IMG/VR virus record: IMGVR_UViG_3300046167_000372
Span: 1 to 37,699 of that record
From: a virus
Strand: one strand, 5' to 3'
DNA length: 37,699 nt
Numbering within the stretch: the first letter of the stretch is position 1; every line of letters begins with the position of its first letter. A program made the translations under genes and the position numbers. Positions 1-37,699 of the stretch are shown here, piece by piece. The notes beneath the pieces were generated by a model, which searched no databases, was not told the DNA's origin, and was given only the letters and a program-made list of their open reading frames with translations.

Positions 1-372
1 GTGCGTAAGCATAGTGCGGACAACAACTTCCACACCATTGTAACAGTACACACTAAACACCAACAAGCCAAGTACAAGAATGGCGTTCCTTATGTAGATG
101 TTCCAACTATGAATGACATCGCTGGAGGTATGCAATGGAGTCGTAAGGGTATGATGGTCCTCAATGTTTGGCGTTGTCCTTATGGACTCGAAGATGAGAA
201 TGGTATTCCATACGAACCTAACCAAGTAAAGATTACAGTTGTCAAAGCAAAACCAAAGATCGTTGGTAAGTTAGGTAGCGTTACATTATTTTATGACAAG
301 ATAACAAATAGATACTATGAAAGAGATGAACAAGGAAGAAAAGTCTTCGCCTATCCTGAGTCTAATTCGTGA
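1..372 (+). CDS. Replicative DNA helicase (DnaB/twinkle-like), C-terminal fragment
   Basis: The reading frame enters from the left edge; the first codon (GTG) is internal, not a true start. The 123 visible residues resemble the C-terminal part of a RecA-fold hexameric helicase: a buried strand followed by VTVHTKHQ (about residues 14-21, the sensor-like strand), the PTMNDIAGG segment (35-43) and VLNVWRCP (53-60), as in DnaB/twinkle proteins. The N-terminal half with the Walker A and B motifs sits at the right edge (37155-37699), so the two pieces probably belong to one gene. Role: unwinding DNA at the phage fork. The gene overlaps the next one by 56 nt. Family assignment is by pattern recognition only. 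Confidence 0.75.
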   Translation: MRKHSADNNFHTIVTVHTKHQQAKYKNGVPYVDVPTMNDIAGGMQWSRKGMMVLNVWRCPYGLEDENGIPYEPNQVKITVVKAKPKIVGKLGSVTLFYDKITNRYYERDEQGRKVFAYPESNS

Positions 373-634
373 TCGTAAGTTAGCCTTCGCCAATTTGGTG
401 AGGGCTTACCTTCGATTCAACGTGGAATCAGTTACCCAGGTTGAGGTAGTTGAGAGGGAAGATAGAGATGTGATGATCCTGATAAATGGAAACCTATATA
501 AATTTGATGTCTCTGATTACACCGGTAAGGAAGATAGATATATATTCTACAATCCTAGTAACGGAAGAATAGTAATAGAGGCTGGTGATGTCCAAAAAGT
601 TTTCAAATTGGATGTCGATTTAATTGATAAATAG
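317..634 (+). CDS. Hypothetical protein, 105 aa
   Basis: I do not recognise a family. The protein has a charged N-terminus, then alternating hydrophobic and charged strands (VTQVEVVE, DVMILINGNLYKF), suggesting a small beta-rich fold. I chose ATG 317; ATG 326, three codons later, is an equally possible start. Either start lies inside the end of the helicase gene (out-of-frame overlap of 47-56 nt), which suggests translational coupling. It is followed after 12 nt by the DUF1599-like gene. Confidence 0.6.
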   Translation: MKEMNKEEKSSPILSLIRDRKLAFANLVRAYLRFNVESVTQVEVVEREDRDVMILINGNLYKFDVSDYTGKEDRYIFYNPSNGRIVIEAGDVQKVFKLDVDLIDK

Positions 635-646
635 TATATTAGCATT

Positions 647-937
647 ATGGAACAGTTATACACATACGGAGAATTGACTACAGCGGAACTGATCAGGAAG
701 ATCAGCGAAGAAGTTACGGAACTGCTGTTAATGAAGAACGCTGCATACGGAGATAGCGCCTTGAATCCAGCAAACATATTTGCTAAAGGAGATGCGGTAG
801 AAAATTTATGCGCTCGCATTGATGACAAGTTGATGCGGATAAAAACAAAGGGCATAACAGACGAGACTGAAGATACCGTTCAGGATCTTATTGGATACCT
901 GATACTACTCAGGGTCGCAATGTTGAAGAATGAATAG
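647..937 (+). CDS. DUF1599/Nmad1-like (MazG-like) protein
   Basis: The 96-aa protein is all-alpha by eye. It carries the landmarks of the DUF1599 / nucleotide-modification-associated domain 1 group: KNAAYGDS (residues 30-37), RIDDKLMRI (57-65) and an acidic helix ending DLIGYLILLR (80-89). Members are phage proteins thought to act in nucleotide metabolism and are related to MazG-type NTP pyrophosphohydrolases. The exact substrate cannot be read from the sequence. It overlaps the RusA gene by 8 nt, typical of a tight operon. TATATTAG (635-642), also found before other genes here, ends just upstream of the start. Confidence 0.65.
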   Translation: MEQLYTYGELTTAELIRKISEEVTELLLMKNAAYGDSALNPANIFAKGDAVENLCARIDDKLMRIKTKGITDETEDTVQDLIGYLILLRVAMLKNE

Positions 938-1304
938 TTGGACTGAGATAGAACTAAGATTACCCAAGCCTCCCTCGTTGAATAAAATCTACGCGGGGAA
1001 GCATTGGGCAGTCCGAAAGAAATATAAAGATGATTATAAAGCAATATGCACAGAGGCTCTGGCGCACTATGATAAGTTTACCTGCGAAGGTTTTCGCATG
1101 GACATCTCTTATCGTTCTCGCCTGGACATCGACAATGGTATTCTTGTTTCAAAATTTCTCGCTGATACGCTCGTTGCTCTGGAAGTGGTTAAGGATGACA
1201 ACCCGAAATACTACGACAAGGTTACGATCCGGTATGATGAGGATCTTGAAAAAGACACCTACCTCGTAAAACTCATGTGTAAAAACCTAGTGTACCATGA
1301 CTAA
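930..1304 (+). CDS. RusA-like Holliday junction resolvase
   Basis: The 124-aa protein begins with the RusA signature LPKPPSLNKIYAGKHW (11-26). It carries the acidic residues expected for metal binding, D66 and D68 in RLDIDN, K75, and D89-D90 in VVKDDN. RusA proteins are small homodimeric endonucleases that resolve four-way junctions during phage recombination and before packaging. The length fits the family (about 120 aa). It sits between the DUF1599-like gene and a small hypothetical gene, with 8-nt overlaps on both sides. The other reading frame inside it (1030-1269) is a shadow. Confidence 0.85.
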   Translation: MNSWTEIELRLPKPPSLNKIYAGKHWAVRKKYKDDYKAICTEALAHYDKFTCEGFRMDISYRSRLDIDNGILVSKFLADTLVALEVVKDDNPKYYDKVTIRYDEDLEKDTYLVKLMCKNLVYHD

Positions 1305-1482
1305 GAAAGAACAAGTAGATGATCTACTAAGACAGATGGCTTCTCTATTCACTAATCTAGGATCCGATTCTAAGTTAAAAGAAATTGAGGAGGCTTACAA
1401 AAAAGAAAATGAATTGATTGATCGCATTGCTGAGATAGATCCAGACAAGGCGCGATCTATTAGACCATACAACAATCACTGA
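1297..1482 (+). CDS. Hypothetical charged small protein, 61 aa
   Basis: A very charged, probably helical protein: a Lys/Glu-rich stretch (about 27-45) could form a short coiled coil. I recognise no family. It starts inside the RusA gene (8-nt overlap), and its stop codon overlaps the next start as TGATG, so the three genes are probably translated as a coupled unit. Confidence 0.65.
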   Translation: MTKKEQVDDLLRQMASLFTNLGSDSKLKEIEEAYKKENELIDRIAEIDPDKARSIRPYNNH

Positions 1483-1631
1483 TGGACTGTCCTATGTGTA
1501 AACAACCTTTGGGTTGGGAGAGTGATCACAACTCTGAAGACTACGGCTTTGATGAAGGAGGAGCGGTCCTTGTTTATAGTTGCCATAACGATATTTGTGA
1601 TGCTGATATGGTTACGATATATGTAAATTAA
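1482..1631 (+). CDS. Small zinc-ribbon protein, 49 aa
   Basis: The frame starts with ATG 1482, overlapping the previous stop (TGATG), and ends at TAA 1629-1631. The protein has two Cys pairs, C3-x2-C6 (MDCPMC) and C34-x4-C39 (CHNDIC), with a beta-hairpin-like acidic stretch between them. This is the pattern of a minimal zinc ribbon. Such proteins are common in phages, where their function is usually unknown. The gene fills what would otherwise be an unexplained gap in a tightly packed operon, which supports it being real. Confidence 0.7.
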   Translation: MDCPMCKQPLGWESDHNSEDYGFDEGGAVLVYSCHNDICDADMVTIYVN

Positions 1632-1634
1632 AGT

Positions 1635-1871
1635 ATGCCTTTTGATAGAACATACGAAGAACTCACTAACGATGAAGCAGATTTCATTATCAGTCTGTAC
1701 GAGTCAGTATCAGAACTTATCCGTTCCGGAAGACCTGTTACTTTGGTGGCGCTGGGAAGAATCCTTAACGTAAGTACCACAGAACTTTCAGACTACCTGA
1801 TAGAAATCGTTAGAATACAAGATAAAGTTGAAGAAGAATATCAAGTACAACAAAGCGGAGATCGAGAATGA
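1635..1871 (+). CDS. Small HTH-like protein, 78 aa
   Basis: The N-terminal half is acidic and helical (YEELTNDEADFIISLYES). The middle RPVTLVALGRILNVSTTEL (about 34-52) looks like a helix-turn-helix, and the C-terminus is charged. DNA binding is an inference from this pattern. It is 3 nt downstream of the zinc-ribbon gene, and its last 44 nt overlap the start of the next gene. Confidence 0.55.
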   Translation: MPFDRTYEELTNDEADFIISLYESVSELIRSGRPVTLVALGRILNVSTTELSDYLIEIVRIQDKVEEEYQVQQSGDRE

Positions 1872-2241
1872 GGCACGAATATCTGTAGATCTAGACAGGA
1901 TAACAGAGTCACTTGGCAAGTTTATTCTTGATCGGGCAGAAGATATTTCTTACTCAGCATTTGTTACTAACGGAAACAACGAATTGAGACAAGCACTTAT
2001 TGACGATGCGGTCATGAGGGTGTGTGATAAATTCCTTGACTACTATGTAGAAGGAAAGAGTGCGGCCAACTTAATTATATCTATGATCTATTCTACTATG
2101 ACTAACAAGATAGTCTCGTTAAAATGGAGAGATGTGTATGGCGCAAGGATCAAAGGAAATGTAATGGTGTATGAAGATGGTGAAGTAAAAAAGAAACTTA
2201 TACGTTACATTAAAGATGATTATAACAGCAAGAAACTATGA
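1828..2241 (+). CDS. Possible late-sigma-like (gp55-like) protein, 137 aa
   Basis: The frame opens at TTG 1828, inside the previous gene. No ATG occurs in this frame until deep in the protein, so the start is uncertain. The central part, an acidic helix ELRQALIDDAVMRVCDKFLDYY followed by NLIISMIYSTMTNKIVSLKW, follows the arrangement of sigma region 2 in T4 gp55-type phage late sigma factors, where the corresponding text runs from a DAV..C..Y helix to an aromatic-rich FAYFT helix. This is a weak pattern match and not a firm assignment. If right, it could direct transcription of the minus-strand late operon. The stop overlaps the next start (ATGA). Confidence 0.45.
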   Translation: MKKNIKYNKAEIENEARISVDLDRITESLGKFILDRAEDISYSAFVTNGNNELRQALIDDAVMRVCDKFLDYYVEGKSAANLIISMIYSTMTNKIVSLKWRDVYGARIKGNVMVYEDGEVKKKLIRYIKDDYNSKKL

Positions 2242-2483
2242 TTGAAATATTAAATCACATAATTCACATTGTTGGATTTGGAATCCTGTTTGGATTTCTT
2301 TTTGTATTTGAACCGTATGTATCACTATACGAAAGAAAGTTTAACTACAAGCCGTTTAACTGCGTTCTGTGCCTTTCTTTTTGGGTTAGTATGCTGATCT
2401 ATGTATTGGCCGGAGTAAGTCCTGTGTATGCGATTTATACGGCTCTTGTTGCTGAGTTAACTTATAGAGAGTTGGTTTCATGA
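2238..2483 (+). CDS. Small multi-span membrane protein with C-x2-C motif
   Basis: The 81-aa protein has hydrophobic segments at about 8-27, 45-60 and 62-76, and a cytoplasmic-looking charged loop (YERKFNYKPF). It carries the motif NCVLCLSFWVS (41-51), as in phage membrane proteins resembling DUF1360. The two cysteines sit at the entry of the second span. It lies just before the endolysin gene, so a lysis or envelope role is possible, but nothing in the sequence proves it. Confidence 0.7.
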   Translation: MIEILNHIIHIVGFGILFGFLFVFEPYVSLYERKFNYKPFNCVLCLSFWVSMLIYVLAGVSPVYAIYTALVAELTYRELVS

Positions 2484-2526
2484 GTAATGTAAATTATAAA
2501 GAAGAAGGCAAATAAAACAAAGTGAT

Positions 2527-2985
2527 ATGAGACTAAGAAAAACAGATCGAAAGATCAATAAAATAATACTACATTGCACAGCCACTCCAGAAGGTATGGA
2601 TGTAGATGTAAAGAAGGTTACAGAATGGCATAAGAAACGTGGTTTCTCTACAATAGGATACCACTATCTAGTTAAACTAGATGGAACTATTGAAGAAGGA
2701 AGAAGTGTTCATGACATGGGCGCTCATGTAAGAGGCCACAATGCAGACAGTATCGGAGTAGTTTATGTAGGAGGTTGTGACGAGGACATGAATCCTAAAG
2801 ATACTAGAACTGATCTGCAAGAATTTGTGCTTACAAATTTATTAGCATCTTTAATGGAGATGTATCCTAATGCGACATTGCACGGACACAATGAGTTCGC
2901 AGCGAAAGCCTGTCCTTCATTTGACGTGCAGAAAGAATATGATTTTTTAATTAATCTAAAAACAGAGGAAGATGAGCAAGAATGA
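2527..2985 (+). CDS. N-acetylmuramoyl-L-alanine amidase (T7 lysozyme-type endolysin)
   Basis: A 152-aa Amidase_2/PGRP-fold protein that cleaves the bond between MurNAc and the peptide stem. The zinc ligands can be placed as H16 (IILHCTAT), H121 (LHGHNEF) and C129 (KACPSFD), with Y45 (GYHYLV) and K127 as catalytic helpers. The H-x5-K-x-C spacing matches T7 lysozyme H122/K128/C130. There is no signal peptide, so release needs a holin, and a holin-like gene lies 115 nt downstream. The length is that of the single-domain T7 enzyme, with no separate cell-wall-binding domain. Confidence 0.93.
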   Translation: MRLRKTDRKINKIILHCTATPEGMDVDVKKVTEWHKKRGFSTIGYHYLVKLDGTIEEGRSVHDMGAHVRGHNADSIGVVYVGGCDEDMNPKDTRTDLQEFVLTNLLASLMEMYPNATLHGHNEFAAKACPSFDVQKEYDFLINLKTEEDEQE

Positions 2986-3097
2986 TTTTGAATTGAATGA
3001 TAGTTTCGCAGATTTCGTTGATGAGTTAGCGAATAGCGAGAAAAATGATAACGCCTGTAGCATCGACAATCCAGAATGTGAAGGTTGTGGGAGTTAA
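2972..3097 (+). CDS. Small acidic Cys-containing protein, 41 aa
   Basis: The frame starts at ATG 2972, inside the end of the amidase gene, and ends at TAA 3095-3097, two bases before the holin-like ATG at 3100. The N-terminal half is acidic and helical (DSFADFVDELANSE). The C-terminus clusters three cysteines (ACSIDNPECEGCGS). Its exact fit between two genes supports translation. A lysis-timing role is only suggested by position. Confidence 0.55.
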   Translation: MSKNDFELNDSFADFVDELANSEKNDNACSIDNPECEGCGS

Positions 3098-3099
3098 TT

Positions 3100-3468
3100 A
3101 TGGGGAACTTATTAAGCAAATTAACGCTGGGTGCTGCAAAGGAGACTGTGGATGCAGTTGCAAATGTGGTGGACAAGTTTGTTCAGAACCCTGCGGAAAG
3201 AGAGGCTGCTCGTGTAGCGATCGAAGAGGAGATCAGTAAACGCTGGTCCTCTGATATGGACTCAGATTCCTGGTTGTCCAAGAATATACGTCCTTTAACT
3301 CTAGCCATAATAGTTTTATTTCTAATATCAATGACCTTCTTTGAGGGGTTTGGTATTAGTAATGTAAGTGAAAGATGGATAGGTTTATGGGAAATGGTAA
3401 GCGTGACCGTGATAGGCGGTTACTTCGCAGTAAGAACCGTGGACAAAAGAACACGAAGAATAAAATAA
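3100..3468 (+). CDS. Holin-like membrane protein
   Basis: With start ATG 3100 (the upstream TTG at 3085 lies inside the preceding gene) the protein is 122 aa. An amphipathic N-terminal region (KETVDAVANVVDKFVQNP, 14-31) and a charged helix lead into two hydrophobic segments (about 66-82 and 93-111), ending in a basic tail (VDKRTRRIK). This resembles the holins described as 3TM for gene-transfer-agent release. Its position directly after the endolysin supports the call. It would make the membrane lesion through which the amidase reaches the peptidoglycan. The gene is followed by a strong terminator. Confidence 0.7.
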   Translation: MGNLLSKLTLGAAKETVDAVANVVDKFVQNPAEREAARVAIEEEISKRWSSDMDSDSWLSKNIRPLTLAIIVLFLISMTFFEGFGISNVSERWIGLWEMVSVTVIGGYFAVRTVDKRTRRIK

Positions 3469-3517
3469 CATGGTGCGAATTAGCACCGGTAGAGTGTAAC
3501 TGCTTAGGCTCTTGTAA

Positions 3518-3550
3518 GGAAGGGGGACGTTAGTCCTCCTTCCTTTTTTT
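3518..3550 (+). terminator. Rho-independent terminator ending the plus-strand operon
   Basis: An 11-bp stem pairs 3518-3528 with 3533-3543 around a GTTA loop and is followed by seven T residues. It lies 50 nt after the holin-like stop, at the point where the two convoys of genes converge. The T-run is only on the plus strand. Confidence 0.9.
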
Positions 3551-3691
3551 ATATAGATCGTAAGATCTCTGGAACGTATAGACTATAGATGCTACAAGAA
3601 GAATTAGTTTCAATGCGTTCTCTATAGCAGAAAACGATATAGCCAATGTGGCCGCGTTGAATAGCATTAATTTGATGTCGTTGTGGTCCAT
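3530..3691 (-). CDS. Small single-span membrane protein, 53 aa
   Basis: The start codon overlaps the stop of the connector gene (TAATG at 3693-3689), and the frame ends at TAA 3532-3530. The protein has a short polar N-terminus (MDHNDIKLM), one long hydrophobic segment (about 9-39, possibly two short spans with a Glu-Asn kink) and a basic-acidic tail (YKKRKED). It resembles small phage membrane proteins often called holins or membrane anchors, but it is last in the late operon rather than in the lysis cassette. Its last codons lie inside the convergent terminator hairpin, an economical overlap. Confidence 0.6.
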   Translation of the reverse strand: MDHNDIKLMLFNAATLAISFSAIENALKLILLVASIVYTFQRSYDLYKKRKED

Positions 3692-4215
3692 TAGTTATCG
3701 CAGTTTTCCTCGTTGCGGTATAATGTATTTGGATAGTACACAGATCCTTGGTAAACATCGTCCTCTTGAAATACGTCATCAACCTTACAGCCTTCAGCCT
3801 GTGTAATGGCATAAAGATCTGTGTCGTTTTTGATATAGTCTATGATCTTTGTATTGATATACTTTGCCTTACTCTCGATTTGAGAAACAAGTGCATCGAT
3901 GACATACTGATCTTGTACGGACTCTTCGTTTTTAGTTCCGGCAGCAGCAGTACGCAGCATAGAAACAGTTGCCTTTGCTGAGAACATGGCAAGCGCATAT
4001 TTAAGTAACTTGTATAGATCAACCTCTGATCCAGATAATGTCTGGTTCAATACCTTATCCTCCATGTGTTCGTACAGACAAGATCCCAAAAGATCTTGGA
4101 TAGAAGTGAACTGCTCTAGTTGGATAATAGAAAGCAACTGCGCTCGATCCAACCTCTTTGGAAGAGGAAAGTTCTGGTACAGGTAGTTATCATCTATAAA
4201 AATTACATTAACCAT
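3691..4215 (-). CDS. Probable head-tail connector (DUF6712-like)
   Basis: The 174-aa protein looks like connector proteins found after portals in Bacteroidota phages: a helical core around SIQDLLGSCLYEHMEDKV and YKLLKYALAMFSAKATV, then an extended acidic C-terminus with Tyr and Asp residues. It overlaps the portal gene by 8 nt. It would bind under the portal ring at the head-tail interface. Position and helix pattern support the role; the sequence has no catalytic motif to confirm it. Confidence 0.5.
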   Translation of the reverse strand: MVNVIFIDDNYLYQNFPLPKRLDRAQLLSIIQLEQFTSIQDLLGSCLYEHMEDKVLNQTLSGSEVDLYKLLKYALAMFSAKATVSMLRTAAAGTKNEESVQDQYVIDALVSQIESKAKYINTKIIDYIKNDTDLYAITQAEGCKVDDVFQEDDVYQGSVYYPNTLYRNEENCDN

Positions 4216-5449
4216 TTGCTATATCAGTTGTGTTAGCACCTTTAATACTTTCCAAGTTAATATCTTCTTCAACTACAGACAGGTTCATTTCATCAAATCC
4301 AATCGTAGATAAAATTCTGTTGATATTGCTGATCAAGATTTCTCTGTTCGGAAGCGTTTCAGTCGCTCTAAAAATTTGGTATGCGGTGACGAGTTCGTTA
4401 CCGGTTCCTCCCAACTTTCCGGAAACCATGACACCAAATAAAGTAGGCGAAGTAATATTATGAGCAGTAAGAATTTTAGCATCGTTCAATCGTGAGAGGA
4501 CATCAATTGTTTTATCTAGATTCTCTACATTTAATGGAGTAAACTTAGGTGCATCCTCTTCTTTTTTAACCCAACTAACGATAAAGTTATCTGCTTCAGA
4601 TCCTGTGAAAGACTCTTTGAAATTTTTATATTCCGTAGCACGTTGCTCGGCAGACATATTACGACCGATAAAAGTCGCTAGAACTTTTGGCGTGAATCCG
4701 TTCTCAGCCGAGTTTTTAATATGCTTACCAAACTCAAAATCACTTGCGATGTAATGGAAAGCAGATATGTAATTAGGTACTCCGTAATAGGGATTCCCAC
4801 TATAAGGGTTAGCAATATATAATACAGCCTCTTTAGCGGACTTGTCGTACTTGCTAAAGGCTTTGATCTTTCTTGGCTCGTTGTGCTGTACTGAGTTTGC
4901 TCCGTATCCAAAACTTCTTCTTACGATGTAGTGTGTTACTTCTCCTTTTTCATTTGGTTCCGCCGCTCTGATTCCTTTTGGATCTAGAGATTTGAATTCC
5001 AATATCTTTGTTCTCGTATTGTTCCATCGTACATAAAATGCAGCAGCACCTTTGTGTTCGTATTGGAATGCAGCGTGAGAAATAACATCATACATACCCT
5101 GGTTGTTACCAGCGCAGTTTTTTAAGAAAACCTTTAACTCTTGTTTAGCCTTCTTTGTTTTTAAGAACTCATCAGAGTAATTTATATCACGACCAGAAAC
5201 CATCTTTGCTTTCTTAGTCAATATACCAGCATGGACAGGAGATTGTCGTAGCATCTTTTCCAGGATCACAGGAAAATCATCATTAACGCCAAACTTTATG
5301 TAGTCACCTACATTTGTATGGCCTAATTTGTACCTTGAGTTTAGATCCTTGATCGTATTTTCCAACTCGTTTGCAGCAACACTATCTTCTGTTGCTTGAA
5401 CAAACGTATTAGATGCAAAATAATCTACGATATTGTTTAATAGTCCCAT
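4208..5449 (-). CDS. Phage portal protein
   Basis: The 413-aa protein has the size and texture of siphovirus portal subunits, which form the dodecameric ring at one capsid vertex through which DNA enters and leaves. A helical N-terminus (NELENTIKDLNSRYKLG) leads to the clip and stem region with YVRWNNT and LDPKGIRA. The segment NITSPTLFGVMVSGKLGG near residue 340 is typical of portals in this phage group. Oddly, it is nearly 19 kb from the terminase, at the far end of the late operon. The motif TTGTAAATT lies just upstream (5463-5455). Confidence 0.8.
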   Translation of the reverse strand: MGLLNNIVDYFASNTFVQATEDSVAANELENTIKDLNSRYKLGHTNVGDYIKFGVNDDFPVILEKMLRQSPVHAGILTKKAKMVSGRDINYSDEFLKTKKAKQELKVFLKNCAGNNQGMYDVISHAAFQYEHKGAAAFYVRWNNTRTKILEFKSLDPKGIRAAEPNEKGEVTHYIVRRSFGYGANSVQHNEPRKIKAFSKYDKSAKEAVLYIANPYSGNPYYGVPNYISAFHYIASDFEFGKHIKNSAENGFTPKVLATFIGRNMSAEQRATEYKNFKESFTGSEADNFIVSWVKKEEDAPKFTPLNVENLDKTIDVLSRLNDAKILTAHNITSPTLFGVMVSGKLGGTGNELVTAYQIFRATETLPNREILISNINRILSTIGFDEMNLSVVEEDINLESIKGANTTDIANG

Positions 5450-5464
5450 ATCTTAATTTACAAG

Positions 5465-5800
5465 TTAAAGATCTTGAATAACTACTGTATCCGAGTACAA
5501 TCCTGATCCTGCTGAATCAAAAGTATAAGACTCTACCTCGCATAAATAGGTAGTGCTTGTGTTACCATTTAGAATACTCATATAGTATTCACCACCCTCG
5601 ATAGTGTTTGATAACAAGTCGATGTTTAACACAATAAAATCAGAACAACTGTCCAATAGTAAGTTGTCCTTAAGATCAGTCAAAGTAAGAGCGGTATTCC
5701 CCACCACCTTTTCAAACACTACGTCAAAAGAATTGATTGCGTATCCTATATTCTTAATAAAAGAAATGGAGTTTACCGCTCCTGACTTTAACCTTTTCAT
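5465..5800 (-). CDS. Hypothetical virion-associated protein, 111 aa
   Basis: The sequence is beta-rich: alternating hydrophobic strands, a central EGGEYYMSILNG segment and a C-terminal SGSGLYSDTVVIQDL. Proteins of this sort in marine flavobacterial phages sit among tail and fibre genes and may be small structural or fibre-attached domains. I know no named family. It is between a coiled-coil protein and the portal, sharing their operon. Confidence 0.5.
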   Translation of the reverse strand: MKRLKSGAVNSISFIKNIGYAINSFDVVFEKVVGNTALTLTDLKDNLLLDSCSDFIVLNIDLLSNTIEGGEYYMSILNGNTSTTYLCEVESYTFDSAGSGLYSDTVVIQDL

Positions 5801-5803
5801 TTA

Positions 5804-6046
5804 CTACCCTTCTTGTTTTGGTTCCTTTAATTCACCTGTTGCCAGATCAATTTCAACATCTCCGTGTTCCTTGCGGATCACTTCTTTTTGCTCTTCTAAT
5901 TGATCAAGCAATTGCTTATAAGCATCTACCGCACGAGACTCCTCTACTCTCATACTTGCGATTTGAGAATCGAGATACTTTAGAGTCTTGATAATGTTGT
6001 TTAACTCAGTTAGTTGTTCTTCAGAAAGTTTCTTAACTTCAGACAT
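5804..6046 (-). CDS. Small coiled-coil protein, 80 aa
   Basis: Almost the whole protein is a charged amphipathic helix (about 8-65), with heptad-like leucines and isoleucines, followed by an acidic tail. This is a prefoldin- or scaffold-like look without a specific family. A perfect TAnnTTTG box (TATATTTG) lies 25 nt upstream on the same strand, so the gene may start its own transcript covering the portal genes. Confidence 0.6.
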   Translation of the reverse strand: MSEVKKLSEEQLTELNNIIKTLKYLDSQIASMRVEESRAVDAYKQLLDQLEEQKEVIRKEHGDVEIDLATGELKEPKQEG

Positions 6047-6070
6047 AATTATAATTATTAGTTAACTATA

Positions 6071-6078
6071 CAAATATA
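6071..6078 (-). promoter_or_regulatory. Candidate internal promoter (-7 box TATATTTG)
   Basis: On the minus strand TATATTTG (6078-6071) matches the Bacteroidota -7 consensus TAnnTTTG exactly. I see no clear TTG at the usual -33 distance, so the match is partial. It lies in the only gap of more than 100 nt in this part of the late operon (6047-6157), which otherwise holds only AT-rich sequence and a small GTGC/GCAC hairpin. Confidence 0.4.
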
Positions 6079-6157
6079 CTGATATATAACTAATTATAGT
6101 GCTATTGCACCGTTAATTGTTTTACCGTTACTAAGGCTAAATTCAATAAGATCTCTA

Positions 6158-6505
6158 CTAACTAAAATCACTATTTATGATATAGGTCGGTTCTGTATTT
6201 TGCATAGGAACTAGTTGGTGTTCTAATCTTTTTTTTAGCAACATCTTAAGATTTTCAACTTTTACAGTGTTGGCAGACAACACAAGATTTTTTAAATACT
6301 CGGATGTAACAGTCTCAATTGACTTGAAATTATTAGACTGTGGTTTACTTAGCGGCAATTCTATATTTTCAAATACCGTTCTACCATCTTTTTCTAACTC
6401 TATCCTTAGGTTTACAGAGACAATCACATTTGTAAAAGTTTCTCCATTTAAAACTATAGAATCCGCAATCTTTGCTTGATTTACAGTAACATTATAATTA
6501 TCCAT
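6158..6505 (-). CDS. Hypothetical protein following the fibre, 115 aa
   Basis: Beta-strand-like N-terminal half (NYNVTVNQAKIADSIVLNG) and a helical, basic C-terminal half (ENLKMLLKKRLEHQ). It overlaps the long fibre gene by 8 nt and directly follows it, the position often taken by fibre-assembly chaperones or small tip proteins. No family recognised. Confidence 0.5.
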   Translation of the reverse strand: MDNYNVTVNQAKIADSIVLNGETFTNVIVSVNLRIELEKDGRTVFENIELPLSKPQSNNFKSIETVTSEYLKNLVLSANTVKVENLKMLLKKRLEHQLVPMQNTEPTYIINSDFS

Positions 6506-9500
6506 TCTTTAAGGTATTTACTTCGGTTCTTAGTTCCTCTATCATTCCTTTTAACTCTTTTATTGCTTCATTTTGATATGCAATGATTTCGCTGTATTTC
6601 AAGGCAAGTACTCCATTGTGAGACTCTTCGACAGCATGCGGAATAACTTCTTTAACATCTTGTGCGATAAATCCAGATGATTTTTTCTTTGTTGATTTCC
6701 AATCAAAGGTTACCCCCTGCAGGTTCCCCACAACATCTAAACCGCTTGTTATATTTACAATAGATTCCTTCTTATTTCTATCCGAAGTTTGAATGAAAGA
6801 ATTAGCACCCATTGCTCTATTGTCTCCATCTATAAATAACTCACTTGGAAGATTATAGAAGTCTATTTTCTTTTTAGGTCCAGTATTAGCGTTCCAGTCA
6901 TAATATCCACTATGTATCTGAATAGGCCATGACTGTTCTGAATAATAGGTGCCGGTTTCTGGATCTTGGTATGTTATATAGGGGTCGTTTGGAAACTGAT
7001 TAGGGTCACCTATACATATTCTTGCTCCATTTTGACCGTTACTATCGTTACCAAAGTAACGTGTTGTCCTAGTTACCCAGTATTGCTCTCCTAATTTTGC
7101 TTCTCCAATAACGTGTCCGGCTAATCCATATATTGATTCTGCATAGTAAGACCAGCCATAATCATCAGTATATGCCGGAGTTTCATTCCTTACCCTGATT
7201 CCTTGAGTATATCCACCATCTAAAATTATTTCAGTCAATTGACCCTTATTCACTTGTGTGCCCTGGAAGTCATAGTCCCAATATACGGTGTCCCAGAATA
7301 CCTCGTTATTATTTAGTCTAACATTTCCAAAGTTTACATCTAATTGGTAAAGGAATTTTGGATAGTCTGTTGACGTACCTGCACTATAATCATGAACGGT
7401 GTGAGTTCCATTTGGAATTTCTTGCCAAAGGCCTCCACCGCCACCGCCTTCTGCTGATAATACTCCGTTTGAAATAGAAAGTCCATCACCTACTTTTACT
7501 CCTCCTAATACCGAAGAACTAGCAGTGGGAATAGATGTAATATACCCTGCACCGTTTGTTAATTGGTTATTATTTGTAGGAATAGCAGGTAATACTTCAT
7601 CTTCAATACGAATATTTACCGCCTCTCTTGCAGCATTTGCTGCTGCATCAGCGTAGGCTTCTGTGGTGTATCCAGAATCGTTTGTAAACCTTGAAATGTT
7701 TTCATTAAAAAGGTTTGTAGCATAGTCTGATCTATATGCTGTGTTTACAAGAACGGCATCTGCCGCAGTACGTCCTGTACCCCAAGCACCTATATGTAAA
7801 TATGAGCCTTTTGTATTAGCAATAGTTCCTGATGCTGCTGTAATCGCTGTTAAAGCAAGTGTTCCGCTATGTGTGTCATTAGCATCAGAGCGAAGAAATG
7901 ATGTGCTATTAACACCGTCTAACAGATTAGAATCTGCCGCTTTTGCAGTAGCATCAAGTTTTGCAGAAGGGTCAAAGTTACCTTCATGCCAAACAATATT
8001 ACCATTGATTTTAACCGTATTAAAATAAGTTCCGGAATCATCATCAGTAATGTTTCCTGCTCCATCGCCTTGGCCGGAACTTAAATATAAAGTTTTATCT
8101 CCATAGTTGCCCATTCTAAATTTCACACCACCATCTCCATAGTTATGTAAAACAAGAGTTGCTCCAACTGATTCGTTGTTAGAGTTATCATCTACAATTT
8201 CGATAGATGTTGTAGTAATAGCAGAATTTGTCCAAGTGTATTTGGTTGTACCAAGTCTTCCACTATTATCAACCCATAAAGGACCTGTAAATATGGTATT
8301 ACCACTCTTGGTGTCTTCAGTATCAGAGCGAAGGAACTGAGTGCTGTTAACGCCATCAAGCAGATTAGAGTCTGCTGCCTTGGCAGTCGCTCCAAGTTTG
8401 CTATCAGCAGTTGATTGAGCCGCAGCAATAGCATCAAACACCTCGGTATCAATTCTGTCATTTATACCTTGCTCAACTGAAGCAAGTTCTGAATCGGTAG
8501 CATATCCGGAAGGTACGCTTGTTAAATAACCTGCTGAAGCGTGGTTGCCCCAACCAAATGCTGTATCTGCATTAACACCTTGTGCAGCACTTGCATATCG
8601 ACTATCTAATGATTGGCCATTCCATTTATATCCATAAGGTGAGTTAACACCAGAATCATCAAGTATTTGAAATTGAACTTTATCTGATTGTTCCGGCTCA
8701 ATAAAATTTAATCCTTCCGGTGTGGCCACAATAGCCATATCCACACCTGCATCAGAAGTACCGTTAAAATCAATTCTTGGATTTACTGCGCTTAACGTAA
8801 GTGTACCTGTAAGCGTACCACCTGTAGTAGATAACTTTCCATTAACAGCAGTACCAATGGCGGTAATCTCATCTCTATTGTTTAGAATACCTGTAGCGTT
8901 ATCGGTAACTTGAGAAAGTATCTCTTCATCAATACGATCATTTACTGCGGCAGCAGAACCAAGTGTATCGTATAGCGTATCGTGGTTATGTGAAGGTAGT
9001 GAGGTTAGGTAGCCAACAGAAGCATGGTTACCCCATCCGTATGCTGTGTCCCAATTAGATTTGTTATATCCATTTGCAGAAATAGTACCTGTAAATCTTA
9101 CATTACCTTGAACATTGAATTTCTCTGTAAATGTTGTAGTACCTATTGCTACATTTCCGGTAGAGGGCTGCATATTAAATGACGATCCCTTACCTGCCCA
9201 TCCGCTAAGAGGGCTATACAAGTAAAAATAATTAGTAGGCCCACTTCCGGTTCCATCATACTCCATTCGAACATGACCTTCCGGAGATTCGCCTAACTCT
9301 AAATAAGCAACATTACCCACATCCTGTATGATTCTAATGTTACCCTCGTTGATTGTTAGTGTACCTGTTTTACTATCAGAGCCACTTGCGTTTATATATC
9401 GAGTATCACCTTCAGTTTGAGTTAAATACTCGGCAGGGATGCTTGTAAGGTAATTACCAATTGGCTGAAAAGAAGTCTCTGCGGTTTCTAATGTTAGATA

Positions 9501-9656
9501 ATCACCGGCAGGTTGGTATGTTCCACTAAGGTTTGGAATACGATCAGCAGATAATGTTCCGCTTGTAATCTTAGATGCGTCTAAATTGGGTACATCAGAT
9601 GCTGCGATGTTCATTGAACCATCTACATCAATACCATTGAGAAACTTAACAGCCAT
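6498..9656 (-). CDS. Long tail fibre with Peptidase_S74 intramolecular chaperone
   Basis: A 1052-aa fibre protein. The shaft carries internal repeats: two copies of a GWGNHAS-GYLTS module and two copies of an AKAADSNLLDGVNST module followed by FLRSD. The last 99 residues are a Peptidase_S74 chaperone: the dyad Ser958 and Lys963 in SDRNKK, then SGFIAQDVKEVIPHAV and the terminal coiled coil (KELKGMIEELRTEVNTL). In this family the domain helps trimer folding and then cuts itself off before the Ser. The fibre probably contacts the host surface; the region before the chaperone (about 740-950) is the likely receptor-binding part. Confidence 0.9.
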   Translation of the reverse strand: MAVKFLNGIDVDGSMNIAASDVPNLDASKITSGTLSADRIPNLSGTYQPAGDYLTLETAETSFQPIGNYLTSIPAEYLTQTEGDTRYINASGSDSKTGTLTINEGNIRIIQDVGNVAYLELGESPEGHVRMEYDGTGSGPTNYFYLYSPLSGWAGKGSSFNMQPSTGNVAIGTTTFTEKFNVQGNVRFTGTISANGYNKSNWDTAYGWGNHASVGYLTSLPSHNHDTLYDTLGSAAAVNDRIDEEILSQVTDNATGILNNRDEITAIGTAVNGKLSTTGGTLTGTLTLSAVNPRIDFNGTSDAGVDMAIVATPEGLNFIEPEQSDKVQFQILDDSGVNSPYGYKWNGQSLDSRYASAAQGVNADTAFGWGNHASAGYLTSVPSGYATDSELASVEQGINDRIDTEVFDAIAAAQSTADSKLGATAKAADSNLLDGVNSTQFLRSDTEDTKSGNTIFTGPLWVDNSGRLGTTKYTWTNSAITTTSIEIVDDNSNNESVGATLVLHNYGDGGVKFRMGNYGDKTLYLSSGQGDGAGNITDDDSGTYFNTVKINGNIVWHEGNFDPSAKLDATAKAADSNLLDGVNSTSFLRSDANDTHSGTLALTAITAASGTIANTKGSYLHIGAWGTGRTAADAVLVNTAYRSDYATNLFNENISRFTNDSGYTTEAYADAAANAAREAVNIRIEDEVLPAIPTNNNQLTNGAGYITSIPTASSSVLGGVKVGDGLSISNGVLSAEGGGGGGLWQEIPNGTHTVHDYSAGTSTDYPKFLYQLDVNFGNVRLNNNEVFWDTVYWDYDFQGTQVNKGQLTEIILDGGYTQGIRVRNETPAYTDDYGWSYYAESIYGLAGHVIGEAKLGEQYWVTRTTRYFGNDSNGQNGARICIGDPNQFPNDPYITYQDPETGTYYSEQSWPIQIHSGYYDWNANTGPKKKIDFYNLPSELFIDGDNRAMGANSFIQTSDRNKKESIVNITSGLDVVGNLQGVTFDWKSTKKKSSGFIAQDVKEVIPHAVEESHNGVLALKYSEIIAYQNEAIKELKGMIEELRTEVNTLKNG

Positions 9657-9675
9657 AAATATTTTTTGATTTAAT

Positions 9676-9699
9676 AAAAAGGGAGGGATTAACCCTCCC
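9676..9699 (-). terminator. Intrinsic terminator or attenuator before the long fibre gene
   Basis: On the minus strand a 7-bp GGGAGGG/CCCTCCC stem (9699-9693 with 9687-9681) with a 5-nt loop is followed by five T residues (9680-9676). It lies between two fibre genes and would reduce read-through into the long fibre. Confidence 0.75.
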
Positions 9700-9723
9700 C
9701 CTCTATAAAGAATTTACAAATTA

Positions 9724-10695
9724 TTAGGCACGGAAACCGCTGAACGACACAAAATATGAACCTACAGGAAGGAATACCTTGATAGAAGCAGTATCCAGAT
9801 CGATAATAACGTCTGTAATAACTTGTACAAATGTATTACCAACAATTTCTTTAACCACAACTTCAATTGATTCTGGTACAAAAGATCCAAAAATCTGACC
9901 ACCAAATAATTCGTAAGCACCTGTACCTTCTACTTGCTCTACAATTCGATTGTATGTATTGGTTAGTGTTGCACTACCACTTGTAGCACCACCACCAAGA
10001 CCGTCTCCTGCAACAACAGCAGTAATATCACCTGCTGCGTATTCGTTTCCTGTAGGAATATTATGGTAGTTAGTACCATCGTTAGTAAATGACCAACGAC
10101 CTGCGCTCTCATCCCACTTCAATGCAGGAACATCTTCAGATGGTCCACGATTAACCTCAATACCTGCATCTAATGCCGGAGTTGTAGCCGTAGAATTAAG
10201 AGTAATAATGTTATCCTCAACAACTAAGTTAGCAGTTTCAAGTGTGGTAGTGTTACCAACAACATTGAAATCACCATTGATAGTAACTGATCCTGTACCA
10301 TCACCAAGAACCATTGCCGAAATCTGAGACAATCTATCAAACAGGTTTGCTGTACTTACATCTTCATCGGTAAACAATGCGTTTGCTGGTACATCAGTCA
10401 ATACTTGAGAGTCATCAACCTTAGCCTGCAACTGAGAAGCGAGACCTTGTACATTGCTAATTCCAATAGTACCTACACTAATTGTACCACTTGCATCTGT
10501 GATAGTAGAACCATCAGCAGTTAATCCAACACGGATAAAGTCTGAACCATCACTTACTTTTACTGCACCTGCTGTGGTGTCGTAAACAATTTGACCTTCA
10601 ACCCCACCGGTAGGACCAGCAACAGTCTGCAATACCGCATTCTGCAACTCATTCTGCCCAAGGTCTAAGTCAACCAAATATTTAATACTTGCCAT
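9724..10695 (-). CDS. Structural fibre-like protein, 323 aa
   Basis: The protein combines an N-terminal segment (MASIKYLVDLDLGQNELQNA) seen in phage tail-fibre-like proteins with a central NVVGNTTTLETANLVVEDN motif (about residue 145-165), common in fibre and neck-appendage proteins of marine phages. The C-terminal part resembles a C1q-like or tip domain (FVQVITDVIIDLDTASIKV). It likely forms a short fibre or the attachment region of the long one. Terminator-like and TTGTAAATT elements directly follow its stop. Confidence 0.65.
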   Translation of the reverse strand: MASIKYLVDLDLGQNELQNAVLQTVAGPTGGVEGQIVYDTTAGAVKVSDGSDFIRVGLTADGSTITDASGTISVGTIGISNVQGLASQLQAKVDDSQVLTDVPANALFTDEDVSTANLFDRLSQISAMVLGDGTGSVTINGDFNVVGNTTTLETANLVVEDNIITLNSTATTPALDAGIEVNRGPSEDVPALKWDESAGRWSFTNDGTNYHNIPTGNEYAAGDITAVVAGDGLGGGATSGSATLTNTYNRIVEQVEGTGAYELFGGQIFGSFVPESIEVVVKEIVGNTFVQVITDVIIDLDTASIKVFLPVGSYFVSFSGFRA

Positions 10696-10714
10696 TTTTT
10701 TTATTTTCTATTTA

Positions 10715-11071
10715 TTAATTAAGATATGCTTTGCCTTTGAAAGCGGATTTAAAGCGTACAATAAGTACGTTATCGTCTAGGTATTCTACCTCACCCATAA
10801 CAGTTCTGTTCATAGAATCCACTACCGTTACTGATGGTTTTTTACCAAGGCCATGTTCTATCAGCCATTCTGGTTCAGATACATTTTGATCGTGGGAGTA
10901 GCCTGTAAGGCCTACACCTCGTACTCGTACATCGGTAGTAGAGACAGTCATAGGCAACGCATTGCCATTACCATCGCTAAGTTGAACCTCTCCTGTTACC
11001 TCGTTACTATCAACGGTCTTGATAAGACCTTTGTAGGTATCCTTTGGTTTATTTCCTGTTAGTGTTGCCAT
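10715..11071 (-). CDS. Virion protein with tail-appendage-like domain, 118 aa
   Basis: I start at ATG 11071, which overlaps the previous stop (TAATG), rather than at an upstream TTG. The N-terminal NKPKDTYKGLIKTVD and the C-terminal half (WLIEHGLGKKPSVTVVDS, then VEYLDDN and FKGKAYLN) are patterns common in baseplate or fibre-associated proteins of Bacteroidota phages. It probably decorates the tail tip or joins fibres. No enzymatic motif seen. Confidence 0.6.
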   Translation of the reverse strand: MATLTGNKPKDTYKGLIKTVDSNEVTGEVQLSDGNGNALPMTVSTTDVRVRGVGLTGYSHDQNVSEPEWLIEHGLGKKPSVTVVDSMNRTVMGEVEYLDDNVLIVRFKSAFKGKAYLN

Positions 11072-11205
11072 TATATTTCTTCCTCCCAAGTATCATTAAT
11101 AGTCTCCCAATCCATCGCAATTAATTGCCAATATCTATTGTCAAATTCATACTTATCTCCTATGAAGTTGTTAACGTGTATAGATATGCCTAACGATAAT
11201 ATCAT
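11071..11205 (-). CDS. Small Trp-repeat protein, 44 aa
   Basis: The start (ATG 11205) overlaps the upstream stop as ATGA, and the stop overlaps the next start as TAATG, so it fits perfectly into the operon. The C-terminus carries a seven-residue repeat, WQLIAMD-WETINDT-WEEEI, shared with the protein encoded at 11466-11720. Function unknown; probably a small virion component. Confidence 0.65.
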   Translation of the reverse strand: MILSLGISIHVNNFIGDKYEFDNRYWQLIAMDWETINDTWEEEI

Positions 11206-11465
11206 CCCAAGTATGCTAATACAACTCCTTGGTAACAAGAAACTTCGGTAAACTTACCAAACACTTGCATGCCGGTAGGCAATACTTGTCCGGTTAAAGA
11301 GTCCCCAACGATAGACTCAGCGTTAATATTTGCTTCTTGCAAACAAACAATCACTCGGTAAGTCTCTCCACCAGGTGTAGTCTCACCAGGTCCAATTCTA
11401 CGAAATCCAAAATCTCCCATAGAAGATTGATAGTAGTTTCTATCTTTAGTTATATTGTTTTCCAT
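11202..11465 (-). CDS. Hypothetical small virion protein, 87 aa
   Basis: A polar N-terminus with Gly/Pro-rich GPGETTPGGETY (26-37), then a compact beta-like domain (VIVCLQEANINAESIVGD, VLPTGMQVFGKFTEVSCYQG). The pattern suggests a small jelly-roll or decoration domain, but no family is recognised. Neighbouring genes are all small structural proteins between fibre and tail-tube genes. Confidence 0.55.
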   Translation of the reverse strand: MENNITKDRNYYQSSMGDFGFRRIGPGETTPGGETYRVIVCLQEANINAESIVGDSLTGQVLPTGMQVFGKFTEVSCYQGVVLAYLG

Positions 11466-11720
11466 TTATAATTCCCATTTAACATTAATGGTTTCCCATT
11501 GCATATTTATAAGTTCCCAATTTACACTCCATCCAGATGATTGTTCGATCAAGACATCAGAATAAAGTCCGGTTAAACCAACAAGGTAGTCAACCATTCC
11601 TTTATCGTATTGTACAGCATCAGCGTTATACGCATCAATATTAGGAAAAACGTAATCCACAAAACCTTTGTTAGTTTGTGTAGCATTAGTGTAATATCCT
11701 GTTTTTATTGGTGCGTACAT
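11466..11720 (-). CDS. Small Trp-repeat protein, 84 aa
   Basis: Tyr- and Asn-rich protein with repeated GFVDYV/GMVDYLVG segments (about 19-48) and a C-terminal tandem heptad WELINMQ-WETINVK-WEL. The same repeat ends the 44-aa protein at 11071-11205. It starts at the stop of the upstream tail protein and ends next to the following start. Probable virion protein; function unknown. Confidence 0.6.
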   Translation of the reverse strand: MYAPIKTGYYTNATQTNKGFVDYVFPNIDAYNADAVQYDKGMVDYLVGLTGLYSDVLIEQSSGWSVNWELINMQWETINVKWEL

Positions 11721-12232
11721 TAGTTAAGGTCTATGACATTTGAGTTGTTAACTGCAAAAGAGGCGATCCAACTATCAGTAGATAAAGTTACATCAACATA
11801 AGACAACTCAGTTCTTGAAGCGCCACTTGTTGCATTATACTCCATTGTAAGTCCATCCATCCATCCGCTAATAGTAGCCGTACCATTGTTGTGATACATG
11901 ATACACACTATGTCATTTCTCCGAGACATATAGTCTACCTTATTCATCTTAACATCAAGCAATGGTAATCGTACAGTTATCTCGGTATTTATAATTCCAA
12001 GGCCGTTACTTATGTTTTTAGACTCGGTAAAGACTGTAGCGCCATCCTTGTTGTTATGCTCAAACACTACCGCATTTAGAAGTTGTGCTTGAGTAACAAT
12101 GGTTTCATCAGCAGGATCAAGTGCAATGCTTAAGTCTTTCTGAAGACCTAATACAACTTTTTTAATACCACCTGCATTCTTGTTGCAGTTAATATCTATA
12201 TCCTCTAAGAAAATGCTACAGTTAAAACTCAT
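11720..12232 (-). CDS. Tail-tube-like protein, paralogue of 12300-12842
   Basis: This 170-aa protein starts with a Cys-containing strand (NCSIFLEDIDINCNK) and GGIKKVVLGLQKDL, which aligns with the N-terminus of the next protein upstream (GGLKSVYLGNKADL). The order of segments afterwards also matches: a TVFTESK strand, a paired-strand region, and SGWMDGLTMEY against GWEYGL. I infer that both derive from one major tail protein, with this copy perhaps forming a tail-tip or minor tube element. Confidence 0.6.
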   Translation of the reverse strand: MSFNCSIFLEDIDINCNKNAGGIKKVVLGLQKDLSIALDPADETIVTQAQLLNAVVFEHNNKDGATVFTESKNISNGLGIINTEITVRLPLLDVKMNKVDYMSRRNDIVCIMYHNNGTATISGWMDGLTMEYNATSGASRTELSYVDVTLSTDSWIASFAVNNSNVIDLN

Positions 12233-12244
12233 ACTTTATACAAT

Positions 12245-12275
12245 AAAAAAAGGGGAGGGGAATTACTCCCTCCCC
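12245..12275 (-). terminator. Intrinsic terminator after the tail-tube gene
   Basis: On the minus strand an 8-bp GGGGAGGG/CCCTCCCC-type stem (12275-12268 with 12259-12252) is followed by seven T residues (12251-12245). It would trim the transcript after the abundant tail protein. Confidence 0.8.
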
Positions 12276-12299
12276 CTTATGGTAATTTACAAGAATTGC

Positions 12300-12842
12300 T
12301 TACGCAATTACTTTGCTCCATTCTCCAGATTCGATGCTGTAAGAAAGGCTATCTTCTTCACCGGTAAGAGTGATTTGGTAGCGGTTCTTTTCAGAACGAC
12401 CTGTTCCAGAGTTTCCATCAACAGTTGAAGCGTACAAGCCGTATTCCCAGCCTACCAAGTGGTAAGTGCCGGCAGCAGTTTCAACGAAAGCAACTAACTC
12501 AGCACCTGGCTTAGCCAAGTTGTCTAGAGCATCGCGGTGATCAGTTGACATTTTAGGAACCTCGATAGAGATTGTAGGTACAGAGTTTACAACGCCATCA
12601 GCAGAAACAGTCTTAACTTCAGAGAAAACAGAGAATCCGTCTTTCAAGTTAAACTGCACACCAATAACATCAGAATCAGAAACGAGACCATCAGTAGCAG
12701 GAGTTACCGTAACTGCATTAGCAGTAACGTCTACAACGCTAGTAAGGTCTGCTTTATTGCCAAGGTAAACGCTCTTTAGACCACCGATTCCAAGGTCATC
12801 ACAAGAGAAAGTTACGTCAGCGAGAGTGATATTACAAGCCAT
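12300..12842 (-). CDS. Probable major tail (tube) protein
   Basis: 180 aa, beta-rich, with conserved N-terminal Cys residues (NITLADVTFSCDDLG) and GGLKSVYLGNKADL. Its position directly after the major capsid gene, flanked on both sides by terminator-like hairpins, suggests a highly expressed structural protein. The tube would be built around the tape measure. A shorter paralogue follows at 11720-12232. The major-tail call rests on context and abundance logic, not on a named domain. Confidence 0.6.
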   Translation of the reverse strand: MACNITLADVTFSCDDLGIGGLKSVYLGNKADLTSVVDVTANAVTVTPATDGLVSDSDVIGVQFNLKDGFSVFSEVKTVSADGVVNSVPTISIEVPKMSTDHRDALDNLAKPGAELVAFVETAAGTYHLVGWEYGLYASTVDGNSGTGRSEKNRYQITLTGEEDSLSYSIESGEWSKVIA

Positions 12843-12874
12843 TTGTTTTTAGTTTTTTAGGGTTAGTAGTTGAA

Positions 12875-12892
12875 GGGAGGCCGAAGCCTCCC
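12875..12892 (-). terminator. GC-rich hairpin with UUCG loop after the capsid gene
   Basis: On the minus strand GGGAGGC and GCCTCCC (12892-12886 and 12881-12875) form a perfect 7-bp stem closed on a TTCG tetraloop, 17 nt after the capsid stop. The T-run is weak (TTCAACT), so it may act as an mRNA 3'-end stabiliser or partial attenuator rather than a full terminator. Confidence 0.6.
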
Positions 12893-12908
12893 ATTACTCA
12901 ACTATTGA

Positions 12909-13799
12909 TTATGCTTGAGCGTAAACGATTTCCTCGCCTTTCAAGTAAGAGAAGCCCAATTTGAATTGTCCCCAGATCTTGTCGCTTGACAACTCAGCCT
13001 CGTACTTCATGTCGATAGCACGAACATCGTTATAGTCATCAGTCAACATAACGATATTTTGTGGAGCAGATACAAAGAATTGATCAGCACCTAGACTTGG
13101 GAAGTGAACAACTTCCATACCGAAGTATGCAGGGATGTTACCTTCTACGATACCCTGAGGAGTAGTAGTGTACTTCTCAGCGATAGCGATTTGGTAGTGC
13201 TGCATAGCAACAGTACCCATGAAGAAAGCAGGTTTGAAGTCACGATCAGCATCGCCGTAAACAGCAGCCAACATAACCTCGCTCATTGCAGCGTATGCTT
13301 TTTCCATTTCGTCCAAGATGTTAGCAGAAGTCAAAGCACCACCACCGATCAATGTATCGATAACAGCAGCATCATTACCCATCTCAAGAGTCAATTCGCT
13401 AGCAGCCAATTCAAGAGCCTTCTGAGAAGACAATTTTGCGAAGTAGTCAAATACCCAATCTTTGAACTCAGCGTCCATAGTTTCTGGGTTGTGCTGACCT
13501 TTCTTCAACAACAATCCACGGTAAGAATCTTCTAGAGCATTCTTACAGTTTAGGAAAGACCACTTGTGGTCAGAAACAGTCATTTCTTTTTCACCGATAG
13601 ATGCAGTAGATTGTGGATCCCACGCACAAATATCAGTACCGAAAGTTAGAGCAGCATCAAAGATAGGTACATTAACCTTTGCTTTAACACCATCGATCAA
13701 GCGAAAACGGTTTAGAACCGCTGCACTCTTAACCATTGAGTCGATGAACAAGTCACGACTACGATCGCCATAAGGCAAGTTTGAAATATTAACAGACAT
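12909..13799 (-). CDS. Major capsid protein
   Basis: 296 aa, in the size range of HK97-fold capsid proteins. The sequence has a helical N-terminal arm (SRDLFIDSMVKSAAVLNRF), a long alpha segment (KALELAASELTLEM), a domain with IDTLIGGGALTSANILDEM, and a C-terminal strand-rich part (NIVMLTDDYNDVRAIDMKY). It directly follows the protease-scaffold gene and precedes the tail-tube gene, the usual order for the capsid. Codon use is visibly more uniform than in neighbours, as expected for an abundant protein. The TTGTAAATT motif and a 44-nt leader precede it. Confidence 0.8.
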   Translation of the reverse strand: MSVNISNLPYGDRSRDLFIDSMVKSAAVLNRFRLIDGVKAKVNVPIFDAALTFGTDICAWDPQSTASIGEKEMTVSDHKWSFLNCKNALEDSYRGLLLKKGQHNPETMDAEFKDWVFDYFAKLSSQKALELAASELTLEMGNDAAVIDTLIGGGALTSANILDEMEKAYAAMSEVMLAAVYGDADRDFKPAFFMGTVAMQHYQIAIAEKYTTTPQGIVEGNIPAYFGMEVVHFPSLGADQFFVSAPQNIVMLTDDYNDVRAIDMKYEAELSSDKIWGQFKLGFSYLKGEEIVYAQA

Positions 13800-13843
13800 T
13801 TTTATCTAGTTTTAGTAAGTTCGTTTAACTTAATTTACAATTA

Positions 13844-14911
13844 TTATTTACGACCAAAGAAGTTGTTGATCATAGACACCTTTTCTGGAGTGATAGCGTT
13901 AAAGACAACTGTCTTATCTTCTACAACTTCCTCAGTTTCTTCAGCCTTTTGTTCAGCAGCAAACTGCTCCTCAACTTCTTGCTCAGAAACTTCTTCTTCA
14001 GTAGCCTCGTAAACTTCTTCTTTTTCTTTTGTGGCCTCTACTTCAACAGCATCTTCTCCAGCAGGAGCAACGCTCTTTTCTTCAGCCATCTCTTCTTCAT
14101 CTTTGTGTTCAGCCATCTCTTTTTCTTCTTCAGCAGGAGCCTCTTCAGCCTCTACTTCTTCTTCTTGAGATGCGCCCATACTCTCGATGTGCTTTTGAAT
14201 CATTTCGATAGCGCCTTTTAGATCTTCGACACCACCAAACTTCTCTTCAAAAGAGGACATAACCTCTAGAAGAGTGTTGTTCTCTTCTTGTAGGTCTTCA
14301 ATTTGCTTCTGAAACTTAGAAGTCATAGCCTCGAATTGAGCCTCCATCTTTCCAAGTTCCTTAGCGAAAGTAAATTCACTCATTTGTTCTTTATTTACAG
14401 GTTTAATATCAGCCTCAATTTCAATAGAGAAGCCATTAACTTCTCCATTTTTGATAGCATTAAATAATTCGTCAGACTCAATTTTAGTCTTTACGAATAC
14501 GGTTCCGTTTGGAAGATCATAACCATAATCTTTAGATTTATCGTTATCAGATTCTTTCATCCAAACTTCAAGCATAACCACATCTTGAGTATCATACTCA
14601 TGGTGTATGCCAAATTCGTTGAACAAGCCCTTCTTAGAATAGTTATACATAATATCACGGATAGCATCTTCCGTGAATCGTACATAGTAGTAACCTCTGT
14701 CTGGGCTAAAGCGTAGGATTTCTTTATTTGGGATCATGATTGGTCCAACTACCTCTCGCTTTTCATCATTAGTAAACATCTCTACTGTCTCAGTTTTACT
14801 GAAGTAGATAAAGTTTTCTTCTATAGCAGGCTTGTCAACTAAAGAAATTTTATACATTCCTTTTTCAAAGTCTTCAAGTGTAATATCGTATAAAGGTAAA
14901 TCCTTGTTCAT
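13844..14911 (-). CDS. XkdF-like capsid maturation protease fused to an acidic scaffold
   Basis: 355 aa. Residues 20-170 match the XkdF-like prohead protease family: SLVDKPAIEENF (23-34), the GPIMIPNKEILR segment, candidate catalytic His103/104 (GIHHEYD), LPNGTVFVKTKI and Ser162 in VNGFSIEIE. Residues 185-245 form a coiled coil, and about 249-335 are very rich in Glu and Ala. This suggests a protease fused to an internal scaffold, which would guide capsid assembly and then be removed. The final NAITPEKVSMINNFFGRK may bind the capsid protein. The Glu-rich stretch is encoded by low-complexity DNA at about 13930-14160. Confidence 0.8.
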   Translation of the reverse strand: MNKDLPLYDITLEDFEKGMYKISLVDKPAIEENFIYFSKTETVEMFTNDEKREVVGPIMIPNKEILRFSPDRGYYYVRFTEDAIRDIMYNYSKKGLFNEFGIHHEYDTQDVVMLEVWMKESDNDKSKDYGYDLPNGTVFVKTKIESDELFNAIKNGEVNGFSIEIEADIKPVNKEQMSEFTFAKELGKMEAQFEAMTSKFQKQIEDLQEENNTLLEVMSSFEEKFGGVEDLKGAIEMIQKHIESMGASQEEEVEAEEAPAEEEKEMAEHKDEEEMAEEKSVAPAGEDAVEVEATKEKEEVYEATEEEVSEQEVEEQFAAEQKAEETEEVVEDKTVVFNAITPEKVSMINNFFGRK

Positions 14912-14913
14912 TT

Positions 14914-15123
14914 TTAATTTTTACTTTTTATATAGGCCTCTATTAAAAGAAGTTGTTTTTTTATCTCTTCCATATCAGCCCTCAAGTCTGTATGTCTTTT
15001 TTCAAAACCAACCTTAACCTCATTGATGCTAAAAAATGCAAATCTGTATAACACATAAAGACTGCCAATCAATAACACAAGTGTTATCCCATACTCTCCA
15101 ATAAGTTTTAAGGTATCTTCCAT
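14914..15123 (-). CDS. Single-span membrane protein with coiled coil, 69 aa
   Basis: I start at ATG 15123, overlapping the previous stop (TAATG); an in-frame GTG at 15147 would add eight residues. One hydrophobic segment (about 10-30) is followed by a long charged amphipathic helix with heptad spacing. This is the form of small phage membrane-anchored proteins; holin- or spanin-like roles are possible but unproven. It sits within the capsid genes, which is unusual for lysis functions. Confidence 0.6.
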   Translation of the reverse strand: MEDTLKLIGEYGITLVLLIGSLYVLYRFAFFSINEVKVGFEKRHTDLRADMEEIKKQLLLIEAYIKSKN

Positions 15124-15893
15124 TACTTCTTTGCTCTTTTGTGCCACTTAGGTAGCAGATCATTATCTTGCACATACTTTGCATTAGACGGTTTTCCGTT
15201 CTTGACTAAGTACATAAATGCGTTTAATCTAGCAAGTCCCCATTGTACGGCTGATGTAACCTTCGGTGAGTGAGATGTATTGTATGCACCCATACCACGA
15301 AGTACAACACGTTTTGCAGCGCCAAGGCCAACCTTTTTATCCGGGTACTTTTCATTATAATTATCTACCTTGCTTTTAATTTGCTTTACAACCTTAGCAG
15401 ATAGTTTGCCACCTTTTCCAACTCCTTTCGGATTTTTGTTAGGAGTATCGCTTTTAGGCGCTTTGGGAGATTTCTTAATCGATCCATCCTTGCCTTGCGT
15501 AGCGTAGTCATCTTTGACTTTGCGATCACCCCAAGAGACGTCAGCCACATCTGTGCTTGCTTTGACAGTTCCTTTTCGGATACTCTCTGCTTTTTTAATT
15601 GCCCAATTAACTCCGCTTGTTCCACCCCAACCAAGCCAAGCAACATAACCTCTATCTTTCCAAGGCGTACTCTTATACTTAGGATCAATTGCAGCATTTT
15701 TGCGATGACGATTGAAGCCAGCCATCTTAGCAATAGTTTCATAACTTAATTTTTGTTTGTTAGCCAATTGTCTCGCTCTGGCCCAACCCACAGGTGTCAT
15801 GCCTTTTACCTCATTTCCATACTTCTTCTTCCACTCAAGAACTTTCTTAGCGTTGTTAGATGCAGATGATGGGTAGTCGTTGTAAGTAGCCAT
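15123..15893 (-). CDS. DUF5824-containing virion-associated protein
   Basis: 256 aa with two domains. Residues about 1-100 have a helical domain with GMTPVGWARARQLANKQ and GYVAWLGWGGTSG. A basic linker follows (about 125-165), and the C-terminus is the DUF5824 pattern, RGMGAYNTSHSPKVTSA through LNAFMYLVKNGKP and YVQDNDLLP (about 205-250). The domain is shared with other phages and giant viruses and its activity is unknown. Placement between tail hub and capsid protease suggests it is packaged or used in head morphogenesis. The strong positive charge fits DNA contact. Confidence 0.6.
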   Translation of the reverse strand: MATYNDYPSSASNNAKKVLEWKKKYGNEVKGMTPVGWARARQLANKQKLSYETIAKMAGFNRHRKNAAIDPKYKSTPWKDRGYVAWLGWGGTSGVNWAIKKAESIRKGTVKASTDVADVSWGDRKVKDDYATQGKDGSIKKSPKAPKSDTPNKNPKGVGKGGKLSAKVVKQIKSKVDNYNEKYPDKKVGLGAAKRVVLRGMGAYNTSHSPKVTSAVQWGLARLNAFMYLVKNGKPSNAKYVQDNDLLPKWHKRAKK

Positions 15894-15902
15894 ATAAATA
15901 AT

Positions 15903-18461
15903 TTACAATATAATTGCCTCTACCTCTCCATAAATACCTAGATCATAAACCTTGCCCTTGAAAGATTTTATAATTATCTGGTTAGATCCAAGGAAGTCCA
16001 TTGTCACATCAGAGTAATTGTTCTTTATATCGAAACCATAGTCTGTGTCAAAGAATGCAGTAAAAGAAACTTTAGAACTATTGTAGAAATTTATATTATC
16101 ATTTTCTATAAAGAAGTCATATAGTTCTGTTGGTTGATCTAATTCATCAAAGTATCTTAAAGGCAAAGAATTTGGTTTAGAGGAGACAAACCTAGGGAAT
16201 ACATGACCTCTCATTGTTTCGTATATCAAACCCTTGTATCCATTTCTTTCTACAAACCTCGCCCTTCTGATATTTGTTTTATAGTTAGGGGTATCTATAT
16301 ATCCAAAGACAATTCCTATTTCCGTTCTCTTGGTAAAAGCGTTTTCTGTAAACCCTATTTCGTACTCATTAAATCCTTCTGGTATTTCAATAAACGTCTC
16401 ATCTCCACATAGAGATTTGTTATAGAACCTAGATGTCAGGCTGAACTTTAAGTCATCTGATCCTGCTAAATTTAGATCTGTAACACCATAACCTTCTTCA
16501 TCAAAGAATAATCCATTTGCGGATGTAGATATTTCTAGTGACTTAGCAAGTCTGCTGACAACTTCCACAGATATGTTTTCCCTGTCATCAACTCTTGATG
16601 TTATATTTGTACTAGTATTTAAAGATCTTATGTCAGGCAACCTATCTATTAAAACATTATCCGAGTTCTGATCATACACAGCAGAAAGATTGAACCTAGC
16701 AATAATCTCCTTCATAACATCGTATGGAGTTATACTTAATTCCTCAAACATCCATCTTAAATTAATGTCATCATCATTAAAGTAAGGGTTGTGTGTTCCT
16801 GTAGCAAGTAAGGCTGTGTAAAGAACACCTACGTTGTTAGGATCTTCCCTGTAAACTCCTTTGATCATTTCTTCAGAACCAACAGATTTTGTCGCTAACT
16901 GATCAGGTATAACACCATCATCAGCCATTGATGTCATATTGAAGTACGGCTGCCAAGTAGAAACATATTGAACGTCAATATCTCCACTAACCCATTCAAC
17001 CTCGATAGTGACAGCGTAAGTAGATCCAGCATCAATAGCAACTTCTTTTCGCTCCCAGATAAAATCACCTATGTCGTTTGTATCAAATCTAAGTTGGCAG
17101 TTAAGTACCGTTTTCCATTGCGTATCAGTTACATTTATGTAATCCTTAACCCTATGTCCTTGTGGATGAGTATATACCCCCCAATAATCATAAGTAGATC
17201 CACTTGTTATTTCTGCAACAGTTGCATCCGAAACATTTAACTGCTTAATAGATCCGTCTGAATTACACATTCTTAATCTTTCAGCCGGACTACCATCTTT
17301 CCATATAACTGCGTTAAACACAATTTTTGCGGTAGACGTGCTTGGGTAGATCTCCTTGACCATGTTATAAGATCCTGCTGAGGTCTTAATCATTGGCATC
17401 TCGAATCCAACCCATCCTGTTCCGATAGTTGTATCCTGGGCTGTTGCTCTAGAAGTGAAACTCATGTGAGGACCAAAGTATGCTCTTGCTACATCTGTAC
17501 CATCGTTAGGAACATTGGTTGTGTAGTTTAATCCGTAGTCTGTGTCTACAGGATTAGATCCAGGAGTTCCGTTATAATTCCATCCAAATGTTTGTAATGG
17601 AAATGAATCTCTCTCTAGAGAACTAGTGTTTACTAAGTTAGCATCCCCTGTAAAATTATTAACGAAGTATTCGTATGGTCCTTCGACTAGAATTAATCCT
17701 CTTGTTCTTGATCTAGTTGAGGAAAGAAGTTTTCCTGGTATCGCCATGTATAGATCAGAAGGATTATTTCCCGGTATAGAAGATGTATAGTTTCCTAGTT
17801 CAAAAAATCTACTAGTAACCCCTGATCCAGCAGCAGTAAAAAATCTATCTACAAAATCCTTAACTCTTATTGCCGGAACAAAACCTGCTCTATCACTATC
17901 AAAACCAAACTGAATAAATTGTCTTGCAGCATAACCGAATTTATTTGTGTCGTTACAGAAATCTATATAAGGAAACATAACATCTTCCATAGTTGGAGAT
18001 GTGCCTATAAACCCGGATTGAGAGGAAAGAAATTGATCAAAAGATGTAAGAGAGTTGTAGTCGCTGTATAGATCATACATCGTCTTTTCTTTAGCAATCT
18101 GAAATATCTCTTGTATTTTATCTACCAACCTTACATTTACTACAGGTATAGCGTTATTAAAGTCAAACGACTCAACATACATATTACCGATCAGTATAGA
18201 TGTTCCGTTTAATAATAAATCAAAATCAAATGGAGTAGTAGGATTTGTAGTGTATGTCGTTCCCCTGGGATCATAGTCTATAACAGCCGTATTATTCTCT
18301 GTCATAGGTATAGAAAGAGAAACACCTATAGGAACTCTGAGTTTATCAATGTTATCTACATTGTAAAAATCTAACTCAAAATCTATAGTTGCATCCGGAA
18401 ACAAGTCAATGTCCGAATAACTGCTAGCAGCCTTTTTCTTTACTTTTAATCTGTAATCCAT
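15903..18461 (-). CDS. Tail hub/tip protein (Tal-like by position)
   Basis: 852 aa, beta-rich, with no membrane segment. The opening region (DATIDFELDFYNVDNIDKLR) and a series of strand-turn repeats resemble large tail-tip proteins of Bacteroidota siphoviruses. A later region, EELSITPYDVMKEIIARF, recalls the helix that joins hub domains. It follows the tape measure and a Dit-like gene, the usual place for the baseplate hub. Role: closing the tail tube and anchoring fibres. The start overlaps the upstream gene by one base. Confidence 0.6.
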   Translation of the reverse strand: MDYRLKVKKKAASSYSDIDLFPDATIDFELDFYNVDNIDKLRVPIGVSLSIPMTENNTAVIDYDPRGTTYTTNPTTPFDFDLLLNGTSILIGNMYVESFDFNNAIPVVNVRLVDKIQEIFQIAKEKTMYDLYSDYNSLTSFDQFLSSQSGFIGTSPTMEDVMFPYIDFCNDTNKFGYAARQFIQFGFDSDRAGFVPAIRVKDFVDRFFTAAGSGVTSRFFELGNYTSSIPGNNPSDLYMAIPGKLLSSTRSRTRGLILVEGPYEYFVNNFTGDANLVNTSSLERDSFPLQTFGWNYNGTPGSNPVDTDYGLNYTTNVPNDGTDVARAYFGPHMSFTSRATAQDTTIGTGWVGFEMPMIKTSAGSYNMVKEIYPSTSTAKIVFNAVIWKDGSPAERLRMCNSDGSIKQLNVSDATVAEITSGSTYDYWGVYTHPQGHRVKDYINVTDTQWKTVLNCQLRFDTNDIGDFIWERKEVAIDAGSTYAVTIEVEWVSGDIDVQYVSTWQPYFNMTSMADDGVIPDQLATKSVGSEEMIKGVYREDPNNVGVLYTALLATGTHNPYFNDDDINLRWMFEELSITPYDVMKEIIARFNLSAVYDQNSDNVLIDRLPDIRSLNTSTNITSRVDDRENISVEVVSRLAKSLEISTSANGLFFDEEGYGVTDLNLAGSDDLKFSLTSRFYNKSLCGDETFIEIPEGFNEYEIGFTENAFTKRTEIGIVFGYIDTPNYKTNIRRARFVERNGYKGLIYETMRGHVFPRFVSSKPNSLPLRYFDELDQPTELYDFFIENDNINFYNSSKVSFTAFFDTDYGFDIKNNYSDVTMDFLGSNQIIIKSFKGKVYDLGIYGEVEAIIL

Positions 18462-19069
18462 TACTTAATGAGAACATTAAAATTTAGTGCAGTCTTGATC
18501 TTTCCGTTTGTAGCAACCACAGAGAGTTCTGATGGAGAGACTTTGTATGCAACATTTCTACAAGAGTCAACTAAAACCTTTTCATCAAACGAATATAGCG
18601 ATCTAAAGTTAGCACCGAATTCAACGCGCTCTTCTGGAGCCACGATATTGTATGACTCAACAGCATGGTACGGATTAAATTGTTTTCCGTATGTAGCAAG
18701 TTGTATGTTTGGAGAAAGGCTATAGTTTTTTAGATCAAGTATAGATGTACTTGGTAGTGAGTAATATTCTAGTTTTATTACGTCTGTATCTACTTCGATC
18801 AGGTTTCCGTACACATCAGAATCAAATCCACAGGTTAATCTAAAGTCTAAGCCATCATAATTTTGATCCTCGAAAACACTATATAAGTTTTTTTCTACTC
18901 CGTTTTGAACAACTGTAACCTTTACAATATCATAAAGATTTATAGGAAATGAAGGCGATGGGCTTTGCTCTTCAATTATTGTAAAGTTATTATCCCCTAC
19001 GCTTTCAATCTTACAATCTATGTTCGCAGTAGTATAAGAACTTATTCTGTATATGCTATAATCACTCAT
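18461..19069 (-). CDS. Distal tail (Dit-like) protein, by position
   Basis: 202 aa, beta-rich, with alternating strands and no transmembrane segment. It lies exactly between the tape measure and the hub gene, sharing one-base overlaps with both. In siphoviruses this slot encodes the distal tail protein that forms the ring between tube and tip. There is no sequence motif that would prove it. Confidence 0.5.
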   Translation of the reverse strand: MSDYSIYRISSYTTANIDCKIESVGDNNFTIIEEQSPSPSFPINLYDIVKVTVVQNGVEKNLYSVFEDQNYDGLDFRLTCGFDSDVYGNLIEVDTDVIKLEYYSLPSTSILDLKNYSLSPNIQLATYGKQFNPYHAVESYNIVAPEERVEFGANFRSLYSFDEKVLVDSCRNVAYKVSPSELSVVATNGKIKTALNFNVLIK

Positions 19070-22000
19070 TAGATGGTTGTATTGTTATCTTTAATCCTTC
19101 TGGCAGTCTCGTCTTTTCTGAGATCCGAAGATGTCACAAATGCTCTAACAGGCTTGCTGCTGTTTATAGCGGTGTTAGTCGTTGCCTCTGCGATAGCCTT
19201 TAGATAATTTACACTTTCTTGTGCAGATGGCCCAAAGTCTGAAGGGCTATTCGTTACTAAACCACCATTGGCAAATTTTCTTGTTGAGTTATTGATTCGC
19301 TCTAACAAATCCCTATGTAAAGAAGATGCTCTCTTGTTTACAATAAACTCACCGCCTTCCATTTCGTAACCAGATCTTCCTTTTACAGTAAATGGAATAC
19401 CTCCCTGTTCGTGACTTGGACCATGTACCATACCCCCTTCAGCAAACTTCTTAGGTATAAATTGTCTTTGGTTAATAGCACTAACCTCAGCGCCGTAGGC
19501 TGCTGTAGCCAGCGCAGCAGTAATAGCGGAACTGATAGCAAGATCAGTAGGAATTACTTTACCGGCCTTGATCAATTCAGGAATAATAGATCCTAAAGAC
19601 TCTAAGTAATCTGTTCTAGCCTTACTCTTATCTCTTTGCTGCTCCGCATCAAAAAGTTTTTTATCGATAGCATTCTCCTCAGCAACTTGCTTCTTTCTTA
19701 ACTGAGCCTGTCTTCTTCTGTACTGAGACTCATTAATCAATCCGTTTTCAAACTGCTGCTTTGCTAAGTAATCTTCTGTTTCGTATCTAGACTTTAGTGC
19801 TTCTTTTTCAGCCTCAAGTCTGTTTTTTAGATTTTCGAATGCAGTATCATTAAAGTTTCCAATGGCTTCAGAAACAACGCTGATCGCTTCATCAAGACCA
19901 TCTGACAGGATCTCTCTCCAATCAATTGGATTTTCCTGATCATCCATAGTCTTGGCAAACAATGCCTCAACAGCCGAGATCATCTCAGAATCATCACCTG
20001 CGATTGCTAACAATTGTTTTCTGTAATCTTCAAGAAGTTTAGTTCTGGCTTCATTAAATTTACCTGTGCCTATATCACCCTCATTATACTCATCTTCAAG
20101 GGCTTTTAATTGCTTCTGGAAGTTTTGAGCAGATAAGTTGATTATGTCCGCGCCCGGCATCAAGGCCTCGTTCTTCTCGTTGTACTTCTCAATTAATCGA
20201 TCTAGTGTCTCGATCTCTCTTTGTTGCACAGATATATTGTAAGCACCTTGCTTTGTGCTAGCATCTTCTGCTGCCATAGCAGCCTCTGTTTCTGCTTTCT
20301 TTTCCTGAAGTCTTTCAATCAAGGCATCGTTACTCGCCTTTAACTCGTAGTTGAGATCAATCTGCTCCTGAGTGTTTTCCATGTATTCCTCATTTGCTTC
20401 ATTCTCAATTTTCATTAGATCAGAAGTTCTTTGAAGAGTGTCTTTATAGTCCTCATATCGATCTACCAGATCCTTAAAGTTTCTTGCTCTACGTCTTTCT
20501 ATCTTGTCAGCCTCTTTATTGCCTTCTATCTCAATCCCAATAAGGTTGGCAATAAGTCTATAGAACTTAGATAGTTCTGCTCGTCTGGCCTCGTACGCTA
20601 GTTTGTCGTTTTCAAATCTTTTCTTTGTACCAGCATCCTGCTCTTTTGTGATTTGATCTTCAAGGAATTTTATTTCCTCCGTAAGAGAGAACATTTCACC
20701 TTTTACAGTATTAGCAAGTATGTCTGCTCTTTCTTCAATGTCCTCTCCTAGTTGTTCTGCTACGATTAACTCGTCTAATTTAGGTTGGAATCTTTCAGAG
20801 GTTTCGTTTCTCTCTCTTGTTACAATTATGTTCTTTCTTTCTTGCTCCTCAAGTTCTCTTAGTTTCTCTGTGTAACCAGCGACAGCATCTCCAATTTTAG
20901 ATGGAACCCTTACCGTGTTGTAAACCTCTTGACCTTTTGGAAGGAAGGCTGATGCTGCTGCATCTAACTGCTTAACGCCTTCTGTTGCTTCAACATACTT
21001 TTTCTTTACTTCTTCGTATGTCATTTCCTCTTGCTCCGCAACTCTTCTTAAAGCAACCTCTAGAGCATCTGTGCCATCAACTACATTCTCAAGATCATCT
21101 GAAACACCTTCGTATCCAATTTCTTTAATCAACTTAAATGCTTGTGATACACGGCTTGCTGATGCTGATATATTCAGGAGGACTACCTCAAAGAAACCGC
21201 TTTGAATAATAGCCTCTCCGATACCAATTTGATAGGCGTTTATAGCAGACTTCAATATGTCCATTTGACCAGAGAACGTATCAGCCTGGGTAGCAGCAGA
21301 TTCCATTGCTCTTCCTTGTGAGTAGTATGTTTTTTCAGATTCTTTTAACTGCTCTATATTATCAACAAGGGTGATTAACTGAGCAGCATTTCTCTTACCC
21401 ACCAACTCAACGGCTTCAGAAAGTGAAAGATTTTCTTTACCTAGTTCCTCTAATTTTGCTTTTAGATCAATGGTTTCAGTACCTAGTTCTGTAAAAATAC
21501 CACGAAGACCTGTACCGATTCGGGATGCTGTAAAGCCATTGTCCGCAAGTATAGCCATTGCTCCGGCAGTTTCCTGTAAACTAAAACCAAGCCCTGATGC
21601 AAGAGGTCCAACATACTGAATCGCTGTACCAAAGGAACTCATTGATAATGCAGATTCGTTGATTGTGGTTACAATTGTATCAACGATAACTCCAGACTCT
21701 TCTGCTAACAAACCAAATTGGTTTATGATTTTACCAACTTGAGATGCTACAGCATCAAGACTTTCCCCAAGAGCCTGCGCTCCAAACGCAATAGAACTAG
21801 TAGCCGCGACTACATCGTCAGCAGAGAATCCCAACTTAGAGAGTTCTGTCTGTAATCCCACTATTTCATCAGCAGTAAACTTTGTGGATCCTGCTACAGA
21901 AATTGCTGTTTCGCTAAGTTTCTTTAGTTCTTCTCCAGATACGTTTGCTACAGCGGATAGGTTTGCTACGTTTTTTTCAAATTCAGCGCCTGCGCTAAGA

Positions 22001-22398
22001 GCATCTGTAGTAAAGAACTTGAATGCTTTGATAGCAAGGTTAATCGCCTGGAAAGCAACTCCATACTTGATAAGGTTCTTAGCAGCACCTAAAAATCCGT
22101 TGCTTGATTTTTTAGTATTGCTACCTGCGACCTCACTTGCTTTTGCAAACTTACCTAAGGCATCTCCACCTTGTTGGACAAGTTTTCTATGGCTCTTAAA
22201 AGTTGTAGACAGATTACCCATAGTAACCTGTAATTTCTTAGCGGACATACGAGCGTTGTCGTACGCTTTCTTATGCTTTGCTAGAGCCTGATCATATTTT
22301 TTAGTACCCTTCTCAACCTTTGCTAACTCGGCCTGGGCCTGTTTAAGTTCTTTAGTGTACTTGTCTAATTGCTCAATCGCCTTTCTTGTAGCACTCAT
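19069..22398 (-). CDS. Tail tape measure protein (TP901 family)
   Basis: 1109 aa. The N-terminal coiled coil (1-60) leads to the conserved TP901 core (about 130-340), with LSAVANVSGEELKKLSE, TKFTADEIVGLQTELSKLGF and AGAMAILADNGFTASRIGTG. A hydrophobic stretch near 105-130 and a long charged coiled-coil zone (about 520-960) follow. Its length sets the tail length, suggesting a tail well over 100 nm at the usual 1.5 angstrom per residue. It overlaps the upstream gene by 4 nt. Confidence 0.9.
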   Translation of the reverse strand: MSATRKAIEQLDKYTKELKQAQAELAKVEKGTKKYDQALAKHKKAYDNARMSAKKLQVTMGNLSTTFKSHRKLVQQGGDALGKFAKASEVAGSNTKKSSNGFLGAAKNLIKYGVAFQAINLAIKAFKFFTTDALSAGAEFEKNVANLSAVANVSGEELKKLSETAISVAGSTKFTADEIVGLQTELSKLGFSADDVVAATSSIAFGAQALGESLDAVASQVGKIINQFGLLAEESGVIVDTIVTTINESALSMSSFGTAIQYVGPLASGLGFSLQETAGAMAILADNGFTASRIGTGLRGIFTELGTETIDLKAKLEELGKENLSLSEAVELVGKRNAAQLITLVDNIEQLKESEKTYYSQGRAMESAATQADTFSGQMDILKSAINAYQIGIGEAIIQSGFFEVVLLNISASASRVSQAFKLIKEIGYEGVSDDLENVVDGTDALEVALRRVAEQEEMTYEEVKKKYVEATEGVKQLDAAASAFLPKGQEVYNTVRVPSKIGDAVAGYTEKLRELEEQERKNIIVTRERNETSERFQPKLDELIVAEQLGEDIEERADILANTVKGEMFSLTEEIKFLEDQITKEQDAGTKKRFENDKLAYEARRAELSKFYRLIANLIGIEIEGNKEADKIERRRARNFKDLVDRYEDYKDTLQRTSDLMKIENEANEEYMENTQEQIDLNYELKASNDALIERLQEKKAETEAAMAAEDASTKQGAYNISVQQREIETLDRLIEKYNEKNEALMPGADIINLSAQNFQKQLKALEDEYNEGDIGTGKFNEARTKLLEDYRKQLLAIAGDDSEMISAVEALFAKTMDDQENPIDWREILSDGLDEAISVVSEAIGNFNDTAFENLKNRLEAEKEALKSRYETEDYLAKQQFENGLINESQYRRRQAQLRKKQVAEENAIDKKLFDAEQQRDKSKARTDYLESLGSIIPELIKAGKVIPTDLAISSAITAALATAAYGAEVSAINQRQFIPKKFAEGGMVHGPSHEQGGIPFTVKGRSGYEMEGGEFIVNKRASSLHRDLLERINNSTRKFANGGLVTNSPSDFGPSAQESVNYLKAIAEATTNTAINSSKPVRAFVTSSDLRKDETARRIKDNNTTI

Positions 22399-23051
22399 TT
22401 AGTATGATTTGTAAAAATTATTTCTTGTTGAGTTGTAACTAAAGTAAGAAACAACTCATATATTCTTGCTGTATAAGCAGTCTTTGCTCTGTTGACTGTT
22501 TTCAATACACCCTTTTCTCCATAAAACGGATCTGTAAGATCTGTCTTTTTTATACCTTTTTTAGCGATGCTCCTTGATATAACATAAGCAACTCTACTAA
22601 CATCAGAGATACTATCAGGATCTATATTCCTTTTTATTCCTCTTTCTGTTATAGTGAAAGTCTTTCCTTTCTTCGCCTTCAGCCTAATCCACTCCTCTAT
22701 TCTTTCTCCGTTTGGCCACCATGCTTTGTTTGGAGATTTACCACTCAACCAAAAGTATTGTGGCTCTACTCCGTGTTTTATGTTTAATCTAACAGTAACA
22801 CCCACGACTTTATTTGCAGAGGTAATAACTCTAACGATTACAGAGTCAGGTCTTATTAGCCATTTGTCATCTGCTGAAGGATTTATAGAACCTGTGACAT
22901 CTGGTCTTGATAATCCTCCTGTAGCAATATGATCATTTTTCTTTACGTTTTTTATAATACGCTTAATGATCTGAGACTTACGGAACTCCTTAGCCAAAGC
23001 CGCTACCACGATCACCTTGATCATGTTTTGTATTTGCTTTGGACTACGCAT
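22395..23051 (-). CDS. Tail-completion/neck protein (HK97 gp10-like by context)
   Basis: 218 aa, basic. The helical N-terminus (PKQIQNMIKVIVVAALAKEF) and a central TVRLNIKHGVEPQYFWLSG/WPNGERIEEWIRLKAKKG segment give it the look of head-tail joining or tail-completion proteins of the gp10 group. It sits between a terminator-like tail gene and the tape measure. Assignment is by texture and position. Confidence 0.5.
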   Translation of the reverse strand: MRSPKQIQNMIKVIVVAALAKEFRKSQIIKRIIKNVKKNDHIATGGLSRPDVTGSINPSADDKWLIRPDSVIVRVITSANKVVGVTVRLNIKHGVEPQYFWLSGKSPNKAWWPNGERIEEWIRLKAKKGKTFTITERGIKRNIDPDSISDVSRVAYVISRSIAKKGIKKTDLTDPFYGEKGVLKTVNRAKTAYTARIYELFLTLVTTQQEIIFTNHTK

Positions 23052-23488
23052 TAAAAGTTAATAGTTCTGGTATGTGGTTTTCTAGCCAAGGTAAAACTAA
23101 AATCAGCAATCGCTGAGGTGATGTTATAGTCACTCAAATTATCTACGTTAAGATCTACACCACCAAACTCAACATCATAATCAGACTGCATCAAGTGATC
23201 TTGAAGTTGTCCCATCACAAAAATGTTTTCGTCCATTGAGTTGATGTGCGCCTCATCGTTTTCGGCAGGTATCTTATCTAGTAGTACAATGCCGAAATCA
23301 ATGTAGTATGCAGGGGAGTTAGATTCTCTGGAAATATTCGCATCCAAAGGCATGATTATCATAGAGCGGTAATTAAACTCGTATGACTCCAACTCATCCT
23401 CAGACTTAACTAAGATTACCTCGTTAACCATTTCATGGCGCTCACCGAAATCCTTTAAAGCCTCATATAAGTTTCTGAGGTTATTCAT
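23051..23488 (-). CDS. Probable tail terminator protein
   Basis: 145 aa, acidic, with an N-terminal helix (LRNLYEALKDFGERHEMVN) and alternating strands (SMIIMPLDANI, YYIDFGIVLLDKI), then NSMDENIFVMGQLQDHL. This alternation is typical of small alpha-beta tail terminators, which cap the tube before joining to heads. It has the TTGTAAATT motif upstream (23511-23503), overlapping the preceding stop codon. Confidence 0.55.
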   Translation of the reverse strand: MNNLRNLYEALKDFGERHEMVNEVILVKSEDELESYEFNYRSMIIMPLDANISRESNSPAYYIDFGIVLLDKIPAENDEAHINSMDENIFVMGQLQDHLMQSDYDVEFGGVDLNVDNLSDYNITSAIADFSFTLARKPHTRTINF

Positions 23489-23505
23489 AAATCCTTTTTT
23501 GTAAT

Positions 23506-24219
23506 TTACAATCTACGCATAGCAGCGGCCTGTCTTTGTTGTGCTGCTTCAATCTTATTTTTTTGCGCTAAGTAACTCATCTCTGGAAGCACTACGTTCA
23601 TCTTTAGCATATAGATCTCATCGTAAATCCTTATATCTTCTTTGGCTAGCATCCTAACTATCGAGTACCAATACCATTGCTGATTAAACACCTCGTCTGC
23701 ACCAGGTGTGCTAAATTCGTCATCGTTGGTTTCATCTGGATCAGGTGTTGCGTAAAACACTCCAGAGAATTGTTTAAACAAAATCAACTCGCGATTCGCT
23801 AGAAATTTATTTACGACATTATAAAGATCCTGGACCGGTGTGTTTAGGATGGCTTCGCGATGCTGCGCCTCTTTGGACTCGTCCGTGTTGTCGTACTCTA
23901 CCTCATCTAAAGGTCTAAGTATGTAAGTCATCAATTCAAGGTCCATGTCGCTCGCATTATTGAACTTAAACTTACCTGTTAGGATCTGCTCCACCATGAT
24001 AAACTGACCCAGCACTAGATCAAACACATTGTCATACACCTTAAACTTAGACTTAACCTCTTCCGTTATCGTATGGCTTGAGACAAGCGGGTAAGTCTCT
24101 TTAATGCTGCGAAGCATTCTAATGCGCTCTAACAGTTCTAAATTCTCAAGATAAGCATTCATACTCTCCGGACTAGAAAGTTTGTCAGAGAGGCTTATAT
24201 GTGTCTTAAAATCGATCAT
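23506..24219 (-). CDS. Hypothetical head/neck protein, 237 aa
   Basis: I start at ATG 24219, which overlaps the terminase stop (ATGA); an earlier frame extension lies within terminase. The protein is acidic and mostly helical, with an aromatic cluster near residue 190 (NQQWYWYSIVRML) and a Gln/Ala-rich basic C-terminus. It follows the terminase, where many phages encode the portal, but it lacks portal features. It may be a connector or a packaging accessory. Unrecognised family. Confidence 0.5.
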   Translation of the reverse strand: MIDFKTHISLSDKLSSPESMNAYLENLELLERIRMLRSIKETYPLVSSHTITEEVKSKFKVYDNVFDLVLGQFIMVEQILTGKFKFNNASDMDLELMTYILRPLDEVEYDNTDESKEAQHREAILNTPVQDLYNVVNKFLANRELILFKQFSGVFYATPDPDETNDDEFSTPGADEVFNQQWYWYSIVRMLAKEDIRIYDEIYMLKMNVVLPEMSYLAQKNKIEAAQQRQAAAMRRL

Positions 24220-25466
24220 AGGAACATTGTTACACCGCCGTCCTGCTCTTCCTTTGCACAATATGCTGCGATCGCTAGACTCATAACCATATCATCGTGC
24301 TTGCCATCTGTATTGCTAAACTGTAAGTTGCCGGTGATTGCGTTTCGCTTTGACTTAAAGTCATACAACTCTTTTATTAAGTCATCGTTCTTGGGGATCT
24401 TGATAACCTTATCTTCAAAAAGTTTGATTAGGTTGCGTATCATTTCTGGCTTGGTCTGTGCGGTAGTTAAAAAGGGAATTAATTTATACATCCGATCGTC
24501 ATCTGTGATCTCGTCAAATAGCAAGTCGTTATTATTTACCTCAAAGTATGCGGCAGTTAACTTCTGATCATGCTTTAGATAAAACGCTTTAATGCGATCC
24601 TTGAACTCATCGCTATTCATTCCCTCTTCCTTGTAGTTGAATCTGTCTATATCAATCACCGTGTAATCCTCGGTCATTGCAGTAAGCACCGTGTAATCCT
24701 GTGCGACACCAATATCCATTCCAATATACACTCTTTCGTATTTTTGTACAATATTCTGTACAACAGCATCCTCTACATTGCTAAATAAGGCGTTAGCACT
24801 AACAGGTCTACATAAAAACTCCTGATCGAACTGCGCTTTAGTCATACTCTTCTTGATACCGAGTACAGTCTTGGCTACATTGTCATCGTTTAGATCCAGG
24901 TAAGTGCGCTTAATCGATTTGATCTGTTCCCAATTTTCTTCCATCTGCCCATTCTTGTACCAATCGTAAAACCAATTTGGTCCGTTAAATGTCGAGGCCG
25001 CACATACATTTCCGTTGGTGCGAGTAACCATTGGTAATAGCACTTCGTTGATAAAATCCAACTTCATGTATGCCGCTTCATCCAAGTAGATATAGTCGAG
25101 AGTGGCACCACGAAGATTATCCCCACTATCAGCAGACCTAAACTTAATAAACGAACCATTGTAAAAATAAAGTTCATTCGCCTTTCTGTCATATCGTTTT
25201 ACAATTTGGTTCCATAGTTCTTGGTGGTTACTGAACATTGCTTCAATGTCCTTCATCACTTTATTCGCTTGATCCTGTATAGGCGATACCCAGAACATTC
25301 GGTGTTTAGGGTTGTTCAATGCTCTCATTACACAGTCGTTCTGCATAAAGAAAGTCTTACCTGTCTGTCGGCCTGCTACTAAACAACTAATAAAAGGCTT
25401 GTCCTCGTGTACTAATCGATGAAAATCCTTTTGTGGTTGTGTAGGCTTGTATAATTTTATTTGCAT
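24216..25466 (-). CDS. Terminase large subunit
   Basis: 416 aa DNA-packaging motor. The ATPase domain has Walker A GRQTGKT (32-38), Walker B YIYLDEA (125-131) and a coupling motif near AASTFNG (157-162). The RNase H-like nuclease domain carries the acidic residues D251 (YIGMDIGVAQD), E309 (AYFEVNN) and D392 (GKHDDMVMSLA). It cuts concatemers and pumps DNA into the prohead through the portal. Whether it uses headful or site-specific cutting cannot be decided here. It overlaps genes on both sides. Confidence 0.95.
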   Translation of the reverse strand: MQIKLYKPTQPQKDFHRLVHEDKPFISCLVAGRQTGKTFFMQNDCVMRALNNPKHRMFWVSPIQDQANKVMKDIEAMFSNHQELWNQIVKRYDRKANELYFYNGSFIKFRSADSGDNLRGATLDYIYLDEAAYMKLDFINEVLLPMVTRTNGNVCAASTFNGPNWFYDWYKNGQMEENWEQIKSIKRTYLDLNDDNVAKTVLGIKKSMTKAQFDQEFLCRPVSANALFSNVEDAVVQNIVQKYERVYIGMDIGVAQDYTVLTAMTEDYTVIDIDRFNYKEEGMNSDEFKDRIKAFYLKHDQKLTAAYFEVNNNDLLFDEITDDDRMYKLIPFLTTAQTKPEMIRNLIKLFEDKVIKIPKNDDLIKELYDFKSKRNAITGNLQFSNTDGKHDDMVMSLAIAAYCAKEEQDGGVTMFL

Positions 25467-25897
25467 TAGTAATTAATCTTTAGCCCCACATGGAGGTAAT
25501 TCACATCCTTATTCGGCTGTAACAAACTTAGTGATGCGTAAAGCCATCTATACATCTTAAAGTCCAAACCAACTCTTCCAATACAAAGAGATGGATTATG
25601 GTTTAACCGGTACACAGGACCTCCGTAAATTCTTGCTCTGCCGATTTCCTTTTCATATTGCAGGAAACTATAGGTCGCTCCATGATGACCTTGTCCCATC
25701 GCTAAAATACCGACAAACAAATTGTCATATCCCACTTCTGCTACAACTCCTCTTGCATGAAAGCAAGATACATAACCAATTCCAAAAGACTTCTCTGAAG
25801 CCGATTCGTATTTAGGTATAGTATAGTATGGGTTACACTCTTGAGCGTTACTCGTCAGAGTAATCAACATCAACGTCAAGAAAATCTTGGTCTTCAC
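25466..25897 (-). CDS. Secreted, outer-membrane beta-barrel-like protein
   Basis: The frame starts at GTG 25897, inside the terminase small subunit gene (50-nt overlap). Residues 1-19 (MKTKIFLTLMLITLTSNAQ) form a signal peptide ending in NAQ, as in many Bacteroidota exported proteins. The rest has alternating amphipathic strands with many Gly and aromatic residues (GIGYVSCFHARGVVAEVGYD) and ends in an aromatic-terminated strand (LHVGLKINY), as in outer-membrane barrels. A phage protein placed in the host surface could block superinfection or adsorption. Its position between the two terminase genes is odd. Confidence 0.65.
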   Translation of the reverse strand: MKTKIFLTLMLITLTSNAQECNPYYTIPKYESASEKSFGIGYVSCFHARGVVAEVGYDNLFVGILAMGQGHHGATYSFLQYEKEIGRARIYGGPVYRLNHNPSLCIGRVGLDFKMYRWLYASLSLLQPNKDVNYLHVGLKINY

Positions 25898-26309
25898 TAG
25901 GCTCTGTTAAATCAATTGTCGCTTTAATATCAAACTTGGTTTGATGAACTTTAGTTGGAGCCTTGTAGCCCTGCATATCGTTGATGATCTTAATAGCATC
26001 CATTGCTGCCTTCATATCTCCGTCTGCCAAAGCCAAGTCTCTAATCTTAATCAATGCACTTAGGTTTGTTCCCTTTGCCGAATCAATAGACTTCATCTCG
26101 GAGTTAGCCATCTGCATCAACTCCTTGTAGAAAGCCGTGCCTTGATTCCTGCGATCACGGTAGTAACTTGTGTAGTTCAAGTCTCGTGCAATTTTTGCAC
26201 TTGCCTCCATACCCTCCTTGCTAACACGCTCAAGGAACTCGGACTGTAGGGTGGTTAGTTCGCTACCACGACCACTAACAACTTCCCCTTTCTTATTCCT
26301 TCCCATCAT
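25848..26309 (-). CDS. Terminase small subunit (putative)
   Basis: I take ATG 26309; the next ATG codon (26306) is equally possible, and a TTG lies just upstream. The 153-aa protein has a basic N-terminus (MGRNKKGEVVSGRGSEL), a helix-turn-helix-like region (EASAKIARDLNYTSYYRDR) that could bind DNA at the packaging site, a helical central part, and an acidic tail (TEPSEDQDFLDVDVDY). The size and the position one gene ahead of the large subunit fit a small terminase. Confidence 0.7.
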   Translation of the reverse strand: MMGRNKKGEVVSGRGSELTTLQSEFLERVSKEGMEASAKIARDLNYTSYYRDRRNQGTAFYKELMQMANSEMKSIDSAKGTNLSALIKIRDLALADGDMKAAMDAIKIINDMQGYKAPTKVHQTKFDIKATIDLTEPSEDQDFLDVDVDYSDE

Positions 26310-26583
26310 CAATCTTGTATAACGGCATGTTATGCGCTACTAATCTTCCGGTAAAAACTAAACCCTTATAAGTCGGAGCCTTCTCATCGTGGTGATACCA
26401 CTTCCAAATATTACTCTTGACTCTTTGGATACAACTGCCACACGCAGTCTTTGGATTCTCTCTACGAACAAAGTACTTTCCAGTACCTACTTTAGAATTG
26501 TAAAATGCGAACATCTCCTGGCGTATCTCCCCCTTGGGTAGACCTGTACCCATCAGGGCAATTAAAAGTTGCTTAGTCGTCAT
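26293..26583 (-). CDS. First gene of the late operon, small CxxC protein
   Basis: 96 aa with a basic, aromatic-rich centre (GTGKYFVRRENPKTACGSC, then VKSNIWKWYHH). The CGSC pair plus nearby His residues could bind metal. Proteins of this appearance recur in Bacteroidota phages and mobile elements, without an assigned function. Being first after the divergent control region, it may be expressed first on this strand. Confidence 0.6.
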   Translation of the reverse strand: MTTKQLLIALMGTGLPKGEIRQEMFAFYNSKVGTGKYFVRRENPKTACGSCIQRVKSNIWKWYHHDEKAPTYKGLVFTGRLVAHNMPLYKIDDGKE

Positions 26584-26678
26584 CTAAATGCGTTTATCAT
26601 AATCTACAAAGTATTGAATGTTTCGATTCATTACCACTCCACACCCCCCAACCCCCTTATTATAATAAACTATTTAGT

Positions 26679-26705
26679 ATACCTTTACTTCCATAGTAAA
26701 GGTAT
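26679..26705. repeat. 10-bp inverted repeat
   Basis: ATACCTTTAC (26679-26688) and its exact complement GTAAAGGTAT (26696-26705) are separated by 7 nt. The element lies about 100 nt upstream of the first late gene and could be an operator or a structural element of an origin. It has no T-run, so it is not a plausible terminator. Confidence 0.75.
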
Positions 26706-26732
26706 TATAATAATATTATTAGAGTACACTAG

Positions 26733-26751
26733 TACTATTATTATAATAGTA
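26733..26751. repeat. AT-rich palindrome
   Basis: TACTATTAT and ATAATAGTA surround one central base, giving a 9-bp inverted repeat with no loop. Its shape suggests binding by a dimeric protein rather than an RNA hairpin. Neighbouring TA-rich sequence would melt easily. Confidence 0.65.
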
Positions 26752-27012
26752 TATATTATAATACAAGTTTTCAAAACGAACTGTTCCTCGTTCATCAGGT
26801 TTCAAATCAAGTCCCCCCTCCGAGAGGTTAGCCTACGCACAATACAATTATTCTCCGGTCATACCCTCCGTATGTTAATTCTGTATTAAATCCGGTCATT
26901 GGCCAGAAAAAAAGTGCAAATTTATTTGGTGGTGTCAAAAATCCGTTTAGGTTTTTCCTTTATTCATATTCAGGGTGGGAAATTTCGGGAGGGCGTAACC
27001 AGACACACACAA

Positions 27013-27153
27013 GTATATATATCTACCACACAAAAAACAACGTAACTATCTGAGGATCAAGCAGTTAGCACTAAAATTATATATATCTACTTACCGGCTA
27101 AAAAAAGTTTAATTTTTTTTTGCTTGTAACTAACTGAAAATCAAGCAGTTACA
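27013..27153. repeat. Duplicated regulatory module with inverted repeats
   Basis: TATATATATCTAC occurs at 27013-27025 and 27078-27090. Each is followed by a TAACT...AGTTA inverted repeat: the first at 27043-27067 and the second at 27126-27152 (GTAACT...AGTTAC). Both copies share ATCAAGCAGTTA. The pair lies just upstream of the candidate RNA promoter. A repressor or activator binding twice is the simplest reading. Confidence 0.65.
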
Positions 27154-27184
27154 AAAAAGTTTTAATTTTTTTCATGTATACCCC

Positions 27185-27214
27185 TTGTTTATTCAAAAAG
27201 TCGCCGTTTCTTTG
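27185..27214 (+). promoter_or_regulatory. Candidate promoter of the large RNA
   Basis: TTG (27185-27187), 19 nt, then TTTCTTTG (27207-27214) matches the Bacteroidota arrangement TTG-N19-TAnnTTTG with one mismatch. Transcription would start a few bases downstream, just before the GC-rich structured segment begins. Confidence 0.5.
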
Positions 27215-27738
27215 ACATGTCGAAAGGGAGCAACGATAGCCCACGACAAGAGGCCCAAGGAAGGGCCGCCTCAAGCATCTAAAATACCGGGCCGACCAAA
27301 GGCAGTATATCTTACCCCGGTACAGCATCGAACTGGAACGTGAAAAACTGAGGAACTGCCAAGGCAGTAGGAGGCACAAAGACACCGCCACAATCTAAAG
27401 AGTAACCAACTAACTGATGAATCGAAGGGGTGCTATTTGGACAGCATTTGCCCGCCAAAATTTGTGTAACCTTGGGAACACATACCACGCTAATGGAGTG
27501 AACGGCTGAGATGCTCAGAGGATAGCGGCAAATTCTAAGCCTTTCGGGGCTTAATCGATACAACCGGATGCAATGCATTCGGCTTTGATTTGCGCCACTT
27601 GGGGCGCTTACTAAATACCAATTTTCAAGGCCTAAGCAGGTCGCGAAATACCGAAAAAACCTGCGCCACTTGGGGCGTTTTTAAATACCTCCTATTTCGG
27701 CTTTTTGCGATGGGGTGCGATTCCCCCCTTGAAACCTA
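27215..27738 (+). ncRNA. Candidate large structured non-coding RNA (about 520 nt)
   Basis: This GC-richer stretch in an otherwise AT-rich genome has no supported gene but many perfect local helices: TACCGGG/CCCGGTA (27285-27291 with 27316-27322), a GGCCC/GGGCC hairpin (27252-27256 with 27263-27267), ACTGC/GCAGT with a CAAG loop (27355-27368), CTGAG/CTCAG (27506-27518), a UUCG-capped hairpin (27537-27552) and an 8-bp hairpin (27564-27582). CGAAAGG (27220-27226) can also pair at long range with CCTTTCG (27540-27546), in competition with the UUCG hairpin. Two near-identical GCGCC hairpins follow. The 3' part overlaps the leader of the RadC-like gene. It could be a large ornate RNA like those known from phages (GOLLD, ROOL), but I recognise no class signature. 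Confidence 0.6.
27591..27689 (+). repeat. Two tandem GCGCC hairpin repeats
   Basis: TGCGCCACTTGGGGCG followed by a short spacer and TAAATACC occurs at 27591-27619 and again at 27662-27689. Each folds into a GCGCC/GGCGC-type stem with an ACTTGG loop. The identical loops could pair with CCAAGG-type sequences elsewhere in the RNA (27255-27260, 27359-27364). Confidence 0.75.
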
Positions 27739-27765
27739 ACTTTTAACAATTAAAACCTAGAAATT

Positions 27766-28224
27766 ATGAAAATGTCTAAAGCGTACAAAGGAAACATCAG
27801 AGTACAATACAACGAAGTAAAAGAGCCAAAAGTAGTGCAAATTCGCTCAAGCCGTGATGCTTGGAAGGAGTTCCGCTCTTACTATGGCGCTGATATTCAC
27901 CACAAAGAAGCATTTTTGATCATGTTTTTGAACCAAGCAAATCACATCATTTGCATCGATACGGACACCGTAGGAACTGTGAACCAAACGACTGTGGAAA
28001 TTGCGAGTATTTTACGCAAAGCCCTAGCGATTGGTTGCAAATCAATGATTGTAGCCCACAACCACCCAAGCGGTAACAAAACACCGAGTGAGGCTGACCG
28101 CAGAATGACCAAGAAACTGAAACAAGCGTGTGACCTGCTTGAAATTAGCGTACTTGACCATGTTATTTGCACGGCTGATGAGTACTACTCATTCGCTGAC
28201 AATGGCGAACGCTCACTATCTTAA
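27766..28224 (+). CDS. RadC-like JAB/MPN domain protein
   Basis: 152 aa. The JAMM metal-binding set is complete: E48 (HHKEAF), H98 and H100 in AHNHPSG, S108 and D111 in TPSEADR. RadC-type domains, despite the name, have no proven repair role; in mobile elements and phages they often sit among anti-defence genes. The length is that of the isolated catalytic domain, without the helix-hairpin-helix region of chromosomal RadC. It is the first gene after the large structured RNA and starts 6 nt after the AAAACCTAG motif that recurs before other genes in this operon. Confidence 0.88.
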   Translation: MKMSKAYKGNIRVQYNEVKEPKVVQIRSSRDAWKEFRSYYGADIHHKEAFLIMFLNQANHIICIDTDTVGTVNQTTVEIASILRKALAIGCKSMIVAHNHPSGNKTPSEADRRMTKKLKQACDLLEISVLDHVICTADEYYSFADNGERSLS

Positions 28225-28225
28225 A

Positions 28226-28290
28226 AGTCGACCGAGCGACTATAAAAAGGCCTTAGGCTCGGTGCGTGGCCCTCAATCGGGGGCCGGTGG
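28226..28290 (+). ncRNA. Pseudoknot leader element, copy 1
   Basis: Stem 1: AGTCG (28226-28230) pairs with CGACT (28237-28241). Its 6-nt loop ACCGAG (28231-28236) is exactly complementary to CTCGGT (28258-28263), giving an H-type pseudoknot. GCGTGG (28264-28269) follows directly. A second hairpin GGCCC/GGGCC (28268-28272 with 28281-28285) and GGTGGT end the element. It precedes the 45-aa gene at 28314. Confidence 0.85.
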
Positions 28291-28313
28291 TAATAACTAA
28301 AAACAAAAAACCA

Positions 28314-28451
28314 ATGTATTCAATTTTTGTATGTGAGGCATATTTTACGCCTCAAGTTGAACAAATCGAAGCACTCAATGAATCAGAGGCTATCGAAATT
28401 TTCAAAGAGTTGACCGGCGAATCGGTCGTAAATTGTAAACAAATCGCATAA
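28314..28451 (+). CDS. Small protein, 45 aa
   Basis: I choose ATG 28314, after the RNA element and an A-rich leader; the in-frame GTG at 28266 lies inside the structured element. The protein is a compact alpha-beta unit (MYSIFVCEAYFTP, then EALNESEAIEIFKELTG), acidic, with one late Cys. The texture recalls small ferredoxin-like folds. Function unknown; it belongs to the string of small genes after RadC. Confidence 0.65.
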   Translation: MYSIFVCEAYFTPQVEQIEALNESEAIEIFKELTGESVVNCKQIA

Positions 28452-28462
28452 ATCAAAAAACT

Positions 28463-28564
28463 ATGAAAACTATCATTGCAAAAATCACTATCCAAGACGT
28501 ACTAATTATCGGAATGCTGGCCGTTATCATGGCCACTTCAGTAGCCGCACTCATTAACGCATAA
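28463..28564 (+). CDS. Tiny single-span membrane protein, 33 aa
   Basis: M-K-T-I-I-A-K followed by a long hydrophobic segment (about 10-31) and no other domain. The ATG at 28463 follows an A-rich leader (AAAAAACT), the normal start type here, and the gene fits between two others. Such miniproteins can insert in the inner membrane. No known family. Confidence 0.5.
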   Translation: MKTIIAKITIQDVLIIGMLAVIMATSVAALINA

Positions 28565-28583
28565 ACCTAAAAAACCTAGAAAA

Positions 28584-28724
28584 ATGGAAATTACTATCTA
28601 CGACCAAATCGAACTACCAAAAACGGAACGCAAAGCCCTTTGGGCCGCCGTTCGAGACATGAAGGAATCCGGGCTATGGATTACTAACCACAAGCGCCTG
28701 ATTCATGAAATGATTAACCTGTAG
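28584..28724 (+). CDS. Small protein, 46 aa
   Basis: A mixed-charge helical protein (TERKALWAAVRDMKESGLW, about 15-32). The leader AACCTAGAAAA directly before the ATG repeats the sequence seen before other genes of this region. The stop codon TAG is itself part of the first helix of the next RNA element. Confidence 0.6.
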   Translation: MEITIYDQIELPKTERKALWAAVRDMKESGLWITNHKRLIHEMINL

Positions 28725-28784
28725 TCCTCAGGGGGACTGAAAACCGCATTAAGCCCTGAGCGTGGCCCATCTTGGGCCGGTTGT
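28723..28784 (+). ncRNA. Pseudoknot leader element, copy 2
   Basis: Stem 1: AGTCC (28723-28727, starting in the stop codon) with GGACT (28734-28738). Loop TCAGGG (28728-28733) pairs perfectly with CCCTGA (28754-28759). GCGTGG follows at 28760-28765; the second hairpin is GGCCC/GGGCC (28764-28768 with 28774-28778), then GGTTGT. The linker is 15 nt. It precedes the gene at 28806. Confidence 0.9.
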
Positions 28785-28805
28785 ATAATTAAAAACCTAG
28801 AAAAA

Positions 28806-29108
28806 ATGAACTTTAACAACTTCAAAAACTTTGAAATCCCTGGATGGACTGCAAACGAGGACATGACTGAAACCGCTGCCAAAATCGCTAACGAACTTGA
28901 AGCCCTGGGTGTTCATGTGTGTGGATCGGCCGCTGATTTCGGATACGCTGAAGGCGAGGACTCGGTATGGATCTCAGCAGAAAGTACTCCAGAGTTGTTC
29001 GAGTATTGGGAAATGCGAGTTGATGCGAAATGCGAAAAAGTCGCTGACAAATACGGATACTACTTTGAGTGGAACGATCCGGGAACGATCATGGTCTACC
29101 CTGTATAG
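28806..29108 (+). CDS. Small acidic protein, 100 aa
   Basis: A strongly acidic protein with an N-terminal helix (MTETAAKIANELEALGV), a beta region (GSAADFGYAEGEDSVWISA) and a final WNDPGTIMVYP. Negative charge and lack of known motifs would suit a DNA-mimic inhibitor of host defences, but this is a guess from composition. It is translated from the leader containing RNA element copy 2. Confidence 0.65.
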   Translation: MNFNNFKNFEIPGWTANEDMTETAAKIANELEALGVHVCGSAADFGYAEGEDSVWISAESTPELFEYWEMRVDAKCEKVADKYGYYFEWNDPGTIMVYPV

Positions 29109-29111
29109 GCC

Positions 29112-29176
29112 GGTGGTTTGGGCCACCTAAAATAGAACTTAAGTCCAAAGCGTGGGGGACAAAATCCCCCGGTGTT
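29112..29176 (+). ncRNA. Pseudoknot leader element, copy 3
   Basis: Stem 1: GGTGG (29112-29116) with CCACC (29123-29127). Loop TTTGGG (29117-29122) pairs with TCCAAA (29144-29149), with one G-U pair. GCGTGG at 29150-29155 is identical to the other copies. The second hairpin has changed to GGGGG/CCCCC (29154-29158 with 29166-29170), then GGTGTT. Every helix differs in sequence from copies 1 and 2 yet still pairs. Confidence 0.88.
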
Positions 29177-29197
29177 ATGAATTAAAACCTAGAAAAA

Positions 29198-29548
29198 ATG
29201 GAAATGACAAACATCAAAACGGCATCGCAAATCAGAATCCTATGTAAGGTAATGGATTACGCCGAGCGCCAAGGCTACGACATGAACGATTCGTACACGC
29301 AAGCCGGCTACAACAGCCACAGCGGTTACATCTGGATAGCAAATGAAGATTGGGGAGGATTCTGCTTCGGAATTGCGGACTATGCGTATTCCAGAGGCGA
29401 GGAGGTTCAATGTATATTGACCGAACCATTCGAGTGCGAGGAGTTCTTCGGGAAAAACCCTGAAGATTGCATCGAGCAATACAAAGAGTGGGCAAAGGAA
29501 CGCCTGGAGGATGGAGACATTTGCGAAAGCGATATTTTAGAATTTTAA
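29198..29548 (+). CDS. Small acidic protein, 116 aa
   Basis: Acidic, with an N-terminal helix (TASQIRILCKVMDYAERQGY), an aromatic, Gly-rich middle (NSHSGYIWIANEDWGGFCFG) and a Cys/Glu-rich C-terminal part (EPFECEEFFGKNPEDC). It resembles none of the families I know. It follows RNA element copy 3 and the AAAACCTAG leader. Possible anti-defence or regulatory role, by association only. Confidence 0.65.
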   Translation: MEMTNIKTASQIRILCKVMDYAERQGYDMNDSYTQAGYNSHSGYIWIANEDWGGFCFGIADYAYSRGEEVQCILTEPFECEEFFGKNPEDCIEQYKEWAKERLEDGDICESDILEF

Positions 29549-29567
29549 TCACAAAAACCATAGAAAA

Positions 29568-29972
29568 ATGAACAATGACTACGGCGTGAGCCACAAAATC
29601 ACAAAGAAAGGAATGCTAAAAATGTTTTGGACCTGCATGACCTCATCCAGCATAGGTTTTGGATCCCTGGAATTGGATTACGATCCGACTGACTACGGAA
29701 ATGCTAGGAAAAAACTAAGTGCGAAAGGCGATACTCCATGCTGGGAAGATGTCCTTGTTGAGATGTTACGCCAAGGCAAGAAATTAGCCTGGTTTGATGT
29801 TGAAGAAGAAGGCCTTGAGGAAAGACATTGGTTTACCCTGGATGACCTCATTGATAACTTCGAAGATGTCAATAACTACCACCTGGCTGACCTCTTAGCC
29901 GGCGGAGATGATGCAGTAACGCATGACTCTATACTGCAATGCTTATTGCTGGGAGAGATTGTGTACGGATAA
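29568..29972 (+). CDS. Hypothetical acidic protein, 134 aa
   Basis: The N-terminal quarter is basic and may be helical (SHKITKKGMLKMFWTCM); the rest is acidic, including WFDVEEEGLEERHWFTLDD. No family recognised. It follows the 29198 gene by 19 nt with an A-rich leader but without the pseudoknot element. A GC-rich hairpin lies 9 nt after its stop. Confidence 0.6.
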   Translation: MNNDYGVSHKITKKGMLKMFWTCMTSSSIGFGSLELDYDPTDYGNARKKLSAKGDTPCWEDVLVEMLRQGKKLAWFDVEEEGLEERHWFTLDDLIDNFEDVNNYHLADLLAGGDDAVTHDSILQCLLLGEIVYG

Positions 29973-29981
29973 TATAAAAAC

Positions 29982-30002
29982 GAGGGGGTGATAATCCCCC
30001 TC
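29982..30002 (+). promoter_or_regulatory. GC-rich hairpin, GAGGGGG/CCCCCTC
   Basis: A 7-bp stem with a TGATAAT loop lies between two small genes. It lacks a T-run, so it is more likely an mRNA structure than a terminator. Very similar hairpins occur at 30268-30292 and in the leader of the RadC-like gene. Confidence 0.6.
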
Positions 30003-30017
30003 ATAAAACAAAAGAAA

Positions 30018-30197
30018 ATGGATATAAAGTTGAAAAGAATAGTGATCATGATACTTCTGTTCGGTGTGTTCATGATATGGTACGGCAATGCAGTTGCACC
30101 AGCAAATGATCAAGAATTTTATGGCTTATTTGGTCTGACCTTTATGAGTTTGAGCGGAGTGATGACTCTGACAGATTACCAAGATCGCAAGGGGTAA
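30018..30197 (+). CDS. Small two-span membrane protein, 59 aa
   Basis: With start ATG 30018 (after AAAAGAAA) the protein has a basic N-terminus (MDIKLKR), one hydrophobic segment (about 8-25) and a second (about 33-49), then a polar end (YQDRKG). An in-frame GTG at 29988 lies in the hairpin and is less likely. No family known. The last codon is 3 nt before a tRNA-like fragment. Confidence 0.6.
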   Translation: MDIKLKRIVIMILLFGVFMIWYGNAVAPANDQEFYGLFGLTFMSLSGVMTLTDYQDRKG

Positions 30198-30200
30198 ACG

Positions 30201-30234
30201 GTTCATGCCGGTTCGATTCCGGCTACTTCCCAAA
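30201..30234 (+). pseudogene. tRNA 3'-end fragment (T arm and acceptor strand)
   Basis: 30207-30223 is a perfect tRNA T arm: GCCGG, loop TTCGATT (all T-loop positions as in real tRNAs) and CCGGC. The next bases TACTTCC give a 7-nt acceptor strand. The matching 5' strand (GGAAGTA) and anticodon arm are missing upstream; that sequence belongs to the membrane-protein gene. A rho-independent terminator follows at once, as after genuine tRNA genes. It may be an attachment-site remnant, a captured tRNA end, or a tRNA-like signal. Confidence 0.7.
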
Positions 30235-30258
30235 CCCTCCATAGATGAGGGCTTTTTT
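30235..30258 (+). terminator. Intrinsic terminator after the tRNA fragment
   Basis: CCCTC (30235-30239) pairs with GAGGG (30247-30251), loop CATAGAT, followed by C and six T residues. It would end the transcript that began at the large RNA promoter. Confidence 0.8.
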
Positions 30259-30267
30259 CTAGGTTCT

Positions 30268-30297
30268 GCGAGGGGGTGAGATTCCCCCTTGCTTTTT
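30268..30297 (+). terminator. Second hairpin with T-run
   Basis: A 9-bp stem (30268-30276 with 30284-30292) with loop TGAGATT, followed by five T residues. It could back up the previous terminator; its last bases overlap a promoter-like site. Confidence 0.65.
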
Positions 30298-30319
30298 AGA
30301 AAAATATTTATTACATTTG
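30289..30319 (+). promoter_or_regulatory. Bacteroidota-type promoter
   Basis: TTG (30289-30291), a 20-nt spacer, and TACATTTG (30312-30319), an exact match to TAnnTTTG. It lies 25 nt before the gene at 30344 and right after two terminators, marking a new transcription unit. Confidence 0.75.
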
Positions 30320-30343
30320 AATAACAAATAAAAACAAAAGGAT

Positions 30344-30604
30344 ATGGAAAGAGAGTTTGAAATGATGTTCGATGGTGAACTTAGAACCTTCACAGTTGAG
30401 TTTGATTACAGAGCCTGGACCGACTGCTATGATTCATCGGATTACCGCAGCGAGTTCATTGATTGGGAGTACACTTTAAACAACCTGTACTTCACGGATG
30501 AAGATGGAACAGAGTTCCTGGTAGATCACGATCTACTGCGCCCGGAGTTCAAAGCCCTGGTCGACTACGAAATTAACGCAGAAATTGAAAACGAAGTATT
30601 ATGA
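30344..30604 (+). CDS. Small acidic protein, 86 aa
   Basis: Very acidic, aromatic-rich protein (FDYRAWTDCYDSSDYRSEF) with a likely beta-alpha layout and a helical C-terminus (LVDYEINAEIENEVL). No family recognised. It has its own promoter and overlaps the next gene as ATGA. Confidence 0.65.
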   Translation: MEREFEMMFDGELRTFTVEFDYRAWTDCYDSSDYRSEFIDWEYTLNNLYFTDEDGTEFLVDHDLLRPEFKALVDYEINAEIENEVL

Positions 30605-30777
30605 AGATGACATTCTACCCAACAGATCAAGAGCAAGAGTTCTTTATGGATCTAGTATATGGAGAGGCTCGCAAACGTGGGCAATCTCCAGACAACTACA
30701 ACACCCAGGAGTTAGCGTACCGCCAGGCTATAAGTGATGGCGCTATGAGGACTGACAATTATTTTAAAGAAAATTAA
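30601..30777 (+). CDS. Small charged protein, 58 aa
   Basis: The ATG (30601) overlaps the upstream stop. The sequence begins MKMTFYPTDQEQEFFMDL and has a helix ending in YRQAISDGAMR. Charged and probably helical; function unknown. The start-stop overlap is the best evidence for the gene. Confidence 0.55.
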   Translation: MKMTFYPTDQEQEFFMDLVYGEARKRGQSPDNYNTQELAYRQAISDGAMRTDNYFKEN

Positions 30778-30785
30778 AAAAGTTT

Positions 30786-30814
30786 TTGGTGGTAAGAAAA
30801 TCTTTTGTATCTTG
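30786..30814 (+). promoter_or_regulatory. Promoter-like site before 30847
   Basis: TTG (30786-30788), 19 nt, then TATCTTG (30808-30814), one base short of TAnnTTTG. The spacing is right for the host consensus, and the site is 32 nt upstream of the next gene. Confidence 0.5.
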
Positions 30815-30846
30815 CAGCCAAGTTAGAAACCTAAAAACAAAATGTT

Positions 30847-31101
30847 ATGACTATCAAAGAGAAAATCGCAGAGGCTATGATGAGCGGAAAGTTTGTAGCC
30901 GGAACCTATCAGAAGAAGAACGGCGAGGTTACAAAATTCCATGGCCGTGCAAAGGTAAAGAAGTATGTGAAGGGCGGTGTTAACTGCAACAACCCAGCGA
31001 ACTTCCTTATCTGGGACATAAAGCGTGAACGCTACATGGCTTTGATCCCTGAGAATGTACTAACCCTGACTGCAAGTCACGAACTATACGAAACGCTATG
31101 A
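30847..31101 (+). CDS. SH3 beta-barrel-like small protein
   Basis: 84 aa, basic, with the pattern of small phage proteins annotated in Bacteroidota as SH3-fold or DUF2693-like: AEAMMSGKFVAGTYQKKNGE, FHGRAKVKKYVKGG, then a strand-turn-strand (FLIWDIKRERYMALIPENVL). Such barrels often bind nucleic acids or proteins. Its own promoter-like site precedes it. The stop overlaps the next start. Confidence 0.6.
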   Translation: MTIKEKIAEAMMSGKFVAGTYQKKNGEVTKFHGRAKVKKYVKGGVNCNNPANFLIWDIKRERYMALIPENVLTLTASHELYETL

Positions 31102-31244
31102 CAAACAAACAAATCCTTGCGGCCTTGATCATCCTTGATCGGGCCGCTAACTACTGCTACACCTCACTTGGAGAAGAAAGCAAATTAGGCCAGGAGATTG
31201 ACCTGGTTAGATCATTAATCGCAAACGAAGTAAAAGATGAGTAA
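31098..31244 (+). CDS. Small protein, 48 aa
   Basis: The ATG overlaps the preceding stop (ATGA), and the end overlaps the next gene by 8 nt. The protein is helical, with one apolar stretch (ILAALIILDRAANY) and a charged C-terminus. Function unknown. Confidence 0.55.
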   Translation: MTNKQILAALIILDRAANYCYTSLGEESKLGQEIDLVRSLIANEVKDE

Positions 31245-31389
31245 CTTGAACTACACAGTTGAGTGGGATAGCCCTGAGGGGCTAACCTACAAGCAAGATT
31301 TCGAGACGTTGACTGATGCCAGGATAGCCCTGGCTTTACACAACTCTAGAAACTCTAGAATAATAGTAAAACAAAAGCCACATGAATAA
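31237..31389 (+). CDS. Small protein, 50 aa
   Basis: Begins in the last codons of the upstream gene and ends inside the start of the next one, so it is embedded in a coupled chain. Beta-like N-terminal part (NLNYTVEWDSPEGLTYK), helical middle (LTDARIALALHNS) and a basic end. No family. Confidence 0.55.
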   Translation: MSNLNYTVEWDSPEGLTYKQDFETLTDARIALALHNSRNSRIIVKQKPHE

Positions 31390-31708
31390 ACTAGCCGATC
31401 AACTCCTGTACGCTGATGATCTCAGTCGAGTGTACGATGTGATCAATGATGTATTGGATGCCCAGGAGAGTGGAGAGTTGAGCAACCCCGAAAGGGTTGC
31501 TCGAATTGTCTACAAGTTAGAAACCTTTTGCGACATCCACAAGGTACGGACTAACGACCTTATAACTCTCAAGGAGAAAGTAGAGAAAGCAAGATCAGAG
31601 TATAGGATCTTGAATCAAAAGTACCGTGATGCAGTAGAGACTGCAAAGAACACTAAGCAACTTCTGAACAAAGTTCTTAACGATAAGATGGAAGGTGTTA
31701 GTAAGTAA
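31382..31708 (+). CDS. Coiled-coil protein, 108 aa
   Basis: Mostly helical: residues 58-100 form a long charged coiled coil (LITLKEKVEKARSEYRIL, then AVETAKNTKQLLNKVLND). The N-terminal half is an acidic helical bundle. Possible partner-binding or scaffold role; no family recognised. A terminator-like hairpin follows after 13 nt. Confidence 0.6.
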   Translation: MNKLADQLLYADDLSRVYDVINDVLDAQESGELSNPERVARIVYKLETFCDIHKVRTNDLITLKEKVEKARSEYRILNQKYRDAVETAKNTKQLLNKVLNDKMEGVSK

Positions 31709-31721
31709 TAGTATAATAATA

Positions 31722-31744
31722 GAATCCCCTTTAGGGGATTCTTA
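31722..31744 (+). terminator. Terminator-like hairpin
   Basis: GAATCCCC (31722-31729) and GGGGATTC (31734-31741) form a perfect 8-bp stem with a TTTA loop. Only two or three T residues follow, so termination may be partial. The next 35 nt are AT-rich and may hold the promoter for the sigma factor gene. Confidence 0.65.
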
Positions 31745-31779
31745 TAATACTAGTATATATATAATATTATAATAAAGCG

Positions 31780-32475
31780 ATGAGAAAAATAACAGAGGAA
31801 GATATTAGAGGGTGGTTCCCTAGGGACCGGAGGTTCTTGCATTTCTGTGCAAAGTATTATGGGTATTCATTCCATAACGATGAGGTGGTAGAGTACGCAA
31901 ACGAGTACGCAATTAGGTACATCACCAAGATGTTCAATGAAGGTAAAGAGTTTGACAATGATCAACACATGACCGGGATCGTGATGAGTTCCTTTAGGTT
32001 TGCGATACTAAATGGATACACCGCATACGAGAAGTCTAAGAGGTTAGGATCTAGACCGATGTCTGACTACGATGGTGAAGGTGATTACAATTCTGTTCTC
32101 ATAAGCCTTGCTGATGGATCTAAGGAGTACGATAATATCAGGGAGGTACTTGATATGATCATGGAGAAAGAATTAACAGAGCGTGAAAGAGAGATGATCA
32201 AGAGACACTACTTCCAAGGTGATAGCCTGAAGGATATAGTCCGACATCTTGAAGTTAGTTACACGGATGGCCGCAGGATCATGCGAAATGCAATGAAGAA
32301 AATCAAAACAGTATTAAACCATGAGGAACCAAGAGAGATTGAACAGAAAGATAAACATCCAGAGCGTAAACAGGTTAGCAGATCACTACCAAAACCTGTA
32401 CGGAACAAACCCATTGACTCGAACAAGGCAAAGACAGAGTCTTATTCCAAGGCAATGTCTTTCCTTTATTCTTAA
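31780..32475 (+). CDS. ECF-like RNA polymerase sigma factor
   Basis: 231 aa. A region 2-like helical part spans about 32-85 (NEYAIRYITKMFNEG, then SSFRFAILNGYTAYEKS). Region 4 lies at about 132-178: LTEREREMIKRHYFQGDSL, then a helix-turn-helix VRHLEVSYTDGRRIMRNAM. It would redirect host RNA polymerase to phage promoters. The last 51 residues, beyond region 4, are basic and polar, and their DNA also encodes the next protein in another frame. The gene is preceded by AT-rich sequence with the palindrome ATACTAGTAT. Confidence 0.8.
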   Translation: MRKITEEDIRGWFPRDRRFLHFCAKYYGYSFHNDEVVEYANEYAIRYITKMFNEGKEFDNDQHMTGIVMSSFRFAILNGYTAYEKSKRLGSRPMSDYDGEGDYNSVLISLADGSKEYDNIREVLDMIMEKELTEREREMIKRHYFQGDSLKDIVRHLEVSYTDGRRIMRNAMKKIKTVLNHEEPREIEQKDKHPERKQVSRSLPKPVRNKPIDSNKAKTESYSKAMSFLYS

Positions 32476-32779
32476 ACAGAAGTTTAATGTAGGGTACTCA
32501 GAGTTGGGTAGGTTATTGGGTAACAATCATGCAACCATGATCTGGTCAGAGAAAAAAGTTATAGAGTCTCTTCAAATACACGACAAGCAGTATGTAGACA
32601 CCGTTAACCGGTGGGCTGTGGTATTCCAGGAGGTAATGCCGAACGATGCTGCTCAAATGTGGTCTATTCAAGATCGAGTGATGGCGATCATGGAAGAAAC
32701 CCTGTTGAACAACGAGTCGAAAAGAGAGATACTCCAGGAGTTGTTGAAAATATATAGCGAAGATGTTGTAAATGTTTAA
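32321..32779 (+). CDS. DnaA domain IV-like DNA-binding protein, 152 aa
   Basis: The motif QRQSLIPRQCLSFILKQ (37-53) and ELGRLLGNNHATMIWSEKKV (61-80) resembles the DNA-binding domain IV of DnaA, which reads DnaA boxes; the NHAT segment replaces the DHTT signature. The rest is helical. It starts inside the sigma gene, overlapping by 155 nt in another frame, and the conserved part begins within that overlap, so the overlap is real rather than a mis-called start. It may bind the phage origin or recruit host factors. Confidence 0.7.
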   Translation: MRNQERLNRKINIQSVNRLADHYQNLYGTNPLTRTRQRQSLIPRQCLSFILKQKFNVGYSELGRLLGNNHATMIWSEKKVIESLQIHDKQYVDTVNRWAVVFQEVMPNDAAQMWSIQDRVMAIMEETLLNNESKREILQELLKIYSEDVVNV

Positions 32780-32796
32780 CAACTTAAGTATATTAG
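32766..32796 (+). promoter_or_regulatory. Promoter-like site before the annealing protein gene
   Basis: TTG (32766-32768), 20 nt, then TATATTAG (32789-32796), one mismatch from TAnnTTTG. The same TATATTAG occurs upstream of genes at 635-642 and 35028-35035. It is 33 nt before the next start. Confidence 0.45.
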
Positions 32797-32828
32797 TAAC
32801 GAGAAAGTAATCAATTAAATTTTTAGAT

Positions 32829-33341
32829 ATGGCTAGACACCAATTCAAAACAACAAACATCAAGGGCAAGCAGTATGTCGAGGTTAACGAAAGGATCAAG
32901 TTCTTTCGTGAGTCCGGCAATTACGATGGCTGGTCATTGAGTTCTGAGATTGTACACCTGGACTCTGAGTCCTGTGTAATCCGTGCTGAGATCAGAGATG
33001 ATCAGTTCGTGCTTCGTGCTACCGGCTTTGCCCAGGAAGATAAGTCCAGCAGTTACATCAACAAGACTTCATTCGTTGAGAACTGTGAGACTAGCGCATG
33101 GGGTAGAGCATTGGCCAACTTAGGTATCGGTATCGACACATCAATAGCGAGTTCTAACGAGGTCCAGATAGCAATCGCTAAACAAAACACTACTACCAAG
33201 AAGCCGGTTAAAGTTGAGATGACTGATGAGATCAAAGCAAAGATGATCGCAGCAGTTAAAGAAGGCAAGGCGGACATGGTAACCAAGGCCTTAGACAAGT
33301 ATGATGTTACACCGGAGGTGATCAAGGAGATCCTGTCATGA
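32829..33341 (+). CDS. Predicted single-strand annealing / recombination protein
   Basis: 170 aa. The core NKTSFVENCETSAWGRALAN, then LGIGIDTSIASSNEV (about 76-113), is a signature of a large phage family found next to RecE-like exonucleases; it resembles Rad52/ERF-type annealing proteins. Its N-terminal half (YVEVNERIKFFRES) leads to a beta-hairpin. The C-terminal 45 residues are a linked helical tail. A partner exonuclease is encoded two genes downstream. Annealing activity is inferred from context and pattern. Confidence 0.6.
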   Translation: MARHQFKTTNIKGKQYVEVNERIKFFRESGNYDGWSLSSEIVHLDSESCVIRAEIRDDQFVLRATGFAQEDKSSSYINKTSFVENCETSAWGRALANLGIGIDTSIASSNEVQIAIAKQNTTTKKPVKVEMTDEIKAKMIAAVKEGKADMVTKALDKYDVTPEVIKEILS

Positions 33342-33640
33342 TCAATGAAGGATGGAACGATGAGTTGAGTGATAACAAACTCACAGAAACGACAACAACA
33401 TTTGCTGCTTCGTTAATATCCCCCAGCATCCGTAAGGAGGACAGAGAAAGATTAATTTCTCTGCTCTTCCTGATCGGAGACTACGAGATGGATTTCATCT
33501 ATAGTTACACCCTGCACCTGGTAGATATGTTAGCAGAGATTGATAAGAACACAGGCGAAGATGACCATACAGAACTTGACATACAAGATCTCATGGACTA
33601 CACGCTGCAACACATGGGAATAGATGGACGTATTGACTAA
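33338..33640 (+). CDS. Hypothetical acidic protein, 100 aa
   Basis: Acidic and helical (RKEDRERLISLLFLIGD, then FIYSYTLHLVDMLAEIDK), ending ELDIQDLMDYTLQHM. It overlaps the annealing gene by 4 nt and the exonuclease gene by 17 nt, so it is translated with the recombination pair. It could be an accessory or inhibitor. No family recognised. Confidence 0.6.
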   Translation: MINEGWNDELSDNKLTETTTTFAASLISPSIRKEDRERLISLLFLIGDYEMDFIYSYTLHLVDMLAEIDKNTGEDDHTELDIQDLMDYTLQHMGIDGRID

Positions 33641-34382
33641 GTTTGAAGATGACAATGCGTACTACGCAGACAAGGAATACCTTTCTAATAGTATGCTTAA
33701 ACTACTGAGGGAATCAGCAACCAAGTTCTACTTAATGAGACAAGGTAAATGGTCTTACCCTAGTGCATCTTACTTCGATATAGGAACTGCGTTACACGCA
33801 TTATTCCTAGAAGGTAAGGACCTAACTGTACGTTGGGAAGGAACTCGCAGAGGCAATGCTTACAAAGAGTTCTGTGCTGAACACGAGGGCAAGTTGATTC
33901 TTCCAGAAAAGGATTACGATCTGGTCCATGCGATGTACGACAAGTTGAATAAACTCGATGAGGTTCGTGATCTTATGGGCATTGATTTCAAGCCGGAAGT
34001 TCCTGGTGTTGGTGAGATCATTACTGATCTAGGAAATACAATCAAGATCAAAGGGAAGGCAGATGCGTTAGTGTTTGATGGAGTTAGTAATTACTTGGTA
34101 GATCTAAAGACCTCAGCAAAGTCATTAGAGGAGTGGAAAAGATCAGCGCCTTGGATGCTATACAACCAGCAAGCATATATGTACAAGAAGATCTTCGGAG
34201 TTGAGGACTTCTACTTCCTTGTGATCGAGAAAAGTTTCCCTTACGAGGTGGGAATATACAAAGCCTCGGATAACTTCCTTGGAAAAGGAGAATATGAATT
34301 CAACAAATCTATTAACCTTTATGAAAAGACATTCTTAAATGGAATCTTCAACCCTTACTCAGCAAGAATTGGGGAACTTTAG
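33624..34382 (+). CDS. RecE-like PD-(D/E)XK exonuclease
   Basis: 252 aa. An early GTALHAL (54-60) matches the RecB/RecE-type helix, then GKADAL (D147), VDLKT (D160, K162) gives the PD-(D/E)XK core, and the conserved NQQAYMY (181-187) follows, as in DUF3799-type exonucleases. It would chew double-stranded ends so that the annealing protein can pair strands. The length is that of single-domain phage exonucleases. Its end overlaps the next gene by 44 nt. Confidence 0.85.
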   Translation: MDVLTKFEDDNAYYADKEYLSNSMLKLLRESATKFYLMRQGKWSYPSASYFDIGTALHALFLEGKDLTVRWEGTRRGNAYKEFCAEHEGKLILPEKDYDLVHAMYDKLNKLDEVRDLMGIDFKPEVPGVGEIITDLGNTIKIKGKADALVFDGVSNYLVDLKTSAKSLEEWKRSAPWMLYNQQAYMYKKIFGVEDFYFLVIEKSFPYEVGIYKASDNFLGKGEYEFNKSINLYEKTFLNGIFNPYSARIGEL

Positions 34383-34767
34383 AAACCTTGCAGATGTGAT
34401 AATCCTTTCTGCTGCCAGCGCAGCCAACGTGAGTATGCAAGACATACTATCAAGTAAGAAAACAAAGGAAGTTACAACTGCAAGAGGAGTCTCCTGTCGT
34501 ATCATGTACGATCAGGGACTGCACCTTCGCGAGATTGCTAGGATTACGAACACCGATCCAAAAGGAGTTCATACCTACATACACTCTCACGATAATCGCA
34601 TGGCTGACAAGGTCTATTCAAGATCTTATTACCGGGCGAATCAATACCTGAGAAGTTACTTCTCTTCTGATGCTACACTACACGATGAGGTAGGTAGATT
34701 GAAAGCAATGTACGTTGACCTTCAAGGTAAGTACGATCACCTAAAAGAACTAATAACAAACAACTAA
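34339..34767 (+). CDS. Second DnaA domain IV-like protein, 142 aa
   Basis: The middle (about 44-90) reads as a DnaA-type recognition module: TTARGVSCRIMYDQGLHLRE, then IARITNTDPKGVHTYIHSH. In DnaA the corresponding text is an ARQ helix followed by a DHTTV segment. Here the motif is diverged but the helix order is similar. The C-terminus is a coiled coil (EVGRLKAMYVDLQGKYDHLKE). The function may be origin recognition, or regulation of the recombination operon. It overlaps the exonuclease gene by 44 nt. Confidence 0.55.
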   Translation: MESSTLTQQELGNFRNLADVIILSAASAANVSMQDILSSKKTKEVTTARGVSCRIMYDQGLHLREIARITNTDPKGVHTYIHSHDNRMADKVYSRSYYRANQYLRSYFSSDATLHDEVGRLKAMYVDLQGKYDHLKELITNN

Positions 34768-34778
34768 ATTTAATTAAG

Positions 34779-35021
34779 ATGAGCGACAAAGTATTCGTTG
34801 GAAAAACACAAGTGGTAACTACCAAGTATGGTAAAATTGTAAAGGTTGCCTTTGGCCCTCAAGACTTTGAGGTATTACAGAACAGTAAGAATGATAAAGG
34901 CTGGGTTAATCTTGAGATGAAAGATAAACGTGATGGCGGTGTGTACTTCCAGATCCAGGGAGAGTACACCGGTAAGCCTAAAGCACAGGCCGTGAACGAC
35001 TCAGATGATATGCCGTTCTAA
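34779..35021 (+). CDS. Minimal SSB-like protein with DDMPF tip, 80 aa
   Basis: The first 60 residues form a short beta-rich unit (VFVGKTQVVTTKYGKIVKV, then GWVNLEMKDKRDGGVYFQI). The protein ends in an acidic, flexible tail with DSDDMPF, the hallmark tip by which bacterial single-stranded DNA-binding proteins recruit repair enzymes. It is half the size of a normal SSB and lacks an obvious full OB-fold. It ends the recombination operon and is followed by a terminator. Confidence 0.6.
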   Translation: MSDKVFVGKTQVVTTKYGKIVKVAFGPQDFEVLQNSKNDKGWVNLEMKDKRDGGVYFQIQGEYTGKPKAQAVNDSDDMPF

Positions 35022-35038
35022 GGTAATATATTAGTAGA

Positions 35039-35086
35039 AGGGGGAACGTATTACTGCGGACAAGGTAGCGTTCCCCTTTTCTATTA
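35039..35086 (+). terminator. Terminator of the recombination operon
   Basis: A 10-bp stem (35039-35048 with 35069-35078) encloses a 20-nt loop and is followed by T residues (35077-35080). It lies 17 nt after the SSB-like stop. Confidence 0.75.
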
Positions 35087-35228
35087 TACAAAATAAGGGT
35101 AAAATTGTATGATTAAACATACAAAATAAGGGTAAAGCCTGACGAGATTTGATTTTGGTAAGGCTATAACCTTACAATTATAGGCGCACACATAAAAAAG
35201 TAGGCGCAAACCTTAATACCAAATAAAA
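35086..35228. promoter_or_regulatory. Repeat-rich intergenic region
   Basis: ATACAAAATAAGGGTAAA occurs twice (35086-35103 and 35119-35136), 33 nt apart. An inverted repeat GTAAGG/CCTTAC (at about 35159-35175) and two TAGGCGCA copies (about 35182 and 35202) follow. No gene is visible. It may hold the promoter and operators of the next operon, or origin iterons. Confidence 0.6.
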
Positions 35229-35354
35229 ATGAGAGAGATACTACTGGAGATGTACGATAAACTTTGGAACGCTGACAAGGACAAGTGGGCTTGGAATGTG
35301 ATACTGAAGGACACGCTTGAGAAATTAGAAACCAATAATGATACAAACCAATAG
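35229..35354 (+). CDS. Small charged protein, 41 aa
   Basis: Starts MREILLEMYDKLWNADKDKW with an A-rich leader (CAAATAAAA) and is helical and charged throughout. It has no overlap with neighbours; the evidence is the leader and regular spacing. No family. Confidence 0.5.
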   Translation: MREILLEMYDKLWNADKDKWAWNVILKDTLEKLETNNDTNQ

Positions 35355-35409
35355 GGTTTTGTGTATTTAATAGAACATTATGTCAAGTAAACTGCACAAG
35401 ATAGTTGAC

Positions 35410-35634
35410 ACCTTTAACACCAAAGAGAGATGAAAACAAAAATTAAACCACTGCATCAACAATTGAATGGATGGAATGGGCATAGCCAAAAAGGTCAAGC
35501 AGTTTATGATGCAATTTTTGAACAAGAGAAATCAGAAGCACTTAAACAAGATTGTATAGACGGTATTTGTTCTTGTTGTGTAGGTAGTAGTTACTACGGG
35601 ATATAACAACCTTTAACACCAAAGAGAGATGAAA
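35410..35634 (+). repeat. Two 26-nt identical translation leaders
   Basis: ACCTTTAACACCAAAGAGAG followed by ATGAAA occurs at 35410-35435 and at 35609-35634. In each case its ATG starts a small gene (35430 and 35629). A shorter form (AAGAGATGAAA) precedes the gene at 35758. Confidence 0.85.
35430..35606 (+). CDS. Small Cys-rich protein, 58 aa
   Basis: Basic N-terminus (MKTKIKPLHQQLNGW), a helix, then a Cys cluster (DCIDGICSCCVG) near the C-terminus that could bind zinc. The gene starts in the repeated 26-nt leader. No family recognised. Confidence 0.6.
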   Translation: MKTKIKPLHQQLNGWNGHSQKGQAVYDAIFEQEKSEALKQDCIDGICSCCVGSSYYGI

Positions 35635-35745
35635 GAAAGAACATTAGTATGGGAAGAAGTAAACGAACTAATCTGTGGATATGCCAACGGACTGATTACC
35701 GATGTTGAGTTGGGTGATATGTTAGATTTAATTCCGGATTGTTAA
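35629..35745 (+). CDS. Small acidic protein, 38 aa
   Basis: MKERTLVWEEVNELICGYAN then LITDVELGDMLDL; helical and acidic. It uses the second copy of the 26-nt leader, which is the main argument that it is translated. No known function. Confidence 0.55.
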   Translation: MKERTLVWEEVNELICGYANGLITDVELGDMLDLIPDC

Positions 35746-35757
35746 AACCCCTAAGAG

Positions 35758-36258
35758 ATGAAAATACCTAACTACCTTAAAGAGTATGCTCACGATCTTA
35801 CGAGGTTCCGGATAGATGAGAACAAGAAAAGATACGAGGGTACTCACAAGCAGAGAACCGGAACTGTTGACTCAAAAATACTTGGTCATGTAGATCGAGA
35901 ATATTACACCGAGTACATTGGCATCCTTTCCGAGTTGATCATACGAGCCAACGCAGAGAAGAGAAAGAATGTTATAGGTTACAGGGCATCATCTATAATC
36001 AAGCACTCACACCTGGCTACAAACGATGCTGACCTTACGATTTACATAGAGGATGATGAGTTCAATGTTTCAGTAAAGGGATGTGAGGGATCTATGAAGG
36101 CTAATAAACAAGCAATGGATTCCGAGGATGTTGATCTAGTTGCATTCGTAATTTATACGGATCAAGATCATTGCGCTGTAAAATACTACCAGCCTAGTGA
36201 GGTTAGATCATGGAGGGTTGTCTCAGGATTCTCAGATTTTTATTGTAAAGATATTTGA
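35758..36258 (+). CDS. PD-(D/E)XK-like nuclease (putative)
   Basis: 166 aa. A helix with a conserved Glu (GILSELIIRANAEK) is followed by NDADLTIYIEDDEFNVSVKG (89-108), where D94 and K107 would be the PD-(D/E)XK pair, in the D-x(n)-V-x-VK arrangement of restriction-like and resolvase-like nucleases. The C-terminal strands (VDLVAFVIYTD) fit this fold. The assignment is moderate; the protein could instead be a structural member of the fold without activity. Confidence 0.55.
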   Translation: MKIPNYLKEYAHDLTRFRIDENKKRYEGTHKQRTGTVDSKILGHVDREYYTEYIGILSELIIRANAEKRKNVIGYRASSIIKHSHLATNDADLTIYIEDDEFNVSVKGCEGSMKANKQAMDSEDVDLVAFVIYTDQDHCAVKYYQPSEVRSWRVVSGFSDFYCKDI

Positions 36259-36259
36259 T

Positions 36260-36445
36260 ATGTTCAGAAAGTATAAGCACATTAGAGAGATGAATAAATT
36301 TTTAGATTTACTTTTGGTAGACCAGGTAAACCTAACTATTTATGCAAGTAGGTTTGGATGGAACGATGACATCCAGCACCAACTAACAAACTCAGCACTA
36401 CTGATACGAAAGTACCAGAGGAGATTGAGGTTAATAAAAATGTAA
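36260..36445 (+). CDS. Small basic helical protein, 61 aa
   Basis: I choose ATG 36260, just after the nuclease stop. Charged and helical (MFRKYKHIREMNKFLDLLL), ending YQRRLRLIKM. Its stop overlaps the next start as TAATG. The function is unknown. Confidence 0.55.
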   Translation: MFRKYKHIREMNKFLDLLLVDQVNLTIYASRFGWNDDIQHQLTNSALLIRKYQRRLRLIKM

Positions 36446-36786
36446 TGAAAGCCTGTTCAAACTGCGGCATAAACAAACCATTAACAGAGTACCATAGGAA
36501 CGGAGATAACTACCGGGCTATGTGTAAGAGATGTAGAAAAAGCAGAGGTCATAACAAAAAGGTGCGCCATCACGATGGACACTTTACAGTTTATTACCTG
36601 CCAGAGCATCACTATATAGGCATGACGAATGCCTTAAAGAATAGACTTCAAGAACATCGCAGCAAGAACAATAGGATAACAGATGGCTACGAGATAGTAG
36701 CAACTTTTGATAGAGCAGTAGATGCTCATCTTATGGAAACGAAACTTCACTCAATGGGATACGATGGATTCCATTACAAAGGATAA
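36445..36786 (+). CDS. Zinc finger plus GIY-YIG-like endonuclease
   Basis: 113 aa. An N-terminal double CxxC zinc finger (C4/C7 in ACSNCG, C27/C30 in CKRCRK) is fused to a GIY-YIG-like domain. The signature appears as VYYLPEHHYIGMTNALKNRL (49-68), where VYY and YIG are the two strands, followed by an R (R67), H71 and a conserved E (E98, in HLMETKLHSMG). Such enzymes nick DNA in homing or recombination. The compact zinc-finger fusion suggests a site-preferring nicking enzyme. Confidence 0.7.
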   Translation: MKACSNCGINKPLTEYHRNGDNYRAMCKRCRKSRGHNKKVRHHDGHFTVYYLPEHHYIGMTNALKNRLQEHRSKNNRITDGYEIVATFDRAVDAHLMETKLHSMGYDGFHYKG

Positions 36787-36791
36787 CAACT

Positions 36792-37142
36792 ATGGATAAC
36801 AAAGCGCCACTTGATGATCACTTCGACATCAACCCAAACTCAGCGCCATTGGCCGGTCAGGATCAGGGGCAGATGATTTACTATGTAAAACTAAAGGTTG
36901 CATATAAAGTTAAAAGGGGTAACGGTTACATAAATAATTACAGAGACATATCTTTGCCTACAAGGATGAAGTCTATTGATGATATTAATAGAAGCCCAGA
37001 GATGATCATGAAGATCATGGCCTCATTAGGATTGACAGGTAAAAAGATCTCAGATTTCTATGTAAAGGAAGAGTTGTATAGAAAGGAAATAAGCAGATCC
37101 TTTACACATAAAGAATCAGAGTATAATAACGGACTAAAATAA
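36792..37142 (+). CDS. Hypothetical protein, 116 aa
   Basis: The acidic, disordered-looking N-terminus (PLDDHFDINPNSAPLAG) is followed by a beta-rich region (MIYYVKLKVAYKVKRGNGYI) and a helical end. It lies 12 nt before the helicase gene, so it may be a helicase loader or accessory protein, by position only. No sequence similarity recognised. Confidence 0.55.
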   Translation: MDNKAPLDDHFDINPNSAPLAGQDQGQMIYYVKLKVAYKVKRGNGYINNYRDISLPTRMKSIDDINRSPEMIMKIMASLGLTGKKISDFYVKEELYRKEISRSFTHKESEYNNGLK

Positions 37143-37154
37143 AAGAGAGAGAGA

Positions 37155-37699
37155 ATGCAAAAATTAGTTTACACAGCAGATGAGTTGAAGGATTCACTAA
37201 CTTCACTCCGCAACAATGGGATAAAGAAAGGAGCATGGACCGGGTTCAGTTCCTTGTTTGACAAGTATTCAGTTAAGCGTGGGTCAACTACATATATCTA
37301 CGCAGGAGCGCACCAAGGTAAATCTCAATTTGCCTTTGAGATCATGATGAATCTTGCAGAGTTTAGCGATTGGAAGTGGGCAGTATATTCACCAGAAACC
37401 GGATCACCTACCGAGGTGTTTGCTGAGTTGCTTTGGGTGTACCTACGCAAACCATTCCTGGTTAACGACAAGATAACAGCAACTGATGAAGAGACTGATC
37501 AGGCGATTTCATTTATCAATGATCACTTCTACATTGTAGATTCAGGACTTCATGATCTAAGCATCGAAGGTTTCTACACGGCTGTATCAGATATTGAGAT
37601 CAAGCAAGGCATCAAGATTGATGGATGCCTGGTAGATCCATTTACCGAGATCAAGACTGATGTAAGTAACGGAGTTCGTGATGACATTGCTATTGGCCA
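37155..37699 (+). CDS. Replicative DNA helicase (DnaB/twinkle-like), N-terminal part
   Basis: The frame starts at ATG 37155 after an AGAGAGAGAGA leader and runs off the right edge in the middle of a codon. Walker A is GAHQGKSQ (51-58), followed by the ETG triad (YSPETGSP) and the Walker B strand GIKIDGCLVDPF. There is no primase domain and only a short N-terminal region, so it is a helicase-only version. The rest of the protein reads in at the left edge. It would unwind the phage template, with primase and polymerase from the host. Confidence 0.88.
   Translation, partial: MQKLVYTADELKDSLTSLRNNGIKKGAWTGFSSLFDKYSVKRGSTTYIYAGAHQGKSQFAFEIMMNLAEFSDWKWAVYSPETGSPTEVFAELLWVYLRKPFLVNDKITATDEETDQAISFINDHFYIVDSGLHDLSIEGFYTAVSDIEIKQGIKIDGCLVDPFTEIKTDVSNGVRDDIAIG

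Follow-up and report, generated by a model that had tools for sequence, protein, structure and literature searches.

We found that a 37,699-nt stretch of viral DNA (hereafter the window; IMG/VR virus record IMGVR_UViG_3300046167_000372, 37.7 kb) carries one pseudoknotted RNA in triplicate on its plus strand, that all three copies are Pistol self-cleaving ribozymes (Rfam RF02679), and that they probably act as punctuation, splitting one early phage transcript into four mRNAs. We favor this reading because each ribozyme begins next to or within the stop codon of the gene upstream and leaves, after its predicted cut, a leader of 25-26 nt that lacks a Shine-Dalgarno (SD) sequence. The low score of copy 2, the lowest of the three, and the lack of any Pistol in close relatives count against it. 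Since the ribozyme class is already known, the three elements are new members of it and not a new class.

The copies lie at 28226-28292, 28723-28785, and 29112-29177, all within 950 nt, and each matches the Rfam covariance model over its full length (1-68 of 68) with 63.7, 42.1, and 57.1 bits, respectively, against a gathering cut-off of 34.5 bits (E-values over the window of 1.7e-9, 1.5e-4, and 5.5e-8). An initial annotation, made from the sequence alone, had reported three such elements in the intergenic spacers of small plus-strand genes; they are real and located as claimed, and the full elements reach 1-2 nt further 3'. The annotation recognized no known class, which the Rfam comparison that it had itself proposed proved wrong, thereby ruling out an unknown class of RNA. 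Among the functions that it had offered, an RNA-processing element is supported, while a riboswitch, a protein-binding autoregulatory site, and a translational coupler are not.

P1, described earlier as a 5-bp stem with a 6-nt loop, is fully paired in every copy (5/5 bp; 28226-28230/28237-28241, 28723-28727/28734-28738, and 29112-29116/29123-29127). The same is true of the pseudoknot, where the P1 loop pairs with a complementary strand at the P2-P3 junction (6/6 bp each; ACCGAG/CTCGGT at 28231-28236/28258-28263, TCAGGG/CCCTGA at 28728-28733/28754-28759, and TTTGGG/TCCAAA at 29117-29122/29144-29149). The downstream hairpin, given as 5 bp in the annotation, exists and corresponds to P3, with 7, 6, and 6 bp (28268-28274/28279-28285, 28764-28769/28773-28778, and 29154-29159/29165-29170). 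P2 had been overlooked (3/3 bp in every copy; GCC/GGT at 28250-28252/28289-28291 in copy 1, GCA/TGT in copy 2, and AAC/GTT in copy 3), and its 3' strand is the "nnT" part of the GGTnnT motif of the annotation. P2 consists of three pairs here; the outer pair of the Rfam model (24-68) is G-A or C-A. GCGTGG is indeed common to all three copies (GCGT at 28264-28267, 28760-28763, and 29150-29153). Most paired bases of P1, the pseudoknot, and P3 vary among the copies while pairing remains complete in each, and the annotation was right to infer a conserved RNA fold maintained by compensatory changes. A strict descriptor (P1, pseudoknot, GCGT, and P3) found exactly these three sites in the window, with none on its minus strand, compared to 3 matches in 200 mononucleotide-shuffled windows together. 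No further Rfam family reached its gathering threshold in the window.

The catalytic positions examined are also intact. In the Rfam alignment, each copy has purine 32, G33, G40, C41, G42, and the scissile G53-U54 (catalytic and core positions and env25 numbering from PMC6154101), and a two-nucleotide GU junction of constant length separates P3 from P2 in each. Pistol ribozymes are cut at this junction, which yields a 2',3'-cyclic phosphate and a 5'-OH, at a rate of ~10 per minute when Mg2+ and pH are close to physiological (PMC4604425, Harris et al. 2015). By this rule, cleavage is predicted between G28287 and U28288 in copy 1, between 28780 and 28781 in copy 2, and between 29172 and 29173 in copy 3.

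Packaging and virion genes, including TerL (24216-25466), are on the minus strand of the window. On the right side of the plus strand lie a RadC/JAB gene, a series of very small genes, and the genes for a PD-(D/E)XK protein and for one that matches sigma-70 region 4 (31780-32475). Copy 1 follows the RadC-like JAB-domain gene (152 aa, 27766-28224; Pfam PF04002, E-value of 6.8e-37). Three tiny ORFs of 45 aa (28314-28451), 33 aa (28463-28564, hydrophobic, read from the sequence), and 46 aa (28584-28724) lie between cleavage sites 1 and 2, and copy 2 begins within the stop codon of the third, sharing its first 2 nt with it. The sole ORF between sites 2 and 3 encodes 100 aa (28806-29108; no Pfam or PHROG match), and copy 3 is followed by a 116-aa ORF (29198-29548). 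The distance from the upstream stop codon to the ribozyme is thus +1, -2, and +3 nt, and that from the predicted cut to the next ATG is 26, 25, and 25 nt. All three predicted leaders (28288-28313, 28781-28805, and 29173-29197) are A-rich and without an SD sequence, as in Bacteroidota. Translation there relies for its initiation on A-rich sequence that is free of structure from about -20 (PMC6847099). Judged only by leader type and gene resemblance, the host may belong to this phylum. Two terminator-like hairpins with T runs (30235-30251 and 30268-30292, plus strand, identified by consensus match only) likely mark the end of the transcription unit, and the earlier description of the downstream genes as early is plausible.

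We propose that RNA polymerase would transcribe radC and the following small genes as one RNA, in which each emerging ribozyme would fold (P1, pseudoknot, P2, and P3) and cut at G-U, which would probably take seconds to minutes. The upstream piece would terminate in a stable folded ribozyme bearing the cyclic phosphate, while the downstream piece would begin with the 5'-OH and a bare A-rich leader, which, once released from the G+C-rich P3 hairpin, would correspond to the region where an SD-less (Bacteroidota-type) mRNA initiates translation. If the genes are co-transcribed, the fragments would be the radC piece, a piece of ~493 nt with three ORFs, one of ~392 nt with one ORF, and one of ~1.1 kb that holds three. 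Overall, cleavage would yield four distinct mRNAs whose stability and translation are decoupled. Whether cleavage would raise, lower, or only decouple expression cannot be told from the sequence.

Pistols also occur in many unrelated phages. Searches with sequence patterns and blastn identified them in Tenacibaculum phage Gundel_1, Bacillus phage Troll, Psychrobacillus phage Perkons, Microcystis phage MaeS, Cellulosimicrobium phage DS1, Gordonia phage GMA2, and one crAss-like phage, as well as in 77 of the 79 IMG/VR records that a single pattern had selected. More than one Pistol was present in 17 of these 77 records, including one whose second copy is below the cut-off and one whose copies are 164 kb apart. 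Adjacent copies within arrays lie on the same strand without exception (28/28 pairs), and 13 of the 28 pairs are spaced 330-600 nt. Tandem arrays in IMG/VR records include ones with five copies (G499), four (G474, G487, and G524), three (G485, G530, and G055/L088), or two (G518). In G055/L088, an unrelated element with SD-type leaders and spacings of ~500 and 410 nt, an insertion in the linker brings the third copy under the cut-off. A pattern match in a genome contig, L108, was rejected since that genome has no Rfam match. Chromosomal Pistols were found in none of 395 Bacteroidota genomes, a result that says little given the strict filters and the few candidates scored.

To describe placement, we used the 111 distinct Pistols among the matches listed, which had been selected by sequence patterns, and compared them with random positions in the same loci. 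Pistols start within 12 nt of the stop codon of a same-strand ORF with 40 codons or more in 64% of cases versus 7% at random. An ATG ORF starts no more than 110 nt after the cut in 79% versus 43%, and 20-30 nt after it in 31% versus 5%; since the random positions include coding positions, part of this excess says only that Pistols are intergenic, and ORF calling was crude. The median distance from stop codon to ribozyme is +3 nt, with many stop codons inside P1. Leaders without an SD sequence have a median length of 26 nt (quartiles 24-49) and those with one a median of 40 nt (35-54). About 5 of the 111 entries have an implausible cleavage dinucleotide (AA/C or CA/C) and are probably mis-oriented, which adds noise against the trend. 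It is quite possible, though we would stop short of calling it probable, that Pistol arrays are a widespread phage device that would cut early polycistronic transcripts into mRNAs, each with a minimal leader of fixed length tuned to host initiation (~25 nt without and ~40 nt with an SD sequence), perhaps gated by the ribosome at the abutting stop codon.

The Pistol array is an accessory and patchy feature, since none of 50 records of TerL relatives carries a Pistol, with 25 of their loci crossing the array site. These relatives came from a TerL search of IMG/VR that returned 192, the best 80 of them at 74-93% identity; the window showed no DNA similarity to known phages, and using RadC as the probe in IMG/VR gave no confirmed relatives. 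L014 and L017, both Pistol-free, encode homologues of the 116-aa protein (~48-49% identical) with no ribozyme ahead of the gene. Since close relatives lack any Pistol, the processing would be dispensable. The closest relative of each copy in the window is a Pistol in another genome, which rules out a recent tandem duplication there, and in the other arrays the nearest neighbor is in the same genome for 15 of 44 copies versus 0.8 expected. The three copies of the window have mostly orthogonal pseudoknots, the exception being loop 3, which also pairs with strand 2 (-7.3 vs. -7.6 kcal/mol). We considered selection for orthogonality and ruled it out, since over all arrays copies from one genome cross-pair no less often (8/80) than copies from different genomes (6%).

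This patchiness would also be expected if the copies were passive, that is, hitch-hiking or selfish elements that travel with accessory gene cassettes and serve no function in the phage, and the RadC-like genes found near Pistols in Gundel_1 and L161 fit such a history. However, the three diverged copies retain all catalytic nucleotides and helices though their paired sequences differ, they are not fresh duplicates given that their nearest relatives are elsewhere, and their spacing to starts and stops is constrained, so we consider passive spread very unlikely. A riboswitch or protein-binding autoregulatory leader, for which only the leader position speaks, is scarcely credible, since the fold is that of a known ribozyme with its full catalytic sequence; moreover, the window has no match to a riboswitch family, and no terminator follows P3.

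Two further alternatives accept cleavage and differ in its consequence. The ribozymes could mainly lower or limit expression, in that each gene would be severed from the 5' region where the transcript is protected, and the unstructured 5'-OH fragments would decay fast, giving a short early burst. The cleavage position and the predicted 5'-OH product agree with this, and the same placement fits equally, given that the sign of the effect is not told by sequence. On the other hand, each of the three downstream genes keeps a complete ribosome-binding leader of constant length, which points to their translation once cleavage has occurred, and 5'-OH ends are poor substrates for decay of the 5'-monophosphate-dependent RNase E type; we regard this alternative as unlikely. 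Cleavage might instead be gated by translation, where a ribosome terminating at the abutting stop codon hides the 5' strand of P1 and the ribozyme can fold only where translation of the upstream gene is absent or has ceased. The 5' edge of the ribozyme at the stop codon, both here (-2 to +3 nt) and in the 111 Pistols, is what such gating would require, but a compact phage genome would put any intergenic element there, and we judge it to be distinctly improbable.

The window Pistols resemble their class, of which Weinberg et al. 2015 is reportedly the founding paper, in P1, P2, P3, the loop pseudoknot, the core nucleotides, the GU junction, and the link to phage genes, and they differ in standing as three tandem copies in one small-gene operon. 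A close parallel is Gundel_1 (MT732474, 2564-2642; predicted 5' end after cleavage at 2638), a phage of a Bacteroidota host in which RadC/JAB and small genes lie upstream of a Pistol that starts 4 nt after a stop codon and leaves a 24-nt A-rich leader to the next ATG; unlike the window, it has a single copy and an otherwise unrelated genome. The IMG/VR arrays share the common strand, the one to few small genes between copies, and the cut just before the ribosome-binding site, but they involve different genes, and some, such as L088, are of the SD type and have leaders of about 40 nt. Gut phages likewise use small ribozymes for RNA processing, the Theta (HDV-like) ribozymes, but these have another fold and trim tRNA 3' ends (PMC10879173). 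In the part of the literature covered by our search, we found no description of tandem Pistol arrays between phage genes and no biological or cellular role given for Pistol ribozymes. The recurring array, rather than the ribozyme itself, is therefore the interesting part, and its repetition hints at Pistol function; if arrays are a widespread device, this would give the class a biological role. The geometry of stop codon and 25-26-nt leader, seen in three copies here and in many unrelated phages, makes such a role directly testable, and since Gundel_1 has an isolate host and the same geometry, this could be done in a cultured system.

Two of the other phages depart from this arrangement. In Gordonia phage GMA2 (L112, 3001-3057), the Pistol lies directly 3' of a tRNA-Trp within the phage tRNA cluster, which suggests a role in tRNA 3'-end release. 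In Bacillus phage Troll (L110, 3001-3068) and near-identical IMG/VR records, the cut is ~90 nt before the next start codon and the Pistol is followed by a promoter-like TTGACTT, a downstream geometry unlike that of other Pistols.

Several other features of the window were observed. A long non-coding leader without an Rfam match precedes radC (27195-27765) and could be read as a promoter or a structured early leader RNA. The initial ~35 nt of this leader (CGTTTCTTTGACaTGTCgAAaGGGagCAACG) are also present at the corresponding position in L014 (reverse strand, ~7145) and L017 (reverse strand, ~8120), and over the following ~450 nt these two are alike while the window differs. Intergenic G+C hairpins with 7-nt loops (TGCGATT, TGATAAT, and TGAGATT) occur at 27713-27730, 29980-30002, and 30268-30292, and similar hairpins (GGGAGCAATACCC, CGGAGCAATACCG, and CGGAGCGATACCG) stand ahead of early genes in L014, L017, and Gundel_1 (L109, ~3310); they are possibly a second kind of intergenic mark, either terminators or processing sites. 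The segment at 30198-30235 resembles the 3' half of a tRNA gene (CCGGTTCGATTCCGG and CTACTTCCCA), although ARAGORN detected no full tRNA there, and may be the remnant of an attachment site or a tRNA-like element; a tmRNA match at 30207-30279 (12.9 bits vs. a cut-off of 84) was dismissed as chance. Lastly, the ORF with the sigma-region-4 match (231 aa) and a 152-aa ORF at 32321-32779 overlap by 155 nt (32321-32475) in different frames, and L014 keeps the same overlap order.
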